DNA from: Cellulosimicrobium cellulans
Lineage (GTDB): Bacteria > Actinomycetota > Actinomycetes > Actinomycetales > Cellulomonadaceae
NCBI RefSeq assembly: GCF_024124905.1
Contig: NZ_JAMXST010000004.1
Coordinates: 124,001-188,000 of the forward strand
Reading direction: 5' to 3'
Length of the DNA: 64,000 nt
In this document: positions 1-64,000 of the stretch, piece by piece
How the letters are laid out: each line of letters starts with the position of its first letter
Numbering within the stretch: position 1 is the stretch's first letter
The notes under the pieces: model-generated
Told to the model about the DNA's origin: nothing
Database searches by the model: none
What the model saw: only the letters and a program-made list of their open reading frames with translations
Program-made: the position numbers and the translations under genes

Positions 1-974
1 CGGTGCGCCAGACGTTCGTCGCCGAGATGGTCCCGGCGGACAAGCTGTCCAACGCCGTCGGGCTCAACAGCGCGTCGTTCAACGCCGCGCGCCTCGTAGG
101 ACCGGGCGTCGCGGGTCTGCTCATCGCGGCCGTCGGCTCGGGCTGGCTCTTCATCCTCAACGGCGTGACGTTCGGGGCGACGATCCTCGCGCTCGTGTAC
201 ATGCGCACGCGCGAGCTCCACGTCCTGCCCAGCGCCCCGCGCGAGAAGGGGCAGATCCGCGAGGGCATCCGGTACGTCCGCAAGCGCACCGACATCATCG
301 TCATCATGGTCGTCGTCGGCGTCGTGTCGACGTTCGGGCTCAACTTCCAGCTCACGTCCGCGATGATGGCCAAGGTCGAGTTCGGCAAGGGCCCGGGGGA
401 GTACGGGATCCTCGGGTCGATCCTCGCCATCGGGTCGCTGACCGGTGCTCTGCTCGCCGCGCGGCGCGAGCGCCCGCGCGTCCGGCTCGTCATCGGGTCC
501 GCGTTCGGGTTCGCCGTCGCGACGGGCGTCATGGCGCTCATGCCGACCTACCCGAGCTACGCGATCGCCTGCATCCCCGTCGGCCTCGCGTCGCTGACGA
601 TGATGACCGCCGCCAACTCCACGATCCAGATGTCCGTCGACCCCGTCATGCGCGGGCGCGTCATGTCGCTCTACATGATCGTGTTCCTCGGCGCGACGCC
701 GGTCGGGTCGCCGCTCGTCGGCTGGATCGCCGAGGCCTGGGGGCCGCGCTGGGCCATCGGCGTCGGATCGATCACCGCCGGCCTCGTCGCCGTGGGCGCC
801 GCCGTCTGGGCCGTGCGCAACTGGCACCTCGAGGTCCGCTACCGCGTCCTCCAGCGCCCGCACCTCGTGGTCCGCTACCTCGACGCGGGCACCCCGGCGG
901 ACCGCTCGGCCCGCGCCGAGACGAGCCGTCGCCTCGGGATCGAGGACGCGGAGGAGGCGGCCCGCGCCGCCTGA
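1..974 (+). CDS. MFS transporter, C-terminal part (5' end outside window)
   Basis: The reading frame is open from the first base, so the N-terminus is missing. 323 residues remain, with about seven or eight hydrophobic segments and a hydrophilic tail of about 40 residues after the last one. The segment starting VRQTFVAEMVPADKLSNAVG, followed by a RxVGPGxAG stretch, is typical of the EntS/MFS_3 exporters, in which 12 membrane helices span about 400-450 residues. The motif RGRVMSLYMIVFLG near residue 220 is also characteristic of this group. Family knowledge suggests proton-driven export of a small molecule such as a siderophore or drug. The substrate cannot be read from the sequence. The gene ends just before a very long hairpin shared with the convergent serC. 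Confidence 0.85.
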   Translation, partial: VRQTFVAEMVPADKLSNAVGLNSASFNAARLVGPGVAGLLIAAVGSGWLFILNGVTFGATILALVYMRTRELHVLPSAPREKGQIREGIRYVRKRTDIIVIMVVVGVVSTFGLNFQLTSAMMAKVEFGKGPGEYGILGSILAIGSLTGALLAARRERPRVRLVIGSAFGFAVATGVMALMPTYPSYAIACIPVGLASLTMMTAANSTIQMSVDPVMRGRVMSLYMIVFLGATPVGSPLVGWIAEAWGPRWAIGVGSITAGLVAVGAAVWAVRNWHLEVRYRVLQRPHLVVRYLDAGTPADRSARAETSRRLGIEDAEEAARAA

Positions 975-983
975 CGCCCGTCA

Positions 984-1054
984 CCCCGCGCCGAACACGA
1001 CATGAGGGTCGTCATGGAAGCCATGACGACCCTCATGTCGTGCTCGACGCGGGG
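984..1054. terminator. Long bidirectional hairpin between MFS gene and serC
   Basis: Arms 984-1017 and 1021-1054 pair around a three-base loop: 34 positions with two mismatches (991/1047 and 995/1043). There is no T-run on either side. It sits between two convergent genes, so a bidirectional transcription end is the simplest reading. It is far longer than an ordinary intrinsic terminator. Confidence 0.7.
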
Positions 1055-1081
1055 TGGGGGGCGTGCTCGGCGGTTCTCGGG

Positions 1082-2233
<1,152 letters not shown>

Positions 2234-2393
2234 CTACGCGCGTGGCGCCCGGGTCGGGAGCGGTGTCCGCGGACGGGCGACGACGGCGGTCGCCGGGTCG
2301 CGGAGGGGGCGCCGGAGCCGTGGGGCGGGACCGGCGCCACGGGTTCTCCCGCGCCGTCCCCAGGCCGGGTCACGGGCTCGCCATAGACTGTCC

Positions 2394-2399
2394 CCCAGC
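2394..2399 (+). promoter_or_regulatory. Candidate -10 element of the DtxR-family gene
   Basis: TAGACT lies in a CATAGACTGT context in the serC/DtxR divergent region, about 77 bp before the GTG start. It fits the actinobacterial TANNNT -10 pattern. No convincing -35 was found, so this is a suggestion. Confidence 0.35.
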
Positions 2400-2476
2400 G
2401 GCCCGCCGGTGCGGGCAGGCGCCCCGCGGCGACGACGACCGGGCGCCCCGAGCCGACGAGCGACTGGGAGCGTGAC

Positions 2477-3187
2477 GTGACCGATCTGATCGATACCACC
2501 GAGATGTATCTGAAGACGATCTACGAGCTCGTGGAAGAGGGCATCGTCCCGCTGCGCGCGCGCATCGCGGAGCGCCTCGGCCACTCGGGACCCACGGTGT
2601 CGCAGACGGTCGCGCGCATGGAGCGCGACGGCCTCGTCGTCGTCACGGGCGACCGCCACCTGGAGCTCACGTCCGTCGGCCACGACAAGGCGACGCGCGT
2701 CATGCGCAAGCACCGGCTCGCCGAGCGCCTGCTGACCGACGTGATCAAGCTCGACTGGGAGTACGTGCACACCGAGGCGTGCCGGTGGGAGCACGTGATG
2801 AGCGAGCTCGTCGAGGAGCGCCTCATCGGGCTGCTCGACCACCCCCACTTCGACCCGTACGGGAACCCGATCCCGGGCCTGCCGGAGCTGGGGGAGCAGT
2901 TCGAGGAGGTCGACTTCCTCGACGGCGTCGTCTCGCTCCCGGTGTTTCTCGCGGAGCACGGCCGTGACGGCGCGGAGACGCGCGTCGTGCTGCAGCGGAT
3001 CGCCGAGCCGATCCAGGTCGACGTCGAGCTGCTCGCGCGCCTCGCGGAGGCCGAGGTGCTGCCCCGTCGCACCCTCGTCGTGCGGTCGACGGGCGACGGC
3101 GGCGCGACCGTGCAGGGGGAGGGTGCGGCGGTCGTGCTGGACCTGCCCGACGACGTCGCGCGTCACCTCTTCGTCGCCCGGGGCTAG
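2477..3187 (+). CDS. DtxR/IdeR-family metal-dependent transcriptional regulator
   Basis: 236 residues. The N-terminal winged helix starts MTDLIDTTEMYLKTIYELVE and contains the recognition segment SGPTVSQTVARMERDGLV, nearly identical to known DtxR/IdeR proteins. The dimerisation/metal domain has the conserved TEACRWEHVMSE segment and a PHFDPYGNPIPG stretch. A C-terminal SH3-like domain follows, so this is the full three-domain IdeR form. In this family Fe(II), or Mn(II) in MntR-like members, activates binding to palindromic operators and represses metal uptake. The GTG start at 2477 is preceded by GGGAG at 2466-2470. Iron rather than manganese is inferred from the three-domain layout. Confidence 0.92.
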   Translation: MTDLIDTTEMYLKTIYELVEEGIVPLRARIAERLGHSGPTVSQTVARMERDGLVVVTGDRHLELTSVGHDKATRVMRKHRLAERLLTDVIKLDWEYVHTEACRWEHVMSELVEERLIGLLDHPHFDPYGNPIPGLPELGEQFEEVDFLDGVVSLPVFLAEHGRDGAETRVVLQRIAEPIQVDVELLARLAEAEVLPRRTLVVRSTGDGGATVQGEGAAVVLDLPDDVARHLFVARG

Positions 3188-3324
3188 CCGCCCGTTCACC
3201 GGCAAATGGGCGCTGACCTGGGGCGATATGATCGTCCGCGTCGATTCGTAATGGGAACGTGACTTTTGCCGGGGCGTCCTGTACGGTCGGTGCTGCTCCA
3301 TCGGAATACCCATTCGACGGAGTC

Positions 3325-3502
3325 CTCGCGCGGAACGCCTAACCCTGTCACCGCAAGAGGCCAACGACGACCCGATGACAGGGACGGGGGACCCACTTCC
3401 GGGTGCTGGAGACAGCGCCCTTGGGGTGAAGCCCGACGGACCTCGGTCCTGACGGCCGGGTGACTCTTCCACCCGAACCCGACAGCTGACCTCGCAGGCG
3501 TC
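3325..3502 (+). ncRNA. ydaO/yuaA-type c-di-AMP riboswitch
   Basis: The leader of the NlpC/P60 gene carries the recognisable conserved blocks of the ydaO aptamer in the right order: CTAACCCTGTCACCGCAAGA, then GACAGGGACGGGGGACCCA, TTGGGGTGAAGCC, and the 3' block CCCGAACCCGACAGCTGACC ending CTCGCAGGCG. This class binds cyclic di-AMP and, in actinobacteria, typically sits upstream of cell-wall hydrolase genes and switches them off at high ligand. The 5' boundary is approximate. The block ends only a few bases before the ribosome-binding site at 3505-3511, which suggests control at initiation or by a nearby terminator. Confidence 0.88.
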
Positions 3503-3517
3503 TTGGAGAGGCACAAA

Positions 3518-4318
3518 GTGACCGTGAGCACGACTCGCGCCCGCCACCGCGCGGCGCGGCGTCCCGTGACGCCACTCAGCTCCATCGCCCAGGCCGCGTC
3601 GGACCAGATGTCGACCGTCGGTCGCCGCACCGCCGTCGTCGCCGCGTCCTCGGGCCTCATCGTCTCGATGATCGGTGCCGCCGCCCCCGCGACCGCGGCC
3701 CCCGTCGACAACGAGTCCGGCAAGCTCAACGCCGTCGACCTCAGCGCCCTCACCGCGCAGGCGCGCCAGGCGCTCGAGGCCGCTCCCGCGGTGACCGTCG
3801 CGGCCGACGCGGCGTTCACGATCGAGCAGGCGGCGGCCCCCGTCACCGTGACCCCGGCCCCCGAGCCGGAGCCGGAGCCGGAGCCCGTCCGCACCACGCA
3901 GACGAGCCGCACGCAGGAGCGTCAGTCCACCCAGTCCGAGGCTCCTGCCCAGCAGGAGGCGGCCGTCGAGGTTCCCGCCTCGGCCTACGGCTCGACCATC
4001 GTCTCGATCGCCGCGCGCTACGTGGGCGTCCCCTACGTCTACGGCGGCACCACCCCCGACGGCTTCGACTGCTCGGGCTTCACCAGCTACGTCTACGCGC
4101 AGGTCGGCATCAGCCTGCCGCGCACGTCGAGCGCCCAGGGCTCCGTCGGCACCAAGGTGTCGCGCGACCAGGCGCAGCCGGGCGACCTCATCTGGACGCC
4201 GGGCCACATCGCGATCTACGCGGGCGACAACATGATGATCGACGCCCCGCGCCCCGGGAAGACCGTCCAGTTCCGTCAGATCTGGCAGTCGAACCCCACG
4301 TTCATCCGCGTGGCCTGA
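3518..4318 (+). CDS. Secreted NlpC/P60 peptidoglycan endopeptidase
   Basis: 266 residues. A long twin-positive N-region and hydrophobic core (about residues 35-62, ending PATAAP) indicate secretion. A linker follows with a PEPEPEPEP run and Gln/Ser-rich stretch. The C-terminal C40 peptidase domain covers about residues 155-266. Cys185 in FDCSGF and His230 in PGHIAIYAG are the expected catalytic pair. Enzymes of this family cut D-Glu-mesoDAP/Lys stem peptide bonds during cell separation. The GTG at 3518 is chosen because GGAGAGG lies six bases upstream; an earlier in-frame TTG at 3503 would overlap that site. Expression is probably controlled by the c-di-AMP riboswitch just upstream. Confidence 0.92.
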   Translation: MTVSTTRARHRAARRPVTPLSSIAQAASDQMSTVGRRTAVVAASSGLIVSMIGAAAPATAAPVDNESGKLNAVDLSALTAQARQALEAAPAVTVAADAAFTIEQAAAPVTVTPAPEPEPEPEPVRTTQTSRTQERQSTQSEAPAQQEAAVEVPASAYGSTIVSIAARYVGVPYVYGGTTPDGFDCSGFTSYVYAQVGISLPRTSSAQGSVGTKVSRDQAQPGDLIWTPGHIAIYAGDNMMIDAPRPGKTVQFRQIWQSNPTFIRVA

Positions 4319-4355
4319 TCGCCCACGCCCCAGGGCCCTGGCGGTCACTGGCCTG

Positions 4356-4401
4356 ACGAACCCCGTCACCTCGCGCATCGTCGCGAGGAGGCGGGGTTCG
4401 T
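4356..4401 (+). terminator. Hairpin after the NlpC/P60 gene
   Basis: Arms 4356-4375 and 4382-4401 pair with one mismatch and one G-T pair, followed by TGGCATTCTT. It lies 38 bp after the stop codon. Confidence 0.65.
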
Positions 4402-4504
4402 GGCATTCTTGACGTGTTCGTGACTCGTGGCAGACGGACGGGCGCGCTGGTCTCGGCTAGGTTGGTCGTCCGATGGCACCGGGCCGTCGAGAGGAGAGTC
4501 GCTC

Positions 4505-5452
4505 ATGACCCGCACGGAATCCGTCCTCGTCGGCGTCGACGGCTCGGCACCGAGCCTGCACGCCCTGGACTGGGCCGCCGCGTACGCGCTGCGGGTGGGC
4601 TGGCCGCTCCACATCGTCTGTACCTACTCCTTGCCGTCGTTCACCGCTGCGTCGCTGGACGGCGGCTACGCGGCGCTCGACGACTCGGCCATCCAGGAGG
4701 GCGCCCGGGCGGTCCTCGAGGAGGCGCGTGCGCGGTCCGAGGCGGCCGGGGTCCGCACGACCGCGACGGTGACGACGGGCGACGCCGCGGGCGTGCTCGT
4801 CGAGATGTCGCGCGAGCACTCGCTCGTCGTCGTCGGCACGAGGGGCCGGGGCGGCTTCACCGAGCGGCTGCTCGGCACCGTCTCCTCGGCGCTGCCCGCG
4901 CACGCCCACTGCCCGACCGTCGTGGTGCCCTACCGCTCCGAGGCGAAGAGCGAGGAGGGAGCGCCGCAGGAGCCCCTCACCGTGAAGCCCCTGCGACGCA
5001 TCGTCGTCGGCGTCGACGGGTCGCCGTCGGCGGAGATCGCCCTGCGCCACGCGATCCGTCAGGCCCAGGCCTGGGACGCGGAGCTCGTCGCGGTCGCCGG
5101 TGTCCCGGTCGGTGCCGGTGCCGGCCTCCTGGCGTGGCTGCCCGCGTCGATCGACCACGAGCAGGTGCTCGCGGACATCACCGAGGGCCTCAACGTCATC
5201 ATCGACCGCCACGAGGCGGAGCATCCCGGGCTCACCATCAAGCGGATCGTCCTCGACGGCACGGGCGCCGAGCTCCTCACGGAGTTCTCGACGGCCTCTG
5301 ACCTGGTCGTGGTCGGTTCCCGCGGGCGCGGCGGCTTCCGCGGGCTGCTGCTCGGCTCCACGAGCCAGGCCGTCCTGCACCACTCGGCGTGCCCGGTCAT
5401 GGTCGTGACCAAGAAGTGCGAGGACGACGCGCCGACGGCCGAGGACGGCTGA
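4505..5452 (+). CDS. Universal stress protein, tandem UspA domains
   Basis: 315 residues made of two UspA domains (about residues 1-145 and 155-310). Both retain the ATP-binding pattern G-2x-G-9x-G-S/T: GTRGRGGFTERLLGTVSSAL in the first and GSRGRGGFRGLLLGSTSQAV in the second. Tandem, ATP-binding USPs are common in actinobacteria, where they respond to hypoxia and other stress; the precise role is not visible here. The ATG at 4505 is chosen over an upstream in-frame start because a strong purine-rich site (GAGAGGAGAG, 4489-4498) precedes it. A TAGGTT at 4458-4463 may be its -10 element. Confidence 0.93.
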   Translation: MTRTESVLVGVDGSAPSLHALDWAAAYALRVGWPLHIVCTYSLPSFTAASLDGGYAALDDSAIQEGARAVLEEARARSEAAGVRTTATVTTGDAAGVLVEMSREHSLVVVGTRGRGGFTERLLGTVSSALPAHAHCPTVVVPYRSEAKSEEGAPQEPLTVKPLRRIVVGVDGSPSAEIALRHAIRQAQAWDAELVAVAGVPVGAGAGLLAWLPASIDHEQVLADITEGLNVIIDRHEAEHPGLTIKRIVLDGTGAELLTEFSTASDLVVVGSRGRGGFRGLLLGSTSQAVLHHSACPVMVVTKKCEDDAPTAEDG

Positions 5453-5472
5453 GCGCCCGAGAACCACCAGGA

Positions 5473-5513
5473 GGGCCGGACGCGGGCGGCGGTGCGCCTC
5501 GCGCGTCCGGCCC
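5473..5513. terminator. Hairpin between usp and ABC permease genes
   Basis: A perfect 12-bp stem (5473-5484 with 5502-5513) lies in the 84-bp gap between two convergent genes. No T-run follows. Confidence 0.6.
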
Positions 5514-5536
5514 CGCGGCGGGTGCCCGGCGGCCGA

Positions 5537-6388
5537 TCAGCTGCGGTTGCGGTAGAGGCGCATCGTGATCGGGGCGAGGACCGCGGTCAGGACGACCGAC
5601 GCGACGAGGACCCACACGATCCCCTCCGTCGCGGGCTCTCCCGCCATGAGGCCGCGGACCGCGGTCACGAGGTGGGTCACCGGGTTGACGTCGACGAAGC
5701 GCTGCAGCACGACCGGCATCGTCGACGGGTCAACGAAGATGTTGGACGCGAACGTCAACGGCATGAGCACGAGCATCGACGTCCCCATGACGGCGTTGGG
5801 GGAGCGCAGCACGAGCCCGAGGGCCGTGAACACCCAGCTCAACGCGAACGCGAAGACGAGCAGCAGCACGACCCCGAGGACCACACCGACCACCCCGCCC
5901 GGCGGGCGGAAACCCAGGACGAGGCCGAGCGCGAGGGTCACGGCCGACGCGATCGTGTAGCGCACCGTGTCGCCGAGCAGCGCACCGACGATCGGCGCGG
6001 GCCGCCACACGGGCAACGACCGGAACCGGTCGAACACGCCCTTGCTGATGTCGGTGTTCATCGTGTAGCCGGTGTAGATCGTCGTGAAGAGCACCGCCTG
6101 CACGAGGATGCCCGGCAGCAGGAACTGGAGGTAGCTCTGCACGTCCCCGGCGAGCGCGCCGCCGAAGAGGTAGGTGAACATGAGCGTGAAGATGATCGGC
6201 GAGACCGTGACGTCGAAGAGCTGTTCTGGCACGTGCTTGATCTTGAGCAGCGCACGCCACGTGTAGGTGAAGGTCGCCGACACCGCGGACGGCCGCGAGG
6301 GCCGTCGATCGAGCGCGACCGCGGCCCGCAGCGCGTTCGCCTCGGGCGCGCGCAGCTCCGCGGCGGTGATGGTGGGGTCCGCGGCCAT
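5537..6388 (-). CDS. ABC-2 type exporter permease (DrrB-like)
   Basis: 283 residues with six predicted membrane segments in the ABC-2 arrangement. It contains the conserved DrrB-type stretches IFTLMFTYLFGGALAG and FDRFRSLPVWRPAP, and ends with a short basic tail. It pairs with the ATPase encoded just upstream: the ATPase stop and this ATG share one base (TGATG at 6386-6390), so translation is probably coupled. The family exports hydrophobic drugs, antibiotics or lipids. The cargo cannot be predicted. A longer frame continues upstream across the ATPase gene, but only the part from the ATG at 6388 is protein-like. Confidence 0.9.
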   Translation of the reverse strand: MAADPTITAAELRAPEANALRAAVALDRRPSRPSAVSATFTYTWRALLKIKHVPEQLFDVTVSPIIFTLMFTYLFGGALAGDVQSYLQFLLPGILVQAVLFTTIYTGYTMNTDISKGVFDRFRSLPVWRPAPIVGALLGDTVRYTIASAVTLALGLVLGFRPPGGVVGVVLGVVLLLVFAFALSWVFTALGLVLRSPNAVMGTSMLVLMPLTFASNIFVDPSTMPVVLQRFVDVNPVTHLVTAVRGLMAGEPATEGIVWVLVASVVLTAVLAPITMRLYRNRS

Positions 6389-7389
6389 CAGGCCACCTCC
6401 TCGGTCGTCTCGTCGTCGTCCATGGGCTGGCCCGTCAGGGCGAGGAACACCTCGTCGAGGCTCGGCTGGCCGAGCGTGAACTCGGGGACCACGATGCCCT
6501 CGTCCCCGAGCGCGGGCAGGATGCGCGCGACGTCCGCGGCGCCGTCGTCGGGAACGCGCGCCGTGAACGCGTACGGGTCGTTCGCGAGCGTGATCTCCGT
6601 GCCGAGCAGCGCCCCCACGACCTCCGCCGCGCGACCCCGCCGGGTCGCGTCGGCGAGCCGGACGTGGACCGCGCCCTCGCCCACGGAGCGCTTGAGCTCC
6701 GTCGCGGTGCCCTCCGCGATGACCTTGCCGTGGTCGATCACGGCGATCCGGTCGGCGAGCTGGTCCGCCTCCTCCAGGTACTGCGTCGTCAGCAGGACCG
6801 TCGCGCCGTCCGCCACCAGCACGCGGACGATGTCCCACACCTGGTTGCGGCTGCGCGGGTCGAGCCCGGTGGTCGGCTCGTCGAGGAAGATGACGCGCGG
6901 GCTCATGACGAGGCTCGCCGCGAGGTCGATGCGTCGCCGCATGCCGCCCGAGTACGTCTTCACCTGGCGGTCGCCCGCGTCGCCCAGGCCGAACGCCTCC
7001 AGGAGCTCGGCCGAGCGCCCGCGCGCCGTGCCGCCGAGGAACCCGTAGAGCCGTGCGAGCATCACGAGGTTCTCCGTCCCCGTGAGGTCCTCGTCCACCG
7101 ACGCGTACTGCCCCGTGAGCCCGACGACGGAGCGCACCTTGTCGGCGTCGTGCACCACGTCGTGGCCCAGCACGCGCGCCGTCCCCGCGTCGGGGCGCAG
7201 GAGCGTCGCGAGCATGCGGACCGCGGTCGTCTTGCCCGCGCCGTTCGGCCCGAGCACGCCGAACACGGTGCCCTCGGGGATGAGCAGGTCGATGCCGTCG
7301 ACCGCCTTGGTCACGGACTTCCCGGTCGTGAAGTGCTTGACGAGGCCGCGTGCCTCGACGGCGAGGTCGCCACGTGCAGTGTCGGTCAT
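6388..7389 (-). CDS. ABC exporter ATP-binding protein (DrrA-like)
   Basis: 333 residues. Walker [10 protein letters not shown] is at residues 47-55, followed by the signature [14 protein letters not shown], Walker [13 protein letters not shown] and a downstream switch His region. The C-terminal portion after residue 225 is the extra domain typical of daunorubicin-resistance-type ATPases. The ATG at 7389 is chosen because GGAGGGG lies directly upstream; the frame extends further 5' but that part is Arg/Gly/Pro-rich and unlikely to be coding. It forms a two-gene operon with the permease that follows. Confidence 0.92.
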
Positions 7390-7570
7390 GTCCCCTCCGC
7401 GGGTGGTCGTTCGCCGGAACCGACGAGCCGCCCGGCTCCCCGGGCCACCCACCCACCGACCGTCGGGGCCGGCGGAACTCATCGGTCGCGCGTCCTCCAT
7501 CCTGCGCCGCGCGGCCGCCCGACGACCAGTGCGATTCGTCAGAAACAGAGCGGAGTGTGGCCGAGCGAAG

Positions 7571-7630
7571 GAGAGCCTCCGGTCGCGAGGTAGAACCCGT
7601 GGGGCCTCTACCTCGCGACCGGAGGCTCTC
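7571..7630 (-). terminator. 24-bp-stem hairpin after the aminotransferase operon
   Basis: Perfect arms 7571-7594 and 7607-7630 with a 12-base loop, located 22 bp beyond the stop of the leftward aminotransferase gene. No T-run. The rest of the 7390-7651 gap holds nothing else recognisable apart from the region expected to carry the ABC operon promoter. Confidence 0.65.
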
Positions 7631-7651
7631 TCTCGCGGGGTCGGAGACCCT

Positions 7652-8935
7652 CTACTGCGCGGCGGTCTCCGCCGCGGCGAGGAGGACGCACGTCGCGACG
7701 CCGTCCATGGCGACGCGGACCTCCTCGATCGGGGGGAGGGTCGGGGCGAGGCGGAGGACCTTGTCGTCCGGGTCCTTGCCGTAGGGGAACGGGGCGCCCG
7801 CGGGCGTGAGGGCGATGCCGGCGGCCTTCGCGAGCTCGACGACGCGTGACGCGGTGCCGGGGACGACCTCGAGGCTGACGAAGTAGCCGCCCTTCGGCTC
7901 GGTCCACGACGCGACGCCCGTGCCGCCGAGGCGCTCGGCGAGGATGCCCGTGACCGCCTCGAACTTGGGCGCGATGATGTCGCGGTGCTTGCGCATGTGG
8001 GCGCGCACGCCGTCGGCGTCGCCGAAGAACAGCGCGTGCCGGAGCTGGTTGACCTTGTCCGGGCCGATGGACTGGGCGGACAGGTGCTTCTTGTACCAGG
8101 CGACGTTCGCGGGCGACGACGCGAGGAACGCGACGCCCGCGCCGGCGAACGTGATCTTCGACGTCGAGGCGTAGAGGATCACGCGGTCCGGGTGACCGGC
8201 CTCGGCGGCGAGCGCGATCGCGTCGGCGCTGCGGACCTCGTCGTCGGTGAGGTGGTGCAGGGCGTACGCGTTGTCCCAGAGGATGCGGAAGTCGGGGGCG
8301 GCGGCGGGCACGGACACGAGCGCTCGCGCGACCTCCTCCGTGACGACCGAGCCGTCGGGGTTGGCGTACGTCGGCACGACCCACATGCCCTTGATCGTGG
8401 GGTCGTCGGCGACGAGAGCGGCGACGGCCGCGGCGTCGGGCCCGTCCGCCGTCATGGGCACGGTGACCATCTCGATGCCGAGGGCCTCGCACACGGAGAA
8501 GTGCCGGTCGTAGCCGGGCACGGGGCAGATCCAGCGGACCTTCTCCTCACGGCCCCACGGGCGCTCGGAGCCGGGGACGCCGAAGAGCGTCGCGTAGGCG
8601 AGCGTGTCGTACATGAGCGTGAGGCTCGCGTTGCCACCCGCGAGGAGCTGCTCCACGGGCACGCCGAGCAGCTCGGCGAAGATCTCCCGGAGCTGCCGGA
8701 GGCCGTCGAGGCCGCCGTAGTTGCGGACGTCGGTGCCGTCGGCGTCGGTGTGGACGCCCTCGCCCGGGAGCGCGAGCAGGGCCTCGGAGAGGTCGAGCTG
8801 CTCGGCCGAGGGCTTGCCGCGCGTGAGGTCCAGCTTCAGCCCCAGGGCCTGCAGGTCGGCGTACGCGCGACGCAGGTCGTCCAGGGACGACGCGAGGGTG
8901 GTGGTACCGGGTGCGGTGTGCTCGGGCGTGGTCAC
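7652..8935 (-). CDS. PLP-dependent aminotransferase, aspartate aminotransferase subgroup Ic type
   Basis: 427 residues, fold-type I. The PLP-lysine context is [18 protein letters not shown]. Conserved segments [35 protein letters not shown] and [11 protein letters not shown] match the actinobacterial aspartate aminotransferase subgroup sometimes annotated as a MocR-like aminotransferase. The reaction is probably aspartate/2-oxoglutarate transamination, by family. The GTG at 8935 begins 10 bases after the rocD stop, with GGAGG touching the start codon. A TTG at 8962 would give nine more residues. It is the last gene of a ddaH-like - rocD - aminotransferase operon. Confidence 0.85.
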
Positions 8936-8945
8936 CCTCCGGACT

Positions 8946-10205
8946 CTACCGACCCCGCGCAAGGTCCGTGAGCGCGTTCTCCAGGGCGGACAGCCCGGTC
9001 TCGAGGTCGGTGGCCGAGATGGTCAGCGGGGGAGCGAGACGGATGGTCGAGCCGTGCGTGTCCTTGGCGAGGACGCCGCGCGCGAGCAGCGCCTCGCACA
9101 GGTCGCGACCGGTCCCGCGCGCGGGATCGAGGTCGAGTCCCGCCCACAGCCCGAGGCCGCGGACGCCGTCGAGCAGCCCGGCGCCCACGAACCCGGCGAG
9201 CCGGTCCTGGAACCGCGCGCCGAGCTCGCGCGCCCGGCGTTGCGGCTCGCCGGTGGCCAGGAGGTCGACGACGGCGAGGCCGACCGCGCACGCGAGCGGG
9301 TTGCCGCCGAACGTGCTGCCGTGCGTGCCGGGCGTGAGGACCTCCAGCACGTCACGACGTCCCACGACGGCGGACACGGGCAGGATCCCGCCGCCGAGCG
9401 CCTTGCCGAGCGTCACGAGGTCGGGGCGAACGTCCCACGTCTCGACGGCGAGCGTCGTGCCGGCGCGGCCGAGGCCGGACTGGATCTCGTCCGCGATCAA
9501 CAGCACGGCGCGCTCGGCGGTGAGCGCGCGCAGGCGCGGCCAGTAGTCGGCGGGCGGTACGACGACGCCGGACTCGCCCTGGACGGGTTCGAGCAGCACC
9601 GCGACGGTGGTGTCGTCGATCGCGGCGGCGACGGCGTCGGCGTCGCCGTAGGGCACGACCCGGAAGCCGGGCGTGTAGGGGTCGAACCCGCGGCGCGCGT
9701 CCGCGTCGTCGGAGAACGATACGATCGTCGTCGTGCGGCCGTGGAAGTTCCCGGAGCCGACGACGATCGTCGCCTCCCCGGGGCGGACGCCCTTGACGTC
9801 GTACCCCCACTTGCGCGCGGTCTTGATCGCGGTCTCGACGGCCTCGGCGCCGGTGTTCATCGGGAGCACGAGCGAGTCGGTTCCCCCTGTGGTGAGCGGC
9901 CCGACGAGGCCGGCGAGCGCGGCGGCGAACGGGTGCAGGAGGTCGTGGTCGAACGCGCGCGACGTGAGCGTGACACGCCCGAGCTGCGCGGTCGCGGCCG
10001 CGACGAGCGCGGGGTGGCGATGCCCGAAGTTGAGGGCCGAGTAGCCCGCGAGGAAGTCGAGGTAGCGACGCCCGTCCACGTCGGTGACCCACGATCCCTC
10101 GGCGGTCGAGACGTTGACGGGCAGCGGGTGGTAGTTGTGCGCGAGGGCGTCGCGCGGCGTCTCGTCCGCCGGCCCGGCGACCGGGCGGACGTCCTGCGCG
10201 GTCAC
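8946..10205 (-). CDS. rocD: Ornithine--oxo-acid aminotransferase
   Basis: 419 residues, class III PLP aminotransferase. Evidence includes FLAGYSALNFGHRHP, the glycine-rich MNTGAEAVETAIKTAR, NFHGRTTTIVSFS, LLEPVQGESGV, ADEIQSGLGRAG and the PLP lysine in TLGKALGGG, all diagnostic of ornithine aminotransferase. It converts ornithine to glutamate-5-semialdehyde for arginine/ornithine catabolism. The GTG start overlaps the stop of the upstream amidinohydrolase gene by four bases (GTGA, 10202-10205), so the two products are probably made together. The two genes together suggest a path from an arginine-type guanidino compound through ornithine or citrulline to glutamate. Confidence 0.93.
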   Translation of the reverse strand: MTAQDVRPVAGPADETPRDALAHNYHPLPVNVSTAEGSWVTDVDGRRYLDFLAGYSALNFGHRHPALVAAATAQLGRVTLTSRAFDHDLLHPFAAALAGLVGPLTTGGTDSLVLPMNTGAEAVETAIKTARKWGYDVKGVRPGEATIVVGSGNFHGRTTTIVSFSDDADARRGFDPYTPGFRVVPYGDADAVAAAIDDTTVAVLLEPVQGESGVVVPPADYWPRLRALTAERAVLLIADEIQSGLGRAGTTLAVETWDVRPDLVTLGKALGGGILPVSAVVGRRDVLEVLTPGTHGSTFGGNPLACAVGLAVVDLLATGEPQRRARELGARFQDRLAGFVGAGLLDGVRGLGLWAGLDLDPARGTGRDLCEALLARGVLAKDTHGSTIRLAPPLTISATDLETGLSALENALTDLARGR

Positions 10206-11116
10206 GACGCGCTCCCCGACGTCGCGACCGGCCCGGCGCCCATCTCGCGGATCTCGAGGGTGCAGCACTTGGCACCACCGCCCCCGCGCAGCAGCTCGGA
10301 CGTGTCGACGGCGAGCGTCTCGTAGCCGCGCTCGCGCAGCGCCGCGGCGAGCCGCTCGGCGCGCGGGGCGTGCACGACGTGCGCGCCGTCGCTCACCGCG
10401 TTGAGGCCGAGCACGACGGCGTCCTCCTCGGTCGCGAGGAGCGCGTCGGGGTAGCGCTCGCGCAGGACCTCCTGCGCCGCGGGCGAGAACGCGGGCGGGT
10501 AGTAGGCGAGGTCGACGGGCGGCGGGCCGGTGAGGCCGGGGTGCGCGCCGCCGTCGGGCTGCGTGCCCCCCGGGGCCGTGCCGGAGCCTCCGCGCAGCAC
10601 GGTGAGCGCGGTGTCGAGGTGGTAGAAGCGCGGGTCGACGAGCTCGAGCGTCACGACCTCGCGTCCCCACAGCGCCGCAGCCTCGGCGTGGGCGGCGCGG
10701 TCGGTGCGGAAGCCGGTGCCGGCGAGCACGACGTCGCCCGTGACGAGCAGGTCGCCCTCGCCCTCGTTGACGTGCTCGGCGAGGTGGGTGACGTACCCCT
10801 GGTCGGCGAACCACTTGAGGTAGGCGGGGCCCTCGGGGCCGCGCTCGGGGTGGGCGAAGCGCGCGGAGTAGACGAGGCCGTCGACGACGGTCGCGCCGTT
10901 CGCGGCGTAGACCATGTCCGGCAGACCCGGGACGGGGTCGATCGTCTCCACGGTGTGGCCCAGGTCGCGGAAGGTGTCGCGCAGGCGCTCCCACTGGGCG
11001 ACCGCGAGCGGGGTGTCGACCGGGGTGCGCCGGTCCATCCACGGGTTGATCTCGTAGCTCACGGTGAAGTACGTGGGCCGGCACATGAGGTAGTGCCGGG
11101 GCTGGCCTGGGCGCAT
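10202..11116 (-). CDS. Amidinohydrolase of the dimethylargininase (DDAH/arginine deiminase) superfamily
   Basis: 304 residues. The N-terminal MCRPTYFTVSYEINPWM, the VYAANGATVVDG stretch, the His in FYHLDTALT and the C-terminal nucleophile Cys in GGGAKCCTLEIREMG match the DDAH branch of the guanidino-modifying superfamily. These enzymes hydrolyse methylated arginines, or arginine itself, to citrulline and an amine. Coupling to rocD supports a catabolic role in arginine metabolism, but substrate specificity cannot be called. An insert at about residues 185-210 is Gly/Pro-rich. The ATG at 11116 is preceded by GAGGAGG; a longer 5' extension is Pro-rich and was not used. Confidence 0.85.
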   Translation of the reverse strand: MRPGQPRHYLMCRPTYFTVSYEINPWMDRRTPVDTPLAVAQWERLRDTFRDLGHTVETIDPVPGLPDMVYAANGATVVDGLVYSARFAHPERGPEGPAYLKWFADQGYVTHLAEHVNEGEGDLLVTGDVVLAGTGFRTDRAAHAEAAALWGREVVTLELVDPRFYHLDTALTVLRGGSGTAPGGTQPDGGAHPGLTGPPPVDLAYYPPAFSPAAQEVLRERYPDALLATEEDAVVLGLNAVSDGAHVVHAPRAERLAAALRERGYETLAVDTSELLRGGGGAKCCTLEIREMGAGPVATSGSAS

Positions 11117-11282
11117 CGCCGCCTCCTCGCGGGAGCCGGGCCTGCCGGGGTGGTGCGGCCCGGGTGGTGGTCGGACGGGGGTGGCGTCCGATGGTGCTGG
11201 TGGGCTGCCGGTTGGCTGCTGGATGCCAGCGTACGTCCGCGGCCTGCCCGCGTCCTGGGACACGGCGCTCCATGGCAGGGCG

Positions 11283-11324
11283 TTGACAGCGATACTCTAT
11301 CGATATATCGTTAGCGTATCGCTG
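11283..11324 (+). promoter_or_regulatory. Promoter with 38-bp near-perfect palindromic operator for padR
   Basis: A palindrome spans 11287-11324 with 17 of 19 base pairs matched (mismatches at 11300/11311 and 11296/11315), including the AT-rich core CGATATATCG. It overlaps a -35 TTGACA at 11283-11288 and a -10 TATCGT at 11306-11311 with a 17-base spacer. Binding of a dimer here would block the promoter, so autoregulation by the PadR protein encoded 98 bp downstream is likely. It may also affect the divergent ddaH-like operon. Confidence 0.75.
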
Positions 11325-11421
11325 AGAGTCGAACCGACGACTCGCGACCCTCGCGAGGCCGCCACGGCCCGCCACCGCTCCGCGGAACATTCGGAGCCCA
11401 CGAACACAGGAGACGCATCCC

Positions 11422-12318
11422 ATGAGCTACGCACACCAGCACCGGGGCAGGACCCCGGAGAACGTCCAGAACATGTCCCAGCCGTTCGGCGAGCGACCCG
11501 GGCCGCGCCCGGACCGCCGTCGTCGCGACGGCTTCCCGCCCGTGCCCGACGACGCGGCCTGGTTCCGCGGCGACGGTCCCCGTGGTCGGGGCGGCGCGCG
11601 CCGCGGCGGTGGCCGCGGGTTCGGCGGCCCGGCCGACGGCGGACGCGGCTTCGGCCCCGGCTCCGGCGAGCGTGGGTTCGGCCCCGGCTTCGGGCCGGGC
11701 GGGCCGGGCTTCGGCCCCGGCGGTCCCGGGTTCGGCCCGGGACACGGCGGGCGTCGTCACGGGGGCCGCGGTCGCGGCCCGGGGCGCGCCGGCCGCGGCG
11801 ACGTCCGCGCCGCCGTCCTGCTGCTCCTCGCCGAGCAGCCCATGCACGGCTACCAGGTCATCCAGGAGATCGCCGAGCGGAGCGAGGGCCAGTGGCGCCC
11901 GAGCCCCGGCGCGGTCTACCCCGCGCTGAACCTGCTCCAGGACGAGGGGCTCGTCGAGCTCTCGGCCGACGGTGGGCGTCGCCTCGCGACGCTCACCGAG
12001 GCGGGCACCGCGTACGTCGCGGAGCACGCCGCCGAGCTGGGCGACCCGTTCGCCGAGGCGGCCGGTCGCGGCGGCCGCTCGCGGCGCGAGCTGCGCGCGG
12101 GCGTCGAGGCCGTCGCCGCGGCGGTCCACCAGGTCGCCCGCACGGGCACCGACGAGCAGGCGCAGGCCGCAGCAGAGCTCCTCGAGCGCACGCGCCGCGA
12201 GCTCTACCTGATCCTCGCCGGCCCCGCAGCCACGACTCCCGCGCCGGACGCGGGCGCCCCCGCGTCGTCGGGCACGCCCGTGGAGGACGCCCCGGTCGAG
12301 GACGCGCCGTCGGCCTGA
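11422..12318 (+). CDS. PadR-family regulator with long Gly/Pro/Arg-rich N-terminus
   Basis: 298 residues. Residues about 50-125 are a low-complexity tract with repeated GFGPG units. The winged helix begins near residue 126 (GDVRAAVLLLLAEQPMHGYQ) and includes RPSPGAVYPALNLLQDEGLV and LTEAGTAYV, which are classic PadR. A helical C-terminal dimerisation segment (about 210-270) and a Pro/Ala tail follow. PadR proteins repress small-molecule-responsive genes, often efflux systems, and their own gene. The large palindrome upstream supports autorepression. The disordered N-terminal tract of over 100 residues is unusual, since most PadR proteins start at the winged helix. Confidence 0.9.
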   Translation: MSYAHQHRGRTPENVQNMSQPFGERPGPRPDRRRRDGFPPVPDDAAWFRGDGPRGRGGARRGGGRGFGGPADGGRGFGPGSGERGFGPGFGPGGPGFGPGGPGFGPGHGGRRHGGRGRGPGRAGRGDVRAAVLLLLAEQPMHGYQVIQEIAERSEGQWRPSPGAVYPALNLLQDEGLVELSADGGRRLATLTEAGTAYVAEHAAELGDPFAEAAGRGGRSRRELRAGVEAVAAAVHQVARTGTDEQAQAAAELLERTRRELYLILAGPAATTPAPDAGAPASSGTPVEDAPVEDAPSA

Positions 12319-12340
12319 CCTCGCCGATCTCGCCGACCCT

Positions 12341-12400
12341 GCCGAACCCGGGTTCGCTCCTCACCCGCAGCCGTGGGTCGGGAGCGACCCCGGGTTCGGC
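12341..12400. terminator. Long hairpin, member of a shared repeat family
   Basis: Arms 12341-12366 and 12375-12400 pair at all but two positions, with an eight-base loop. It lies between convergent genes (padR and the SRPBCC gene). The right arm contains GGAGCGACCCCGGGTTCG, found identically at 26003-26020 in another hairpin. Confidence 0.7.
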
Positions 12401-12460
12401 GCGTCTGGGGCGCGCGGCCGCGAGGCGTCGACCCGGGCCCCTGGCATCGGTCGACCCGCG

Positions 12461-13009
12461 TCAGCGGTGGGTGAGCAGGCGGGCCTCGAGGCGGCGCAGC
12501 GACGTCCGCATCATCCAGCGCAGCGCGAGCCCGACGAGCGGCGCCGTGGCGGCGCGGGGGAGCGGGCCGGCGAGGTACGCCTCCTCCCACCAGACGACGC
12601 GGCAGCGTCCGCGGCCGAGCGGCACGACGTCGAACCCGGCGTCGCCGAGCAGGACGGGGCCGAGCTTGTGCACCCGCGTGCTCCCGGTCCGGCCCGCCGC
12701 GACGGACGGGCGGTCGAGCGACTCGACGACCATGCGGTCGGTGAACCCCCGCCCCGTACGACGGGCGGACGGTCCGCTCACCATCGTGAAGCGGTCGCCG
12801 ACCTCGGGACCGCGGACGGCCGGGGTCGCCATGGCCGTCAGCGGGATCCAGCGCGGGTGCGTGCGCGGGTCCGCGACCCACGCGAACGCGACGGTCGCGT
12901 CGACGGCCAGGTCGCGCGCGACGGAGACGCGCCGAGCCGCGCCGTCTCCCGCCCGCCGGGCGATGCCGGCATGGTCGTCCGCCGGGTCGTCAGGCGCTGC
13001 GGGCGTCAC
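12461..13009 (-). CDS. SRPBCC (START-like) family protein
   Basis: 182 residues. The core, from VARDLAVDATVAFAWVADPRTHPRWIPLT to WWEEAYLAGPLPRAATAPLVG, has the pattern of the polyketide-cyclase/START-like ligand-binding fold (SRPBCC). These proteins bind hydrophobic ligands; no ligand is evident. The GTG start at 13009 overlaps the stop of the EcsC-family gene by four bases (GTGA), so the two are co-translated. A much longer frame exists upstream, but it lies antiparallel or out of frame with the real EcsC gene. Confidence 0.8.
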   Translation of the reverse strand: MTPAAPDDPADDHAGIARRAGDGAARRVSVARDLAVDATVAFAWVADPRTHPRWIPLTAMATPAVRGPEVGDRFTMVSGPSARRTGRGFTDRMVVESLDRPSVAAGRTGSTRVHKLGPVLLGDAGFDVVPLGRGRCRVVWWEEAYLAGPLPRAATAPLVGLALRWMMRTSLRRLEARLLTHR

Positions 13010-13947
13010 TCGGCGTCGCGCGCGGGGGAGTGGTCCCGCCGGCCGCGCCCCGGCAGGAGGCGATGACGGCGCCGAGGGCTCGCGGCGTCGTCGGGCACCG
13101 GGACGAGCCGTGGCGGCGCGTCCTCGACCGGAGACTCGACGACCTCCAGGAGCCGCCCGAACACCGACGGCGGCGGCCCGAACGCGCGCCGGGACTGGCC
13201 GATCACGCCGTGCCCGAGCGCGCGCGCCCCGGCGACGCCGACGACCGCCCCGACCCCGAACGGGACGAGGCGCCCGATCGCGAGGCCGGACTGCTTGGCG
13301 AGCTGGGTGCGCAGGAAGCGGTTGCCGAGCGCCTTGTTCACCTTGACGAGCGTCCCGGCGGGCATGCTCGTGAGCAGGACCTTGCCCCACGCGAGGCCCG
13401 AGCCCTGGGTCGCGCGCTCGACGTCGCGCGCGCCCTTCTCGCCGAGCACCGTGGCGAGGAGCAGGGCGCGGCGGCGTGCGACGTCGTCCACGGCGATCCC
13501 GTGCACGTCCGCGACGGCGAGCGCGAACGCCGCCGACGACGCGAAGAACGTCGCGATGTCGCTCGACGTCAACGCGATCCCGACACCCGTCCCGACCGCC
13601 GGGAAGGCCGCCGCCGCACCGACGGCGCCGCCCGCGGCCTGGATGACGAGCAGGTACTCGCGCTCGAGGATCCGCACGATCTGCGCGGGGCTCGCCTCCG
13701 GGTTCCGGCGTCGTACGCCGTCCACGTGCGACCGGATCACGTGGGAGGGGATGGTCACGGCCTTGTCGAGCGCCGCGTCGAGCAGCGGCGTGGGCCGGTA
13801 GGCGGCCCAGTCCGTCGCGTCGACGGCCGGGTCCTGGGGCGCCCGGACGGCGCGACGACCCCGCCGCGCGACGGCGTCCGACGTGGGGGTCCCCCGGGGG
13901 TCCCACGTCCCGTAGTCCGGCGTACCGGACGGCTGCTCGTGCGCCAT
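13006..13947 (-). CDS. EcsC-family protein
   Basis: 313 residues. The central part (about 55-245) has the glycine/alanine-rich hydrophobic helices of EcsC-like proteins (VIQAAGGAVGAAAAFPAVGTG, FFASSAAFALAVADVHGI) and the GRLVPFGVGAVVGVAGARALG hairpin near the end. EcsC family members are membrane-associated proteins of unknown biochemical role, originally linked to an ABC transporter operon in Bacillus. The C-terminal 60 residues are Arg/Pro-rich and probably disordered. The ATG at 13947 is preceded by GGGAGG; a GTG one codon upstream is possible. It is coupled to the SRPBCC gene. Confidence 0.8.
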   Translation of the reverse strand: MAHEQPSGTPDYGTWDPRGTPTSDAVARRGRRAVRAPQDPAVDATDWAAYRPTPLLDAALDKAVTIPSHVIRSHVDGVRRRNPEASPAQIVRILEREYLLVIQAAGGAVGAAAAFPAVGTGVGIALTSSDIATFFASSAAFALAVADVHGIAVDDVARRRALLLATVLGEKGARDVERATQGSGLAWGKVLLTSMPAGTLVKVNKALGNRFLRTQLAKQSGLAIGRLVPFGVGAVVGVAGARALGHGVIGQSRRAFGPPPSVFGRLLEVVESPVEDAPPRLVPVPDDAASPRRRHRLLPGRGRRDHSPARDAE

Positions 13948-13986
13948 CACGCCTCCCGTCGTCGGTCGGGCCTCACGGCCCGGTCG

Positions 13987-14481
13987 TCACTCGACGCTGC
14001 CGCCCGGCTGCTGGAACACCGTGTGCACGGTCGCGCCGGCCTTGATCGTCCGTCCCACTGTGCAGGTCTTCTCGATCGCCCGCTCGGCGACCGTGAGCAG
14101 GCGCTCGCGCGCCTCGTCGTCGAGCGAGGACAGGTCGATCTCGAACCGCTCCGTGATCTCGGGGTAGCGGTCCTCGGGCAGGTCCTTGACGCCCTCGGCG
14201 TGGATCGTCACCGCGTAGTCGTCGCCCAGGCGGCGCGCGAACGTGCGGTCCGAGCTCATGCCGGCGCACGCGGCCAGCGCGATCTTCAGCAGCTCGCCCG
14301 GCGTGAACACCGCACCCGCGCTCGCGGGGCCGATGAGCACCTGGGCACCGCGCGCGGAGTAGCCGGTGTACGTGCGCACGCCCGTGCGCTCGACCCACAG
14401 GGCGTCCGTGGGAGACGGCGACGACGGGGCGATCTCGTCGGTGCCCGTCTGCGGGGTCGTGGTGGCTGGCTCGGTCGTCAT
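13987..14481 (-). CDS. OsmC/Ohr-family peroxiredoxin-like protein
   Basis: 164 residues. The family's two redox cysteines are present: one in KIALAACAGMSSD (about residue 72) and one in IEKTCTVGRT (about residue 140). OsmC/Ohr proteins reduce organic hydroperoxides with these cysteines. The first 25 residues are Thr/Pro-rich and variable. The start is an ATG at 14481. It stands alone between EcsC and NDH-2 on the same strand, with no visible dedicated regulator such as OhrR nearby. Confidence 0.88.
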   Translation of the reverse strand: MTTEPATTTPQTGTDEIAPSSPSPTDALWVERTGVRTYTGYSARGAQVLIGPASAGAVFTPGELLKIALAACAGMSSDRTFARRLGDDYAVTIHAEGVKDLPEDRYPEITERFEIDLSSLDDEARERLLTVAERAIEKTCTVGRTIKAGATVHTVFQQPGGSVE

Positions 14482-14587
14482 GCGTCGATCCTCGCACTCG
14501 TGCGGTGCCGGTGCGCTCGTCGCCCACCGGTCGGTCGACCGGAGAACGCGGACGGCGGTCGCGTGATTCCCCGTCCGGACGGCGGTC

Positions 14588-17661
<3,074 letters not shown>

Positions 17662-17663
17662 CC

Positions 17664-17727
17664 GGTTGTGGGCATGAGATGGGCTCGGTTTCCTCGACGG
17701 AACCGGGCCCATCTCATGCACACAACC
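17664..17727. terminator. Long hairpin between folA and nucleoside hydrolase gene
   Basis: Arms 17664-17692 and 17699-17727 pair over 29 positions with one mismatch (17671/17720) and two G-T pairs. It lies between convergent genes and has no T-run. Confidence 0.7.
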
Positions 17728-17729
17728 CG

Positions 17730-18680
17730 TCAGGCGAGGGCGTCGAGGACGAGGTCCCAGAGGCGGGTGTGGTCGAGGGTGACCGCGACCTGCGTGCGGC
17801 ACTCGTCGGGCCCGGGCTCGTCGCCGCGCAGGTCCGCGACCGTCATGCCGGTGGTCAGCGCGCCATGGAGCTCGACGTCCAGCGGGACGCGGCGCGTCGT
17901 CATGACCTCCGGGTCGATCACGCACGCGACGGCGCACGGGTCGTGGACGGGCGGGTAGAGGAAGCCCTGCGCCGAGCGGTACGTCGCGCCGTAGAAGTCG
18001 AGCAGCTCGCCGACGAACCGGGCGGCCAGGGTGTCGAGCGCGGAGAGCCGGTCGCGCACGTCCGGCGTCGCGACGGCCTGGTGGGTGAGGTCCAGGCCGA
18101 CCATCGTCACCGGCCACGGCTCGTGCAGCACGACGTGCGCCGCCTCCGGGTCGGCGAGCACGTTGAACTCCGCGACCGGCGTGCGGTTGCCCCCGTGGTA
18201 GCCCCCGCCCATCATCACGACCTCCCGCACGCGCGGCACGATGCGCGGCTCCCGGCGCGCCGCCATCGCGACGTTCGTCAGCGGCCCCGTCGGCACGAGG
18301 GTGATCTCGCCGGGCTCGGCGCCCATGACCGTCTCCACGATGAGGTCGACCGCGTGGCGGCGGTCGACGGCGCGGCGCGGGGCGGGCAGGACCGGACCGT
18401 CCATCCCGGACGCGCCGTGGATGTCCGGTGCGACGATCCGCGGCCGGACGAGCGGCCGGTCGCACCCGGCCGCGACCGGGACGTCGATCCCCGCGAGCTC
18501 GGCGACGGCGAGCGCGTTGCGCGTGACCTTCTCCAGCGTCTGGTTCCCGGCGACCGTCGTCACGGCCACGAGGTCGACGGCGGGGCTGCCGTGTGCGAGC
18601 AGCATCGCGATCGCGTCGTCGTGGCCGGGGTCGCAGTCGAGGAGGACGCGTCGTGGCGCGTCGGCACGTCCGGTGGGCAT
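17730..18680 (-). CDS. Inosine-uridine-preferring nucleoside hydrolase family protein
   Basis: 316 residues. The N-terminal LLDCDPGHDDAIAMLLAHG carries the aspartate cluster that binds calcium and ribose in this family. VTTVAGNQTLEKVTRNALAV, MMGGGYHGGNRTPVAEFNV and VHDPCAVACVIDP (second metal/His site) complete the pattern. The family hydrolyses the N-glycosidic bond of purine or pyrimidine ribonucleosides for salvage. Base preference cannot be decided here. The ATG at 18680 has only a weak upstream purine tract. Confidence 0.9.
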   Translation of the reverse strand: MPTGRADAPRRVLLDCDPGHDDAIAMLLAHGSPAVDLVAVTTVAGNQTLEKVTRNALAVAELAGIDVPVAAGCDRPLVRPRIVAPDIHGASGMDGPVLPAPRRAVDRRHAVDLIVETVMGAEPGEITLVPTGPLTNVAMAARREPRIVPRVREVVMMGGGYHGGNRTPVAEFNVLADPEAAHVVLHEPWPVTMVGLDLTHQAVATPDVRDRLSALDTLAARFVGELLDFYGATYRSAQGFLYPPVHDPCAVACVIDPEVMTTRRVPLDVELHGALTTGMTVADLRGDEPGPDECRTQVAVTLDHTRLWDLVLDALA

Positions 18681-18766
18681 GGGCCCATCCTCGCCCGCCG
18701 GCCGCGCTCCGGCCCGGTGGCCACCGCCGGCGCGGGCGCGCTTCGCCTCCGACGGTCGCCGACGGC

Positions 18767-18772
18767 TAGGCT
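18767..18772 (+). promoter_or_regulatory. Candidate -10 element of tRNA-Arg
   Basis: TAGGCT lies 28 bases before the mature tRNA 5' end. No good -35 was found. Confidence 0.35.
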
Positions 18773-18799
18773 GTCCTCCGGCCCATTCCCCGGGGCCGC

Positions 18800-18872
18800 G
18801 CGCCTGTAGCTCAGGGGATAGAGCACCGCTCTCCTAAAGCGGGTGTCGCCAGTTCGAATCTGGCCAGGCGCA
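18800..18872 (+). tRNA. tRNA-Arg (anticodon CCT)
   Basis: A full cloverleaf can be drawn: acceptor GCGCCTG pairs with CAGGCGC, the D stem GCTC/GAGC, the anticodon stem CCGCT/AGCGG around the loop CTCCTAA, and the T arm GCCAG-TTCGAAT-CTGGC. Anticodon CCT reads the AGG arginine codon. Discriminator A at 18872; CCA is not fully encoded. Confidence 0.95.
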
Positions 18873-18905
18873 CCGAACGACACCGTGCTCGCCGGGCGAG
18901 CCGGC

Positions 18906-19277
18906 TCAGCCGACGACGCGGACGGCGAGCACCTGGCACTGCACCGGGGACGACTCCGCGCAGACGTCGGCCCACACCTCGACGACGTCACCCTCGTCCA
19001 GGGCGTCGCCGTCGACCCGCCCGCCGTCCGCGTCCAGGACGACGGTGCTCGCAGACAGGAGCGCCATGCCCTAGTAGGGGTCGGAGGCGTCGACGAGCCG
19101 CGGACCGCCGTCGTCGCGGTCGACGGCCCCGGCGACGTCCGCGGGCCGGTCCGGCGGCACGGCGGGCCCGTCGGGGCGGTCGGCCGTGCACCCGGCCAGC
19201 GCCAGGGCGAGCGCGGTCGCGAGGGGGAGCGCGAGGGCGGTCGCGCGACGGGTGGTGGCGTGGGGAGACCGGCGCAT
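18906..19277 (-). pseudogene. Small lipoprotein gene interrupted by an in-frame amber codon
   Basis: The frame starts at ATG 19277, after GGGAGG at about nine bases, with a lipoprotein signal peptide (basic MRRSPHATTRR, hydrophobic core, lipobox LALAGC). It continues to SDPY at residue 68, where TAG (19071-19073) interrupts it. The same frame then runs on as GMALLSASTVVLDADGG to a TGA at 18906-18908. The downstream half (GDVVEVWADVCAESSPVQC) has normal codon use and continues the domain sensibly, so the whole looks like one 123-residue secreted lipoprotein with a small OB-like domain (DUF3221-like, tentative). One G-to-T change (GAG to TAG) would explain the stop. It could be a true pseudogene, a sequencing error or readthrough. 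Confidence 0.6.
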
Positions 19278-19316
19278 CCTCGGATCCTCCCACCGCCGTC
19301 GTGCGGCCGGACGGTC

Positions 19317-20375
19317 CTACGCGGACGCGGACGCGGACGCGGGCGTGGACGGCGCGGGGGTCGGCGCCGTGCCGGTGCTCCCGCCCGTCTCGGCCTCGGC
19401 GCCCTCACCCGTTCCCGCGCCGGTCCCCTCGCCCGTGCCGGGGTCGGGCGTGGTCGAGGGACCGGGGTCCGGCGTCGTCGGGTCCGGCGAGGGCTCCTGG
19501 GTGGGGCTCTCGGTGGGGTCCGGGGTCGGGGTCGTCGACGGCTCGTCCGTCGGCGTCGTCGACGGGGTCGGGGCAGGGTCCTGGGTCGGCACGGTCGACG
19601 GGTCCACGGCCGGGCCCGACGGCGTGGGCGTCGCGGGAGCGTCGGTCCCGGTCGAGCGCTCGCGGCTGATCGTCGTCCCCGAGCCCTCCACGCCCCGCAC
19701 GGCGTCCGAGATCGGCTTGCCGATCGCGAGCTCGACCACGAGGACGACACCCATCACGACGACGAACAACGCGAGCGCCGACACGGTCAGGACCCGCCCG
19801 CGGCCGTAGCGGTCGACGAGCCGCAGCCAGGCGTTCTGCGGCTGCTCCGGGGCCACGGGGTCGCCGTCGGCCTCTTCGGTGGCGTCGCAGTCCGGAGCGA
19901 GGGCGGCCGTCGCCCCCGTGCCCGCCCCCGCGTCCGGCGCCGAGCCGTCCACGACGACCGTCCCGCGCGGCACGCTCGCGACGGCGGTCGTGACGGTGGT
20001 GGTCGTGGCGCGGTCGCGCGGGGTGCTCCCGCCGGTGGTCACCTGCACGACCTTGCCGACGACGGGCACGAGCTGCTCGCGCGTCTTCTGGATCGAGCGC
20101 GTGTAGACGTAGTTCGCGACGACGGTGAGGGCGCTCGCGATGCCGGCACCGATGATCGTCCCTGCGGTCCCGAAGTACGACAGCAGCACCGTGGTGCTCA
20201 CGGCGGCGAGCGCGCTCGCGACGACCTGCGTGAGGGAGAGCCGGGCCGGGGCCTCGCGCTCCTTCGCGGGCGCGGTCTCCGCGGCGGCACGTCCTGCCTC
20301 GCGGCCGGCGTCGTGGGTCGCGGGGCGCGGGGCGGAGTCGTCGCTGTCGGGGCGGGGTGCGGGGGGCGTCGTCAC
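19317..20375 (-). CDS. Membrane protein with PT-rich extracellular tail
   Basis: 352 residues, function unknown. After a charged N-terminus (1-45), the conserved segment LSLTQVVASALAAVSTTVLL begins a membrane region to about residue 92 that ends in YVYTRSIQKTREQ. This block recurs in many actinobacterial proteins. A hydrophilic middle part follows, then a second membrane segment near 195-220 (VLTVSALALFVVVMGVVLVV). The last ~120 residues are almost only Pro, Thr, Ser, Asp and Glu, typical of a cell-wall-spanning or O-mannosylated stalk. The GTG start at 20375 has GGAGA about ten bases upstream. Confidence 0.75.
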   Translation of the reverse strand: MTTPPAPRPDSDDSAPRPATHDAGREAGRAAAETAPAKEREAPARLSLTQVVASALAAVSTTVLLSYFGTAGTIIGAGIASALTVVANYVYTRSIQKTREQLVPVVGKVVQVTTGGSTPRDRATTTTVTTAVASVPRGTVVVDGSAPDAGAGTGATAALAPDCDATEEADGDPVAPEQPQNAWLRLVDRYGRGRVLTVSALALFVVVMGVVLVVELAIGKPISDAVRGVEGSGTTISRERSTGTDAPATPTPSGPAVDPSTVPTQDPAPTPSTTPTDEPSTTPTPDPTESPTQEPSPDPTTPDPGPSTTPDPGTGEGTGAGTGEGAEAETGGSTGTAPTPAPSTPASASASA

Positions 20376-21135
20376 GTGGTGCGGGTCTCCGGTCGTCGGC
20401 GGGCAGGACCGCCCGCCGCCACCGGCCGTGGACGACGGCCGCGCGCCAGGGACCGGCGTCGGGCCACGGGCGTCCTCCCACGGTAGGCCGCCCGTGTGGA
20501 CCTCGCTCAGGGGCGTCGTGCCGGGGGCTCAGAGGAACGGGAGAGATCCTGTGACGCCGCCGGTCGGAGCGCCGCGGCGGTGCGCGCCGGCGTCGCTCGT
20601 CGCGTCCCCGGGCGGGACGAGGCCCGGTGCCGCGGGCGGCGACGTATCCTGCCGAGGGTCGCGTCGGCGCGTCACGGGGGTGCGCGAGGACCTCGGGGTG
20701 TGGTGTGCGCCACAGGCCGCCGCGGCCGTCGCAGCCGTCGAATTCGCGGAATCCCGCGCATGTTGTGGACGCTCGTCCAGGTGGTTCTCAGGCGCTTCTG
20801 GGCCGCGCGGGTGATTCACCCGTCCAGTGCCGTGGGCCGTGTTGACGCCTGGCATCTCGCCGTGCAAGATTGTCCTCGACAGCGCGCATCGCCTGCCCCC
20901 TGCGCGGTGCGCGCTGTTTCACACTTCTCCGGGAGAACGCCCCGGAATAGTTCGGAACGACGGCCTCGGAACACGAATTCTCGTGATCCGGGGCCGTTCG
21001 TCGTCCTGCCTCCTCGTGACTTCGCGCACGACCGGCGGTCGGGCGGCCCCGGCACGCCGCCGCCCGGCGGCCCGGGTCGTCGACCCTCCGGCGCGCCGCG
21101 CCGGGCCTCGCGAGGCGGCCGGTTAGCGTCGGAGG
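20376..21135. other. 760-bp intergenic region without convincing gene
   Basis: No frame here looks protein-like on either strand. A 9-bp inverted repeat at 20880-20888/20908-20916 followed by TTTC could be a weak terminator. The AT-richer stretch 20910-21000 is the likeliest place for the promoter of the large gene at 21136. Confidence 0.5.
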
Positions 21136-24100
21136 GTGAATGCCGCAGCCCGCACCAGCTCAGCCGCCCGGAGCGTGGCCGATCCTGCTCGGCTGCCCGC
21201 GACCGCTCCCGGCGAGACCGACCAGCCCTCCGCCGAGGCGGCCGACGTGACGCCGCCCCGCCCCGTGCTCGTCCCGGAGCCCACGACCGCCGACCTCGTC
21301 GACGAGGCCGTGGCGCGGTGGCGCGCCGGGCTCGTCGAGCTCGCCGGCGGGTCGTCGCTCGCCGACGTCTCGCTGCTCGGCGACGCCGTCGTCGACCTGA
21401 CGGCGGCCCACCCCTCCGGCGTCGCCCAGCTCTTCGCCGGGCGGCCGACCCGGCTCTCGAACCTGTTCCGCGAGGGCGGGTCGCTGCCCGCCGCGCGGCG
21501 CCGTGCACGGGCCGTCGTGGTCCGCGCCGCCGAGCACGCCCAGCGCTACGGCGTCGCGCCCACGTACCTGGCGATCGGCGTGGCGACCTGGACCCAGAGC
21601 CTCTCGGCGCCGCTGGCCGAGGACGACGTCGCAGCGCTGGCCCGGGTCGCCGGCCGCGCCCCCGCGACGGTCGTCCCGAGCGGGGACGACGACGTCGTCG
21701 GCCCCGCAGCGGCAGGACCCGGCCCCGGCGACGCCACGGGCGAGGACGGTCGTGCGGTCTCCGACGAGCGGGACGGGCCCGACGGCGCGCACGTCCCCGA
21801 CGCGGGCCACCGGCCCCCGGGCGCGGTCGAGGAGACCGAGCAGGAGCCGACGTCCCGCACCGTGCGCGCCCCGGTGCTCCTGCGTCCCCTGACCGTCACC
21901 CCGCGCGGGGACGGCGAGACCGACTACGAGCTGACCCTCGAGCCGACGGCCGAGATCAACCCGCTCCTCGCGCGCACGCTGCGCGCGCACGGCGCGCTCC
22001 TCGACCCCGTGACGCTCGCGCGCTCCACGTTCACCGGCGCGGGCTTCGACCCCGGCGACGCGACCCGCCGCATCGCCGCGCTCGGCGAGGCCGTCCTCGA
22101 CGACTTCGACCTGACCCACCGCGTCCTCGTCGGTACGTTCGTGCACCCGGGGCAGGTCCTCGTCGACGACCTCGACGAGCTCGCGCCCGCCCTCGAGCGG
22201 CACGAGGTCGTCGCCGCCCTCGCCGGGGACGAGCGCTCCGCGACCGCGCTGCGCACCGAGCTGCCCGCGCCGCGCGTCGGCGACGCGGACCCCGTGCACG
22301 AGCGCGGCGCCGGCGACCTCGACCCGTCCCAGCGCCACGTCGTCGACGTGCTCGCGAGCGGGTCGCACCTCTTCGTCGACGCGCCCGCCGGGTCCGACGT
22401 CGCGGGCACGCTCGCGGCCGTCGTCGCCGAGGCCGCGGCGTCGGGGCGCCACGTGCTGTACGTCCCGGGCCACCGCCGGGCCGCGGACGCGCTCCTCGCG
22501 CGGCTCGACGAGCTCGGCCTCGGCGGCCTCGTGCTCGACATCGTCCCCGAGCCGACCTGGCGCGAGACCGCGTCCCACCGCCTCCTGTCCGCGATGGCGA
22601 CCGAGCCCGAGCCGGGCGAGGACGAGGACCTCGCGCGCACGCGCGACGCGCTGCTCGGCGCGCGCGCCCGGCTCGCCGGGTACATCGAGGCGCTGCACCT
22701 CGTGCGCGACCCGTGGGGAGTGTCCGCCTACGACGCGCTCCAGGCGCTCGCCCGCCTCACCGCCGAGCGACCGGCGCCCGACACCCGGGTACGCCTGACG
22801 ACGGAGGTCGTGCTCGGCGTCGGGCCGCAGCGCGAGCGTGTCGCGGCGGAGCTGCGCGAGGCCGCCCTGCTCGGTGCCTTCACCACGCGCGCGACCTCGA
22901 CCCCGTGGTACGGCGCCGCCCTCACGACGCCCCAGGAGGCCCACGACGCGCTCGTGCGCGTCGAGCGCCTCCGCACGCACACGCTCCCGCAGCTGCGCGC
23001 GCAGGTCGAGCAGGTCGCCCAGCGCACCGGGCTGACGCCCGCGACGACGCTGCGGCAGTGGGGCGACCAGCTCACCATGCTCGGCGGCATGCGGGGCACG
23101 CTCGACGTGTTCCAGCCCCTCATCTTCGAGCGCACCGCGCAGGACATGGTCGAGGCGACCGCGACGAAGCAGTGGCGTGCGGAGCGCGGCATCGAGATGG
23201 GCTGGTTCGCCCGCAGGCGGCTGCACCGCCAGGCGCGCGACATGGTCCGTCCCGGCGTCCGCGTGCCCGACCTGCACGCCGCGCTCGTCGAGGTGCAGGC
23301 GCAGCGCGCGGTCTGGCAGGAGCAGTGCCCGCGCGGCGGCTGGCCCGTGCTGCCCGAGGGGCTGTCCGCGATCGAGGACACGCACGAGGCCGTGCGCATC
23401 GACGTGGAGGAGCTCGAGCCCGCGCTCGACGGGACCCCCGGTGGCCGGGACCTCCTCGACACGCCGCTCGACGCCCTCGCGGCGCGCCTCGACGCGCTCG
23501 CCGAGGACGCCGAGTCCCTCGACTCCCTCCCGGCGCGCACCGCGATCCTGCGCCGGCTCACCGACCTCGGCCTCGGCGAGCTCCTCGCCGACCTCGCGGC
23601 CCGCCGCGTCGAGCCCGACTTCGTGGGCCCCGAGCTCGAGCTCGCGTGGTGGAGCTCGGTCTTCGAGCAGGTGCTCGCCCAGGACCAGGCCCTGGCCGGG
23701 CAGGACGGCGCCGGCCTCGACGCGCTCGCGCGCCGGTTCCGCGACCTCGACCGCACGCACGTCGCGTCGCTCGCGGCACCCGTCCGCGCGGCGGTCCGCG
23801 AGCACCTCGGGACCGCGATGCGCGAGCACCGCGACGAGGCCGAGGACCTGTTCACCGAGCTGCTCGAGGGTCGCCTCGTGAGCCTGCGGGAGACGGCCGA
23901 GAAGCACCCCGCCGTGCTGCGGCGCCTGCGACCCGTGCTCGTCGCCACGCCGACCCTCGTGCCGCACCTCGTCCCCGCGACGCGCACCGTCGACCTCGTC
24001 GTCCTCGACGCGATCGAGCACGCACCCGTCGAGCTCGTGCTCTCCGCGCTCGCCCGTGGCCGACAGGTCGTCGCGGTGGGGGACCCGCGCGCCGCCTCGA

Positions 24101-25260
24101 CCGACACCGTGCGCGAGCTCGCCGAGCTGCTCCCGACGGTCGAGCTGCTCGCCGACGGCTCGCGGCGCGACCCCTTCGTCACGACCTTCCTCGCCGAGCA
24201 CGGCTACGACGGCGTCCTGCGCCCCGCGCCCCTGCCGCGCGCCGAGGTCCTCGTCCAGCTCGACGTCGTCGACGGCGCCGGCATGCCCGACCCGGCGTCC
24301 GGGGCGGTCGAGAGCACCCAGGCCGAGGTCGACCGGGTCGTGGAGGTCGCGATCGAGCACGCGCTCACGCGGCCCGACGAGTCCCTCGCGATCGTCACCG
24401 TCACGCCCCTGCACGCCGACCGCATCCGCGACGCCCTCCTCGTCGAGGTGCGCCAGAACCCCGCGCTCGCCGGCTTCTTCTCCGGGGCGCGGGAGGAACC
24501 GGTGGTCGTCGCCGACGTCTCCGGCGTCGCCGGGCTCGTGCGCGACACGATCGTCCTGTCCGTCGGGTTCGGCCGCACCCCGCACGGGCGCGTGCTCCAC
24601 CGGTTCGGCATCCTCAACACCCCCGGCGCCGAGGCCATGCTGCTCGACTCGGTCGGCGCGACCCGCCGCCGGCTCCACGTCGTGTCGTGCTTCACCGCGG
24701 GCGACCTCGACCCCGAGCGGCTGCGCGGCGCCGGCGCCCGGCTGCTCGCCGAGGTCCTCGACCTCGCCGAGCAGCGCAGCGGCGCGGCCGACCAGGTGAC
24801 CCTCGGCAACGGCGTCGACCTCGGCGGCAGCCCCGACCGGCTCGTGCTCGACCTCGCCGAGCGCCTCTGGCGAGCCGGCCTCGTCGTCGAGACCGACTAC
24901 GGCATCGGCGACGGCGACCGCATCCCGCTCGTCGTCGGCCACCCCGACCTGCCCGGCGAGCTCCTCGTCGCCGTCCTCACCGACGACGCCGCCTACGTCG
25001 CCGAGCGCAGCGTGCGCGTGCGGGACCGGCAGGTGGCCGAACGCCTCGAGCGCATCGGGTGGACCGTCGCCCAGGTGTGGTCCGCCGCCGCGTTCCTCGA
25101 CCCCGCCAAGGAGGCCGAGCGCATCCGTCGGGTCGTGCAGGCGGTGCGCGACGCGCGGCTGCCCGAGGCGGGTGGTGTCGCGCAGACCGGTGGCGGCGAC
25201 CGGATCGTGGTCGTGCCGGTGATCGACGACGACGAGCAGCACGGCGACGACGACCTCTGA
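21136..25260 (+). CDS. Large SF1 helicase-like protein with degenerate ATPase and nuclease-like motifs
   Basis: 1,374 residues. The middle and C-terminal parts follow a DNA2/UvrD-like superfamily 1 helicase: LDPSQRHVVDVLASG (Q motif), VDAPAGSDVAGTLAAVV where Walker A should be, DLVVLDAIEHAPVEL at Walker B, VVAVGDPRAAST at motif III and RDTIVLSVGFGRTPHGR plus GATRRRLHVVS at motifs V-VI. The Walker lysine and the DE pair are gone. The C-terminal ~100 residues resemble the MTES_1575-type endonuclease often fused to such helicases (RDRQVAERLERIGWTVAQVW), but the acidic catalytic residues appear replaced. The N-terminal 250 residues have no recognised domain. The GTG at 21136 directly abuts GGAGG; GTG 21178 is an alternative. 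Likely a non-catalytic nucleic-acid-binding or scaffold protein; role unknown. Confidence 0.75.
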   Translation: MNAAARTSSAARSVADPARLPATAPGETDQPSAEAADVTPPRPVLVPEPTTADLVDEAVARWRAGLVELAGGSSLADVSLLGDAVVDLTAAHPSGVAQLFAGRPTRLSNLFREGGSLPAARRRARAVVVRAAEHAQRYGVAPTYLAIGVATWTQSLSAPLAEDDVAALARVAGRAPATVVPSGDDDVVGPAAAGPGPGDATGEDGRAVSDERDGPDGAHVPDAGHRPPGAVEETEQEPTSRTVRAPVLLRPLTVTPRGDGETDYELTLEPTAEINPLLARTLRAHGALLDPVTLARSTFTGAGFDPGDATRRIAALGEAVLDDFDLTHRVLVGTFVHPGQVLVDDLDELAPALERHEVVAALAGDERSATALRTELPAPRVGDADPVHERGAGDLDPSQRHVVDVLASGSHLFVDAPAGSDVAGTLAAVVAEAAASGRHVLYVPGHRRAADALLARLDELGLGGLVLDIVPEPTWRETASHRLLSAMATEPEPGEDEDLARTRDALLGARARLAGYIEALHLVRDPWGVSAYDALQALARLTAERPAPDTRVRLTTEVVLGVGPQRERVAAELREAALLGAFTTRATSTPWYGAALTTPQEAHDALVRVERLRTHTLPQLRAQVEQVAQRTGLTPATTLRQWGDQLTMLGGMRGTLDVFQPLIFERTAQDMVEATATKQWRAERGIEMGWFARRRLHRQARDMVRPGVRVPDLHAALVEVQAQRAVWQEQCPRGGWPVLPEGLSAIEDTHEAVRIDVEELEPALDGTPGGRDLLDTPLDALAARLDALAEDAESLDSLPARTAILRRLTDLGLGELLADLAARRVEPDFVGPELELAWWSSVFEQVLAQDQALAGQDGAGLDALARRFRDLDRTHVASLAAPVRAAVREHLGTAMREHRDEAEDLFTELLEGRLVSLRETAEKHPAVLRRLRPVLVATPTLVPHLVPATRTVDLVVLDAIEHAPVELVLSALARGRQVVAVGDPRAASTDTVRELAELLPTVELLADGSRRDPFVTTFLAEHGYDGVLRPAPLPRAEVLVQLDVVDGAGMPDPASGAVESTQAEVDRVVEVAIEHALTRPDESLAIVTVTPLHADRIRDALLVEVRQNPALAGFFSGAREEPVVVADVSGVAGLVRDTIVLSVGFGRTPHGRVLHRFGILNTPGAEAMLLDSVGATRRRLHVVSCFTAGDLDPERLRGAGARLLAEVLDLAEQRSGAADQVTLGNGVDLGGSPDRLVLDLAERLWRAGLVVETDYGIGDGDRIPLVVGHPDLPGELLVAVLTDDAAYVAERSVRVRDRQVAERLERIGWTVAQVWSAAAFLDPAKEAERIRRVVQAVRDARLPEAGGVAQTGGGDRIVVVPVIDDDEQHGDDDL

Positions 25261-25337
25261 CTTTCGGCCGACCCGTTCGGGGTCGTCACCGTGGGCGCGG
25301 GGACGGGGGAGCGACTGCCCGCCTGGTCGGGTCGGGT

Positions 25338-25432
25338 GCGGGGTGGGAGGCGGCGCCGGGTCTACCATCCGCCGCTCGTTCCTCGCGGCTCCCGCCAGGC
25401 CCGCCACGACCCGGCGCCGCCTCCCACCCCGC
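25338..25432 (+). terminator. Perfect 25-bp stem with 45-base loop
   Basis: Arms 25338-25362 and 25408-25432 are exactly complementary. It lies 78 bp after the large helicase-like gene. Nothing else is recognised in the 25261-25694 gap. Confidence 0.55.
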
Positions 25433-25694
25433 CACGTCGTCTCACCGTGGGCCGGTTGCTTGCGATCTCGTCGCTGAGCCGCCGCCGTCCGTCGCACCGT
25501 GGCTCTGGTGCGCGGGCCCGGCGTAGTCCGCGCTGTCGAGCACGCGTGCGACCACGGCAGCGTCGCCTGGGTCACGTCCTGGCGTCGTGCAGGTCACCCT
25601 GTCGCGGCTCCCGCGTGGGCTGTCCTCGCGTGTCTCAGTGGCCTGAGCAGGTGGTGGCTGACGTCGGGCGCTCCGGCGGTGCGACGATGGAGGC

Positions 25695-25934
25695 GTGAGC
25701 ACCACGTCCGACCCGAGTCCTGACCGCCCGCACGACGTGCCCGACGGCGCGGTGCGGCGTCGGCGGCCGCGGCGGGCCGTGCGACGGGGGACGGAGAGCG
25801 AGGTCGTGTCCGGGGTGAGCGCCGACGAGCGGTCCGAGGGCTGGGGCGACGAGGCGGCGCCCGGACGTGGGGGCCGGGGCGAGAACGACGACCGGCTGCT
25901 CGGGGACGTCCCGCCGCACTACGGGCGGAACTGA
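25695..25934 (+). CDS. Small conserved hydrophilic protein
   Basis: 79 residues, highly charged, no membrane segment. The C-terminal part DERSEGWGDEAAPGR...NDDRLLGDVPPHYG resembles short actinobacterial proteins that end in a W-G-D-x and D-x-P-P-H-W/Y pattern (recalled, not searched). Function unknown. The GTG at 25695 is one base after GGAGG, an unusually short spacing. It ends shortly before a long hairpin. Confidence 0.6.
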   Translation: MSTTSDPSPDRPHDVPDGAVRRRRPRRAVRRGTESEVVSGVSADERSEGWGDEAAPGRGGRGENDDRLLGDVPPHYGRN

Positions 25935-25964
25935 CCGCACGCCACCGACCGCGCGCTGATGCCC

Positions 25965-26020
25965 CGAACCCGGGGTCGTTCCCCACTCTCGGCGTGAGGT
26001 GAGGAGCGACCCCGGGTTCG
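25965..26020. terminator. Long hairpin, second member of the shared repeat family
   Basis: Arms 25965-25987 and 25998-26020 pair with one mismatch and a few G-T pairs between convergent genes. Its right arm shares GGAGCGACCCCGGGTTCG with the hairpin at 12341-12400. Confidence 0.7.
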
Positions 26021-26067
26021 TCCGAGGGGCGCCGCGGCGCGTGGGGTCAGGTGGCGGTGGGGCGTGC

Positions 26068-26535
26068 TCAGAGGTCGCGCGGCGGCGTCGGGCCGCCGGG
26101 TGCTCCGCCCGGGCCGCTGCCGGCCTGGGCGGCGAGGAGGTCGCGGATCTCCTGGAGGACGCGCACGTCCTCCGCCGGTGCCTCGGGCTCGGGCTCGACG
26201 TCCTGCTTGCGACGCTCGGCGAGCTTGTTCATCGGGAGGACGATGACGAAGTAGAGCGCGATCGCGATGATGAGGAACTGCAGGATCGCGTTGAGGATGC
26301 CGCCGACGGAGAGGACCGAGGCCTCGACGTCGCCGTGGGCGGGCCGCAACGTGATGTCCCACAGGTTGGAGATGTCCGGCTTGCCGAAGATGGCGCCGAT
26401 GATCGGGTTGATCAGGTAGGTGACGATCGCGTCGACGACCGAGGAGAACGCCGCGCCGATGACGACGCCGACCGCCAGGTCGATCGCGTTGCCTCGGAGC
26501 ACGAACTCCTTGAATCCCTGGAACACGCCCTTCAT
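26068..26535 (-). CDS. mscL: Large-conductance mechanosensitive channel
   Basis: 155 residues. MKGVFQGFKEFVLRGNAIDLAVGVVIGAAFSSVV is the amphipathic S1 helix and gate-forming first membrane helix of MscL. The second membrane helix (ILQFLIIAIALYFVIVLPMNKL) and the cytoplasmic helix (EDVRVLQEIRDLLAAQ) follow. The channel opens under membrane tension as a safety valve in hypo-osmotic shock. The ATG at 26535 is chosen because the protein begins exactly at the family N-terminus there. It lies downstream of the SAF-domain and ruc genes, an arrangement also seen in mycobacteria. Confidence 0.95.
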   Translation of the reverse strand: MKGVFQGFKEFVLRGNAIDLAVGVVIGAAFSSVVDAIVTYLINPIIGAIFGKPDISNLWDITLRPAHGDVEASVLSVGGILNAILQFLIIAIALYFVIVLPMNKLAERRKQDVEPEPEAPAEDVRVLQEIRDLLAAQAGSGPGGAPGGPTPPRDL

Positions 26536-26692
26536 GTGCTGCTTCCCTCTCCGGTCGGTGGTCCGCGTGGCGGCGGCGCCACGGCAGGTGCACGCGCGAT
26601 CCTCCCAACGCGGGCGCCGCCCGGCAACGGCCTCGCCCGGCGGGTCGGGCACCGGTCGTCGGTTCACCCGTCGGTGCGACCGGGGCCGTCCG

Positions 26693-27421
26693 TCAGGGGA
26701 CGAGGACGGCCGTGACGCTCGCCTGTCCGCTCACGGCGGCGAGGCGGACGGCCTCCTCGGGACGCACGGCGACGAGCGTCACGACGTCCGTGCCCGACCC
26801 GCCCGTGCCGAGCAGCCCGCCCCCGTCGTCGGGCTCCGGTGCGGGCACGACGACGGCCGTGCGGGCGAGGTAGGGATCCGCGGCCGGCGGCAGCTGTCCG
26901 TCGGTCGGCGCTCCGGCGAGCGCCGTCGTCAGCGCCTGGTCGCCGGCGGCGAGGAGGTCGACGCGGTCTCCCGGGCCGAGGAGGGCGGCGACACCGGGGT
27001 CGAGCCGGACGGGTGCGACGACCGTGCCCGCGGGAGCCGCGGCGGCGAGCTCGCCGCCGGCCACGAGCGCGTCCTGCAGCAGGGTGCCCGCGGGCAGGGC
27101 GACGGTCGCGCGGCGTCCGACCACGTCGTCGGGCCGGGCCGCGGAGCCCGCAGGGACGAGCTCCGCCGCCACGGGGTCCACGCGGAGGTCCGCGTCCGTC
27201 AGCACGGCGCCCGCGGGCACCTCGCGCGTCGTGACGACCGCCGGCGCGGTCGGTGGTGGGGGAGGGCGGAGCGCCCCGACGGCCACGGACGCCGCGACCC
27301 CGCAGCACAGCGCGGCCACGACGAAGCGGGAGCGCCACCACACCCCGCGCAGCAGCCGACGCCGCGCGGGCGAGCGGTCGGGTCGCGGGCGGGGATCCGG
27401 CGGGCGGGGCGAGCGCAGCAT
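26693..27421 (-). CDS. SAF-domain, CpaB/RcpC-like membrane-anchored protein
   Basis: 242 residues. A basic N-terminus precedes one membrane helix (about 32-50, FVVAALCCGVAASVAVGAL), then an SAF domain starting VVTTREVPAGAVLTDADLRVD and continuing with VVGRRATVALPAGTLLQDAL. This is the layout of Flp pilus assembly protein CpaB, but no other pilus gene is nearby. In actinobacteria a protein like this often sits between mscL and the FmdB gene, so a pilus role is doubtful. The C-terminal half is Ala/Val-rich with a GLLGTGGSGTDVVTLVAV strand pair. Confidence 0.8.
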   Translation of the reverse strand: MLRSPRPPDPRPRPDRSPARRRLLRGVWWRSRFVVAALCCGVAASVAVGALRPPPPPTAPAVVTTREVPAGAVLTDADLRVDPVAAELVPAGSAARPDDVVGRRATVALPAGTLLQDALVAGGELAAAAPAGTVVAPVRLDPGVAALLGPGDRVDLLAAGDQALTTALAGAPTDGQLPPAADPYLARTAVVVPAPEPDDGGGLLGTGGSGTDVVTLVAVRPEEAVRLAAVSGQASVTAVLVP

Positions 27422-27579
27422 GGGCGCGACCGTAGCGGCGCGCGCGCCCGGGGCAGACGCGGGCCGGTCCGGCCCTGTGGACGGGGCGCGTGGTCGAAGC
27501 CCGCCGACGCCGACCGGTGCGGGGCTGTGGTCGACCGTCGTCGTCCGGGGCGCCTCGGTCTGACGCCCCGGGCGTCAGG

Positions 27580-27885
27580 TCAGGAGGACGCGGTCGAGCC
27601 GCTCGGCGACGAGGTGCTGCTCGTGCCGCCGGACGCGCTGCTCGTGCCGGACGCCGCGGAGGAAGCGGCGGGCTTCGCGGCGGCCGGCGCCGTCGACGAC
27701 TTCCCGCCCGAGCGCGAGTCCGTGCGGTAGAAGCCCGAGCCCTTGAACGTCACACCGACGGAGGAGAACACCTTGCGCAGGCGCCCCGAGCACTCGGGGC
27801 ACACCGTCAGGGCGTCGTCGCTGAACGACTGGTGGATGTCGAAGGCGTGACCGCAGGCGGTGCACGTGTACGCGTAGGTGGGCAC
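27580..27885 (-). CDS. FmdB-type zinc-ribbon protein, homologue of the chaperone Ruc (Rv0991c)
   Basis: 101 residues. The FmdB zinc ribbon occupies the first ~45 (VPTYAYTCTACGHAFDIHQS with CxxC, then LTVCPECSGRLRKVFSS with the second CxxC, then GVTFKGSGFYRTDSR). The remainder is Ser/Ala/Gly-rich and disordered. The M. tuberculosis member with this layout, Ruc, is a redox-regulated chaperone for unfolded proteins, controlled by HrcA. A CIRCE element 93 bp upstream and the gene context (mscL, SAF, 5-FTHF cyclo-ligase, rimJ) support orthology. The GTG at 27885 has GAGGAGA six bases upstream. Confidence 0.85.
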   Translation of the reverse strand: MPTYAYTCTACGHAFDIHQSFSDDALTVCPECSGRLRKVFSSVGVTFKGSGFYRTDSRSGGKSSTAPAAAKPAASSAASGTSSASGGTSSTSSPSGSTASS

Positions 27886-27977
27886 GGGTTCTCCTCGTTC
27901 ACGAGACGGCCGTCGGGGCGGCCACCGGCAGGTCGGGATCGGGTCGGTCTCGGCCGGGTCGTCGGTGTCAACACCGC

Positions 27978-28004
27978 CTGGCACTCGAAACTTCCGAGTG
28001 CTAA
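27978..28004 (-). promoter_or_regulatory. CIRCE element (HrcA operator) for the ruc-like gene
   Basis: Read on the minus strand it is TTAGCACTC, nine bases, GAGTGCCAG. The first arm matches the CIRCE consensus exactly and the second matches 7 of 9 (consensus GAGTGCTAA), with the canonical nine-base spacer. It lies between the divergent ruc-like and penicillin-acylase-like genes, and ruc is the known HrcA target in mycobacteria. Confidence 0.82.
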
Positions 28005-28051
28005 TCATACGCGGAGCGGCGCTCGCCCAGGGCCGGGGTAGTCTCGCATCC

Positions 28052-30715
28052 GTGTCTGCGCACGAACCCGCCGAGGCCCCCGCCGGTGACGCCGTCCCCG
28101 GTACCGACCCCGCGAACCCCGTCGAGACCGCGGCCCCGCCCCGGCGTCGTCGGTCCGGCCGTCGGCGCGTCCTGATCGGCGTGGCCGTGCTGCTCGTCCT
28201 CGCGCTCGTCGCGGGGGCCGCGCTCGTCGTCGTCACCGTGCGCCGGCCGCTGCCGCAGACCTCCGGCCAGGTCGAGCTCCCCGGCCTCGACGCCCAGGTC
28301 ACGGTGCTGCGCGACGCCCAGGGCGTGCCGCAGATCTACGCCGACACCCCCGAGGACCTCTTCCGCGCCCAGGGCTACGTCCAGGCGCAGGACCGCTTCT
28401 TCGAGATGGACTACCGCCGGCACGTCACCGCGGGTCGGCTCGCGGAGCTCGTGGGCGACAACCCCGACGCGATCGCCGCCGACACCGTGACGCGGACCTT
28501 CGGCTGGCGGCAGGTCGCCGAGGAGGAGTGGGACGTCGTCTCGCCCGAGACGAAGGCGTACCTCCAGGCCTACGCCGAGGGCGTCAACGCGTACCTCGAG
28601 AACCGCAGCCCGTCCGAGATCGCGATCGAGTACACCGTGCTCGGCCTCCAGGTCGACGTCGCCGAGCCCGAGCCCTGGGACCCCGTCGACTCGCTCGCCT
28701 GGCTCAAGGCGATGGCGTGGGACCTGCGCGGCAACTACGACGACGAGCTCGAGCGCGCGCTGTCGTTCAGCACCCTCCAGGACACGGCCCGCGTCGCCGC
28801 GCTCTTCCCCGCCTACCCGTCCGAGGTCAACGCGCCGATCCTCGACCCCGGCGAGCTCGACAACCCCCAGCAGGTCGCGCTCGAGCTCGGCCCCGAGGCG
28901 CGCGCCGCGTACGGCTCGGACCACCTCCGGGGCGCGCTCGAGGCCGCCGACCGCGCGCTCGACGCCGTCCCCGTGCTCGTCGGGCGCGGCGAGGGCACCG
29001 GCTCCAACTCGTGGGTCGTCTCCGGCGAGCACACCGTCAGCGGCAAGCCGATCCTCGCGAACGACCCGCACCTCGCCCTCGGTGCCCCCGGGATCTGGGC
29101 CCAGGTCGGGCTGCACTGCAACGAGGTCGGGCCGCAGTGCGGGTTCGACGTCGCGGGCTTCTCGTTCGCAGGCTTCCCCGGCGTCATCATCGGGCACAAC
29201 GCGCAGCTCGCGTGGGGCCTGACGAACATGGGCGCCGACGTCACCGACTTCTTCGTCGAGCGCGTGCGGGACGACACCTACCTGCGCGGTGACGACTGGG
29301 TGCCGCTCGAGACCCGGACCGAGACGCTGCACGTCGCCGGCGGCGAGGACGTCGAGCTCGAGATCCGCTCGACGCTCCACGGGCCGATCGTCTCCGAGGC
29401 GATCCCCGCGACCGAGTCCGCCGTCGACACCCCTGCCCTGGACACCCGCCTGGGCGAGTACGCCGTCTCGCTCCAGTGGACCGCGCTCGAGCCGGGCCGC
29501 ACCGCCGACGCCGTCTTCGCGTTCAACCTCGCCCAGGACGCCGACGACATGCAGGCCGCCGCGGCGCTCTTCGAGGTGCCCGCGCAGAACATCGTCTTCG
29601 CGACGGCGGACGGACACATCGGCTACCAGGCACCCGGCAAGATCCCCGTCCGCCAGGCCGTGCCCGACGCCGAGGTGCCCTCCGACGGCACGTGGCCCCG
29701 CGACGGCTCCGACGAGCGCTACGACTGGCAGGGCTACGTCCCGAGCGAGCAGATGCCGCGCGTCGTCGACCCGGCGGAAGGGTTCGTCGTCGCCGCCAAC
29801 CAGGCCGTGCTGCCCGCCGGCGTCGCGCCGTTCCTCACCACCGACTGGGACTACGGCTACCGCTCGCAGCGCATCCGCCAGCTCCTCGAGGCCGAGATCT
29901 CCGCCGGACGACCCGTCGACGTCGACACGATGAACGAGATCCAGACCGACGACCGCAGCCCCTACGCCGAGGTGCTCGTGCCGCTCCTGCTCGACCAGGA
30001 GATCGACGACGGCTTCGCCGCCGAGGGCCAGGCACTCCTCGCCGACTGGGACTACCGGACCGACACCGACTCCGCCGCGGCCGCCTACTTCGCCGCCGTC
30101 TGGCGCAACCTGCTCCAGCTCACCTTCTGGGACGACCTGCCCGAGTCGGCGCGCCCGAACGGCGGGAGCCGCTGGCTCGCGGTCGTGCAGAACCTCCTCG
30201 AGAACCCGACCGACCCGTTCTGGGACGACCGTCAGACCGTGAGCGTCGTGGAGACGCGCGACGAGGTCCTCACGCAGGCGCTCGTGTCCGCCCGCCTCGA
30301 CCTGACCGTCGAGCAGAGCAAGCAGCCCTCCGACTGGGCCTGGGGCAAGCTCCACGTGCTCGCGCTGGAGCACCCGATCCTCGGCGGCGAGTCCATCCCC
30401 GGCCCCGTCCGCAACTGGGTCAACCCCGACCCCGTCGGCATGCCCGGCGGCTCCTCGATCGTCAACGCCACCGCGTGGGACGCGGCCTCCGGGTCGTTCG
30501 ACGTGACGGCCGGCCCGTCGATGCGGATGGTCGTCGACCTCGACGACCTCGACCGCTCCACCTGGGTCACCGTCACGGGCACGTCCGGCCACCCCGCGTC
30601 CAAGCACTACTCCGACCAGCTCAAGACCTGGGCCCGGGGCGAGACCTACGACTGGCCGTTCTCCACCCAGGCCGTCGCCGACGCGAGCAAGGACGAGCTC
30701 ACCCTCGTCCCGTAG
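28052..30715 (+). CDS. Penicillin acylase-family (Ntn) hydrolase, membrane-anchored
   Basis: 887 residues. A cytoplasmic Arg-rich N-terminus and one membrane helix (about 43-65) precede the acylase. The catalytic Ser318 is the expected N-terminal nucleophile of the beta subunit, in GTGSNSWVVSGEHTVSGKPI; the precursor should cut itself before it. Before it lie the alpha-chain motifs DAQGVPQIYADTPEDLFRAQGYVQAQDR. After it come ANDPHLALGAPGIWAQVGLHC and AQLAWGLTNMGADVTDFFVE. The family hydrolyses amides of penicillins, acyl-homoserine lactones or aculeacin; the natural substrate is unknown. GTG 28052 has no Shine-Dalgarno, but TAGTCT at 28039-28044 suggests a leaderless transcript. Confidence 0.92.
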   Translation: MSAHEPAEAPAGDAVPGTDPANPVETAAPPRRRRSGRRRVLIGVAVLLVLALVAGAALVVVTVRRPLPQTSGQVELPGLDAQVTVLRDAQGVPQIYADTPEDLFRAQGYVQAQDRFFEMDYRRHVTAGRLAELVGDNPDAIAADTVTRTFGWRQVAEEEWDVVSPETKAYLQAYAEGVNAYLENRSPSEIAIEYTVLGLQVDVAEPEPWDPVDSLAWLKAMAWDLRGNYDDELERALSFSTLQDTARVAALFPAYPSEVNAPILDPGELDNPQQVALELGPEARAAYGSDHLRGALEAADRALDAVPVLVGRGEGTGSNSWVVSGEHTVSGKPILANDPHLALGAPGIWAQVGLHCNEVGPQCGFDVAGFSFAGFPGVIIGHNAQLAWGLTNMGADVTDFFVERVRDDTYLRGDDWVPLETRTETLHVAGGEDVELEIRSTLHGPIVSEAIPATESAVDTPALDTRLGEYAVSLQWTALEPGRTADAVFAFNLAQDADDMQAAAALFEVPAQNIVFATADGHIGYQAPGKIPVRQAVPDAEVPSDGTWPRDGSDERYDWQGYVPSEQMPRVVDPAEGFVVAANQAVLPAGVAPFLTTDWDYGYRSQRIRQLLEAEISAGRPVDVDTMNEIQTDDRSPYAEVLVPLLLDQEIDDGFAAEGQALLADWDYRTDTDSAAAAYFAAVWRNLLQLTFWDDLPESARPNGGSRWLAVVQNLLENPTDPFWDDRQTVSVVETRDEVLTQALVSARLDLTVEQSKQPSDWAWGKLHVLALEHPILGGESIPGPVRNWVNPDPVGMPGGSSIVNATAWDAASGSFDVTAGPSMRMVVDLDDLDRSTWVTVTGTSGHPASKHYSDQLKTWARGETYDWPFSTQAVADASKDELTLVP

Positions 30716-30758
30716 TCCTGGGTCGGGTCGGCCGGTCGGGTCGCGTCTGCTGCCCGCT

Positions 30759-30845
30759 GGGTCGGGTTCGCTGGTCTGCTCGGGTCGAGTGCCCGCGGGT
30801 CGGGTCCGCTGGTCTGCTCGGGTCGAGTGCCCGCGTGGTCGGGTC
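30759..30845. repeat. 38-bp tandem repeat, two full copies plus a partial
   Basis: Copies at 30759-30796 and 30797-30834 differ at one position (GGGTT versus GGGTC near the start). A partial third copy (TGGTCGGGTCCGC) follows to about 30848. Unit core is CTGGTCTGCTCGGGTCGAG. Confidence 0.85.
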
Positions 30846-30846
30846 C

Positions 30847-30958
30847 GCGGTGGGGTCGGACCGTGTGCTGGGACTGGCGCACCGTCACCCTGGTCATTCG
30901 GGCGGGGGTTCTAGGAGTGCGCCTCTGACGTCCTGCACACACGGTCCGACCCCACCGC
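30847..30958. terminator. 21-bp inverted repeat enclosing 70 bases
   Basis: Arms 30847-30867 and 30938-30958 are perfectly complementary. Located after the penicillin-acylase-like gene. The large loop is unusual for a terminator. Confidence 0.45.
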
Positions 30959-31057
30959 TCGTCCTGTCCGTCACCGCACGACCCGCGGCCCGGGTCCGGC
31001 GGTCACGCTCGGCCCGGGCGCGCTGCCGTGCCACCGATGGCGGGATGGCCCCCGGCG

Positions 31058-31113
31058 GAGATGCGAGAAGTTGCCCCTCCGGGCCCCGTACCAGGGGCCA
31101 CTTCTCGCGTCTC
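31058..31113. terminator. Hairpin near the end of the 5-FTHF cyclo-ligase gene
   Basis: Arms 31058-31078 and 31093-31113 pair at 20 of 21 positions (one G-T, one mismatch) with a 14-base loop. Sits between convergent genes, no T-run. Confidence 0.55.
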
Positions 31114-31251
31114 GTCACCCCACGCGCGGCCCGTGGCGACGGAGCGGCAGCCCGAGCGGTCACCCACGTCAGCCCGACCGCGCGGGCGGCGGGTCTGTAC
31201 CGACCGAACCAGCCCGACCGCGGGGTCGTGGAGCCGGCCCGGGTGGCGGGG

Positions 31252-31884
31252 CTACGGGAGCCAGCGCCAGCCGAGGGGGGTCGCGACGGCGTCGACGGTC
31301 TTGTCGTGGGGCTCGACCGGGAGCGGGCGGTCGGAGGCGTCGTAGACCTCCTCGGGGAAGACGACGGCGACGACCTTGGTCCCGGGGCGCAGGTGCTCGA
31401 GCGCGCGGTCGTACCAGCCGCCGCCCTGGCCGAGCCGGACGCCGCGCGAGTCGACGGCGAGCGCGGGGGCGACGACGACGTCCGCCTGGGCGATGGCTTC
31501 GGCGCCGAGCGACGGGGTGCCGGGTTCGGGGGGTCGGCCGGGGGCGCGGACCTGGAGGTCGGCCGGGCCGTCGTACAGGGCCCAGTCGCGCTGCAGGCCG
31601 GCGCCGAGCACGGGCAGCAGGACGCGCACGCCGCGCGCGGAGAGGCGTTCGAGCATCTCCGTGGTGCCGGGCTCGGCGGGCCGGGCGGCGTAGGTCGCGA
31701 CGCACGTGGCGGCGGCGACCTCGGGGATGGTCTCCACGACGTCGGCGATCGCGGCGGCCGCTTCCTTGCGGAGCCGCTCGGACCGCGCCTGGCGGTTGGT
31801 GCGGATGGCCTTGCGGAGGATCTCCTTCGCGTCCTCGGCTTCGATGCTTCCGTGCAGGGGGTACGGCTGGACCGGGCCACTCAT
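31252..31884 (-). CDS. 5-formyltetrahydrofolate cyclo-ligase
   Basis: 210 residues. EAKEILRKAIRTNRQARS-like N-terminus, AYAARPAEPGTTEMLERLSARG, and the signature LAVDSRGVRLGQGGGWYDRAL identify the family. The enzyme uses ATP to turn 5-formyl-THF into methenyl-THF. Homologues often sit beside the ruc-like gene (Rv0992c next to Rv0991c). Here the penicillin-acylase-like gene lies between them on the other strand. It is transcribed divergently from the mutase fusion at 32064. Confidence 0.93.
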   Translation of the reverse strand: MSGPVQPYPLHGSIEAEDAKEILRKAIRTNRQARSERLRKEAAAAIADVVETIPEVAAATCVATYAARPAEPGTTEMLERLSARGVRVLLPVLGAGLQRDWALYDGPADLQVRAPGRPPEPGTPSLGAEAIAQADVVVAPALAVDSRGVRLGQGGGWYDRALEHLRPGTKVVAVVFPEEVYDASDRPLPVEPHDKTVDAVATPLGWRWLP

Positions 31885-32063
31885 GTCCCTATTGTCACCC
31901 GGCTCGGGGTTCCTCGCGGACGCAGCGCGGGTGACCTTCGGCCCTGGTGGTCCGGATCGGGTTCCTTCGACGGGTCTCGGGTGCCTATGATCGGGGAGAG
32001 CCAGTAGTTCGGACTCCTGACAAATGAGTCGTTGTCCGACAGAGGTCGACCAGTGAGGACGCC

Positions 32064-34310
32064 ATGACCGCGACGACGCCCGCGAAGCCCAGCGCCACGA
32101 CCCCGCGACCGCGAGGGGGCGCGCACAGCCGGACCGCGAGGGCCGCCGTCGTGCTCGCCGCGGGGCACGACGCCGCGTCGCGCGACCTCCTGTCCCAGCC
32201 GCTGGGGAGCGCGACCGTCGTCGAGCTGGCCGTGGCGAACGTCCGGCGCGTGGTGGACGCGAGCCGCATCGTCGTCGTCGTGGCGCCCGACGACCCGACC
32301 GTGCGCGAGCTGCTCGGCGAGGACGTCGTCTATGTGGAGCAGGAGGCGCCTCTCGGCACGGGTGACGCGGTCCTCGCGGCGCGCGGGGCGGTCGCGTCGG
32401 TGCTGGGGCTCGGCGTCGACGAGCCGGTGCTCGTCGCGTACGCGGACACGCCCCTGCTGCGCTCGGAGTCGCTCCTGGGCCTGCTGACCCGCCACACGCT
32501 CACGGGCGCCGACCTGTCGCTCCTCTCGGCCGTCGTGGACGACCCGGACGGCTACGGGCGCGTGGTGCGCGCCGAGGGCGAGATCACCGCGATCCTCGAG
32601 TCGTCCGAGGCGGGCGACGTGGCGGAGCCGCGCACGGAGATCAACGTGGGCGCCTACGTCGCGGCGCCGGGGCTGCTGTTCGGCGAGCTCGAGCGCATGG
32701 CGTCCGACGGCGAGCACCGGCTCACGGAGCTCGCTCGCCGCGTCATCGGCGCGGGGAAGCGGATCTCGTCGTACCGGATCGTCGACGTCGACGAGGTCCG
32801 CGGCATCAACACGCCGGACGAGCTGGCGCAGGCGGCGGACATCGTCCTCAAGCGCCTGTTCGTCCCGAAGAAGAACACGGACACCAAGATCGTGTTCGGC
32901 ACGGGCGGCTGGCGCGCGGTCATCGGCGAGGGGTACACGCTCGCGAACGTGCGCCGGCTGTGCCAGGCGATCGCGAACGAGACGATCCGCCGCGGCCTCG
33001 ACGGCAAGGGCGTCGTGATCGGCGGCGACCGGCGCTTCCTCTCGCGCGAGTCGGCCATCGCCGCGGCCGAGGTCTTCGCGGGCAACAACATCGCGGTCAC
33101 GCTCCTGCCCGACGACGTCCCGACCCCGCTCGTGACGTTCGCCGCGCCCTACCTCGGGGCGGCGTACGGGATCATCGTCACGTCGAGCCACAACCCGCCC
33201 GAGTGGAACGGCATGAAGGTGTTCCGCCAGGACGGTTCGCTGCCGCTCGACGACGAGACGGACCGCTACCAGGACGAGGCCAACGCGCTGTCCGTCGACG
33301 ACGTCATCACGCTCGACATCGACGTGGCGCGCCGCACGGGCGTCGTCGTCGACCGGTCGCTCACCGACCCCTACGTCGACGCGATCGAGAAGATCATCGA
33401 CGTGGAGGCGGTGCGCGGCTCCGACCTGCAGGTCGTCGTCGACCCGATGTACGGCACGAGCCAGCTCACGCTCGGCACGATCCTGTCCGACATGCGCGTG
33501 CGCTCGGAGTTCATCCACGCGGCGCACAACCCGCTGTTCGGCGGCGTCGCGCCGGCGCCGGACCTGCAGCGCCTGAGCACGCTCGTGACGATGATCCAGC
33601 AGGGCGGGGGTCGCTACGACCTCGGCATGGCCACGGACGGCGACTCCGACCGCATCGGGATCGTCGACGAGACCGGCGAGTACATCTCGACGAACGACCT
33701 CCTCCTCCTCCTCTACTGGTACCTGCACGAGGTCCGCGGAGAGAAGGGCGGCGTCGTGCGCAACCTCGCGACGACGCACCTGCTCGACCGCCTCGCGGCC
33801 CACTTCGGCGAGGAGTCGCGCGAGGTCAAGGTCGGCTTCAAGCACGTCACGGCGGGCATGGAGGAGATCGGCGCCGTGCTCGGCGGCGAGTCGTCGGGCG
33901 GTCTGACGATCCGCGGCTGGATCCTCGGCAAGGACGGCATCTTCGCGTGCGCCCTGGTGGCCGAGATGCTGGCCCGCACGGGCAAGCGGATCTCCGAGCT
34001 GCGCGCGATGATCTACGAGATCACGGGTCGCCTCTACACGCTCGAGGCGGGCGTGCCGGCGACGCCGGAGATGCGCGTCGAGGTGCCGCGGCGCCTCGAG
34101 GCGGAGCCGCTCACGCACGTCGGCCCGTACCCCGTCGTCTCGGTCTCCCACCTCGACGGCACCAAGATCCTCCTCGAGAACGACAACTGGGCGCTCCTGC
34201 GGTTCTCCGGCACCGAGCCCGTCCTGCGCATGTTCGTCGAGGCGGACTCTCCCGAGAAGGCCGCCGAGCTCCTCGAGTGGCTCCAGGGGTTCGTCACCGC
34301 CGGCGTGTGA
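32064..34310 (+). CDS. GlmU-like nucleotidyltransferase fused to phosphohexomutase
   Basis: 748 residues, two domains. Residues about 25-275 follow a GlmU-type sugar nucleotidyltransferase (APLGTGDAVLAARGAV, AYADTPLL, DPDGYGRVVRAEGEI, EINVGAYVAAPGLL), but the signature loop is VVLAAGHDAASRDLL, without the usual G-T-R-M and Lys. Residues about 280-745 are a complete alpha-D-phosphohexomutase: catalytic Ser375 in VTSSHNPPEWNG, metal loop ATDGDSDRIG, sugar loop GGESSGG and phosphate loop RFSGTEPVLRMF. The next gene encodes chitobiose phosphorylase, so a role in turning GlcNAc-1-phosphate into GlcNAc-6-phosphate, or using it for a nucleotide sugar, is inferred. The nucleotidyltransferase half may be regulatory rather than active. 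Confidence 0.85.
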   Translation: MTATTPAKPSATTPRPRGGAHSRTARAAVVLAAGHDAASRDLLSQPLGSATVVELAVANVRRVVDASRIVVVVAPDDPTVRELLGEDVVYVEQEAPLGTGDAVLAARGAVASVLGLGVDEPVLVAYADTPLLRSESLLGLLTRHTLTGADLSLLSAVVDDPDGYGRVVRAEGEITAILESSEAGDVAEPRTEINVGAYVAAPGLLFGELERMASDGEHRLTELARRVIGAGKRISSYRIVDVDEVRGINTPDELAQAADIVLKRLFVPKKNTDTKIVFGTGGWRAVIGEGYTLANVRRLCQAIANETIRRGLDGKGVVIGGDRRFLSRESAIAAAEVFAGNNIAVTLLPDDVPTPLVTFAAPYLGAAYGIIVTSSHNPPEWNGMKVFRQDGSLPLDDETDRYQDEANALSVDDVITLDIDVARRTGVVVDRSLTDPYVDAIEKIIDVEAVRGSDLQVVVDPMYGTSQLTLGTILSDMRVRSEFIHAAHNPLFGGVAPAPDLQRLSTLVTMIQQGGGRYDLGMATDGDSDRIGIVDETGEYISTNDLLLLLYWYLHEVRGEKGGVVRNLATTHLLDRLAAHFGEESREVKVGFKHVTAGMEEIGAVLGGESSGGLTIRGWILGKDGIFACALVAEMLARTGKRISELRAMIYEITGRLYTLEAGVPATPEMRVEVPRRLEAEPLTHVGPYPVVSVSHLDGTKILLENDNWALLRFSGTEPVLRMFVEADSPEKAAELLEWLQGFVTAGV

Positions 34311-34383
34311 CGGCGCCGGACCTCCCCACCCTGCCCGACCCCCCGCCCCCAGCCCCACCCCCACGACAGGAACCAGAGCAACG

Positions 34384-36840
34384 ATGCGCTACGGCCACTT
34401 CGACACCGCGCACGACGAGTACGTCGTCGAGCGCCCCGACGTCCCCGTCTCGTGGACGAACTACCTCGGCACCCGGGACATGTGCACGGTCCTGTCGCAC
34501 AACGGCGGCGGGTACTCGTACTTCAAGAGCTCGCAGTACGGGCGCATCTCGCGCTTCCGCCAGAACGGCGTCCCCCTCGACCGCCCCGGGCACTACGTGT
34601 ACCTGCGCGACGACGCGGACGGCGACTACTGGTCGGTGTCGTGGCAGCCGGTCGGCAAGCCGTTCGTCGGTCCCGACGAGGAGCTCGACCCCGCGGGGGG
34701 CGCGGGCCGCTGGACCACGCGGCACGGTCTGAGCTACACGACGTTCCGCTCCGAGTACAAGGGCATCGACGCCGAGCAGACGGTCTTCATCCCGCTCGAC
34801 GACGACGTGGAGCTGTGGGACGTGCGGGTCACCAACACCACCGACGAGGTGCGCGAGCTCACCGTGGGGTCGTACGTGGAGTTCAGCTTCCACACGATCA
34901 CGATCGACAACCAGAACCTGCAGATGTCGCTCTACGCGTCCGGCTCCTCGTACGAGGACGGGATCATCGAGTACGACTTCTACTACGAGCCCTGGACGTA
35001 CCACTACTTCGCGTCGAGCGAGACGCCGTCGTCGTACGACTCGCTGCGCGACAGCTTCATCGGGCCGTACCGGACCGAGACCAACCCGGTCGCGATCGAG
35101 CGCGGCGAGGGCTCGAACCAGAGCGCGACGACGCAGAACCACTGCGGCGCGCTGCTGCACAAGGTGACGCTCGCGCCGGGCGAGACCAAGCGCCTCGTCT
35201 TCATGCTCGGGTACGGCTCGCGCGACGCGGCCGGGCGCGCGATCCAGGCGAAGTACTCCGACGTCGCCGCTGTGGACCGTGAGCGCGAGCGGCTGCGCGA
35301 CTACTGGCGCGCCAAGCAGGACAAGCTCCGCATCCGCACCCCCCACGAGGGCATGAACACGATGATCAACGCCTGGACGCTGCTCCAGGCCGAGACGTGC
35401 GTCGTGTGGTCGCGCTTCGCGTCGTTCGTCGAGGTCGGCGGACGCGCGGGTCTCGGGTACCGCGACACCGCGCAGGACGTCATGAGCGTCATCCACTCCA
35501 ACCCGACGAAGACGCGCCAGCGCATCGTCGAGCTCCTGCGGGCCCAGACGGAGGCCGGCTACGGCCTGCACCTGTTCGACCCCAAGGCGTTCGACCCCGA
35601 CGCCGAGAAGCTGCCCGACGTCCCGTCCCCGACGATCGTGCCCACGGTCGACCCGAAGGACCTCATCCACGGGCTCGAGGACACGTGCTCGGACGACCAC
35701 CTGTGGCTCGTGCCGTCGGTCGTCGAGTACGTCAAGGAGACGGGCGACCGCGCGTTCCTCGACCTGGAGATCCCGTTCGCCGAGGGCACGCCCGCCACGG
35801 TGTACGACCACCTGGTCCGGGCGCTCGAGTTCTCCGCGCAGCAGGTGGGCCAGAACGGCGTGGCGCTCGGTCTGCGCGCGGACTGGAACGACTGCCTCAA
35901 CCTCGGCGGCGGCGAGACGTCGCTCGTGACGTTCCTGCACGCGTGGGCGATCGGCGCGTTCCTCGAGATCGCGGAGCCGCTCGCGGCCGCGGGCGTCGAG
36001 CGGGCCGAGGCCGACGTCGCGCGCTTCACGGCCGAGCGCGAGCGCATCGCCAAGGTCGCGGACGCCCAGCTCTGGGACGGCCGGTGGTGGATCCGCGGGT
36101 ACACGCGCGACGGCGTGAAGATCGGCTCGGCCGAGAACGAGGAGGGCAAGATCTTCCTCGAGCACCAGGCGTGGCCCGTCATCGCCGGGATCACGAGCCA
36201 GGAGCGCGGCGAGGCGTCGATGGACGCGGTGCGCGAGCTGCTCGGCTCCGAGTACGGCAACCACCTCAACTGGCCGGCGTTCACGAAGGTCGACGACACG
36301 GTCGGCTTCGTCACGCGCGTGTACCCGGGCATCAAGGAGAACGCCGCGATCTTCTCCCACCCCAACGCGTGGCCGATCATCGCGGAGGCGATGCTGGGCC
36401 GCGGGGACGAGGCGGTGCAGTTCTACGACGCGATCCTGCCGTACCACCAGAACGACAACATCGAGGTGCGCGGCGCGGAGCCGTACGCGTACGTCCAGTT
36501 CCTCTACGGCCGCGACCACGAGTGGTTCGGCAAGGCGCAGAACCCGTGGCTCACGGGCACGGCCGGCTGGATGTACACCGCGGTGACCAAGTACGTCCTC
36601 GGCGTCCGCCTCGCGCTCGACGGCCTGGTGGTCGACCCGTCGATCCCGAAGGACTGGGACGGGTTCGAGGTGCGCCGCGAGTGGCGCGGCGCCGTCTACG
36701 ACATCGAGGTCCGCAACCCCGACCACGTGTCGAAGGGCGTGCGCTCGGTGACGGTCGACGGCGTCGAGCACGACCCGGCGAGCCCGATCCCCGCGCTGCC
36801 GGAGGGCGCCGAGGCGAAGGTCGTCGTCACGCTCGGCTGA
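34384..36840 (+). CDS. GH94 phosphorylase, probably N,N'-diacetylchitobiose phosphorylase
   Basis: 818 residues, full length for GH94. The start MRYGHFDTAHDEYVVERPDV, SRFASFVEVGGRAGLGYRDT, GLEDTCSDDHLWLVPSV and GLRADWNDCLNLGGGETS resemble, from memory, Vibrio chitobiose phosphorylase more than cellobiose phosphorylase. Asp500 in RADWNDC is the expected general acid; the Vibrio enzyme uses Asp492. Such an enzyme splits chitobiose with phosphate into GlcNAc-1-phosphate and GlcNAc. There is no signal peptide, so the substrate must be imported. It follows the mutase fusion by 73 bp on the same strand and ends at a hairpin. No ABC sugar importer or chitinase is in the window; a GH20 hexosaminidase lies at 56.5 kb. 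Confidence 0.88.
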   Translation: MRYGHFDTAHDEYVVERPDVPVSWTNYLGTRDMCTVLSHNGGGYSYFKSSQYGRISRFRQNGVPLDRPGHYVYLRDDADGDYWSVSWQPVGKPFVGPDEELDPAGGAGRWTTRHGLSYTTFRSEYKGIDAEQTVFIPLDDDVELWDVRVTNTTDEVRELTVGSYVEFSFHTITIDNQNLQMSLYASGSSYEDGIIEYDFYYEPWTYHYFASSETPSSYDSLRDSFIGPYRTETNPVAIERGEGSNQSATTQNHCGALLHKVTLAPGETKRLVFMLGYGSRDAAGRAIQAKYSDVAAVDRERERLRDYWRAKQDKLRIRTPHEGMNTMINAWTLLQAETCVVWSRFASFVEVGGRAGLGYRDTAQDVMSVIHSNPTKTRQRIVELLRAQTEAGYGLHLFDPKAFDPDAEKLPDVPSPTIVPTVDPKDLIHGLEDTCSDDHLWLVPSVVEYVKETGDRAFLDLEIPFAEGTPATVYDHLVRALEFSAQQVGQNGVALGLRADWNDCLNLGGGETSLVTFLHAWAIGAFLEIAEPLAAAGVERAEADVARFTAERERIAKVADAQLWDGRWWIRGYTRDGVKIGSAENEEGKIFLEHQAWPVIAGITSQERGEASMDAVRELLGSEYGNHLNWPAFTKVDDTVGFVTRVYPGIKENAAIFSHPNAWPIIAEAMLGRGDEAVQFYDAILPYHQNDNIEVRGAEPYAYVQFLYGRDHEWFGKAQNPWLTGTAGWMYTAVTKYVLGVRLALDGLVVDPSIPKDWDGFEVRREWRGAVYDIEVRNPDHVSKGVRSVTVDGVEHDPASPIPALPEGAEAKVVVTLG

Positions 36841-36851
36841 TCCCCTGGTCG

Positions 36852-36903
36852 CACCACCGGGTGCCCCCGTCACCGGTCGGTGGCGCGCGGGCGCCCGGTG
36901 GTG
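36852..36903 (+). terminator. Hairpin after the GH94 gene
   Basis: Arms 36852-36868 and 36887-36903 pair at 16 of 17 positions including one G-T pair. Twelve bases after the stop codon. Confidence 0.6.
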
Positions 36904-36972
36904 TCACCCTGTGCACCGAGGACCGGGCACCCGCCCGGGCCCGCCGACAGCTCCGAGGACGGTCACCGCCGC

Positions 36973-37623
36973 ATGACGCACAAGATCACGCGCGGCTGGA
37001 CCGTCACCAAGCCGTGGCCCGTGACCCTGCGGGACGACACGCTGGGCGGGTCGATCGTCCTGCGGCCGCTGCGCCGTCGGGACGCGAACGCGTGGATGCG
37101 CCTGCGCGCGCACAACGCGGACTGGCTCGAGCGCTGGGAGGGCACGTCGCCGCGCCCGGGCACCGGGGGAGGGCCGCCGACGTTCGCCGAGTACGTCCGC
37201 GTGCTGTCCGCCCAGGCGCGGGCCGGCTCGTCGCTGCCGTTCGCCGTGGAGCTGGACGGCGAGCTCGTCGGGCAGCTCACGGTCTCCTCGATCACGTACG
37301 GGTCGCTGTGCGGCGCGAGCATCGGCTACTGGGTGAGCGAGCACGTCGCGGGCCGGGGCGTCATCCCGACGTCCGTGGCCATGGCGACGGACTACTGCTT
37401 CGCGGTCCTCGGCCTGCACCGCATCGAGATCAACATCCGGCCGGAGAACGGCCCGAGCCTGCGCGTCGTGGAGAAGCTGGGCCTGCGCGACGAGGGCGTG
37501 CGCGAGCGGTACCTGCACATCCAGGGGGCCTGGCGCGACCACCGCACGTTCGCGATCACCAGCGAGGAGGTCCCGGACGGGCTCCTCGCGCGGTGGCAGG
37601 CGACGCGCCGCGAGAGCATCTGA
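36973..37623 (+). CDS. rimJ: GNAT acetyltransferase, RimJ/RimL type
   Basis: 216 residues. The GNAT fold is visible from VLRPLRRRDANAWMRLRAHNADWL through FAVELDGELVGQLTVSSI, the acetyl-CoA loop region GYWVSEHVAGRGVIPTSVAMA and HRIEINIRPENGPSLRVVEKLGLRDEG, which is typical of RimJ-like ribosomal-protein N-acetyltransferases. In M. tuberculosis the corresponding gene (Rv0995) lies directly before the GlpR gene, as here. The start is an ATG at 36973, at the end of a short spacer behind the GH94 terminator. Confidence 0.87.
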   Translation: MTHKITRGWTVTKPWPVTLRDDTLGGSIVLRPLRRRDANAWMRLRAHNADWLERWEGTSPRPGTGGGPPTFAEYVRVLSAQARAGSSLPFAVELDGELVGQLTVSSITYGSLCGASIGYWVSEHVAGRGVIPTSVAMATDYCFAVLGLHRIEINIRPENGPSLRVVEKLGLRDEGVRERYLHIQGAWRDHRTFAITSEEVPDGLLARWQATRRESI

Positions 37624-37684
37624 GCCGACCGACACGCCGGAGCGCGTGCGGACCGTGGCCGCACGCCTCGCCTACGGTCGTGAT

Positions 37685-38935
37685 GTGGAATCGGCCTCGG
37701 GGATCGTCGCGCTCGCGGTGTTCCTGCTGTGGGTCGGGTTCTACGTCCCGCACCGGGTGCGTCACCGGCAGCAGCTGCTGGAGGCGCGCACGGACGACCG
37801 CTTCTCCGGTTCCCTGCGCGTCCTGGCCGTCGCCGGCCCGGGTGGCGGGGGCTCGGGCGGCTGGGACGCACGGCTCGACGGCGTCGCGGCCGTCGCGTCG
37901 ATCGGCCCGGGGCCGTCCGCGGACGGTGGTCGTACCCTCCTCGGGGGTGCGGGGGCGCAGGACCGGCCGGACGGCCGGACGCACGAGGAGGAGGGATCGC
38001 ACGCCATGGGGAGCACCGACAGCGCGTCACCCTCGCGCGGGGCACCGCCGCGCCGTCAGCCGGCGTCCGAGCAGTCCCGCCTCGCCCTCCTCGAGCGGCG
38101 CGCCGCCGCGGCGCGCCGCCGTCTCGCGCTCACGGTCGTGCTGCTGCTCGCGAGCGTCGCGGTGTGGGCCGTCGTCGCGCTCGGGTACCTCCCGTGGTGG
38201 GCCGGCGTGGTCCCGACGGCGTTCCTCGGGCTCGTGCTCGTGCTGGGCCGTCGGGCGGTGCTCGCCGCGCAGCGGTCCGACGCCGCGTGGCTGGCCGAGC
38301 GTCGCGCCGCCGCCCGTGCCGCGCGCGGGACCGTCCTGGGGGCGCCGCCCGCGCCCCGGGGAGCGCGTCCCCGCGTCACCGGCCGCGCCGTGCACGGCTC
38401 CCAGGTGAGCACGCAGATGATCCCGCGCGTCACGCCCCGGGACCTCGCGCGGGCGAACGCCACGGCGGCCGCGCTCTCCGCAGAGGGCCCCTTCGGGGCA
38501 TCGCCGCGCGAGCGTGTCACGGCTCCGAGCACGACCACGGCCGAGGACTCCGGCTCCGAGGAGCCTGCGTCTGCGCGCGTCGGGTCGTCCGAGGCTCCGG
38601 CCGTCGCGACCGACGTCGCGGACGAGGTCGAGCGCGTCGACGAGGACCGCGTGCCCTCGGGCCGTGCGTGGGACCCGGTTCCCGTGCCCCCGCCGACGTA
38701 CACGATGAAGCCCACGGCCCCGCGTCGCGAGCCCGCGCCGCTCACGGACGACGACGTCGTCTCGCCGGCCCGGGCAGGCGCCGCTCCCGCTCCGGTCGCC
38801 GCGGCGGACGTGGTCGTGGACGTGCCGTCCGGCGCGCCCGAGCCCGCCGCGGGTGACGAGCGCAAACCGTCGACCGAGACGCTGGGTCTCGACCTCAACG
38901 AGATCCTCGCGCGGCGTCGGGCGGCGGGGCAGTAG
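37685..38935 (+). CDS. GlpR/SepX-type divisome membrane protein
   Basis: 416 residues. It begins with a short extracytoplasmic piece and a membrane helix (VESASGIVALAVFLLWVGFYVP), then a basic cytoplasmic stretch RHRQQLLEARTDDRFSGSLRVLA. Two further membrane helices lie near residues 140-185 and a long disordered acidic/Ala/Pro tail ends in ETLGLDLNEILARRRAAGQ. This layout and the position after rimJ match Rv0996 and the proteins called GlpR in corynebacteria and SepX in Streptomyces, which connect to FtsZ and a gephyrin-like protein (Glp). The GTG at 37685 lies six bases after TACGGT, suggesting a leaderless mRNA. Confidence 0.8.
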   Translation: MESASGIVALAVFLLWVGFYVPHRVRHRQQLLEARTDDRFSGSLRVLAVAGPGGGGSGGWDARLDGVAAVASIGPGPSADGGRTLLGGAGAQDRPDGRTHEEEGSHAMGSTDSASPSRGAPPRRQPASEQSRLALLERRAAAARRRLALTVVLLLASVAVWAVVALGYLPWWAGVVPTAFLGLVLVLGRRAVLAAQRSDAAWLAERRAAARAARGTVLGAPPAPRGARPRVTGRAVHGSQVSTQMIPRVTPRDLARANATAAALSAEGPFGASPRERVTAPSTTTAEDSGSEEPASARVGSSEAPAVATDVADEVERVDEDRVPSGRAWDPVPVPPPTYTMKPTAPRREPAPLTDDDVVSPARAGAAPAPVAAADVVVDVPSGAPEPAAGDERKPSTETLGLDLNEILARRRAAGQ

Positions 38936-38980
38936 CTCCCCCGGGGACGGCCGGTTTGGTAGACCCCGCCCCCGGGGTGC

Positions 38981-38986
38981 TAGTCT
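38981..38986 (+). promoter_or_regulatory. Candidate -10 element of tRNA-Ala
   Basis: TAGTCT, 13 bases before the mature tRNA start, with TTGGTA at 38956-38961 as a possible -35 (19-base spacer). Confidence 0.45.
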
Positions 38987-38999
38987 GTTCCTCGCTTGA

Positions 39000-39072
39000 G
39001 GGGCTATGGCGCAGTTGGTAGCGCGTCTCGTTCGCAATGAGAAGGTCGGGGGTTCGAATCCCCCTAGCTCCA
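39000..39072 (+). tRNA. tRNA-Ala (anticodon CGC)
   Basis: Complete cloverleaf: acceptor GGGGCTA/TAGCTCC, D stem GCGC/GCGC, anticodon stem TCTCG/TGAGA around the loop TTCGCAA, T arm GGGGG-TTCGAAT-CCCCC. Anticodon CGC reads GCG. The block of unusual genes from 39.1 to 52.9 kb begins right after it. Confidence 0.95.
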
Positions 39073-39078
39073 CCCTTC

Positions 39079-39114
39079 GAAGGCCGTTGACCAGGACTCT
39101 GGTCAACGGCCTTC
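39079..39114 (+). terminator. Terminator of tRNA-Ala
   Basis: Perfect 15-bp stem (39079-39093 with 39100-39114) and six-base loop, seven bases after the tRNA. Confidence 0.75.
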
Positions 39115-39175
39115 AGCGTTCGCAACGGTTCTCAGGGGGTGAGAGCCACGGACACCGCCGGTGTCCGTGCGGGAA

Positions 39176-40537
39176 TCACGTGCGCGCGCGGCCGACCAGA
39201 GCGACGCCGAGGATCGAAACGAGGGTCGCGCCCAGCGCTTCCATCGCTCCATCGCTTGTCGAGGTGAGTGGCAGCTGGGGCAGGAGCAGCCGACAGCCGA
39301 CATAGCCGACGAGCGCGCCGAGCACGGCCCCGACGACCACGCCACGAAGGCGCCACCGTCGGCGCCCGGTCACCAGAACGCCGAGCAGGGCGCCAGGTAG
39401 GGGAAGAAGCAGCGCATGCGGGCCGTCCAGTGCGATGCCTCGTTCGGAGAGCCATCCGCTGAGGAAGGGGATGGTGAGGAGGGCGCTGACCCAGTATCCG
39501 CCGACGAGACCGAGGAGGACACCACCTGTGTTCCATCGTCGTGCCCGCTCCGGTCGGGTACGGGGGACAGCAGCGTCCTTCTCGTCAGGCGAGCGCTCGA
39601 CGGTGGCCTCGGTGCCCTTCTCGACGAGGCTTCTCAGCTTCTCGGCCAGCCCGCGCCCCTTGGGGTAGTACCTCGTGAGCGAGACGCGGCCGTACGCGCT
39701 GAAGTCGGCTGCACGGCGCGGCTCGGTGATCACCGTCACGGTCGTCGCCGTCGAGTGCTCGGCGTAGGCGCCGAAGTCCAGCCCGACGAGGAACTGGTCG
39801 AAGCTCGTCAGGGGGACGGGCTCCCAGCGTCCGTCGTCGCGGTGGATCAGCTTCCCGGCCGGAAACACCCCGTTCCCCTGCTCGGCGAAGACGAGCTCCT
39901 CCTTGCGCTCCTCCAGCACGAGGTCCCCGGTCGCCCGGAGCACCCAGCGGTACGTGGTGACGGTCTCCTCGCGGACGGACGAGTCCGTGGTGTCGAACCT
40001 GCTGAGGGCCGTCGTGAGCTCCCAGAACGCGGTGGCCCGCGCACGCTCGGGGACGGTCTCCACCAGTCGGTCGATGAGTGCCTGGATCTCGCCGGGCTGG
40101 TCGTCCCGCGGTTCGGACCAGTACTGCTCGACGTCCTGCGGGGTGGCCGCGACGCCGCGCCGGGTGCCGGTCCCACCGCACGCGGTGCAGCGCGGGGCCC
40201 GCGGGGCGGGGGCCGGGTCGTCGGGCCGGAACGACGTCGTGCTCGTCGGGAGCGTCTGCGTGCCGCTCCCGCCGCACGCACCGCACGGGGCGGTGAAGCG
40301 GGACGCGGCGTCACGACGCGCCGCTGCCCCGGCCGAGGTTCCGGCGGGCTCGACCGACATCTCCGTGCGGATCGACGCTGTCCCCCCGTGGCGCTCGACG
40401 GCGCGCACGAACGCGGACGCTCTCTTCTCCCTCGTGAAGCGTGGCGTCCCCGACGGGTCGACGCCGAACTCGCTCCTCAGCTCGGCCAGCGCCGCGTCGC
40501 GCGATCGCGGCGGGAGGGTGAAGTCGACGAGGTACAC
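39176..40537 (-). CDS. Membrane protein with DnaJ-like CxxCGGxGT zinc motifs
   Basis: 453 residues, no family recognised. Residues 1-60 form a small alpha/beta domain. Two CxxCxGxG-type repeats follow, CGACGGSGT near 84 and CTACGGTGT near 117, as in DnaJ zinc fingers but with two repeats rather than four. A soluble region (130-330) then leads to three or four membrane helices (GVLLGLVGGYWVSALLTIPF, ALLLPLPGALLGVLVTG and more) at the C-terminus. This suggests a membrane-anchored cytosolic sensor or substrate-binding protein. Its GTG start lies six bases behind the stop of a small zinc-ribbon gene, so the two form an operon headed by a TTCAG-N5-CTGAA site. Confidence 0.7.
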   Translation of the reverse strand: MYLVDFTLPPRSRDAALAELRSEFGVDPSGTPRFTREKRASAFVRAVERHGGTASIRTEMSVEPAGTSAGAAARRDAASRFTAPCGACGGSGTQTLPTSTTSFRPDDPAPAPRAPRCTACGGTGTRRGVAATPQDVEQYWSEPRDDQPGEIQALIDRLVETVPERARATAFWELTTALSRFDTTDSSVREETVTTYRWVLRATGDLVLEERKEELVFAEQGNGVFPAGKLIHRDDGRWEPVPLTSFDQFLVGLDFGAYAEHSTATTVTVITEPRRAADFSAYGRVSLTRYYPKGRGLAEKLRSLVEKGTEATVERSPDEKDAAVPRTRPERARRWNTGGVLLGLVGGYWVSALLTIPFLSGWLSERGIALDGPHALLLPLPGALLGVLVTGRRRWRLRGVVVGAVLGALVGYVGCRLLLPQLPLTSTSDGAMEALGATLVSILGVALVGRART

Positions 40538-40543
40538 GGGTGG

Positions 40544-40672
40544 CTAGCCCCACACGATCCCGCACACGGGGCACCGGACGAACGCCCCTTTGTTCGCGAT
40601 CTCCGTGCCGCAGCCGCGGCACACGTAGGCGGCGGGGGAACTCACCAGGGCAAAGTGCTCGAACATGATCAT
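40544..40672 (-). CDS. Small zinc-ribbon protein
   Basis: 42 residues: MIMFEHFALVSSPAAY then CRGCGTEIANKG and RCPVCGIVWG, two CxxC knuckles that should bind one zinc. The ATG at 40672 is chosen because GAGAGGA lies nine bases upstream. An earlier in-frame ATG at 40726 gives 60 residues but has no ribosome-binding site and would leave only about 26 bp between it and the operator-like palindrome at 40753-40767. Function unknown. It is co-transcribed with the DnaJ-motif membrane protein behind it. Confidence 0.65.
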   Translation of the reverse strand: MIMFEHFALVSSPAAYVCRGCGTEIANKGAFVRCPVCGIVWG

Positions 40673-40752
40673 GTCGTCGGTCCTCTCGTGGCTTTTCGGC
40701 TCGCTGTCGGGAACATGCTCGTCCATGCGCGGTTACCGGTCGGGGCGGCGTG

Positions 40753-40767
40753 TTCAGCGGTGCTGAA
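40753..40767 (-). promoter_or_regulatory. Palindromic operator candidate TTCAGCGGTGCTGAA, site 1
   Basis: One of three copies of TTCAG-N5-CTGAA in this region. It lies in the 47-101 bp gap between the end of the long leftward operon and the small zinc-ribbon gene, a natural place for an internal promoter. Confidence 0.7.
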
Positions 40768-40773
40768 AGCCGG

Positions 40774-41448
40774 CTATCGCGCGGGGTGGCCAGGGCTTCC
40801 GCGTCCCAGCCGACGGTGCAGCGCGACGAGCGCGGCGCCGAGCCCGAGCACGACGACGAAGAGCCCGGCCACGGCGCCCAGCACGGCAGTCCACCCGGCC
40901 TCGTGCACGTCGAGGAAGGGATAGGGGACGTGCGCCTGGCCCGCGAGGTCGAGGGGGAGCACGACCGCGAAGTACACGAGCGGCCACAGACACCAGCGCA
41001 GGGCTGTGCCGAACGTCCCGCGACGCCCTCGCTGTGGGCGCACGAGGTAGTCGGCGGTCGCGAGGACGGGCCCGACGCCGTGCAGCAGCACGTTCGCGAC
41101 CCGGACCCAGGCGTCGTCATGGGGCTGGATCCACGTCCCCGTCGGCGTCGCCGGCGCGATGACGGTCGCGAACACCAGGCCGGAGAGCACGACGCCCGAG
41201 GTCGCGGCCCCACGGGCGCCGTCGACCCACGCCCAGCCCGGACGGGCGGACGCCACGATCAGCGTCGCGGCGAGCAGGATCGCGGAGTCGACGGTGTAGT
41301 AGGTCAGAGCGGGGGCGGGGTCGGTGCCCTGGACCAGCTGGCACACGACGCCGACGACGAGCACGGCGACCGTCACGCCGCGCAACCACGCCCGACCCCG
41401 GTCGGGCGTCCGGGCGCGCGCCGTTGTGCCGACGTCGGACGCGGTCAC
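40774..41448 (-). CDS. Pr6Pr-like six-helix membrane protein
   Basis: 224 residues with six predicted membrane helices. LTYYTVDSAILLAATLIVA, FATVIAPATPTG, VLLHGVGPVLATADYLVRPQ and PLVYFAVVLPLDLAG match the Pr6Pr group of integral membrane proteins, in which conserved His and Asp residues lie in the membrane. Biochemical role unknown. The GTG at 41448 has GGAGG seven bases upstream and overlaps the stop of the alpha/beta hydrolase gene by four bases. Last gene of the seven-gene operon. Confidence 0.75.
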   Translation of the reverse strand: MTASDVGTTARARTPDRGRAWLRGVTVAVLVVGVVCQLVQGTDPAPALTYYTVDSAILLAATLIVASARPGWAWVDGARGAATSGVVLSGLVFATVIAPATPTGTWIQPHDDAWVRVANVLLHGVGPVLATADYLVRPQRGRRGTFGTALRWCLWPLVYFAVVLPLDLAGQAHVPYPFLDVHEAGWTAVLGAVAGLFVVVLGLGAALVALHRRLGRGSPGHPAR

Positions 41449-42332
41449 CCGTGGTCCTCCGCGACGTCGGCGACGAACCGGCCCAGACGCCGCACGCTCG
41501 GCAGGGAGTGCCACAGCGCGTGCGTCCCGTGCATCGTGAGCTCGTCGACGCGCCGCCCGGCGGACCGTGCCGCGTCCACGACGTCCGCGACCGCGCCGGG
41601 CAACGACAGACGGCTGTCCTTGCCGCGCACGACGACGACGTGGGTGGCGCCGCTCGCGACGACCTGCGCCCCGAGCCGGCCCGCTCGCAGCGCGTTGGCG
41701 AGCAGCAGCAGGTCGACCCGGTGGTGGTCCGGCGTGCTCGGTTCGGGTCGTCGGTCGGGCGGACCGACGGCGCCCGCGACGTCGTCGTTCTGGGCGAGCG
41801 CGTCGTCGACCAGGCCGTCCTCCGCGCGGGTGGCCCCGGCGAGGTCCAGCGGTCGCCACGGACGTCCGGCGACGGGCTCGACCAGGACCAGCAGAGGGAC
41901 CGGCGTGCCCGTGCCCTCCCGCAGCACGGAAGCGATCGCGGTGCCGATCGAGGCACCGAGGGAGTAGCCCAGGACCGCGGCGCGCGCGGAGCAGACCGAC
42001 GGCTCCGCCGTCGTGGCGGCCTGGAGCATGCGCCGCGCGACCGGACGGAAGTCCGACCGCGCGAGGAGCGCCCAGCGCTCGCGCGGGGTCAGCCGGGAGG
42101 CGTCCGCTCCGTGCCCGGGCGTCTGGACGACGACGAGGCGGGCGCGCAGCAGCGGGGCGAGCAGGCGAAACCGCTGGAGCTCGAACTCGTCGAGCCGGGC
42201 GGCGTACCCCAAGGCGACGACGAACGTGCGATCCGCGTTCACGGGGCTGACCACGGCGACGGGGAGCGGGCCGCCGCAGGTCGGGACGGTGCGGAGGGAG
42301 AACGTGACGTCCTCGGGGAGCACGGTCAGCAC
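41445..42332 (-). CDS. Alpha/beta hydrolase-fold protein
   Basis: 295 residues. The nucleophile elbow GYSLG sits in AAVLGYSLGASIGTAIAS (about 145-160). Before it are FVVALGYAARLDEFELQR and VVVQTPGHGADASRL, after it LLVLVEPVAGRPWRPLDL. A His in MHGTHALWHSLPSV near the C-terminus could complete the triad. The substrate is unknown. The GTG at 42332 begins one base after the stop of the receiver-like gene, and the frame continues upstream only as antisense-like low-complexity sequence. Fifth junction of the operon, so it should be made with the signalling proteins. Confidence 0.75.
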   Translation of the reverse strand: MLTVLPEDVTFSLRTVPTCGGPLPVAVVSPVNADRTFVVALGYAARLDEFELQRFRLLAPLLRARLVVVQTPGHGADASRLTPRERWALLARSDFRPVARRMLQAATTAEPSVCSARAAVLGYSLGASIGTAIASVLREGTGTPVPLLVLVEPVAGRPWRPLDLAGATRAEDGLVDDALAQNDDVAGAVGPPDRRPEPSTPDHHRVDLLLLANALRAGRLGAQVVASGATHVVVVRGKDSRLSLPGAVADVVDAARSAGRRVDELTMHGTHALWHSLPSVRRLGRFVADVAEDHG

Positions 42333-42333
42333 C

Positions 42334-43395
42334 TCATCGCCTCGCTGTTCCGGCGGGAGCACCGGGACCGGCCCGGAAGAGGTCGAGCGCCACCGAGACG
42401 TCCTCGGCGCGCCAGAACTCCTGGGTCTGGTCGAGCTCGTCGCGCAGGGCCCCTCGCACCGCGTCGCGGTCGTACCCGGCCTCGTTCCCGGCGCGGTCGC
42501 CGTCGAGGCCCAGGGGCCAGTCGTCGACGAGGTACTGGTCGTAGCAGGCCACGAAGTTCTTGACGCGCTGGTAGAGCCGACCGACGAGCCGGTCATGGAG
42601 CTGGCGGACCTTGTCGACGGTGACGGGCTCGACCGCGCGGGTCCGTCGGTTCGGCCGCAGCGCCCGCGAGATGAGCCCGACGCGTCGGTAGGCCTCCACG
42701 TCCTCGGAGAGCTTGTTCTCCTGGAGGACCCGCAACCACTGGTAGGCGTCGCTCCCGCGCCCCTCGGTCACCCAGCCCAGTTGGCGCCGGGCGTGCCGGA
42801 AGTACTCGAGAAGCTCGTCGAGAGCGTGCGCACCGTCTGTCACCCTCTCCTGGTCGACGCCGGCGTGCCCGAGCCTGCGCAGCTGCTCCGGCATCCCCTT
42901 GGGGCGGATGGAGAAGACCGGGACGCCGAACCACGACCACGCCGCGGCGGCGAAATAGCGGGACGTCTGTTCGTCGAGGTCGACGAAGGTGTAGAGCGCG
43001 GTGACGGGTCGGGCGCCGCGCGCCGCGACGTACTCCTCCGTGGCGAGGAGCCGGGTGAGGTGGAGCAGCACCCCGATCCCTGTGGAGAGCTCGACCTCCT
43101 CGACCCGTACGGCCGCACCGTCGGCTGGCGCGGGGTGCTCGACCGCCACGACGGGACCCAGCCCGCCGTACCGGTGGGTGTTCAGGCTGAAGTCGACGAG
43201 GATCACGTCGAGCTCGGCCAGGCTCGCCACCCCTCCCTCCTCGAGCGCCCGTACCAGCCGCTGCGCGCTGCTGTGGTGGACGACGTCGTACCGGGTGCTC
43301 GCGTCCCGGTCCTCGGTGTCCTTGACGACCGCCGCCACGATGTCGGCCTTGGCCTCCAGGTCGTCGACGAGCAGCACACGTCGGGTCCGGGTCAT
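42334..43395 (-). CDS. Receiver-like signalling protein with novel C-terminal domain
   Basis: 353 residues. The N-terminus RRVLLVDDLEAKADIVAAVV has the acidic pair Asp11-Asp12 of a response-regulator receiver, and VILVDFSLNTH offers Asp68 as phosphoacceptor. The 56-residue spacing is longer than the usual ~45, so there is an insertion. Residues 100-170 carry ATEEYVAARGARPVTALYTF, where the conserved Thr/Lys positions are not clear. The C-terminal half (180-353) is helical, without a recognised DNA-binding motif. The ATG overlaps the stop of the kinase-like gene by four bases (ATGA), so they are a likely pair. Confidence 0.72.
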   Translation of the reverse strand: MTRTRRVLLVDDLEAKADIVAAVVKDTEDRDASTRYDVVHHSSAQRLVRALEEGGVASLAELDVILVDFSLNTHRYGGLGPVVAVEHPAPADGAAVRVEEVELSTGIGVLLHLTRLLATEEYVAARGARPVTALYTFVDLDEQTSRYFAAAAWSWFGVPVFSIRPKGMPEQLRRLGHAGVDQERVTDGAHALDELLEYFRHARRQLGWVTEGRGSDAYQWLRVLQENKLSEDVEAYRRVGLISRALRPNRRTRAVEPVTVDKVRQLHDRLVGRLYQRVKNFVACYDQYLVDDWPLGLDGDRAGNEAGYDRDAVRGALRDELDQTQEFWRAEDVSVALDLFRAGPGAPAGTARR

Positions 43396-44846
43396 CGGTC
43401 GTCCTCCTCCATGTCGAGCAGCGAGCGGTACGTGTCAGGCCAGCGGGCCTCGATGGTCTTGCCTCCGGCCGGGCGAGGGACCTGGCGCAGCGTGCCGCCA
43501 CGGTCCGTCACGGTCGAGCGCACGTTCCGGAGGTTCCCTCGGGGGTTCTCCCACACGGCGTCGGGCACGAGGTCGAGCGCGTCCGTGACGGCGACGACCA
43601 CGGCGCCGTCGACCATGCGGACCGCGATCCGGAGCGTTCGCGACCTCCGTGGCGTGCCGGCGTCGTCGTACGCGTCGACCGCGTTGAGGGTCAGGGTGGA
43701 CACGACGTCCCGGGCGAAGTCCTTGTTGACCTTGTGCGGCACGCCGCCGGTGGTGCGCCGCGGGCCGGTGCCCGCGTCTCCTTCCGGACCGTCGACCAGC
43801 AGGTCCAGGTCGAGGTCCACCTGCACGCCGCGGGGTCCGCATGCCTGGCGGACGGTCGTGCGCAGGTCCGGGAGCAGGGACTCGTCGATGCTCAGACCGT
43901 CGCGGGCCTTGGCGTGCAGGTACTTGAAGTCCTCGACGAAGGCGGCGAGCCGGACGGCGTCGGCCGGGTCGACCTCCTCGACGGCCATCAGCCGTTCGAG
44001 GAGCCGCACCCGTGGGCTGACCACGTCGTGCAGCCCGCGGGCGAGCCGGGACGCGGCCTCGTCCTGCGCGTGCTTCGCCACGAGCCCGCCCGCGCCGACC
44101 GCGCGGTCGTGCTCGCGGGTGCGCAGGCCCAAGTAGGCCGCGGCGCCGCAGGAGAGGTAGGCGTAGGGCACGGCCGAGGCCGGCCAGGCGCCGATCGCGG
44201 TGGAGAGCGCCACGACGACCGCGGCGAGGACGACGAGCGCCGGCCAGGCTGCCCACCGAAGACTGCGCATCACCGTGCCCCCGCGGGAGAGCGCGGAGTA
44301 CGTCGTCGACTCGAGCAGCGGGCCCGCGCAGGCGGACGTCGCGTACAGGATCCCGACCAGGAAGGTGGCGACCTTCAGCCATCCCGTTGGGGCACCCGCC
44401 GTGGTGCCGAACGCGACGCCGAGCACGGTGGCCGCGGCAGCGACCCCGCCGAGGATCCCGGTCACGTTGAGCCAGCGCCGTTCGTAGGCGCCGCGCGCGA
44501 CGCCGCTCAGCGCGGCGTCCAGCCCGGCGACCGGCGCCCGCGCGGCGTCCCGCGCGCTCGACGCGCGCACGAGCGGCTCGAGCCTGACCTCGAGCACCCC
44601 CTGTACGACCGGGAGGGCGAGCAGCGCCCACGCCCACCACGCGACCGACGGCAGCGCGAGGTATCCCGTCGCCACGACCGCCGTCAGCGTCAGCCGGGTC
44701 AGGTAGGGGCGGATCCGGTCGTAGACGAACACTCGGCGGTGCGCGACCTGCCGGAACCAGTCCGACGACGGCGCGGGCGCGACGAGGTCCGCGAACGGCT
44801 GGACCCAGCGGCTGCGCCGGGGTCCGACGACGTCGAGAGTGATCAC
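43392..44846 (-). CDS. Membrane histidine-kinase-like protein
   Basis: 484 residues. Six or so membrane helices lie between about residues 45 and 240. The H-box-like RGLHDVVSPRVRLLERLMA follows with His273, then a helical linker and a C-terminal ATPase-like region. Its N-box is TLTLNAVDAYDDAG and its glycine-rich end is ENPRGNLRNVRSTVTDRGG, both recognisable but divergent from HATPase_c. It resembles the HisKA_3/LytS-type sensor kinases. Whether it binds ATP is uncertain. It has four-base overlaps with its neighbours on both sides and directly precedes the receiver-like protein, so a two-component pair is the simplest view. Confidence 0.7.
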   Translation of the reverse strand: MITLDVVGPRRSRWVQPFADLVAPAPSSDWFRQVAHRRVFVYDRIRPYLTRLTLTAVVATGYLALPSVAWWAWALLALPVVQGVLEVRLEPLVRASSARDAARAPVAGLDAALSGVARGAYERRWLNVTGILGGVAAAATVLGVAFGTTAGAPTGWLKVATFLVGILYATSACAGPLLESTTYSALSRGGTVMRSLRWAAWPALVVLAAVVVALSTAIGAWPASAVPYAYLSCGAAAYLGLRTREHDRAVGAGGLVAKHAQDEAASRLARGLHDVVSPRVRLLERLMAVEEVDPADAVRLAAFVEDFKYLHAKARDGLSIDESLLPDLRTTVRQACGPRGVQVDLDLDLLVDGPEGDAGTGPRRTTGGVPHKVNKDFARDVVSTLTLNAVDAYDDAGTPRRSRTLRIAVRMVDGAVVVAVTDALDLVPDAVWENPRGNLRNVRSTVTDRGGTLRQVPRPAGGKTIEARWPDTYRSLLDMEEDDR

Positions 44847-45679
44847 GCCTGCTCCTCACGGCGCCCGCGGGCGCGCTGCCCAAAGGGATTGCTGGGGTGC
44901 CGGGGACTGGTGATACCGGTCGTCGCCGGGTCCCCGAGACCCACGGCGATCTCCTGTCGGACGAGCTGCTCGAGCTCCGCCGCGAAGGCGGCGTTGCTCG
45001 TGGTGGCAATGATGGCATCCGCGGCGAGGCGGTCGATCTCCGCGGTGCGCTTGTGGTGGTTGGCGAGCAGGTGCTGGTAGGACGCCTCGTGCTCGGTGAG
45101 CTCGTCCTGGCACGCCGTCAGCTCGGCGACCGCGCGCCGGCCGGCGGTGTAGGCGTCGTTGCGCCAGTGGTAGAGGTCGCCGAACGTGAGCAGGCCGCAC
45201 AGCACGTACACGGCCAGGAAGACCCCGGCCGCCAGGGCGTCGAAGCCGCTCTCCGCCGGCTGCGGGACGGCGCCCTCGTAGGCGACGGTCGTCGCGACGT
45301 CCGACACCTGCAGGCGCAGACGCATGAGCAGGAGGGCGAGCGCCGCCCACGCGGCGAGCAGCAGGACCGGGAGCAGGAGCGGCGCCCAGGACCCGGGATG
45401 GTTGCCGGTCGCGCCGCGCCAGGTCCAGCCCGAGACGCCGGCCGTGAGCAGCGCGACCAGCCCCAGGCCCAGCGCCGTGAGCCAGGTCATGACCGGGTCG
45501 TGGCCCATCGACCGGGCGACGGCCGGGTACATGACCAGGACGTCGACGAGCGTGATCGCGACCGCGAGGACGACGAGCCCGACCGGGGCGAGCCGTGACC
45601 GGGGTCCCAGCCCGGCGAGGGCCGGGTCGGACCAGCGCAGGCGGTGGACGCGCGCGGACTCCGTCGGTGTCGTGCTCAT
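44843..45679 (-). CDS. Four-helix membrane protein with C-terminal coiled coil
   Basis: 278 residues, no family recognised. Four membrane helices: LAPVGLVVLAVAITLVDVLV, WLTALGLGLVALLTAGVSG, WAPLLLPVLLLAAWAALALL and AAGVFLAVYVLCGLLTFGDL. A cytoplasmic helical stretch follows (about 185-255, RRAVAELTACQDELTEHEAS to FAAELEQLVRQEI) that should form a coiled coil. The tail is Arg-rich. It overlaps both neighbours by four bases and probably forms a membrane complex with the two coiled-coil proteins encoded before it. Confidence 0.65.
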   Translation of the reverse strand: MSTTPTESARVHRLRWSDPALAGLGPRSRLAPVGLVVLAVAITLVDVLVMYPAVARSMGHDPVMTWLTALGLGLVALLTAGVSGWTWRGATGNHPGSWAPLLLPVLLLAAWAALALLLMRLRLQVSDVATTVAYEGAVPQPAESGFDALAAGVFLAVYVLCGLLTFGDLYHWRNDAYTAGRRAVAELTACQDELTEHEASYQHLLANHHKRTAEIDRLAADAIIATTSNAAFAAELEQLVRQEIAVGLGDPATTGITSPRHPSNPFGQRARGRREEQA

Positions 45680-46353
45680 GGGCGGTTCTCCTTCTCCAGC
45701 TCGTGGAACAGGTCGTCGGGGCTCAGGAACGGCTCCGGACCGGCGAACGGATCAGGCGCGAAGCCGGGCTCGGGCACGCCGCGGGGCGCCACGGACGGAG
45801 CCGTCGCCGCGTCGATCGCCTCGCGCAGGTCGACGGCGGCGGGTGCCGTGGGCGCGCGGTGGGGCCGAGCGTGGCGTGCCGGGTCGTAGGCGTCGCTGCC
45901 GGTCAGCACCGCGCGCCATGCCGTGACGGAGGCGGTGAGCTCGGCGTCGCGGGTGCGCAGCCGCGCGACCGAGGCCTGGGCGCGCGTCAGATCCTCGAGC
46001 TCCATCGCGCGCAGCAGGGCCGACGTCACGACCCGGGACGCGTGCTCGCGGCGCACCGCCTGGTCCCACCCCTGCCGCAGCGTGTCGATGCGGGCGTCGA
46101 GGAAGTCGGCGGTCAGCTCGTCGAGCGCGCGGGTCGCGAGCGCCTCGTGGACCCACCCCCGGACCTGCTCGACGACCGCGAGCCGGTCCACGGGCGCGGT
46201 CGCCGCGGCGTGGTCCAGGGCGGAGTACTGGTCCGGGCGCTCGACGTGGGTCGTCGTGCCGCGGCGCCGGTCGGCGAGCGCGCCGAGGTCAACCCGACGG
46301 GTGAGGGTCTGCGCGGTCGGGGAGTGCTGCGGTCGTCGCTTCCTACCGAACAT
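45676..46353 (-). CDS. Hydrophilic helical protein, unknown function
   Basis: 225 residues, no membrane segment. A helical middle (about 55-140, VEQVRGWVHEALATRALDEL and RVVTSALLRAMELEDLTRAQ) is flanked by a basic N-terminus (MFGRKRRP) and an acidic, Pro/Phe-rich C-terminus ending LSPDDLFHELEKENRP. The latter looks like a short interaction peptide. Start and stop overlap neighbours by 11 and 4 bases. Confidence 0.6.
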   Translation of the reverse strand: MFGRKRRPQHSPTAQTLTRRVDLGALADRRRGTTTHVERPDQYSALDHAAATAPVDRLAVVEQVRGWVHEALATRALDELTADFLDARIDTLRQGWDQAVRREHASRVVTSALLRAMELEDLTRAQASVARLRTRDAELTASVTAWRAVLTGSDAYDPARHARPHRAPTAPAAVDLREAIDAATAPSVAPRGVPEPGFAPDPFAGPEPFLSPDDLFHELEKENRP

Positions 46354-47116
46354 CGGTGTGCTTCTTCTGCTCCGGACCGGGGGTGGCCGTCAGGCTCGGT
46401 GGGGCGTCTGCGTCGCGCAGGCGTGCGCCCAGGCCGTCCGGCAACCAGGGGCAGGGCCGTCCGGTCCACGTGGCTTCCGACGCCTCCCAGGGGGAGGGCC
46501 ACGGCGTCGTCCCGTCGGCGGGGGCGACGCGCAGCGCGCGGGCGTACGTCTGCAGCCTGCGGGTGTAGTACCAGCGCAGCCGGTCGGACACCTCGCGGGC
46601 GAGCTCGATCTCCTCGAGCAGCAGCGACCGCAGCCGCACGCACTCGTCGAGCGCGTCCGCGCGGCGGGCCCGGACCTGGTCCGCGCGGGCGCTCGCGGCG
46701 GCACGAGCCGCGGCGTGCTCGCGTGCCCGACGAGAGGCGACCTGCTCGGCGGACAGGTGCACCTCGCCGCCGCCGGACCCGGAGCGTGGCGCCGGGAGGA
46801 CGGCGGCACGCGCCTCCAGCTCGGCCAGCTCCCGGTCCAGGCGTTCGACCTGGCCGAAGGCGCGGTGGAGCCCGTCGATCGCCGGGGCCAAACGGTCGGT
46901 GGTGGCCGACAGCTGCCGGAGGTCGTTCTCCCGCCAGGTCGCGTCCAGGCGCGCGGGCCACGGGAGGTGCCGTGCCTCGACGCCGAGGGGGGCCGCGCGA
47001 CGGCGGTCGGTGCGGCCGGCCATCCGGTCGGCCAGCCGCAGCAGGGGCCCGTAGGACCGCGCGTGCTCGACCGACCGACGGGCCCGGGGTGCCGGGGGAG
47101 GCGTCCTGCTCGTCAT
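46343..47116 (-). CDS. Coiled-coil protein, first gene of the operon
   Basis: 257 residues, soluble. Long helices at about 75-115 (ENDLRQLSATTDRLAPAIDG, FGQVERLDRELAELEARAAV) and 130-200 (SAEQVASRRAREHAAARAAA, RLRSLLLEEIELAREVSDRL) have heptad character. A Trp/Pro-rich region follows (TPWPSPWEASEATWTGRPCP). No family recognised. The ATG at 47116 has GAGGAG nine bases upstream and is the first start after the divergent regulatory region with operator site 2. Confidence 0.62.
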   Translation of the reverse strand: MTSRTPPPAPRARRSVEHARSYGPLLRLADRMAGRTDRRRAAPLGVEARHLPWPARLDATWRENDLRQLSATTDRLAPAIDGLHRAFGQVERLDRELAELEARAAVLPAPRSGSGGGEVHLSAEQVASRRAREHAAARAAASARADQVRARRADALDECVRLRSLLLEEIELAREVSDRLRWYYTRRLQTYARALRVAPADGTTPWPSPWEASEATWTGRPCPWLPDGLGARLRDADAPPSLTATPGPEQKKHTDVR

Positions 47117-47206
47117 GGTGGGCTCCTCGTGCTCGGACGTCGTGCTCGGGACGTCGTGACGAGATGAACTGTGCCGGGAGCGCACGGCCCCCGACCACAC
47201 CCCTGT

Positions 47207-47221
47207 TTCAGCGGTGCTGAA
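47207..47221. promoter_or_regulatory. Palindromic operator candidate TTCAGCGGTGCTGAA, site 2
   Basis: Identical in all 15 bases to site 1 (40753-40767). It lies between the divergent seven-gene operon (start 47116) and the OmpA-domain lipoprotein gene (start 47329), where one protein could control both directions. Confidence 0.75.
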
Positions 47222-47328
47222 CCTCGGGCGTCGATCCGGTCCCCGGTCCCGTGGTTGCCTCGGTGCCCCGGCCCGCACCGGGTCGGGGCGGCGCCGCCGC
47301 CTGGTCCCACCGCTCGAAAGGCGACCTC

Positions 47329-48519
47329 ATGCCACTCGTCTCTCGCCCTCGTACCGCGGCGACCGTGCTCGGTCTGAGCGTGGTCACCGCCGTGGCCCTC
47401 ACGGGGTGCGCCACCGGTGCGGCCTCGTCCGGCGCCCCCGACGTCGACTGCCTCCACGGCGGCTCGCTCGCCCTGGTCGTCCCGGTCCACGCCGGTGCCC
47501 AGGCGCCGGGCGTCCCGCCCGAGTGGGACTGCGCGCTCGACGCGGCGATCCGGCGGTCGGCGCCGATCAGCGTGGTGACCGTGGAGGGGAACCCTCAGGT
47601 GGTCGTCTCGGGCTTCCGGGCCGACGTGAACACGTCCAACGAGCTCGTCGCGGCCGACGACGTCACGGCCGCGAAGAACGTGGTCGTCGGCGCCGTCTCG
47701 GGCGCGACCGCGACCTCCGACGGCGTCGACCTGCTCGCCGCGCTCGCGCTGGCGGCTGACCTGGCGCCCGGTGGCCAGGTCATGTCGCTGGACAACGGCG
47801 CGACGGACTCCGGGGTCGTCCGGACCGTCGAGGACGGGATGACCACGGTCGTCGACCCGGCCGACGTCGCCACGCTGGTCGTCGACTCCTCCTCGTGCCC
47901 GTCGGTCGAAGGGGCGCGCGTCGAGCTGTACGGGCTCGGGTACCAGGTCGCCCCGGCCGAGCCGCTGTCGCCGCGCCAGCACGACCGGCTCGAGCAGGTC
48001 TGGCGGGCCACGCTGGAGGCGTGCGGCGCCGAGGTCGCCGTGGTCGCGCTGCCGCGGACCGGTGACGGGCCGACGACGGCGCGCACGGCGCGGGCGGTCA
48101 CGCCTGAGGAGGATCCCGCGATGCCGACGCCTGCCGCCGGAGCGGCGGCGTGCGAGGCGGTGCTGCCCGACGCCGTCGTCGGGTTCGTCGCGGACGAGGC
48201 GACCTTCCTCGACCCGGCGCGCTCGATCGAGGTGATCGCGGACGCCGCGGACCGGGTAGCGGCGTGCCCGGGCACGATCGAGGTCGTCGGGACCACGAGC
48301 TCGGCGGGCACGCCGGACGGGCGCGAGCGCCTGTCGACGCAGCGGGCCGAGGCGGTCCGCGCGATCCTCGCGGACCGGCTCGGGGTGCCCGAGTCCGACG
48401 TCGTCGCGCGCGGGCTCGGGTTCGACCGCGACGAGTGCGTCGAGGACCGCCCGGACGGCGTGCTCGACCCGGTCCTGGCCGCCCAGAACCGCAAGGTCGT
48501 CATCCGGGTGGGTGCATGA
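47329..48519 (+). CDS. Secreted lipoprotein with C-terminal OmpA-like domain
   Basis: 396 residues. The lipoprotein signal (VLGLSVVTAVALTGC) puts Cys at about residue 26. The middle part (40-260) resembles a ligand-binding or vWA-like domain with strands SLALVVPVHAGAQAPG and KNVVVGAVSGATATSDGVDL; this is uncertain. Residues about 280-396 follow the OmpA/MotB peptidoglycan-binding pattern: FVADEATFLDPARSIEVIAD, IEVVGTTSSAGTPDGRERLS, QRAEAVRAILADRLGV and NRKVVIRV. In Gram-positive bacteria such domains can bind the wall while the lipid anchors the membrane. It is divergent from the signalling operon and shares operator site 2. Confidence 0.8.
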   Translation: MPLVSRPRTAATVLGLSVVTAVALTGCATGAASSGAPDVDCLHGGSLALVVPVHAGAQAPGVPPEWDCALDAAIRRSAPISVVTVEGNPQVVVSGFRADVNTSNELVAADDVTAAKNVVVGAVSGATATSDGVDLLAALALAADLAPGGQVMSLDNGATDSGVVRTVEDGMTTVVDPADVATLVVDSSSCPSVEGARVELYGLGYQVAPAEPLSPRQHDRLEQVWRATLEACGAEVAVVALPRTGDGPTTARTARAVTPEEDPAMPTPAAGAAACEAVLPDAVVGFVADEATFLDPARSIEVIADAADRVAACPGTIEVVGTTSSAGTPDGRERLSTQRAEAVRAILADRLGVPESDVVARGLGFDRDECVEDRPDGVLDPVLAAQNRKVVIRVGA

Positions 48520-48566
48520 TCGGCAGTCGCGACGTCGCCGACGCCTTCTCGTCGGTACGTAGGTGC

Positions 48567-48581
48567 TTCAGAACCGCTGAA
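48567..48581 (+). promoter_or_regulatory. Palindromic operator candidate TTCAG-AACCG-CTGAA, site 3
   Basis: Read on the other strand it is TTCAGCGGTTCTGAA, differing from sites 1 and 2 at one central base. It lies 70-84 bp before the Cys-rich gene at 48651. Confidence 0.7.
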
Positions 48582-48650
48582 CGAGGGGCCGTGCGCCGAC
48601 GGGTGCGGCGCGACAGGATGGGATCCGTCCCACGGGAGAAGGTGGTGACG

Positions 48651-50225
48651 ATGGCACACGCCTGCGAGAAGTCGGGCGCGCAGAGGTGCGCGTGGTGCAA
48701 GACGGCCGAGAAGGACGGGTTCTCGACCCGCACGTGCTCGTACTACGGCACGTGCGACGAGCGTCCCGTCTCGAGCCGTCCGGAACCGGTCCCGCGCGGC
48801 CGGGCTCCGGGTCCGGTGACGGGCACGTGCGCAGCAGTTCCGGTGGACGCGATGGGGAGGACGAACATGAGCTCGGACGTCGTCGAGCAGGTCGAGAGCC
48901 TGATGGTCAAGACCGACCGCGGCATGCTCACGCCCGACGAGCTCTTCCAGGAGGCCGGGGACGCCCTCGCCCGGGCTGCGGACGTGCGGGACACCCGGCT
49001 CTGCGAGGCCGTCGCACGCCTCGCGCTCAGCCCCGATCTCCCGGCGGAGCACGTCGTCCCGCTCGCACGGTCCACCTTCCTGTGGACCCGGCTCGACTGG
49101 GGGCGTGCCGAGACCGGCGAGGAGGTGCTCGACGCCGCGAGACGCGCGCTCCTCGCGCGGGTCGAGGACGACGTCGCCGACGCCGACCCCGTGACCGTGG
49201 CGACACTCGTCGGCGGGTTCCCGTCCGTCTGGTGCCCGCCCGTCTGGATCGACCGAGCGATGGAGTCCGATCTCGGGCCGGAGGCACGAGCGACCGCCAA
49301 CGCGGCGCTGCTCAGGACCGTGGTCGACCACCGCGGTACCGAGTACGCGTTCCGGCACCTGGTCGAGCCGTTCCTCGACACGGCGACGCGTCATGGCGTC
49401 GACCTGGCGCTGAGCGCGCACGAGCACGTGGGGTGGAGGGCGCACCGGGTCCCGCGGGCGCGCCGGGCGCTGCGGGCCTACCTCCTGGCGTCCGTCGAGG
49501 GGGACGAACCCGGCGCCGTGCCGCTGGCCACCCGGCTGTCGATCGACCTCGACGACGCGGCCGCCGTCGAGGTCGTCCACCGCGTCACGCGCACCGACCC
49601 CGCGGCGTGGCGCGAGGACGCGTCCGTGCTCGCCTTCGTCCTGTGGGTGGGTGGCAGGCGCGACGCCGCAGGCCGGGTGCTCGAGGAGTTCGACGCGCAC
49701 GCGTGCAGCGGGGGGTGGGCGTGCGTCGCACGGCACAGCCTCGCCGACTACCTCCGGATGAGCTCAGGGGTCGTACCGCCCCAGGTCGTCGCGTCGACCC
49801 GTGGTGCACAGGAGTACCGGACCGGGATAGCGAGCGTCGGGGCGCTCGTCGGCAGGCTCGCCCTCATGCGCCGGGACGCGTGCGCGGAGGTCGGCGACGC
49901 GGAGCAGGCGAGGCTGTCCGGCGTCGCCGTCCTGCGCTACCACGGCTACCGCGAGTACGACCTGCACCTCCAAGCCGCCGACCTCGAGTTCGACGTGCGT
50001 CTCGTCGACCGCGTCGCGGTCACCCCGGACGAGCTCTTCGCGACCCGCGTCGCCGTCGACGCGTGTCCGCCGACGCCGGACGACGGGTTCCCGCGCCTGG
50101 TCGAGGGCGTCGTCCTCTACTCGCGTCCGAGCTCGGCAGCGACGACGAGCAACGGGCGCCGCACCGCGTCCTCGACAGGTGCTCCGATCTCGGCGAAGGG
50201 CGTGTCCTCGTCGAACCCGCCGTAG
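48651..50225 (+). CDS. Helical protein with Cys-rich N-terminal knuckle, unknown function
   Basis: 524 residues. The first 40 carry five cysteines (MAHACEK, RCAWCKTAEKDG, RTCSYYGTC), which look like a zinc site. After a Pro/Arg linker, a large all-helical part (75-480) with repeated Ala/Leu/Arg helices follows, reminiscent of HEAT/TPR-like proteins, but no family is recognised. A second ATG at 48867 has an excellent Shine-Dalgarno (GGGGAGG), so a 452-residue form may also be made. The last ~30 residues overlap the opposite-strand gene by 109 bp and look non-conserved. Confidence 0.62.
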   Translation: MAHACEKSGAQRCAWCKTAEKDGFSTRTCSYYGTCDERPVSSRPEPVPRGRAPGPVTGTCAAVPVDAMGRTNMSSDVVEQVESLMVKTDRGMLTPDELFQEAGDALARAADVRDTRLCEAVARLALSPDLPAEHVVPLARSTFLWTRLDWGRAETGEEVLDAARRALLARVEDDVADADPVTVATLVGGFPSVWCPPVWIDRAMESDLGPEARATANAALLRTVVDHRGTEYAFRHLVEPFLDTATRHGVDLALSAHEHVGWRAHRVPRARRALRAYLLASVEGDEPGAVPLATRLSIDLDDAAAVEVVHRVTRTDPAAWREDASVLAFVLWVGGRRDAAGRVLEEFDAHACSGGWACVARHSLADYLRMSSGVVPPQVVASTRGAQEYRTGIASVGALVGRLALMRRDACAEVGDAEQARLSGVAVLRYHGYREYDLHLQAADLEFDVRLVDRVAVTPDELFATRVAVDACPPTPDDGFPRLVEGVVLYSRPSSAATTSNGRRTASSTGAPISAKGVSSSNPP

Positions 50226-50605
50226 ACGCAGCGCTCGTAGGACGCGAGGAGCCGGCCGGCGGCGAGCAGCCCGGCCTGTGCCGGGTGGTCCCGCCAGGCA
50301 TCGCTCAGAGCCGCCATCGCACGCCTCTGGTCGTCGAGACTCCACCCGTCGGGGTACTCGAGACCGCGCGGGTACGGCCGGAAGTCGCCGGGGAAGAGCA
50401 TCGTGCCGGTGCAGCCGAGCGGGTCGAGCGCAGAGTAGGCGGGCCGAGGCCCGTGCTCGACGACGAACGTCACCGGCCCCTGCGAGGTCTCGACCACGAG
50501 CGGGTCGGGGAGCCAGGCGACGATCTTCTCGCTCAGCGCCCTGGCCTGGCGCGGTGTCCGGGGGATCTCGAGGTCCGCGAGGCTCAGCGGCGGGGTCGGC
50601 GGCAC
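50117..50605 (-). CDS. Hypothetical protein
   Basis: 162 residues, soluble. It reads smoothly (SLADLEIPRTPRQARALSEK, DPLVVETSQGPVTFVVEHGP, GTMLFPGDFRPYPRGLEYPD, PVEDAVRRPLLVVAAELGRE) with normal codon use, but I recognise no family. The GTG at 50605 lacks a ribosome-binding site and could be leaderless. It converges on the Cys-rich gene with a 109-bp overlap, which favours this strand as the better frame in that stretch. Confidence 0.6.
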   Translation of the reverse strand: MPPTPPLSLADLEIPRTPRQARALSEKIVAWLPDPLVVETSQGPVTFVVEHGPRPAYSALDPLGCTGTMLFPGDFRPYPRGLEYPDGWSLDDQRRAMAALSDAWRDHPAQAGLLAAGRLLASYERCVYGGFDEDTPFAEIGAPVEDAVRRPLLVVAAELGRE

Positions 50606-50797
50606 ACACCCAGTGTGCCGGGACGCACGACCTCCGTCGTCGTGGCCGAGCTCCACCCGTGGAATTCACCCGACGAAGCGGTGCCCGCCGAACGAGGACG
50701 ACGGTACGTTCCCCCCGCTCCGTGAGGTCGCGACCGTCGCGGCCGGAACGAACGATCGGTTCGCCCCAGGCGGTGCGCCGGAACCCGAGGAGGTCGC

Positions 50798-51631
50798 ATG
50801 TCCGCTGCGCCAGAGTTCGACACGCTCGACGAGTTCGTCGGGGACCTCCGCGCGCTGCGCGCCCGGGCGGGAGACCCCACCCTGGAAGCCTTGGCCCGCC
50901 GCACCGGCGTCTCCAAGAGCGTCCTTTCCGACGCGCTCGCCGGCAAGCGCCTGCCGACCGCCCGTACGGTCGAGGCACTGGTTCGAGAGCTCGGAGGGGA
51001 CGTCGGGGTGTTCGTGGCCCGACGCTCCGACCTGGATACGACGAGCCGTTCGAGCGCGGGTGCCCCGACGAACCACCCGACGGCGTCACCGTCGGTGCCG
51101 GTGCGCATGGTGCGGCGGACCACGTCGACCTGGCTCGCGGTGGCGGCAGGCCTCGTGGGCGTCGTGGTCGGTGCGGTCGGTGCCGCAGTGGTCGGCCTGG
51201 TGACGGAGCCGGCGGGAGTTGCCGAGACGGCGTCGCCACCCGCCGTCGCCGAGAGCAGCTCAGCACGGATCACCGTGGCGACCGGCGAGGACCCGGCGGC
51301 GACCGAGTGCGTCGAGGACGCAGCGGTGGTGGCCGCCGAGGACCGCACGAACGACACGTTGCTGGAGATCGTCTGGTCGGACGCGTGCCAGGCCGGCTGG
51401 GCACGGATCACGCGGTACGACGGCAAGGCGGCCGGCAACGTCGTCTCTGCGAGCATCTTCCGAGAGGTGGCCCCGGCGGGCGCCGACCGGCAGGACACCA
51501 CCGAGCCCGGCGTCCAGGGGGCGTACACGACGCTGCTCGTCCGCCCCACTCCCGACACCCGCGTGTGCGCCGTCGGAGAGATCACTCTCGCCGGTGAGCA
51601 CATCTCCTTGGGCGAGCCGATCTGCCTCTAG
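50798..51631 (+). CDS. XRE-type HTH protein with membrane helix and DUF2690-like domain
   Basis: 277 residues. The N-terminal helix-turn-helix (DEFVGDLRALRARAGDPTLE, RTGVSKSVLSDALAGKRLP) covers 1-70. A linker, one membrane helix near 110-135 (WLAVAAGLVGVVVGAVGAAV) and an extracellular domain follow. ECVEDAAVVAAEDRTNDTLL then EIVWSDACQAGWARITRYDG matches the DUF2690 pattern common in Streptomyces. This would join a cytoplasmic DNA-binding head to an outside domain. AGGAGG precedes the ATG. It is a candidate regulator of the surrounding genes, but this is inference. Confidence 0.82.
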   Translation: MSAAPEFDTLDEFVGDLRALRARAGDPTLEALARRTGVSKSVLSDALAGKRLPTARTVEALVRELGGDVGVFVARRSDLDTTSRSSAGAPTNHPTASPSVPVRMVRRTTSTWLAVAAGLVGVVVGAVGAAVVGLVTEPAGVAETASPPAVAESSSARITVATGEDPAATECVEDAAVVAAEDRTNDTLLEIVWSDACQAGWARITRYDGKAAGNVVSASIFREVAPAGADRQDTTEPGVQGAYTTLLVRPTPDTRVCAVGEITLAGEHISLGEPICL

Positions 51632-51850
51632 GGAAGGGTGAGAACGCGGCTGGCGGCGCCCTCGAGACCGTTGAGATCTCGGCCTTCCGGACGTTTCCGG
51701 ATGCCGGACGGAACGCTCGGACGATTGAGGTCTTCTGGGTCTCGAGCCGATTCGTGAAGATGTGAGCGACCCGAGGTCCAGGTCGAGATCTAGGACCCGC
51801 CGGCTCGCCCTCCAGGCGGTCGGTAGGTCCCACGAGACGGGAGCAAGACG

Positions 51851-51997
51851 ATGACGTGTACCAAGTGCGGCAGGCCTCTCCACGACTGCCCGGACTGCAA
51901 CGGCGGGCGTGCCAGCGGTCTGCTCGGCAGGCTCACGTGCTCGACCTGCCGCGATACCGGCGCGCTGTGCCGGGAGCACGGCGGTCACTGGAAGTGA
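51851..51997 (+). CDS. Small Cys-rich zinc-ribbon protein
   Basis: 48 residues: MTCTKCGRPLHDCPDCNGG, then GLLGRLTCSTCRDTGALC and EHGGHWK. Seven cysteines and two histidines in CxxC pairs, one of DnaJ-like CPDCNGG form, indicate two zinc knuckles. GGGAG lies about seven bases upstream of the ATG. It is followed 52 bp later by the YbjN-like gene on the same strand. The 219-bp gap before it (51632-51850) holds short inverted repeats around 51680-51710 and probably its promoter. Confidence 0.6.
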   Translation: MTCTKCGRPLHDCPDCNGGRASGLLGRLTCSTCRDTGALCREHGGHWK

Positions 51998-52049
51998 CGT
52001 CGTCCCCCCGCCCCTGGACCCCCGCGACAGCTCCGAGAGAGGACCCCAC

Positions 52050-52439
52050 GTGACCACCTGGTCCGACGTCACACGGTTCGTGCACACCAACTACACGGCG
52101 GAGAGCATCAACGACGCCACCATCAAGCTGGTCTTCGACACCGGGAACCTGCGCTCGCAGCTCGTCTTCGTCGAGCACACCTGGAACGACACGGGGGCGG
52201 ACTGGGTGAAGGTCAACTCGCCCATCGGCACGATCGCCGAGGTCGACGTCCGTCGTGCCACCGAGATCGTCGGCGGGATGCTCGTCGGCGGGATCATGAG
52301 CGACGGCGAGTACGTCTACGTGACCAACGCGATGCCCCTGCGGAACCTCGACGCGAACGAGATCACCGAGCCCCTGGTCAGGGTGACGACCATCGCCGAC
52401 AGCATCGAGGCCGAGCTTCTCGGCAAGGACACGGTCTGA
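52050..52439 (+). CDS. YbjN-like (type III chaperone-fold) protein
   Basis: 129 residues. The alternating beta pattern (IKLVFDTGNLRSQLVFVEHT, DWVKVNSPIGTIAEVDVRRA, GEYVYVTNAMPLRNLDANEI) fits the YbjN/CesT peptide-binding chaperone-like fold, common as small accessory proteins in actinobacteria. The partner is unknown. The GTG at 52050 has GAGAGAGGA upstream. It sits between the small zinc-ribbon gene and another small gene, all rightward. Confidence 0.72.
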   Translation: MTTWSDVTRFVHTNYTAESINDATIKLVFDTGNLRSQLVFVEHTWNDTGADWVKVNSPIGTIAEVDVRRATEIVGGMLVGGIMSDGEYVYVTNAMPLRNLDANEITEPLVRVTTIADSIEAELLGKDTV

Positions 52440-52521
52440 TCAGACGTGTCCCCGGGCGGGGACGGCCGAGAGGTGCCCACGACGACGTGGGTGCCCGACA
52501 GAAGAGAAGGAGAGCAGTCCC

Positions 52522-52893
52522 GTGGGAATGAAGCAAGAAGAGAGCGTGTACCGCTCGCGCCTCGACGTGGGGTCGCTCCGGCAGGTCCTGCGTGGCGCGT
52601 GCGGGAAGGCGGAGATCAGCCCAGTCCAGTTCGACGCGCTCGACGACCCGCCCGACTTCTCGATCCTGGCCGAGAAGCGAGGCTTGATTGGGGGAGACTC
52701 GGCGATCCAGGTGCACATCAACGACAACGGTGATCACCGCCTGGTCCTGCTCGTCGCCCTCGGGGACTCCGGGTTCGCACGTGCGATGCAGGGAGCCAGG
52801 AACTCTCTCAGCTTCGGGGGATCCAAGAAGTTCGCGGCGACCGTCGCGGAAGCGATCCGCTCCGCCGACCCGTCGTTCCAGCAGGTCGGCTGA
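52522..52893 (+). CDS. Hypothetical small alpha/beta protein
   Basis: 123 residues, no family recognised. RSRLDVGSLRQVLRGACGKA, then QVHINDNGDHRLVLLVALGD and FGGSKKFAATVAEAIRSADP suggest a compact fold with a central sheet. GTG 52522 with GGAG about nine bases upstream; ATG 52528 is an alternative. Its 5' end is less GC-rich than the surroundings. Last gene of the unusual block. Confidence 0.6.
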   Translation: MGMKQEESVYRSRLDVGSLRQVLRGACGKAEISPVQFDALDDPPDFSILAEKRGLIGGDSAIQVHINDNGDHRLVLLVALGDSGFARAMQGARNSLSFGGSKKFAATVAEAIRSADPSFQQVG

Positions 52894-53089
52894 CGCGAGC
52901 GGGGCAGCCCGTGCACGTCGCGCGGGCCGCCCGTGTACCGCGCTGCTTGCTCAAGGGAGGTTCGGTTCGCGGCACCTTGCCGGGACGGCGTCGTGGCCGA
53001 CGCGCGGCTGTCGCCCGGGCAGCGTGCGTCTGCCGGGCACGTCCGCCGAGGGGGGGAGCGGGACCGCCCGCCGCCCTCGGCGCGACCCT

Positions 53090-53095
53090 ATGCTG
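53090..53095 (+). promoter_or_regulatory. Candidate -10 of a leaderless transcript
   Basis: TATGCT lies five bases before the GTG of the FGE-like gene, placing the transcript start at or next to the start codon. Confidence 0.5.
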
Positions 53096-53100
53096 GCCGC

Positions 53101-54003
53101 GTGGCCCTCACCGAGCTCGTCCCCGTCCCTGGTGGGACGTTCCGCATGGGTTCCGACCGGCACTACCCCGAGGAGGGGCCGGCGCATGACCGCGCGGTCG
53201 AGCCGTTCCTGCTGGAGCGGCACGCGGTGACGAACGCGCAGTACGCGGCGTTCGTCGCGGACACGGGGTACGTCACGGTCGCGGAGCGCCCGCTCGACCC
53301 GGCCGACTTCCCGGGAGCGGACCCGGCGGACCTCGTGCCCGGGGGTCTCGTGTTCACCCCGACGGCGGGCCCGGTGGACCTGCGCGACTGGCGGCAGTGG
53401 TGGCGGTGGCAGCCCGGGGCGTCGTGGCGCTCGCCGCAGGGGCCGGGGTCCGACGTCGCCGACCGTCCGGACCACCCGGTCGTGCTCGTCGCGTTCGAGG
53501 ACGCGTCGGCCTACGCGGCGTGGGCGGGGCGCCGTCTGCCGACGGAGGCCGAGTGGGAGCGGGCCGCTCGCGGCGGGGTGGAGGGGGCCGAGTACGCGTG
53601 GGGCGACGAGCTCGCGCCGGGAGGGCGGCCGATGGCGAACACGTGGCTCGGCCGTTTCCCCTATCTCAACGAGGGCTGGGGCGGGACGTCACCGGTCGGG
53701 TCGTACGAGCCGAACGCGTACGGGTTGCTCGACCTGATCGGCAACACGTGGGAGTGGACGGTCGACACGTTCGCGCCGCGCCACGTCGTCCCCGGCACGC
53801 GCGGGCCGGACGCCGGGGCACGGCCGAACCTCCTGGCGCCGACGACGTCGCCGCAGGTCATGCGCGTCACCAAGGGCGGATCCCACCTGTGCGCGCCCGA
53901 GTACTGCCGCCGGTACCGGCCGGCGGCCCGGTCGCCGCAGTCGGACGACAGCGCGACGACGCACCTCGGGTTCCGCTGCGCCGCCGACGTCGACGCCGCC
54001 TGA
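53101..54003 (+). CDS. Formylglycine-generating enzyme family (SUMF1) protein
   Basis: 300 residues. LTELVPVPGGTFRMGSDRHY, RHAVTNAQYAAFVADTGYVT, RRLPTEAEWERAARGG, LLDLIGNTWEWTVDTF and KGGSHLCAPEYCRRYRPAAR are all present. The two cysteines in CAPEYC are the copper-binding pair of true formylglycine-generating enzymes, so this is probably catalytic rather than a general FGE-sulfatase-fold protein. The enzyme oxidises a Cys in the CxPxR motif of sulfatases to formylglycine. No sulfatase is in the window. The start has no Shine-Dalgarno but a close -10, so it is probably leaderless. Confidence 0.9.
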   Translation: MALTELVPVPGGTFRMGSDRHYPEEGPAHDRAVEPFLLERHAVTNAQYAAFVADTGYVTVAERPLDPADFPGADPADLVPGGLVFTPTAGPVDLRDWRQWWRWQPGASWRSPQGPGSDVADRPDHPVVLVAFEDASAYAAWAGRRLPTEAEWERAARGGVEGAEYAWGDELAPGGRPMANTWLGRFPYLNEGWGGTSPVGSYEPNAYGLLDLIGNTWEWTVDTFAPRHVVPGTRGPDAGARPNLLAPTTSPQVMRVTKGGSHLCAPEYCRRYRPAARSPQSDDSATTHLGFRCAADVDAA

Positions 54004-54006
54004 CGG

Positions 54007-54046
54007 ACGACGAAGGCCCCCGCCGGACGGCGGGGGCCTTCGTCGT
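54007..54046. terminator. Terminator between FGE-like and DUF4190-like genes
   Basis: Perfect 18-bp stem (54007-54024 with 54029-54046) and a four-base loop. Confidence 0.8.
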
Positions 54047-54085
54047 GCATGGAGAGCAGACAGAGCTCTCCGAACAGCGTGAACG

Positions 54086-54583
54086 TCAGCCGCAGGTGTA
54101 CGTGACGCCGTCCTCGAAGTGCGTGCCCGGACCGAGCTCGGCGCACTTCTCGAGGACCGCGGAGGTGGTGACGCCGATGATGATGCCGACGACGATCGAG
54201 ATCACCAGCATGATGGCGCCGACGATGATGCCCGCGAGGGCGACGCCGTTCTTGTAGCCGGCCTTCTTCGACTTGTTGAAGGCGATGATGCTGAGGATCA
54301 GGCCCACGATCGACAGGCAGCCGAGGAACGACAGCACGAGGCCGACGATGCCCATCGTCTTGCCGGGGTCCTGGGCCGGGGCGGAGTACCCCGGGGTGCC
54401 GCCCTGCGGGGCGTTGTACTGCGGCGCCTGCGGCGCGCCGTACTGGGCTGCCTGCGGGGCGCCGTACTGCGGGGCCTGCGGCGGCTGCTGGGGCTGGCCG
54501 GGCTGCGGCGCGCCGTACGCGGGCGGTCCGGACGGCGTCCCGCCAGGCTGCGGGTTCTGGTCGGGCTGGTCGGGGGTCGACAT
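54086..54583 (-). CDS. DUF4190-type membrane protein with Pro/Gln/Tyr-rich N-terminus
   Basis: 165 residues. The first ~70 are repeats of QYGAPQ and PGQPQQPP, a disordered cytoplasmic or surface tail. Two membrane helices follow: TMGIVGLVLSFLGCLSIVGL, then AFNKSKKAGYKNGVALAGIIVGA and MLVISIVVGIIIGVTT. This is the DUF4190 pattern. Two cysteines in the short C-terminal part (LEKCAELG, TYTCG) could form a disulphide. The ATG at 54583 has GAGGAGA upstream. Confidence 0.85.
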   Translation of the reverse strand: MSTPDQPDQNPQPGGTPSGPPAYGAPQPGQPQQPPQAPQYGAPQAAQYGAPQAPQYNAPQGGTPGYSAPAQDPGKTMGIVGLVLSFLGCLSIVGLILSIIAFNKSKKAGYKNGVALAGIIVGAIMLVISIVVGIIIGVTTSAVLEKCAELGPGTHFEDGVTYTCG

Positions 54584-54772
54584 GCGATCTCCTCGGCGAT
54601 GGGTTCGGGCCCGGCCAGTATGCCGGTCGAGGCCGCCCGGCGTCCCGCGCACCCGCGGCGCGTCCCGAACACGGGTCGCCGGTTCGTCCGCCGTCCACCC
54701 GACGGGCCGACCGTCACGAGTCCCACACATCCGTGTGTCGGCGGGGCGTGGGGCATGCGCGATGATGGGGGC

Positions 54773-56401
54773 GTGAACTCTCGGAAGGTCCGATTCGTCC
54801 CTGTCGCCCTCCCCGTCGTCCTCAGCCTCGGTGCCGTCACGGCGCTCGGCGGCTGTGCCGCGGAGAGCGCGAAGGCCGACGGGCCGTCCGCGGCCGAGAC
54901 CGGGCTCGTCGCACGCGCGGCGGAGCCGAGCGACGGCGTGCTCGTGCTCGACTCGGTCGACCCGGCGGAGCTCGCGCTGACGAGCAGCCAGGCTTTCTTC
55001 ACGTCCGCCCCCGTGGTCGTCCTCGCCGTCGCCGACGACGAGGCCGCGCAGGCCACGGCGGCCGCCGCCGCGGTCGAGCTCGCGGCGCCCGTGCTCCTGG
55101 TCGGTGGTGCCATCTCCGACGGCGGGCTGCGCACGGAGCTCGCCCGGCTCGGCACGGTCGCCGTCGTCGAGGTCGGCGAGGCGGACGCGCCCCCGGGGCA
55201 GGACGACGCGGGCGAGGTCCCCGAGCGCGCGACGCTGGGCGACGTCGAGGGCGTCGAGCGCGTCCTGCTCGACGTGGGCGCGCTCGGTGCGGACGGGTCG
55301 CTCGACCAGCACGACCTCGACGACGTCCGGGACGCGCTCCCCGAGCGCGGCGAGCCGGAGACGCTCACGGAGGTCCTCGCGCTCACCGAGCCGGGGAGCC
55401 TCGACGCCGCGGGCGGCCCGCAGTCCGCGGCGATCGCGACGGCGCGCGCGGCCGGGGCGGTGCCGCTCGAGGTGCCGCAGGGTGACCCGCGGTCCTCGGC
55501 GGAGGTCGTCGACGCGCTCGCGGCGGCGAAGGCGCTCGCCGTCGTGGGCATCGGGGCGAGCTTCGGGTCCGCGGACGACCTGGCGTGGCGGCTGCGCACG
55601 GCCGAGGCGGGCATCCTGCTCCCGAGCGGGTCGCAGCTCGTGCTCGCTGACGGGGTGCGGTACGTGGCGGTCGAGGCGGACGCGGTGACCTCGGGGCTCG
55701 TGGCGGTGGGGGACCGGGCGGTGTCCGACGCCGTCTCGCGCGCACAGGACGCGGCGGCCTCGTACGCCGAGGCGGCCCCGGGCGACGTCGTGGTCCCGGT
55801 GCTCGAGGTCCCCGCGACCCGGGCGTCGTCGAGCGCGGGGACGGACCGGGACTACTCGACGGAGCTCCCGGCGGACGAGCTGCTGCCGCTCGTGGACGCC
55901 GCCGCGACGGCGGGGGTGCTCGTCGTCCTGCGGTTCGAGCCGGGGCGCGCGACCTTCGACGAGCAGGTGGCCGAGTACGCGGACGTCCTCGCACGCCCGA
56001 CCGTGGGGGTCGCCCTCGACGTCGACGCCCGTCGCGCCGGCGGGGGCGTGCCGACCGGCACGGTCGACGCGACCGAGCTGGGCGCGGCGATCGACGCGGT
56101 GGGGGAGGTCGTGCGCACGGCGGGGCTCCCGCAGAAGCTCGTCGTGCTGCAGCGCTCGGACGCGGACGCCATCCGCGACGCGGCCGGCCTCGACCTCGGG
56201 TCCGGCGAGACGGCGGTCGTGCTGCAGTCCACCTCCGGCGACGGCTACGGCGCGCGCGTCCGCGACTGGGGCGTGCTGCTCGACGGCCTGCCGCAGGGGC
56301 TGGTCGGCGGGTGGACCACCGGGTCCTCCGACCCGGCGCGCGACGTCGAGGGCGTGCTCTCGCTCGACCCGAGCCCGCGCTACGTCGCTCCCTCGCGCTG
56401 A
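54773..56401 (+). CDS. Lipoprotein with cell-wall-binding-repeat-like segments
   Basis: 542 residues. Signal peptide with lipobox ALGGC (about residue 29). Residues 45-150 (VLVLDSVDPAELALTSSQAF, PVVVLAVADDEAAQATAAAA, APVLLVGGAISDGGLRTELA, TVAVVEVG) look like the strand-helix repeat of CW_binding_2-type proteins. The second half (370-542) has VVLRFEPGRATFDEQVAEYA and GVALDVDARRAGGGVPTGTV, where a barrel-like fold is possible. Function unknown; a wall-associated role is inferred. The GTG at 54773 has only GGGGG upstream. Confidence 0.72.
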   Translation: MNSRKVRFVPVALPVVLSLGAVTALGGCAAESAKADGPSAAETGLVARAAEPSDGVLVLDSVDPAELALTSSQAFFTSAPVVVLAVADDEAAQATAAAAAVELAAPVLLVGGAISDGGLRTELARLGTVAVVEVGEADAPPGQDDAGEVPERATLGDVEGVERVLLDVGALGADGSLDQHDLDDVRDALPERGEPETLTEVLALTEPGSLDAAGGPQSAAIATARAAGAVPLEVPQGDPRSSAEVVDALAAAKALAVVGIGASFGSADDLAWRLRTAEAGILLPSGSQLVLADGVRYVAVEADAVTSGLVAVGDRAVSDAVSRAQDAAASYAEAAPGDVVVPVLEVPATRASSSAGTDRDYSTELPADELLPLVDAAATAGVLVVLRFEPGRATFDEQVAEYADVLARPTVGVALDVDARRAGGGVPTGTVDATELGAAIDAVGEVVRTAGLPQKLVVLQRSDADAIRDAAGLDLGSGETAVVLQSTSGDGYGARVRDWGVLLDGLPQGLVGGWTTGSSDPARDVEGVLSLDPSPRYVAPSR

Positions 56402-56470
56402 CCCGAGGTGCGCCCCGAGGCGGTTGGTCGGGGCAGGAGGCCCGGGTTAGGGTGTGGTGCTCGCAAAAGC

Positions 56471-56482
56471 CGAATCGATTCG
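56471..56482 (+). promoter_or_regulatory. LacI-type operator candidate before the GH20 gene
   Basis: The perfect 12-bp palindrome CGAATCGATTCG contains the AAnCGnTT-like centre AATCGATT typical of LacI-family operators. It lies 28 bp before the ATG and follows an A-rich CAAAAGC stretch. Confidence 0.55.
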
Positions 56483-56510
56483 ATCCCAGCCCCAGACGAC
56501 GAGGTACCCG

Positions 56511-58031
56511 ATGGTCTCGATCATCCCCCAGCCCCTGCAGGTCGAGCCCGGCGCGGGCCACGTCCCCGTCTCCGCGCTGGAGGTCCACACGCTCGGCGTC
56601 GAGCGGACCGCGCCCTGGCTCGGGGACCTGACCGCCTCGCTCCTGAGCGGACTCGACGGCGTCGTCGCGACGCACGAGGACCCGGCGTCCGGCGGCACCG
56701 GCCCGTCGGCCGCAGCGGGTGCGGTGACGGGCCCCGCGGCCCCCACCGCCGTCGTGCTCCGGATCGACGCGCAGGCGGGTCCCGCGGGCTCGACGAGCCC
56801 GGAGCGGTACAGCCTCGTCGTCGACGACGGCGGCGTGACCGCGACCGCGGCCGAGCCGGCCGGCCTGTTCCACGCGGTGCAGACGCTCCGGCAGCTCGTC
56901 GAGACCCCCGGCCCGGGCGACGTGCCCGCGCGGGTGCCGCACGTCGTCGTGCACGACGCGCCGCGCTACCCCTGGCGCGGCCTGTCCGTCGACGTCGCGC
57001 GGACGTTCTTCGGCCTCGACGCGCTGCGCGCCGTGATCGACGTCGCCGCGGCGTACAAGCTCAACGTGCTCCACCTGCACCTCACGGACGACCAGGGCTG
57101 GCGCATCGAGTCGCCGTCCCGGCCCGAGCTCGCCAAGCTCTCCTCGGGGAGCGACACGTCCGGTGGGAAGGGCGGGCACCTGTCCCTCGCGGACTTCCGG
57201 GCGCTGCAGGACCACGCGGCGGAGCGCTTCGTGCGCGTCGTGCCGGAGATCGACGTCCCCGGCCACATCAACGCGGCGACGCACGTGTACGGCGACCTCA
57301 TGCCCGACGGCGTCGCGACGGAGGCGTACGCCGGCATCGAGGTCGGTTTCTCGCGCCTCACGTTCGACCTGCCCGCGACCGAGCCGTTCCTGCGCGACGT
57401 GTTCACCGACCTGGCGCACGCGACCGACGGCGAGCACGTGCACCTCGGCGGCGACGAGGTGCTGAAGATGGAGCCCGCGGAGTACGCGCGGTTCGTCGAG
57501 CTGTGCGAGCGTCTGATCCTCGACGCCGGCAAGAAGCCGGTCGCGTGGCAGGAGGCGGCCAAGGCGCCGCTGCGCCCGGGCACGCTCGTGCAGTACTGGG
57601 ACACGCACCCCATGGACCTCACGTACCTGGTCGACGCCGCGAAGGCCGGGGCGCGCATCCTCCTGTCGCCGGCGAACCGCGTCTATCTCGACATGCGGTA
57701 CACGGCGGACTTCGATCCCGCGCTGGGTCAGGACTGGGCCGGCCTCGTCGAGGTGCGCGACTCCTACGACTGGGAGCCCGAGGAGGTCGTGCCCGGTCTG
57801 CCGGCCGACACGATCGAGGGCGTCGAGGCTGCGGTGTGGACCGAGCGCATCCCGACGCTCGACGCGCTGTTCACCATGCTCCTGCCGCGCCTGAGCGCCG
57901 TCGCGGAGGTGGGCTGGACCGCGCCGGAACGCAAGGACTGGGACGGCTTCCGTCGCCGCGTCGCCCGCGAGGCGCACGCCTGGCGCCGCGCGGGGATCGC
58001 CTTCCACGAGTCGGCGCAGGTCGACTGGTGA
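56511..58031 (+). CDS. GH20 beta-N-acetylhexosaminidase
   Basis: 506 residues. An N-terminal GH20b-like domain (1-145) precedes the catalytic barrel, which begins YPWRGLSVDVARTFFGLDAL and continues with YKLNVLHLHLTDDQGWRIE. The Asp-Glu pair is in HVHLGGDEVLKM. A later WQEAAKAP and QYWDTHP line the pocket. GH20 enzymes remove terminal GlcNAc or GalNAc by substrate-assisted catalysis. There is no signal peptide, so it probably acts on imported chitin or peptidoglycan fragments, in line with the intracellular GH94 enzyme at 34.4 kb. ATG 56511 has GAGG seven bases upstream; control by a LacI-type repressor is suggested by the palindrome. Confidence 0.92.
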   Translation: MVSIIPQPLQVEPGAGHVPVSALEVHTLGVERTAPWLGDLTASLLSGLDGVVATHEDPASGGTGPSAAAGAVTGPAAPTAVVLRIDAQAGPAGSTSPERYSLVVDDGGVTATAAEPAGLFHAVQTLRQLVETPGPGDVPARVPHVVVHDAPRYPWRGLSVDVARTFFGLDALRAVIDVAAAYKLNVLHLHLTDDQGWRIESPSRPELAKLSSGSDTSGGKGGHLSLADFRALQDHAAERFVRVVPEIDVPGHINAATHVYGDLMPDGVATEAYAGIEVGFSRLTFDLPATEPFLRDVFTDLAHATDGEHVHLGGDEVLKMEPAEYARFVELCERLILDAGKKPVAWQEAAKAPLRPGTLVQYWDTHPMDLTYLVDAAKAGARILLSPANRVYLDMRYTADFDPALGQDWAGLVEVRDSYDWEPEEVVPGLPADTIEGVEAAVWTERIPTLDALFTMLLPRLSAVAEVGWTAPERKDWDGFRRRVAREAHAWRRAGIAFHESAQVDW

Positions 58032-58035
58032 CGCG

Positions 58036-59805
58036 TCAGATCCAGGTGGGCAGCCACATGTGCAGGCGCCAGAACCAGTACGGCACCTGCCACGCCGTCC
58101 AGATCGGGTAGAAGAACACGCTGACGGCGCCGATCGTCGTGAGCAGGACCGTGAGCCCCACCCGGACGCGCGCCCGCGCGACCGGGCGGTGCTCGGTGCG
58201 TTCGAGCGCGAGCGTCATCGCGTACACGAGCGTGAGCACGACCCACGGGGTGAACACGATCGAGTAGAACGTGAAGATGGTCCGCTCGGCGTAGAGGAAC
58301 CACGGAGCCCACCCGGCGACGATCCCGCTGAGGACGGCGAGCGCCCGCCAGTCCTTGAGGCGGACGAGCGCCCAGAGCGCGACGAGGATCGCGAGCGCCG
58401 CCGTCCACCACAGCACGGGGTTGCCGAGCGACGTGATCGCCCGGGCGCACCGCTCGACCTCGCACCCCGCCTCGCCGGGGTCGTAGGAGCGCCAGTAGAA
58501 CGACGTGGGGCGCCACTGGACGATCCACCCGAGCGGGTGGGCCTCGTACGTGTGCTCGGACGTGAGCCCGTTGTGGAAGTCCCACATCTTGAGGTGGTAC
58601 TCCCACAGCGACCGCAGCGCGGGCGGGAGCCACGGGACGCCCTCGCCGGGGTGCTCGAGCGCCCACTGGCGCATGTACGCCCCGGGGGTGCGGAACCACG
58701 ACGTCCACGCGCCGAGGTAGGCGAGCGCCGCGGTCGGGAGCATGACCAGCGCGGCGGGGATCGCGTCGCGCACGAGCGCGTCCTCCCACCAGCGCCCGAT
58801 GCCCGCCGCGCGCCGCGCCGTCGCGTCCCACAGCACCGACACGACGGCGAAGACCGCGAGGAAGTACAGCCCCGACCACTTGACCCCGCACGCGAGACCC
58901 AGCGCGACGGCCGCCGCGAAGCGCCACCACCGCCACCCGAGGCCGGGCCCGTAGCGTCCGATCCGTCCGCCGGCGTCGAGGATCGCGCCGCAGCGGTCGG
59001 CGAGCCGCCGGCGCGCCTGCTCGCGGTCGAGCAGCAGGCACCCGAAGGCGACGAGCACCCAGATCATGAGCATGTTGTCGAGCAGACCCGTGCGGGAGTG
59101 CACGATCGCCTCGCCGTCCACCGCCATGAGCGCGCCCGCGACGATCCCCATCGCCGTCGAGGCGAACAGCCGCCGCGCGATCCGCGCCACGAGCACGACG
59201 GCGACCACCCCGACGACCGCCGACGCGATCCGCCACGACCACGGGTTCTCCGCCCCGCCGAAGAACCTCATCCCGAGCGCGATCATCCACTTGCCGAGCG
59301 GGGGGTGGACCACGTAGTCGGCGGTCGGGAGGAACGAGTTCACGTCCCCGGCCTCGAACGCCGGGTTGGGCTCCTCGGGCCAGTCGGCCTCGTACCCGAC
59401 CTGGAGCAGCGTCCACGCCTGCTTGACGTAGTACGTCTCGTCGAACACGAGCGTGCCGGGCCGGCCGAGGTTCCACAGCCGCAGCACCGCGGCGACGGCG
59501 GCGACGATCGCGACCCCGAGCCACCCCCACAGCCGGTCGTGCGCAGTCGCTCCGAGGGCCAGACGGCGCGGCCCGAGCAGCGCGAGCAGGAGCCGCTCGC
59601 GGTGCGTCAGGTCGGACGCGGCGTCGTGCTCGATGCCCGCGGCCTCGTCGGCCCGCTCACCCGGCGACTCGGCGGCCGGGTCGTCCGACGGGTCGGACGC
59701 CTCGGCGTCGGGCGGCGGCCGGGTCCCGGCGTCGTCCGAGCGGTCGTCGGGGGCGTCGGACGCGGGCCGGGGCCCGGGGTGCGCGTCGGCGGGCGGCTGG
59801 GACAC
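58036..59805 (-). CDS. pmt: Protein O-mannosyltransferase (GT39)
   Basis: 589 residues. An acidic disordered N-terminus (1-80) leads into membrane helix 1, then the first loop with FDETYYVKQAWTLLQVGYE (the catalytic DE pair), HPPLGKWMIALGMRFFG, and GEAIVHSRTGLLDNMLM. About eleven hydrophobic helices follow. It transfers mannose from polyprenyl phosphomannose to Ser/Thr of exported proteins, as Rv1002c does in M. tuberculosis. The PT-rich protein at 19.3 kb is the sort of substrate expected. GTG 59805 is chosen because TACGAT (59818-59813) lies seven bases before it, indicating a leaderless transcript. An ATG at 59814 overlaps that element. Confidence 0.9.
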   Translation of the reverse strand: MSQPPADAHPGPRPASDAPDDRSDDAGTRPPPDAEASDPSDDPAAESPGERADEAAGIEHDAASDLTHRERLLLALLGPRRLALGATAHDRLWGWLGVAIVAAVAAVLRLWNLGRPGTLVFDETYYVKQAWTLLQVGYEADWPEEPNPAFEAGDVNSFLPTADYVVHPPLGKWMIALGMRFFGGAENPWSWRIASAVVGVVAVVLVARIARRLFASTAMGIVAGALMAVDGEAIVHSRTGLLDNMLMIWVLVAFGCLLLDREQARRRLADRCGAILDAGGRIGRYGPGLGWRWWRFAAAVALGLACGVKWSGLYFLAVFAVVSVLWDATARRAAGIGRWWEDALVRDAIPAALVMLPTAALAYLGAWTSWFRTPGAYMRQWALEHPGEGVPWLPPALRSLWEYHLKMWDFHNGLTSEHTYEAHPLGWIVQWRPTSFYWRSYDPGEAGCEVERCARAITSLGNPVLWWTAALAILVALWALVRLKDWRALAVLSGIVAGWAPWFLYAERTIFTFYSIVFTPWVVLTLVYAMTLALERTEHRPVARARVRVGLTVLLTTIGAVSVFFYPIWTAWQVPYWFWRLHMWLPTWI

Positions 59806-59812
59806 GCTGGCC

Positions 59813-59818
59813 ATCGTA
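59813..59818 (-). promoter_or_regulatory. Candidate -10 of a leaderless pmt transcript
   Basis: TACGAT on the minus strand with a seven-base gap to the GTG at 59805. Confidence 0.45.
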
Positions 59819-59848
59819 GGGGCACACGGGTGTGGAACCCTGGGAGCC

Positions 59849-60739
59849 ATGTCCTCCTCGACCGACGTGCCCGACGCCGACCGGCCCACGACCCCGCGGG
59901 AGGCCGGGCACCTGGTGCTCGGCGGCACCCCCATCGGCAACGCGGAGGACGCGAGCCCGCGCCTGCGGCGCCTGCTCGCGGAGGCCGACGTCGTCGCGGC
60001 CGAGGACACGCGCCGCCTGCACGCGCTCGCGGGCCGGCTGGGCGTGCAGGTCGGCGGTCGTGTCCTCAGCTTCCACGAGCACAACGAGACCGACCGCGCG
60101 GACGACCTGCTCGACGTCGTCGACGGCGGCGGGACGGTCCTCGTCGTCTCGGACGCGGGGATGCCGAGCGTGTCCGACCCCGGCTTCCGCGTCGTCGCGC
60201 GCGCGGTCGAGCGCGGGGTCCCCGTGACCACGGCGCCCGGGCCGAGCGCGGTGCTCACGGCGCTCGCGCTCTCCGGGCTCCCGACGGACCGCTTCTGCTT
60301 CGAGGGGTTCCTGCCGCGCAAGGCGGGCGACCGCACGCGCACGCTCGCGGCGCTCGTCGACGAGCCGCGCACGCTCGTGTTCTTCGAGGCGCCGCACCGC
60401 GTGGCGGAGACGCTCGCCGCGATGGCCGAGGCGTTCGGCGCAGACCGGCCGGCCGCCGTCGCGCGCGAGCTCACCAAGACCTACGAGGAGGTGCTGCGCG
60501 GGCCCCTCGCCGAGCTCGCGGAGCGCGCCGCCGAGGAGCAGCTCCGGGGGGAGATCTGCGTCGTGGTGGGGGGCGCGCCGCCGCGCGGGCCGGTCCCGCT
60601 CGCCGAGCTCGTCCCGGGCGTGCTGGCGCGCGTGGACGGCGGCGAGCGGCTCAAGGAGGTTGTCGCGGACGTCGCCCAGGACGCGGGGGTCGCGAAGCGC
60701 GACCTCTACGCGGCCGCGCTGGAGGCGCGCCGCCGCTGA
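59849..60739 (+). CDS. rsmI: 16S rRNA (cytidine1402-2'-O)-methyltransferase
   Basis: 296 residues, tetrapyrrole-methylase fold. GHLVLGGTPIGNAEDASPRL, VVAAEDTRRLHALAGRLG, LVVSDAGMPSVSDPGFRVV, TTAPGPSAVLTALALSGLP and RELTKTYEEVLRGPL are RsmI signatures. It methylates the ribose of C1402 in the ribosomal P site. It is divergent from pmt, as Rv1003 is from Rv1002c. ATG 59849 is preceded by GGGAG. Confidence 0.95.
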   Translation: MSSSTDVPDADRPTTPREAGHLVLGGTPIGNAEDASPRLRRLLAEADVVAAEDTRRLHALAGRLGVQVGGRVLSFHEHNETDRADDLLDVVDGGGTVLVVSDAGMPSVSDPGFRVVARAVERGVPVTTAPGPSAVLTALALSGLPTDRFCFEGFLPRKAGDRTRTLAALVDEPRTLVFFEAPHRVAETLAAMAEAFGADRPAAVARELTKTYEEVLRGPLAELAERAAEEQLRGEICVVVGGAPPRGPVPLAELVPGVLARVDGGERLKEVVADVAQDAGVAKRDLYAAALEARRR

Positions 60740-60758
60740 GACCGCGCGGGCCGGGTCG

Positions 60759-61358
60759 TCAGCGCCCGACGGCGGTGCTCGGCTCGAGCGCGACCCCGGC
60801 CGCCGCGAGCTCCTCGCGCGCCGCGGCGCCCAGCTCGGGCGTGACCGGCACGGTGAGGTCGGTGAGGACCCGGGTCGCGAGGCCGAGCGCGTGGGCGTCG
60901 AGCGCCGTCGCGCGCACGCAGTGCGACTCGGCGATGCCGACGACGTCGACGGCCTCGATCCCCGCGTCGCGCAGGACGTCCGCGAGCGGCCGGCCGCCGA
61001 CGTCGACCCCCTCGAACCCGGAGTAGGCGGCCTGGTACTCGCCCTTCTTGACCCCGGCGTCGGGCGCGAGGTCGGCCAGCGCGGGGTGGAGCTCGGCGTT
61101 CGGCGTGCCCGCGATCCCGTGCGGGGGCCACGTGTCGACGAAGTCCGGCTCCGGGCTCCAGTGCTCGCCCGGGTCCACGTGCCAGTCCTGGGTCGTGACG
61201 ACGAGGTCGTAGGCGTCGCGGTGGTCGCGCGCGTGGTCGGCGATGCGCTGCGCGACGGCGTTCCCGCCCTCGACCCCCAGCTCGCCGCCCTCGCAGAACG
61301 TGGGCTGGACGTCGACGACGATCAGCGCGCGGCGCGGCGCGGAGGTGCTCTCGCTCAT
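60759..61358 (-). CDS. pncA: Nicotinamidase
   Basis: 199 residues, isochorismatase-like fold. The catalytic triad is Asp in LIVVDVQPTFCEGGEL, Lys in GVKKGEYQAAYSGFEG and Cys in GIAESHCVRATALDA. The metal site is in TTQDWHVDPGEHW. It converts nicotinamide to nicotinic acid for NAD salvage, and in mycobacteria activates pyrazinamide. The usual TDHCV is ESHCV here, a mild variation. The start at ATG 61358 has no clear ribosome-binding site and may be leaderless. The gene converges on rsmI. Confidence 0.93.
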   Translation of the reverse strand: MSESTSAPRRALIVVDVQPTFCEGGELGVEGGNAVAQRIADHARDHRDAYDLVVTTQDWHVDPGEHWSPEPDFVDTWPPHGIAGTPNAELHPALADLAPDAGVKKGEYQAAYSGFEGVDVGGRPLADVLRDAGIEAVDVVGIAESHCVRATALDAHALGLATRVLTDLTVPVTPELGAAAREELAAAGVALEPSTAVGR

Positions 61359-61412
61359 ACGCCCACTCTGCCACGGCGGAGACGAGAGACGGCGGGGTGG
61401 CGGCCGGGAGAG

Positions 61413-61442
61413 TTGACTGACCGACCGACCGATCAATAAGGT
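61413..61442 (+). promoter_or_regulatory. Promoter of the bacteriocin gene, with overlapping imperfect palindrome
   Basis: TTGACT (61413-61418) and TAAGGT (61437-61442) are spaced by 18 bases. The spacer is made of CCGA repeats between TTGA and TCAA, an imperfect inverted repeat of the sort bound by TetR-like repressors. Confidence 0.55.
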
Positions 61443-61489
61443 CTCCGCGGGGGGCAGCAGCCTCACCTCACGATGACGAGAGGAGAGAC

Positions 61490-61870
61490 ATGTCAGTCAT
61501 GACGAGCGACGTCCGGCGCGGCGCGCACGAGATCGAGCACACGAGGGCGCGTCGCCCGAGGCAGGGCCGCGTCCGCAGGGCGCTCATCGGCGCGACGCTG
61601 AGCCTCGGGCTCGTCGCGGCCGGTGCGACCGCCGCGTACGCGACGCGGGTCTCGGCCGGCGGCGGGACCTGGGACTACGGCGTCACGAGCCTCGCCGCGA
61701 GTTACAACTGGTCGGACTACTACCACTCGTCGCGCGTGCACGGATCGAGCGTGACGGGTGACTCGGGCCTCGTGCGCTCGCTGTGCCGTGGCGGCGGGAG
61801 CTGGTCGACCGCCAGCGCGTGGGACAGCAACCCGTTCCGCATCGACAAGGCGTACTGGCGCCACTGCTGA
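61490..61870 (+). CDS. Lactococcin 972-family bacteriocin precursor
   Basis: 126 residues. An Arg-rich N-region and hydrophobic core (about 30-50) end at AYA (49-51), where signal peptidase should cut. The mature part TRVSAGGGTWDYGVTSLAAS, then DYYHSSRVHGSSVTGDSGLV and SRCR-like end with two cysteines (SLCRGGG, YWRHC), reproduces the lactococcin 972 pattern (GGGTW, YYHSS, SSVTG). Lactococcin 972 blocks septum formation by binding lipid II in sensitive relatives. AGGAG lies four to five bases before the ATG. The next gene is the membrane protein that always accompanies this family. Confidence 0.88.
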   Translation: MSVMTSDVRRGAHEIEHTRARRPRQGRVRRALIGATLSLGLVAAGATAAYATRVSAGGGTWDYGVTSLAASYNWSDYYHSSRVHGSSVTGDSGLVRSLCRGGGSWSTASAWDSNPFRIDKAYWRHC

Positions 61871-61884
61871 GCGCTGCGGCGAAC

Positions 61885-61923
61885 GGCCCCGGTCCCGGTC
61901 GCGCACGCGTCGGGGCCGGGGCC
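61885..61923 (+). terminator. Hairpin between bacteriocin and membrane-protein genes
   Basis: A 13-bp stem (61885-61897 with 61911-61923, one G-T pair). It may reduce readthrough so that more bacteriocin than immunity protein is made. Confidence 0.6.
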
Positions 61924-61965
61924 GGACGGCTGACCGAGCACGGTACGAGCTGAGGAGCGCATGGG

Positions 61966-64000
61966 GTGAGGAGTCGAGGGATCCGGCTCGCGTACGCGAT
62001 CCTGGCGGTGTACGCGTCGCTCGCGGCGTTCCTGTTCCTGCGCGCGATGGACGACCTGGGGCCGCTCGGTGCCACCGACATCCTCGTCGTGAGCGGGGAG
62101 GCGCCGACGTCGTCGAGCGCCCACGTGGTCGAGACGATCGAGCAGGTCGCCGCGCAGCGGCGCGTGAACGTCGTGCGCTTCGTCGAGGACCTGCACGACC
62201 CGGCCCGGTCCCGGCACCTGTATCTCACGGTCGGCAACCCCGGGCTCGCCTCGGGCTCGTGGCTCGAGGACGGGTACCCGGCGTTCAGCCAGGACGTGCG
62301 CACGGCCGTGCACCCCCTGGCGGAGCGTGCGGACGTGGACCCGCGCGGGCACTACTTCACGTTCGGCGACCACGCCGCGACGCCGTTCCTCGCGGAGGCT
62401 CTGCGCGAGCAGGGGTACGTCGTCGAGACCCGGACCTACTACGCGCCCCCGCAGATCCTCGGGTGGCTCGTGACGCAGCCGCTGGCGCTCAGCGCGCTCG
62501 TCGCCGCGCTGCTCGTGGTCGTGGTCGTGGCCACGAGCGTGCTGACGAACGTCCGCGGCTACGCGGTCCAGCGGCTGCACGGCGTGCCGCCGGCCCTGAT
62601 CCTCGGCCGCGACCTGAGCCGGTCGTTCCCGGCGCTGGCCGTCACGCTCGTCACCGTCGCGCTCGTGGACGCCGGGCTGCTCGCCCTGTACAACGGCGGG
62701 GCGCAGTGGCGTACGTTTGCCGCCGCGGCGGGAGTCCTGACCGCCGCCTTCGTGCTCCTCGCGCTCGTCACGCACGCGCTCGCGCTCGCGCTCGCGGGCG
62801 AGCGGCCCGTCCTCGAGGCGCTCAAGGGCAGGCTGCCGGCGCTCGCGACAGGCGTCGCGGTGTACCTCGTCCGCGTCCCCGCCCTCGTCGTCACGATCGC
62901 GGCCGTCGTCGCGTCGAGCGTCGCCGCGGTCCAGCTCGCCGGGCAGGTCGAGGCGAGCGAACGCTGGGCGACCGCGGGGGACGGGGTCCACGTCCTCTTC
63001 TCGCCGAACCTCTCCCAGGAGGAGTTCGACGCGCTCGCCGTCCCCGCGGGCGAGTGGTTGCTGGCGGCGGAGGGCGACGGCGACGTCGTCCTCGCGGGTC
63101 AGGGCGAGGTCTCCTGGGGGCGGGGGCTGCCGGGGCGGCACGACTCCCTTCTGGTCAACAACGCCTACCTCGCGCAGCAGGACGTGCGTGACGCCGACGG
63201 CGAACGGGTCGTCGAGCTTCCCGAGGACGTGGTGACGGTCCTGGTCCCGAGCCGCTACGAGGACGCGACCGCCTCGATCGTCGACGACGTGCGGTCCTGG
63301 CTCGACGGGTTCTCGCGGGGCGCCCAGGACGTGGAGGTCCGCACCCGTGTGCTCGCGCCGGGACAGGAGCTGTTCACGTACGGGGCCGCCACCCGTCCGA
63401 ACGAGCCGGCCCTGCTGCGCGACGCCCTCGGGGTCGTCGTGAACGGTGGGTCCGGGGTCTTCGTGCCCGACGACCTCACCTCGCTGGGGACGAGACGGGG
63501 GCTCGTCCTCACCGACGCCGCGACGGCGCGTGACGGGCTGGCCTCGGTGGGTGCGCAGGAGATCGCGATGGCGTACCAGCCGGTCGCGCTCGCCGCGGCG
63601 CAGGAGCACGCGGCGCTCGTGAACGACACCCGCCTCCAGGTGTTCAACGCCGTCGCCGCGCTCGCGGTGCTGCTCGGCACCTCCGTCGCGGTCGCGCAGG
63701 TCTCGACGCGCAAGAACGCCCAGTCGATCTTCGCCCGGCACATCAGCGGGTGGGGCTTCGTCCGCACGCACCGCGGCCTGCTGGGGGCCGAGCTCGCGCT
63801 GGCGCTGGCCGTCGTGACGTGGTCGGTGTGGACCACGGTGGCGGGGCTCACCGCGACCGTCCGCCCCGGGGCGGACCCGACGACCTCGCAGGCGCTCGTC
63901 GTCCTCGGCCACTGGCAGCCGGTGCTCCTCGCCGCCGTCGTCGCGGTGAGCCTGGCCGCGCTCGTCGGCGCGCTCGCGGTCCTCGGCCGCCGTCTCGTCC
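61966..64000 (+). CDS. Bacteriocin-associated integral membrane (putative immunity) protein, 3' end outside window
   Basis: 678 codons are visible and the frame is open at the window end. It starts MRSRGIRLAYAILAVYASLA with one membrane helix, a large outside domain (about 25-160), a bundle of four helices (ILGWLVTQPLALSALVAALL through ALVTHALALALAGERPV and LATGVAVYLVRVPALVVTIA), a second outside domain, and helices again after residue 560 (LQVFNAVAALAVLLGTSVAV). This FtsX-like layout matches the ~650-700-residue proteins found beside lactococcin 972 genes, usually followed by an ABC ATPase. GTG 61966 has GAGGAG eight bases upstream. Confidence 0.85.
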   Translation, partial: MRSRGIRLAYAILAVYASLAAFLFLRAMDDLGPLGATDILVVSGEAPTSSSAHVVETIEQVAAQRRVNVVRFVEDLHDPARSRHLYLTVGNPGLASGSWLEDGYPAFSQDVRTAVHPLAERADVDPRGHYFTFGDHAATPFLAEALREQGYVVETRTYYAPPQILGWLVTQPLALSALVAALLVVVVVATSVLTNVRGYAVQRLHGVPPALILGRDLSRSFPALAVTLVTVALVDAGLLALYNGGAQWRTFAAAAGVLTAAFVLLALVTHALALALAGERPVLEALKGRLPALATGVAVYLVRVPALVVTIAAVVASSVAAVQLAGQVEASERWATAGDGVHVLFSPNLSQEEFDALAVPAGEWLLAAEGDGDVVLAGQGEVSWGRGLPGRHDSLLVNNAYLAQQDVRDADGERVVELPEDVVTVLVPSRYEDATASIVDDVRSWLDGFSRGAQDVEVRTRVLAPGQELFTYGAATRPNEPALLRDALGVVVNGGSGVFVPDDLTSLGTRRGLVLTDAATARDGLASVGAQEIAMAYQPVALAAAQEHAALVNDTRLQVFNAVAALAVLLGTSVAVAQVSTRKNAQSIFARHISGWGFVRTHRGLLGAELALALAVVTWSVWTTVAGLTATVRPGADPTTSQALVVLGHWQPVLLAAVVAVSLAALVGALAVLGRRLV

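Follow-up and report, generated by a model that had tools for sequence, protein, structure and literature searches.

A phage-defence island controlled by BrxR is among the described systems closest to the locus reported here. In the part of the BrxR report that concerns its sites (PMC9122601), the island is mobile, encodes its own WYL regulator, and carries inverted repeats before its own genes; the repeats measure 11 bp and are separated by a 5-bp spacer, and binding has been shown at R-BOX1, R-BOX2 being putative. MoxR-vWA conflict systems are a further reference. In the main text of the paper describing them (PMC7159879), iSTAND systems include OmpA effectors, no histidine kinase stands among the vWA-associated effectors, and DUF2201 is not named. 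The locus analyzed here resides in a window of 64,000 nucleotides from Cellulosimicrobium cellulans (contig NZ_JAMXST010000004.1, positions 124,001 to 188,000), where three near-identical palindromes precede genes of a ~14-kb island. The palindromes are read as predicted operators of one island-encoded regulon, with a probability of about 85%.

Sites 1 and 2 have the same sequence (TTCAGCGGTGCTGAA), and site 3, read on the opposite strand (TTCAGCGGTTCTGAA), differs from them at one base. Site 1 (40753-40767, minus strand) reads TTCAGCACCGCTGAA toward znr60, the gene of a 60-aa zinc-ribbon-like protein; site 2 (47207-47221, minus strand) reads TTCAGCACCGCTGAA toward the c257 operon, in the gap between the divergent c257 and ompA genes; site 3 (48567-48581, plus strand) reads TTCAGAACCGCTGAA toward a Cys-rich gene. 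The original prediction had located the three palindromes at these coordinates and placed them in intergenic gaps, and both points held, as 3/3 sites lie between likely genes. When the conspecific genome G098 is compared with the window at site 3, all arm bases (10/10) and 3/5 spacer bases are kept, and 54/69 bases in the 69 bp downstream.

The exact motif TTCAG-N5-CTGAA occurs three times in the whole genome (4,672,389 bases, 10 contigs), every copy within 7.8 kb at this locus; the probability that three random points in 4.67 Mb span 7.8 kb or less is ~8e-6, and a reversed control pattern had no occurrence in the same 4.67 Mb. A window scan for TTCAGN5CTGAA with up to one mismatch returned just the three sites, 0.16 being expected. 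Every palindrome with 5-bp arms and spacers of 3-12 was also scored exhaustively, and compared with 60 shuffles. TTCAG with a spacer of 5 came first both in the window, at 8.59, and in the G098 stretch, at 9.13, values reached by 0/60 shuffles in either case. Real sequences are harsher controls: a codon-driven palindrome in the same window scored 8.27, and 12 other loci gave a best score of 7.7, except for one with repeated coding units, which reached 10.7. More weight is therefore given to the location of the sites at promoters and to the lack of further exact copies in the genome. None of the 15 other congeners has the exact motif, nor has Cellulomonas composti, and the conspecific G098 has three copies, which answers the proposed scan of related genomes in favour of the regulon; at least one match was found in 64/200 genomes of the family. 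Single look-alike palindromes were noticed in four genomes (G006, G002, G093, G027), in the stretches of which TTCAGN5CTGAA is not repeated. A chance repeat had been called very unlikely, and the case turned out stronger than claimed: the genome scan meant as a refutation test found the exact motif exclusive to the block, with 3/3 copies at promoters.

All three palindromes fall inside a genomic island (39092-53068) located by BLAST directly 3' of a tRNA-Ala(CGC) gene (39000-39074). The ~14-kb island is recognised because the congeners G049 and G088 keep only 902 and 324 bp, respectively, between the same flanks; in BLAST rows over 150 bp, their alignments end at window positions 39091 and 39074, and restart at 53089 and 53069. 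The island is missing from these two of the three congeners checked; in the third, G112, the left flank alone aligned in the stretch taken. The 14-kb block is taken as an acquired, mobile island. G098 is 99.3% identical to the window from 39039 to just beyond ompA, and then has ~3.5 kb of extra DNA between ompA and site 3 (L007 12079-15585). Three genes lie in this DNA: one of 374 aa that overlaps the stop of ompA, one for a MoxR-like AAA+ ATPase (AAA_5, E 6.4e-8), and one for a protein resembling DUF2201/vWA (DUF2201, E 2.6e-17). The 374-aa protein corresponds to no Pfam family at E <= 0.1; a relative of its gene is also found in C. composti, at a contig edge. The simplest reading makes the window a deletion derivative, because it retains the opening codons of this 374-aa gene (48516-48566, plus strand), joined just left of site 3 at a GGTGC common to both genomes; the three genes were apparently lost by a microhomology deletion. 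A further ~8-kb element, holding an integrase-like ORF (identified by eye), resides at the same tRNA in G098 (L073 5412-11101, L007 1-2602). Window positions 39039-39121 align to both its sides, and the 3' part of tRNA-Ala(CGC) is present on either side. The tRNA gene looks like an insertion hotspot.

Site 1 faces znr60 (40544-40726, minus strand), whose start codon is uncertain and whose family matches are under cut-off, and the gene of a 453-aa protein (39176-40537, minus strand) with two CxxCxGxG-like motifs, spotted by eye, and predicted C-terminal TM helices. The operon behind site 2 lies on the minus strand, and its seven genes encode the 257-aa core protein c257, encoded by the first gene (46343-47116); the 225-aa core protein c225, without convincing family match (45676-46353); a 278-aa membrane protein with relatives in C. 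composti and in the distant actinomycete G606 (44843-45679); a 484-aa membrane histidine-kinase-like protein, in which His273 is invariant in 3/3 aligned sequences (43392-44846); a 353-aa response-regulator-like protein, in which D11, D12 and D68 are similarly invariant in 3/3 (42334-43395); an alpha/beta-hydrolase-like protein with weak family matches only (41445-42335); and a Pr6Pr family membrane protein (40774-41451; NCBIfam NF038065, E 2.6e-17, over cut-off). On the other side of site 2, ompA (47329-48519, plus strand) encodes an OmpA-domain lipoprotein (PF00691, E 3e-8) with a lipobox-like LTGC seen by eye. Site 3 precedes a 524-aa ORF with a Cys-rich start (48651-50225, plus strand), relatives of which were found in 2/200 family genomes, both of the same species. 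What was originally taken as a single Cys-rich 524-residue protein is probably two genes, as in G098 a 36-aa Cys-rich ORF stops at TAG and is followed by a 452-aa ORF. Next come a 179-aa ORF without Pfam family (50117-50656, minus strand) and an XRE-DUF2690 protein (50798-51631, plus strand; HTH_31 E 2.6e-9, HTH_3 1.9e-7, DUF2690 2.1e-8) with one predicted TM helix (residues 114-132). The view that these genes have no recognised function is partly outdated: the kinase, the response regulator and the MoxR-vWA module of G098 are recognisable.

Low-confidence models suggest that the 484-aa protein is a DosS/DesK-like histidine kinase, and the 353-aa protein a response regulator. In these models the former features a DHp His and a GHKL catalytic fold; as no Pfam family, HATPase_c and HisKA included, was matched at E <= 1, it is the fold that carries the kinase assignment. 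The latter is modelled with a receiver fold and an acidic pocket, resembling that of RcsB, and a helical C-terminal part of unassigned function, with a weak alignment to RcsB over residues 3-334; Pfam and NCBIfam recognise no DNA-binding output domain in it. Foldseek, queried with the receiver model, gave no match at E <= 0.001, and profiles run against PDB sequences gave three chance-level matches for the kinase and none for the receiver.

The core, made by the seven-gene operon and ompA, is rare. A search for the same neighbours, suggested at the outset, found it again in two lineages. In C. composti (G157), each of the seven operon genes has a relative, as does ompA (34-65% identity by tblastn). 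G606, a genome of the same class and another order, has 7/8 core genes by tblastn, identity being 29% for the kinase, 36% for ompA and 43% for c257. At the position of the response regulator G606 has a 325-aa ORF, which aligns at 26% and keeps the acidic residues. The kinase was found in 3/200 family genomes, and its profile in 1/396 sampled genomes of the order, that of the window itself. A three-row kinase profile matched 9/298 genomes of the order of G606, at full length in G606 alone; the stretches taken from two of the other eight (G858 and G964) contained no window protein. The OmpA protein is present in 2/17 genus genomes. Its profile matched 70/394 class genomes; among the matches listed, most span the OmpA-domain end only, and of six such genomes inspected G606 alone has the core. 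Among 72,556 plasmid records, none matched the kinase, and three distant matches to the OmpA part (28-33% identity) came from Nocardia and Rhodococcus; two of these three plasmids were inspected and carry no annotated kinase. Rhodococcus plasmid p4 (L078 8220-11074) has an OmpA lipoprotein relative and an NYN-domain gene, near TPR and CHAT genes. In viral contigs, none of 105 pattern-matching stretches held a kinase relative; in genome contigs, which gave at least 597 stretches, the one relative among the matches listed was C. composti.

Palindromes mark equivalent positions in these relatives, with different sequences; the evidence is strong in G606, and weak in C. composti. TGTTG-N8-CAACA ranks first in the exhaustive scan of G606, a score reached by 0/60 shuffles. 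Its genome copies number 11 (reversed control, 4), and four fall within 7 kb, a clustering expected by chance at ~1e-9; the four precede a small Cys/His-containing gene, ompA, c225 and c257. The C. composti genome has two exact copies of TGAACGCGGTTYM, one in front of c257 and the other in front of a 48-aa CxxC...CxxC gene, and matches it with one mismatch at five further places. It is suggestive only, because it was picked from the locus itself and is missed by the exhaustive scan. In every lineage, the set includes a palindrome before a small Cys-containing gene. The data suggest a common plan, in which an operator-like site would lie at the core operon and another at the small Cys-containing gene, the sequence being lineage-specific. 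A stand-alone 95-aa LuxR-type HTH protein of G606 (L048 16570-16857; GerE E 4.1e-8) overlaps the end of c257, and the receiver protein of this genome has no recognised HTH itself. Two ORFs of C. composti diverge from the operator-like motifs (L008 800-3337, 11256-11867): one encodes a HerA-like ATPase, and the other, of 203 aa, has no Pfam match but looks NYN-like by eye.

Other explanations fit these data less well. Three near-matches with up to one mismatch were obtained also in 1/100 window shuffles, and sites 1 and 2 could fold into a 6-bp stem with a 3-nt loop; yet a chance repeat or terminator-like RNA hairpin is hardly credible against the exclusivity of the motif in the genome, the 0/60 shuffles of the exhaustive scan, and the location of the sites before genes. 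A terminator was dropped, the stems having no T-run behind them, and so was a LexA-type box, the spacing of which differs. Instead of operators, the palindromes could be sites of recombination or mark the boundaries of cassettes, and homology to G098 does break at 48562-48569, adjoining site 3. Such a role is very improbable, however: the junction is placed in the GGTGC microhomology, next to the palindrome; both genomes retain an intact site 3; and their alignment continues without a break through sites 1 and 2. Slightly less remote, but still improbable, is control of the sites by a host protein whose gene lies outside the island. Binding has been proven for no island protein, a point in favour of this reading; but the exact motif is absent from the rest of the genome and from 15 other congeners, and a host regulator would therefore have no other exact target.

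More serious, although unlikely, is that the sites are operators of the XRE-DUF2690 protein, acting as a membrane-anchored one-component regulator with a predicted topology of HTH in the cytoplasm, one TM helix, and DUF2690 sensor part outside. Its domains and TM helix fit this role, and dyads of odd length, as 15 bp, suit an XRE dimer. Relatives at E <= 0.001 occur in 11/17 genus genomes, at full length only in the two that bear the sites, and to this extent the protein stands as the island-restricted candidate originally put forward. On the other hand, its own promoter region lacks such a site, its co-occurrence with the sites is confined to one species and hence counts as one acquisition only, and the stretches of C. 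composti and G606, where operator-like sites persist, gave no relative by tblastn. For this last reason the two-component pair, which these lineages share, is a candidate of at least equal merit. Returning to the island-encoded regulon, its regulator is rather probably an island protein other than XRE. Given such a regulon, the 353-aa response regulator is the leading candidate, at somewhat short of even odds; the XRE protein is a distinctly weaker one, and other island proteins account for the rest. The notion of one block under one regulator holds in part: the exact motif is exclusive to the block and promoters of relatives carry other palindromes, weakly so in C. composti, with the regulator itself a candidate. 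That a protein binds the sites, and which one, we infer from sequence.

According to the model, the regulator of the island would bind the three palindromes and switch three transcription units together: znr60 with the 453-aa gene, the seven-gene operon with ompA diverging from it, and the 452-aa gene with the small Cys-rich gene. The membrane kinase (43392-44846) would phosphorylate the 353-aa response regulator (42334-43395), the most likely regulator; with these as the driving pair, the system would be autoregulated. For the island and its three units, the regulon reading has good support; regulator and function are assigned here by inference. The OmpA-domain lipoprotein, the membrane proteins, the membrane kinase and the MoxR-vWA module of G098 suggest envelope sensing, perhaps in conflict with phages or other cells. 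None of 10 window proteins matched a PADLOC model under E 0.05, and the G098 MoxR protein gave no more than partial AAA matches (E 0.0017, 0.003). The HerA-like ATPase of C. composti resembles mad8 (E 5.5e-20, PADLOC), a neighbour which leans toward a conflict function and proves nothing. A narrow search of the open-access literature found no description of this core, nothing on Pr6Pr or on DUF2201 with MoxR, and nothing related on DUF2690. Tentatively, the locus may represent an undescribed mobile actinobacterial envelope-signalling, perhaps conflict, system, in which the promoter plan is kept while operator sequence and DNA-binding partner are swapped between lineages. If so, a co-regulated small Cys-rich protein is part of the plan kept, the core consists of a divergent kinase, a response regulator and an OmpA lipoprotein, and the replacement of operator and partner would insulate the copies from one another and from the host. 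A nameless gene block becomes a testable regulon, with defined candidate operators, a sensor kinase and a candidate response regulator, and natural versions with differing operators are useful to study how mobile systems are insulated from the host and each other.

Dyad target sites are usual for NarL/LuxR-type response regulators. Unlike these, the 353-aa protein features no recognisable LuxR HTH, which in G606 is a separate 95-aa protein. The predicted catalytic domain of the 484-aa protein is like that of DosS/DesK kinases. The VMAP, iSTAND, FtsH or beta-propeller third component of the MoxR-vWA ternary systems was not recognised here, and the window lacks the MoxR-vWA module; as in MoxR-vWA conflict systems, genes for a MoxR-like AAA+ and for a DUF2201/vWA-like protein occur in G098, where they adjoin that of the OmpA lipoprotein. 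In comparison with the BrxR island, as far as the cited part of its description goes, no WYL protein was recognised here and a defence function is not claimed; the two are alike as mobile islands whose genes are fronted by inverted repeats, the regulator being predicted in the present case.
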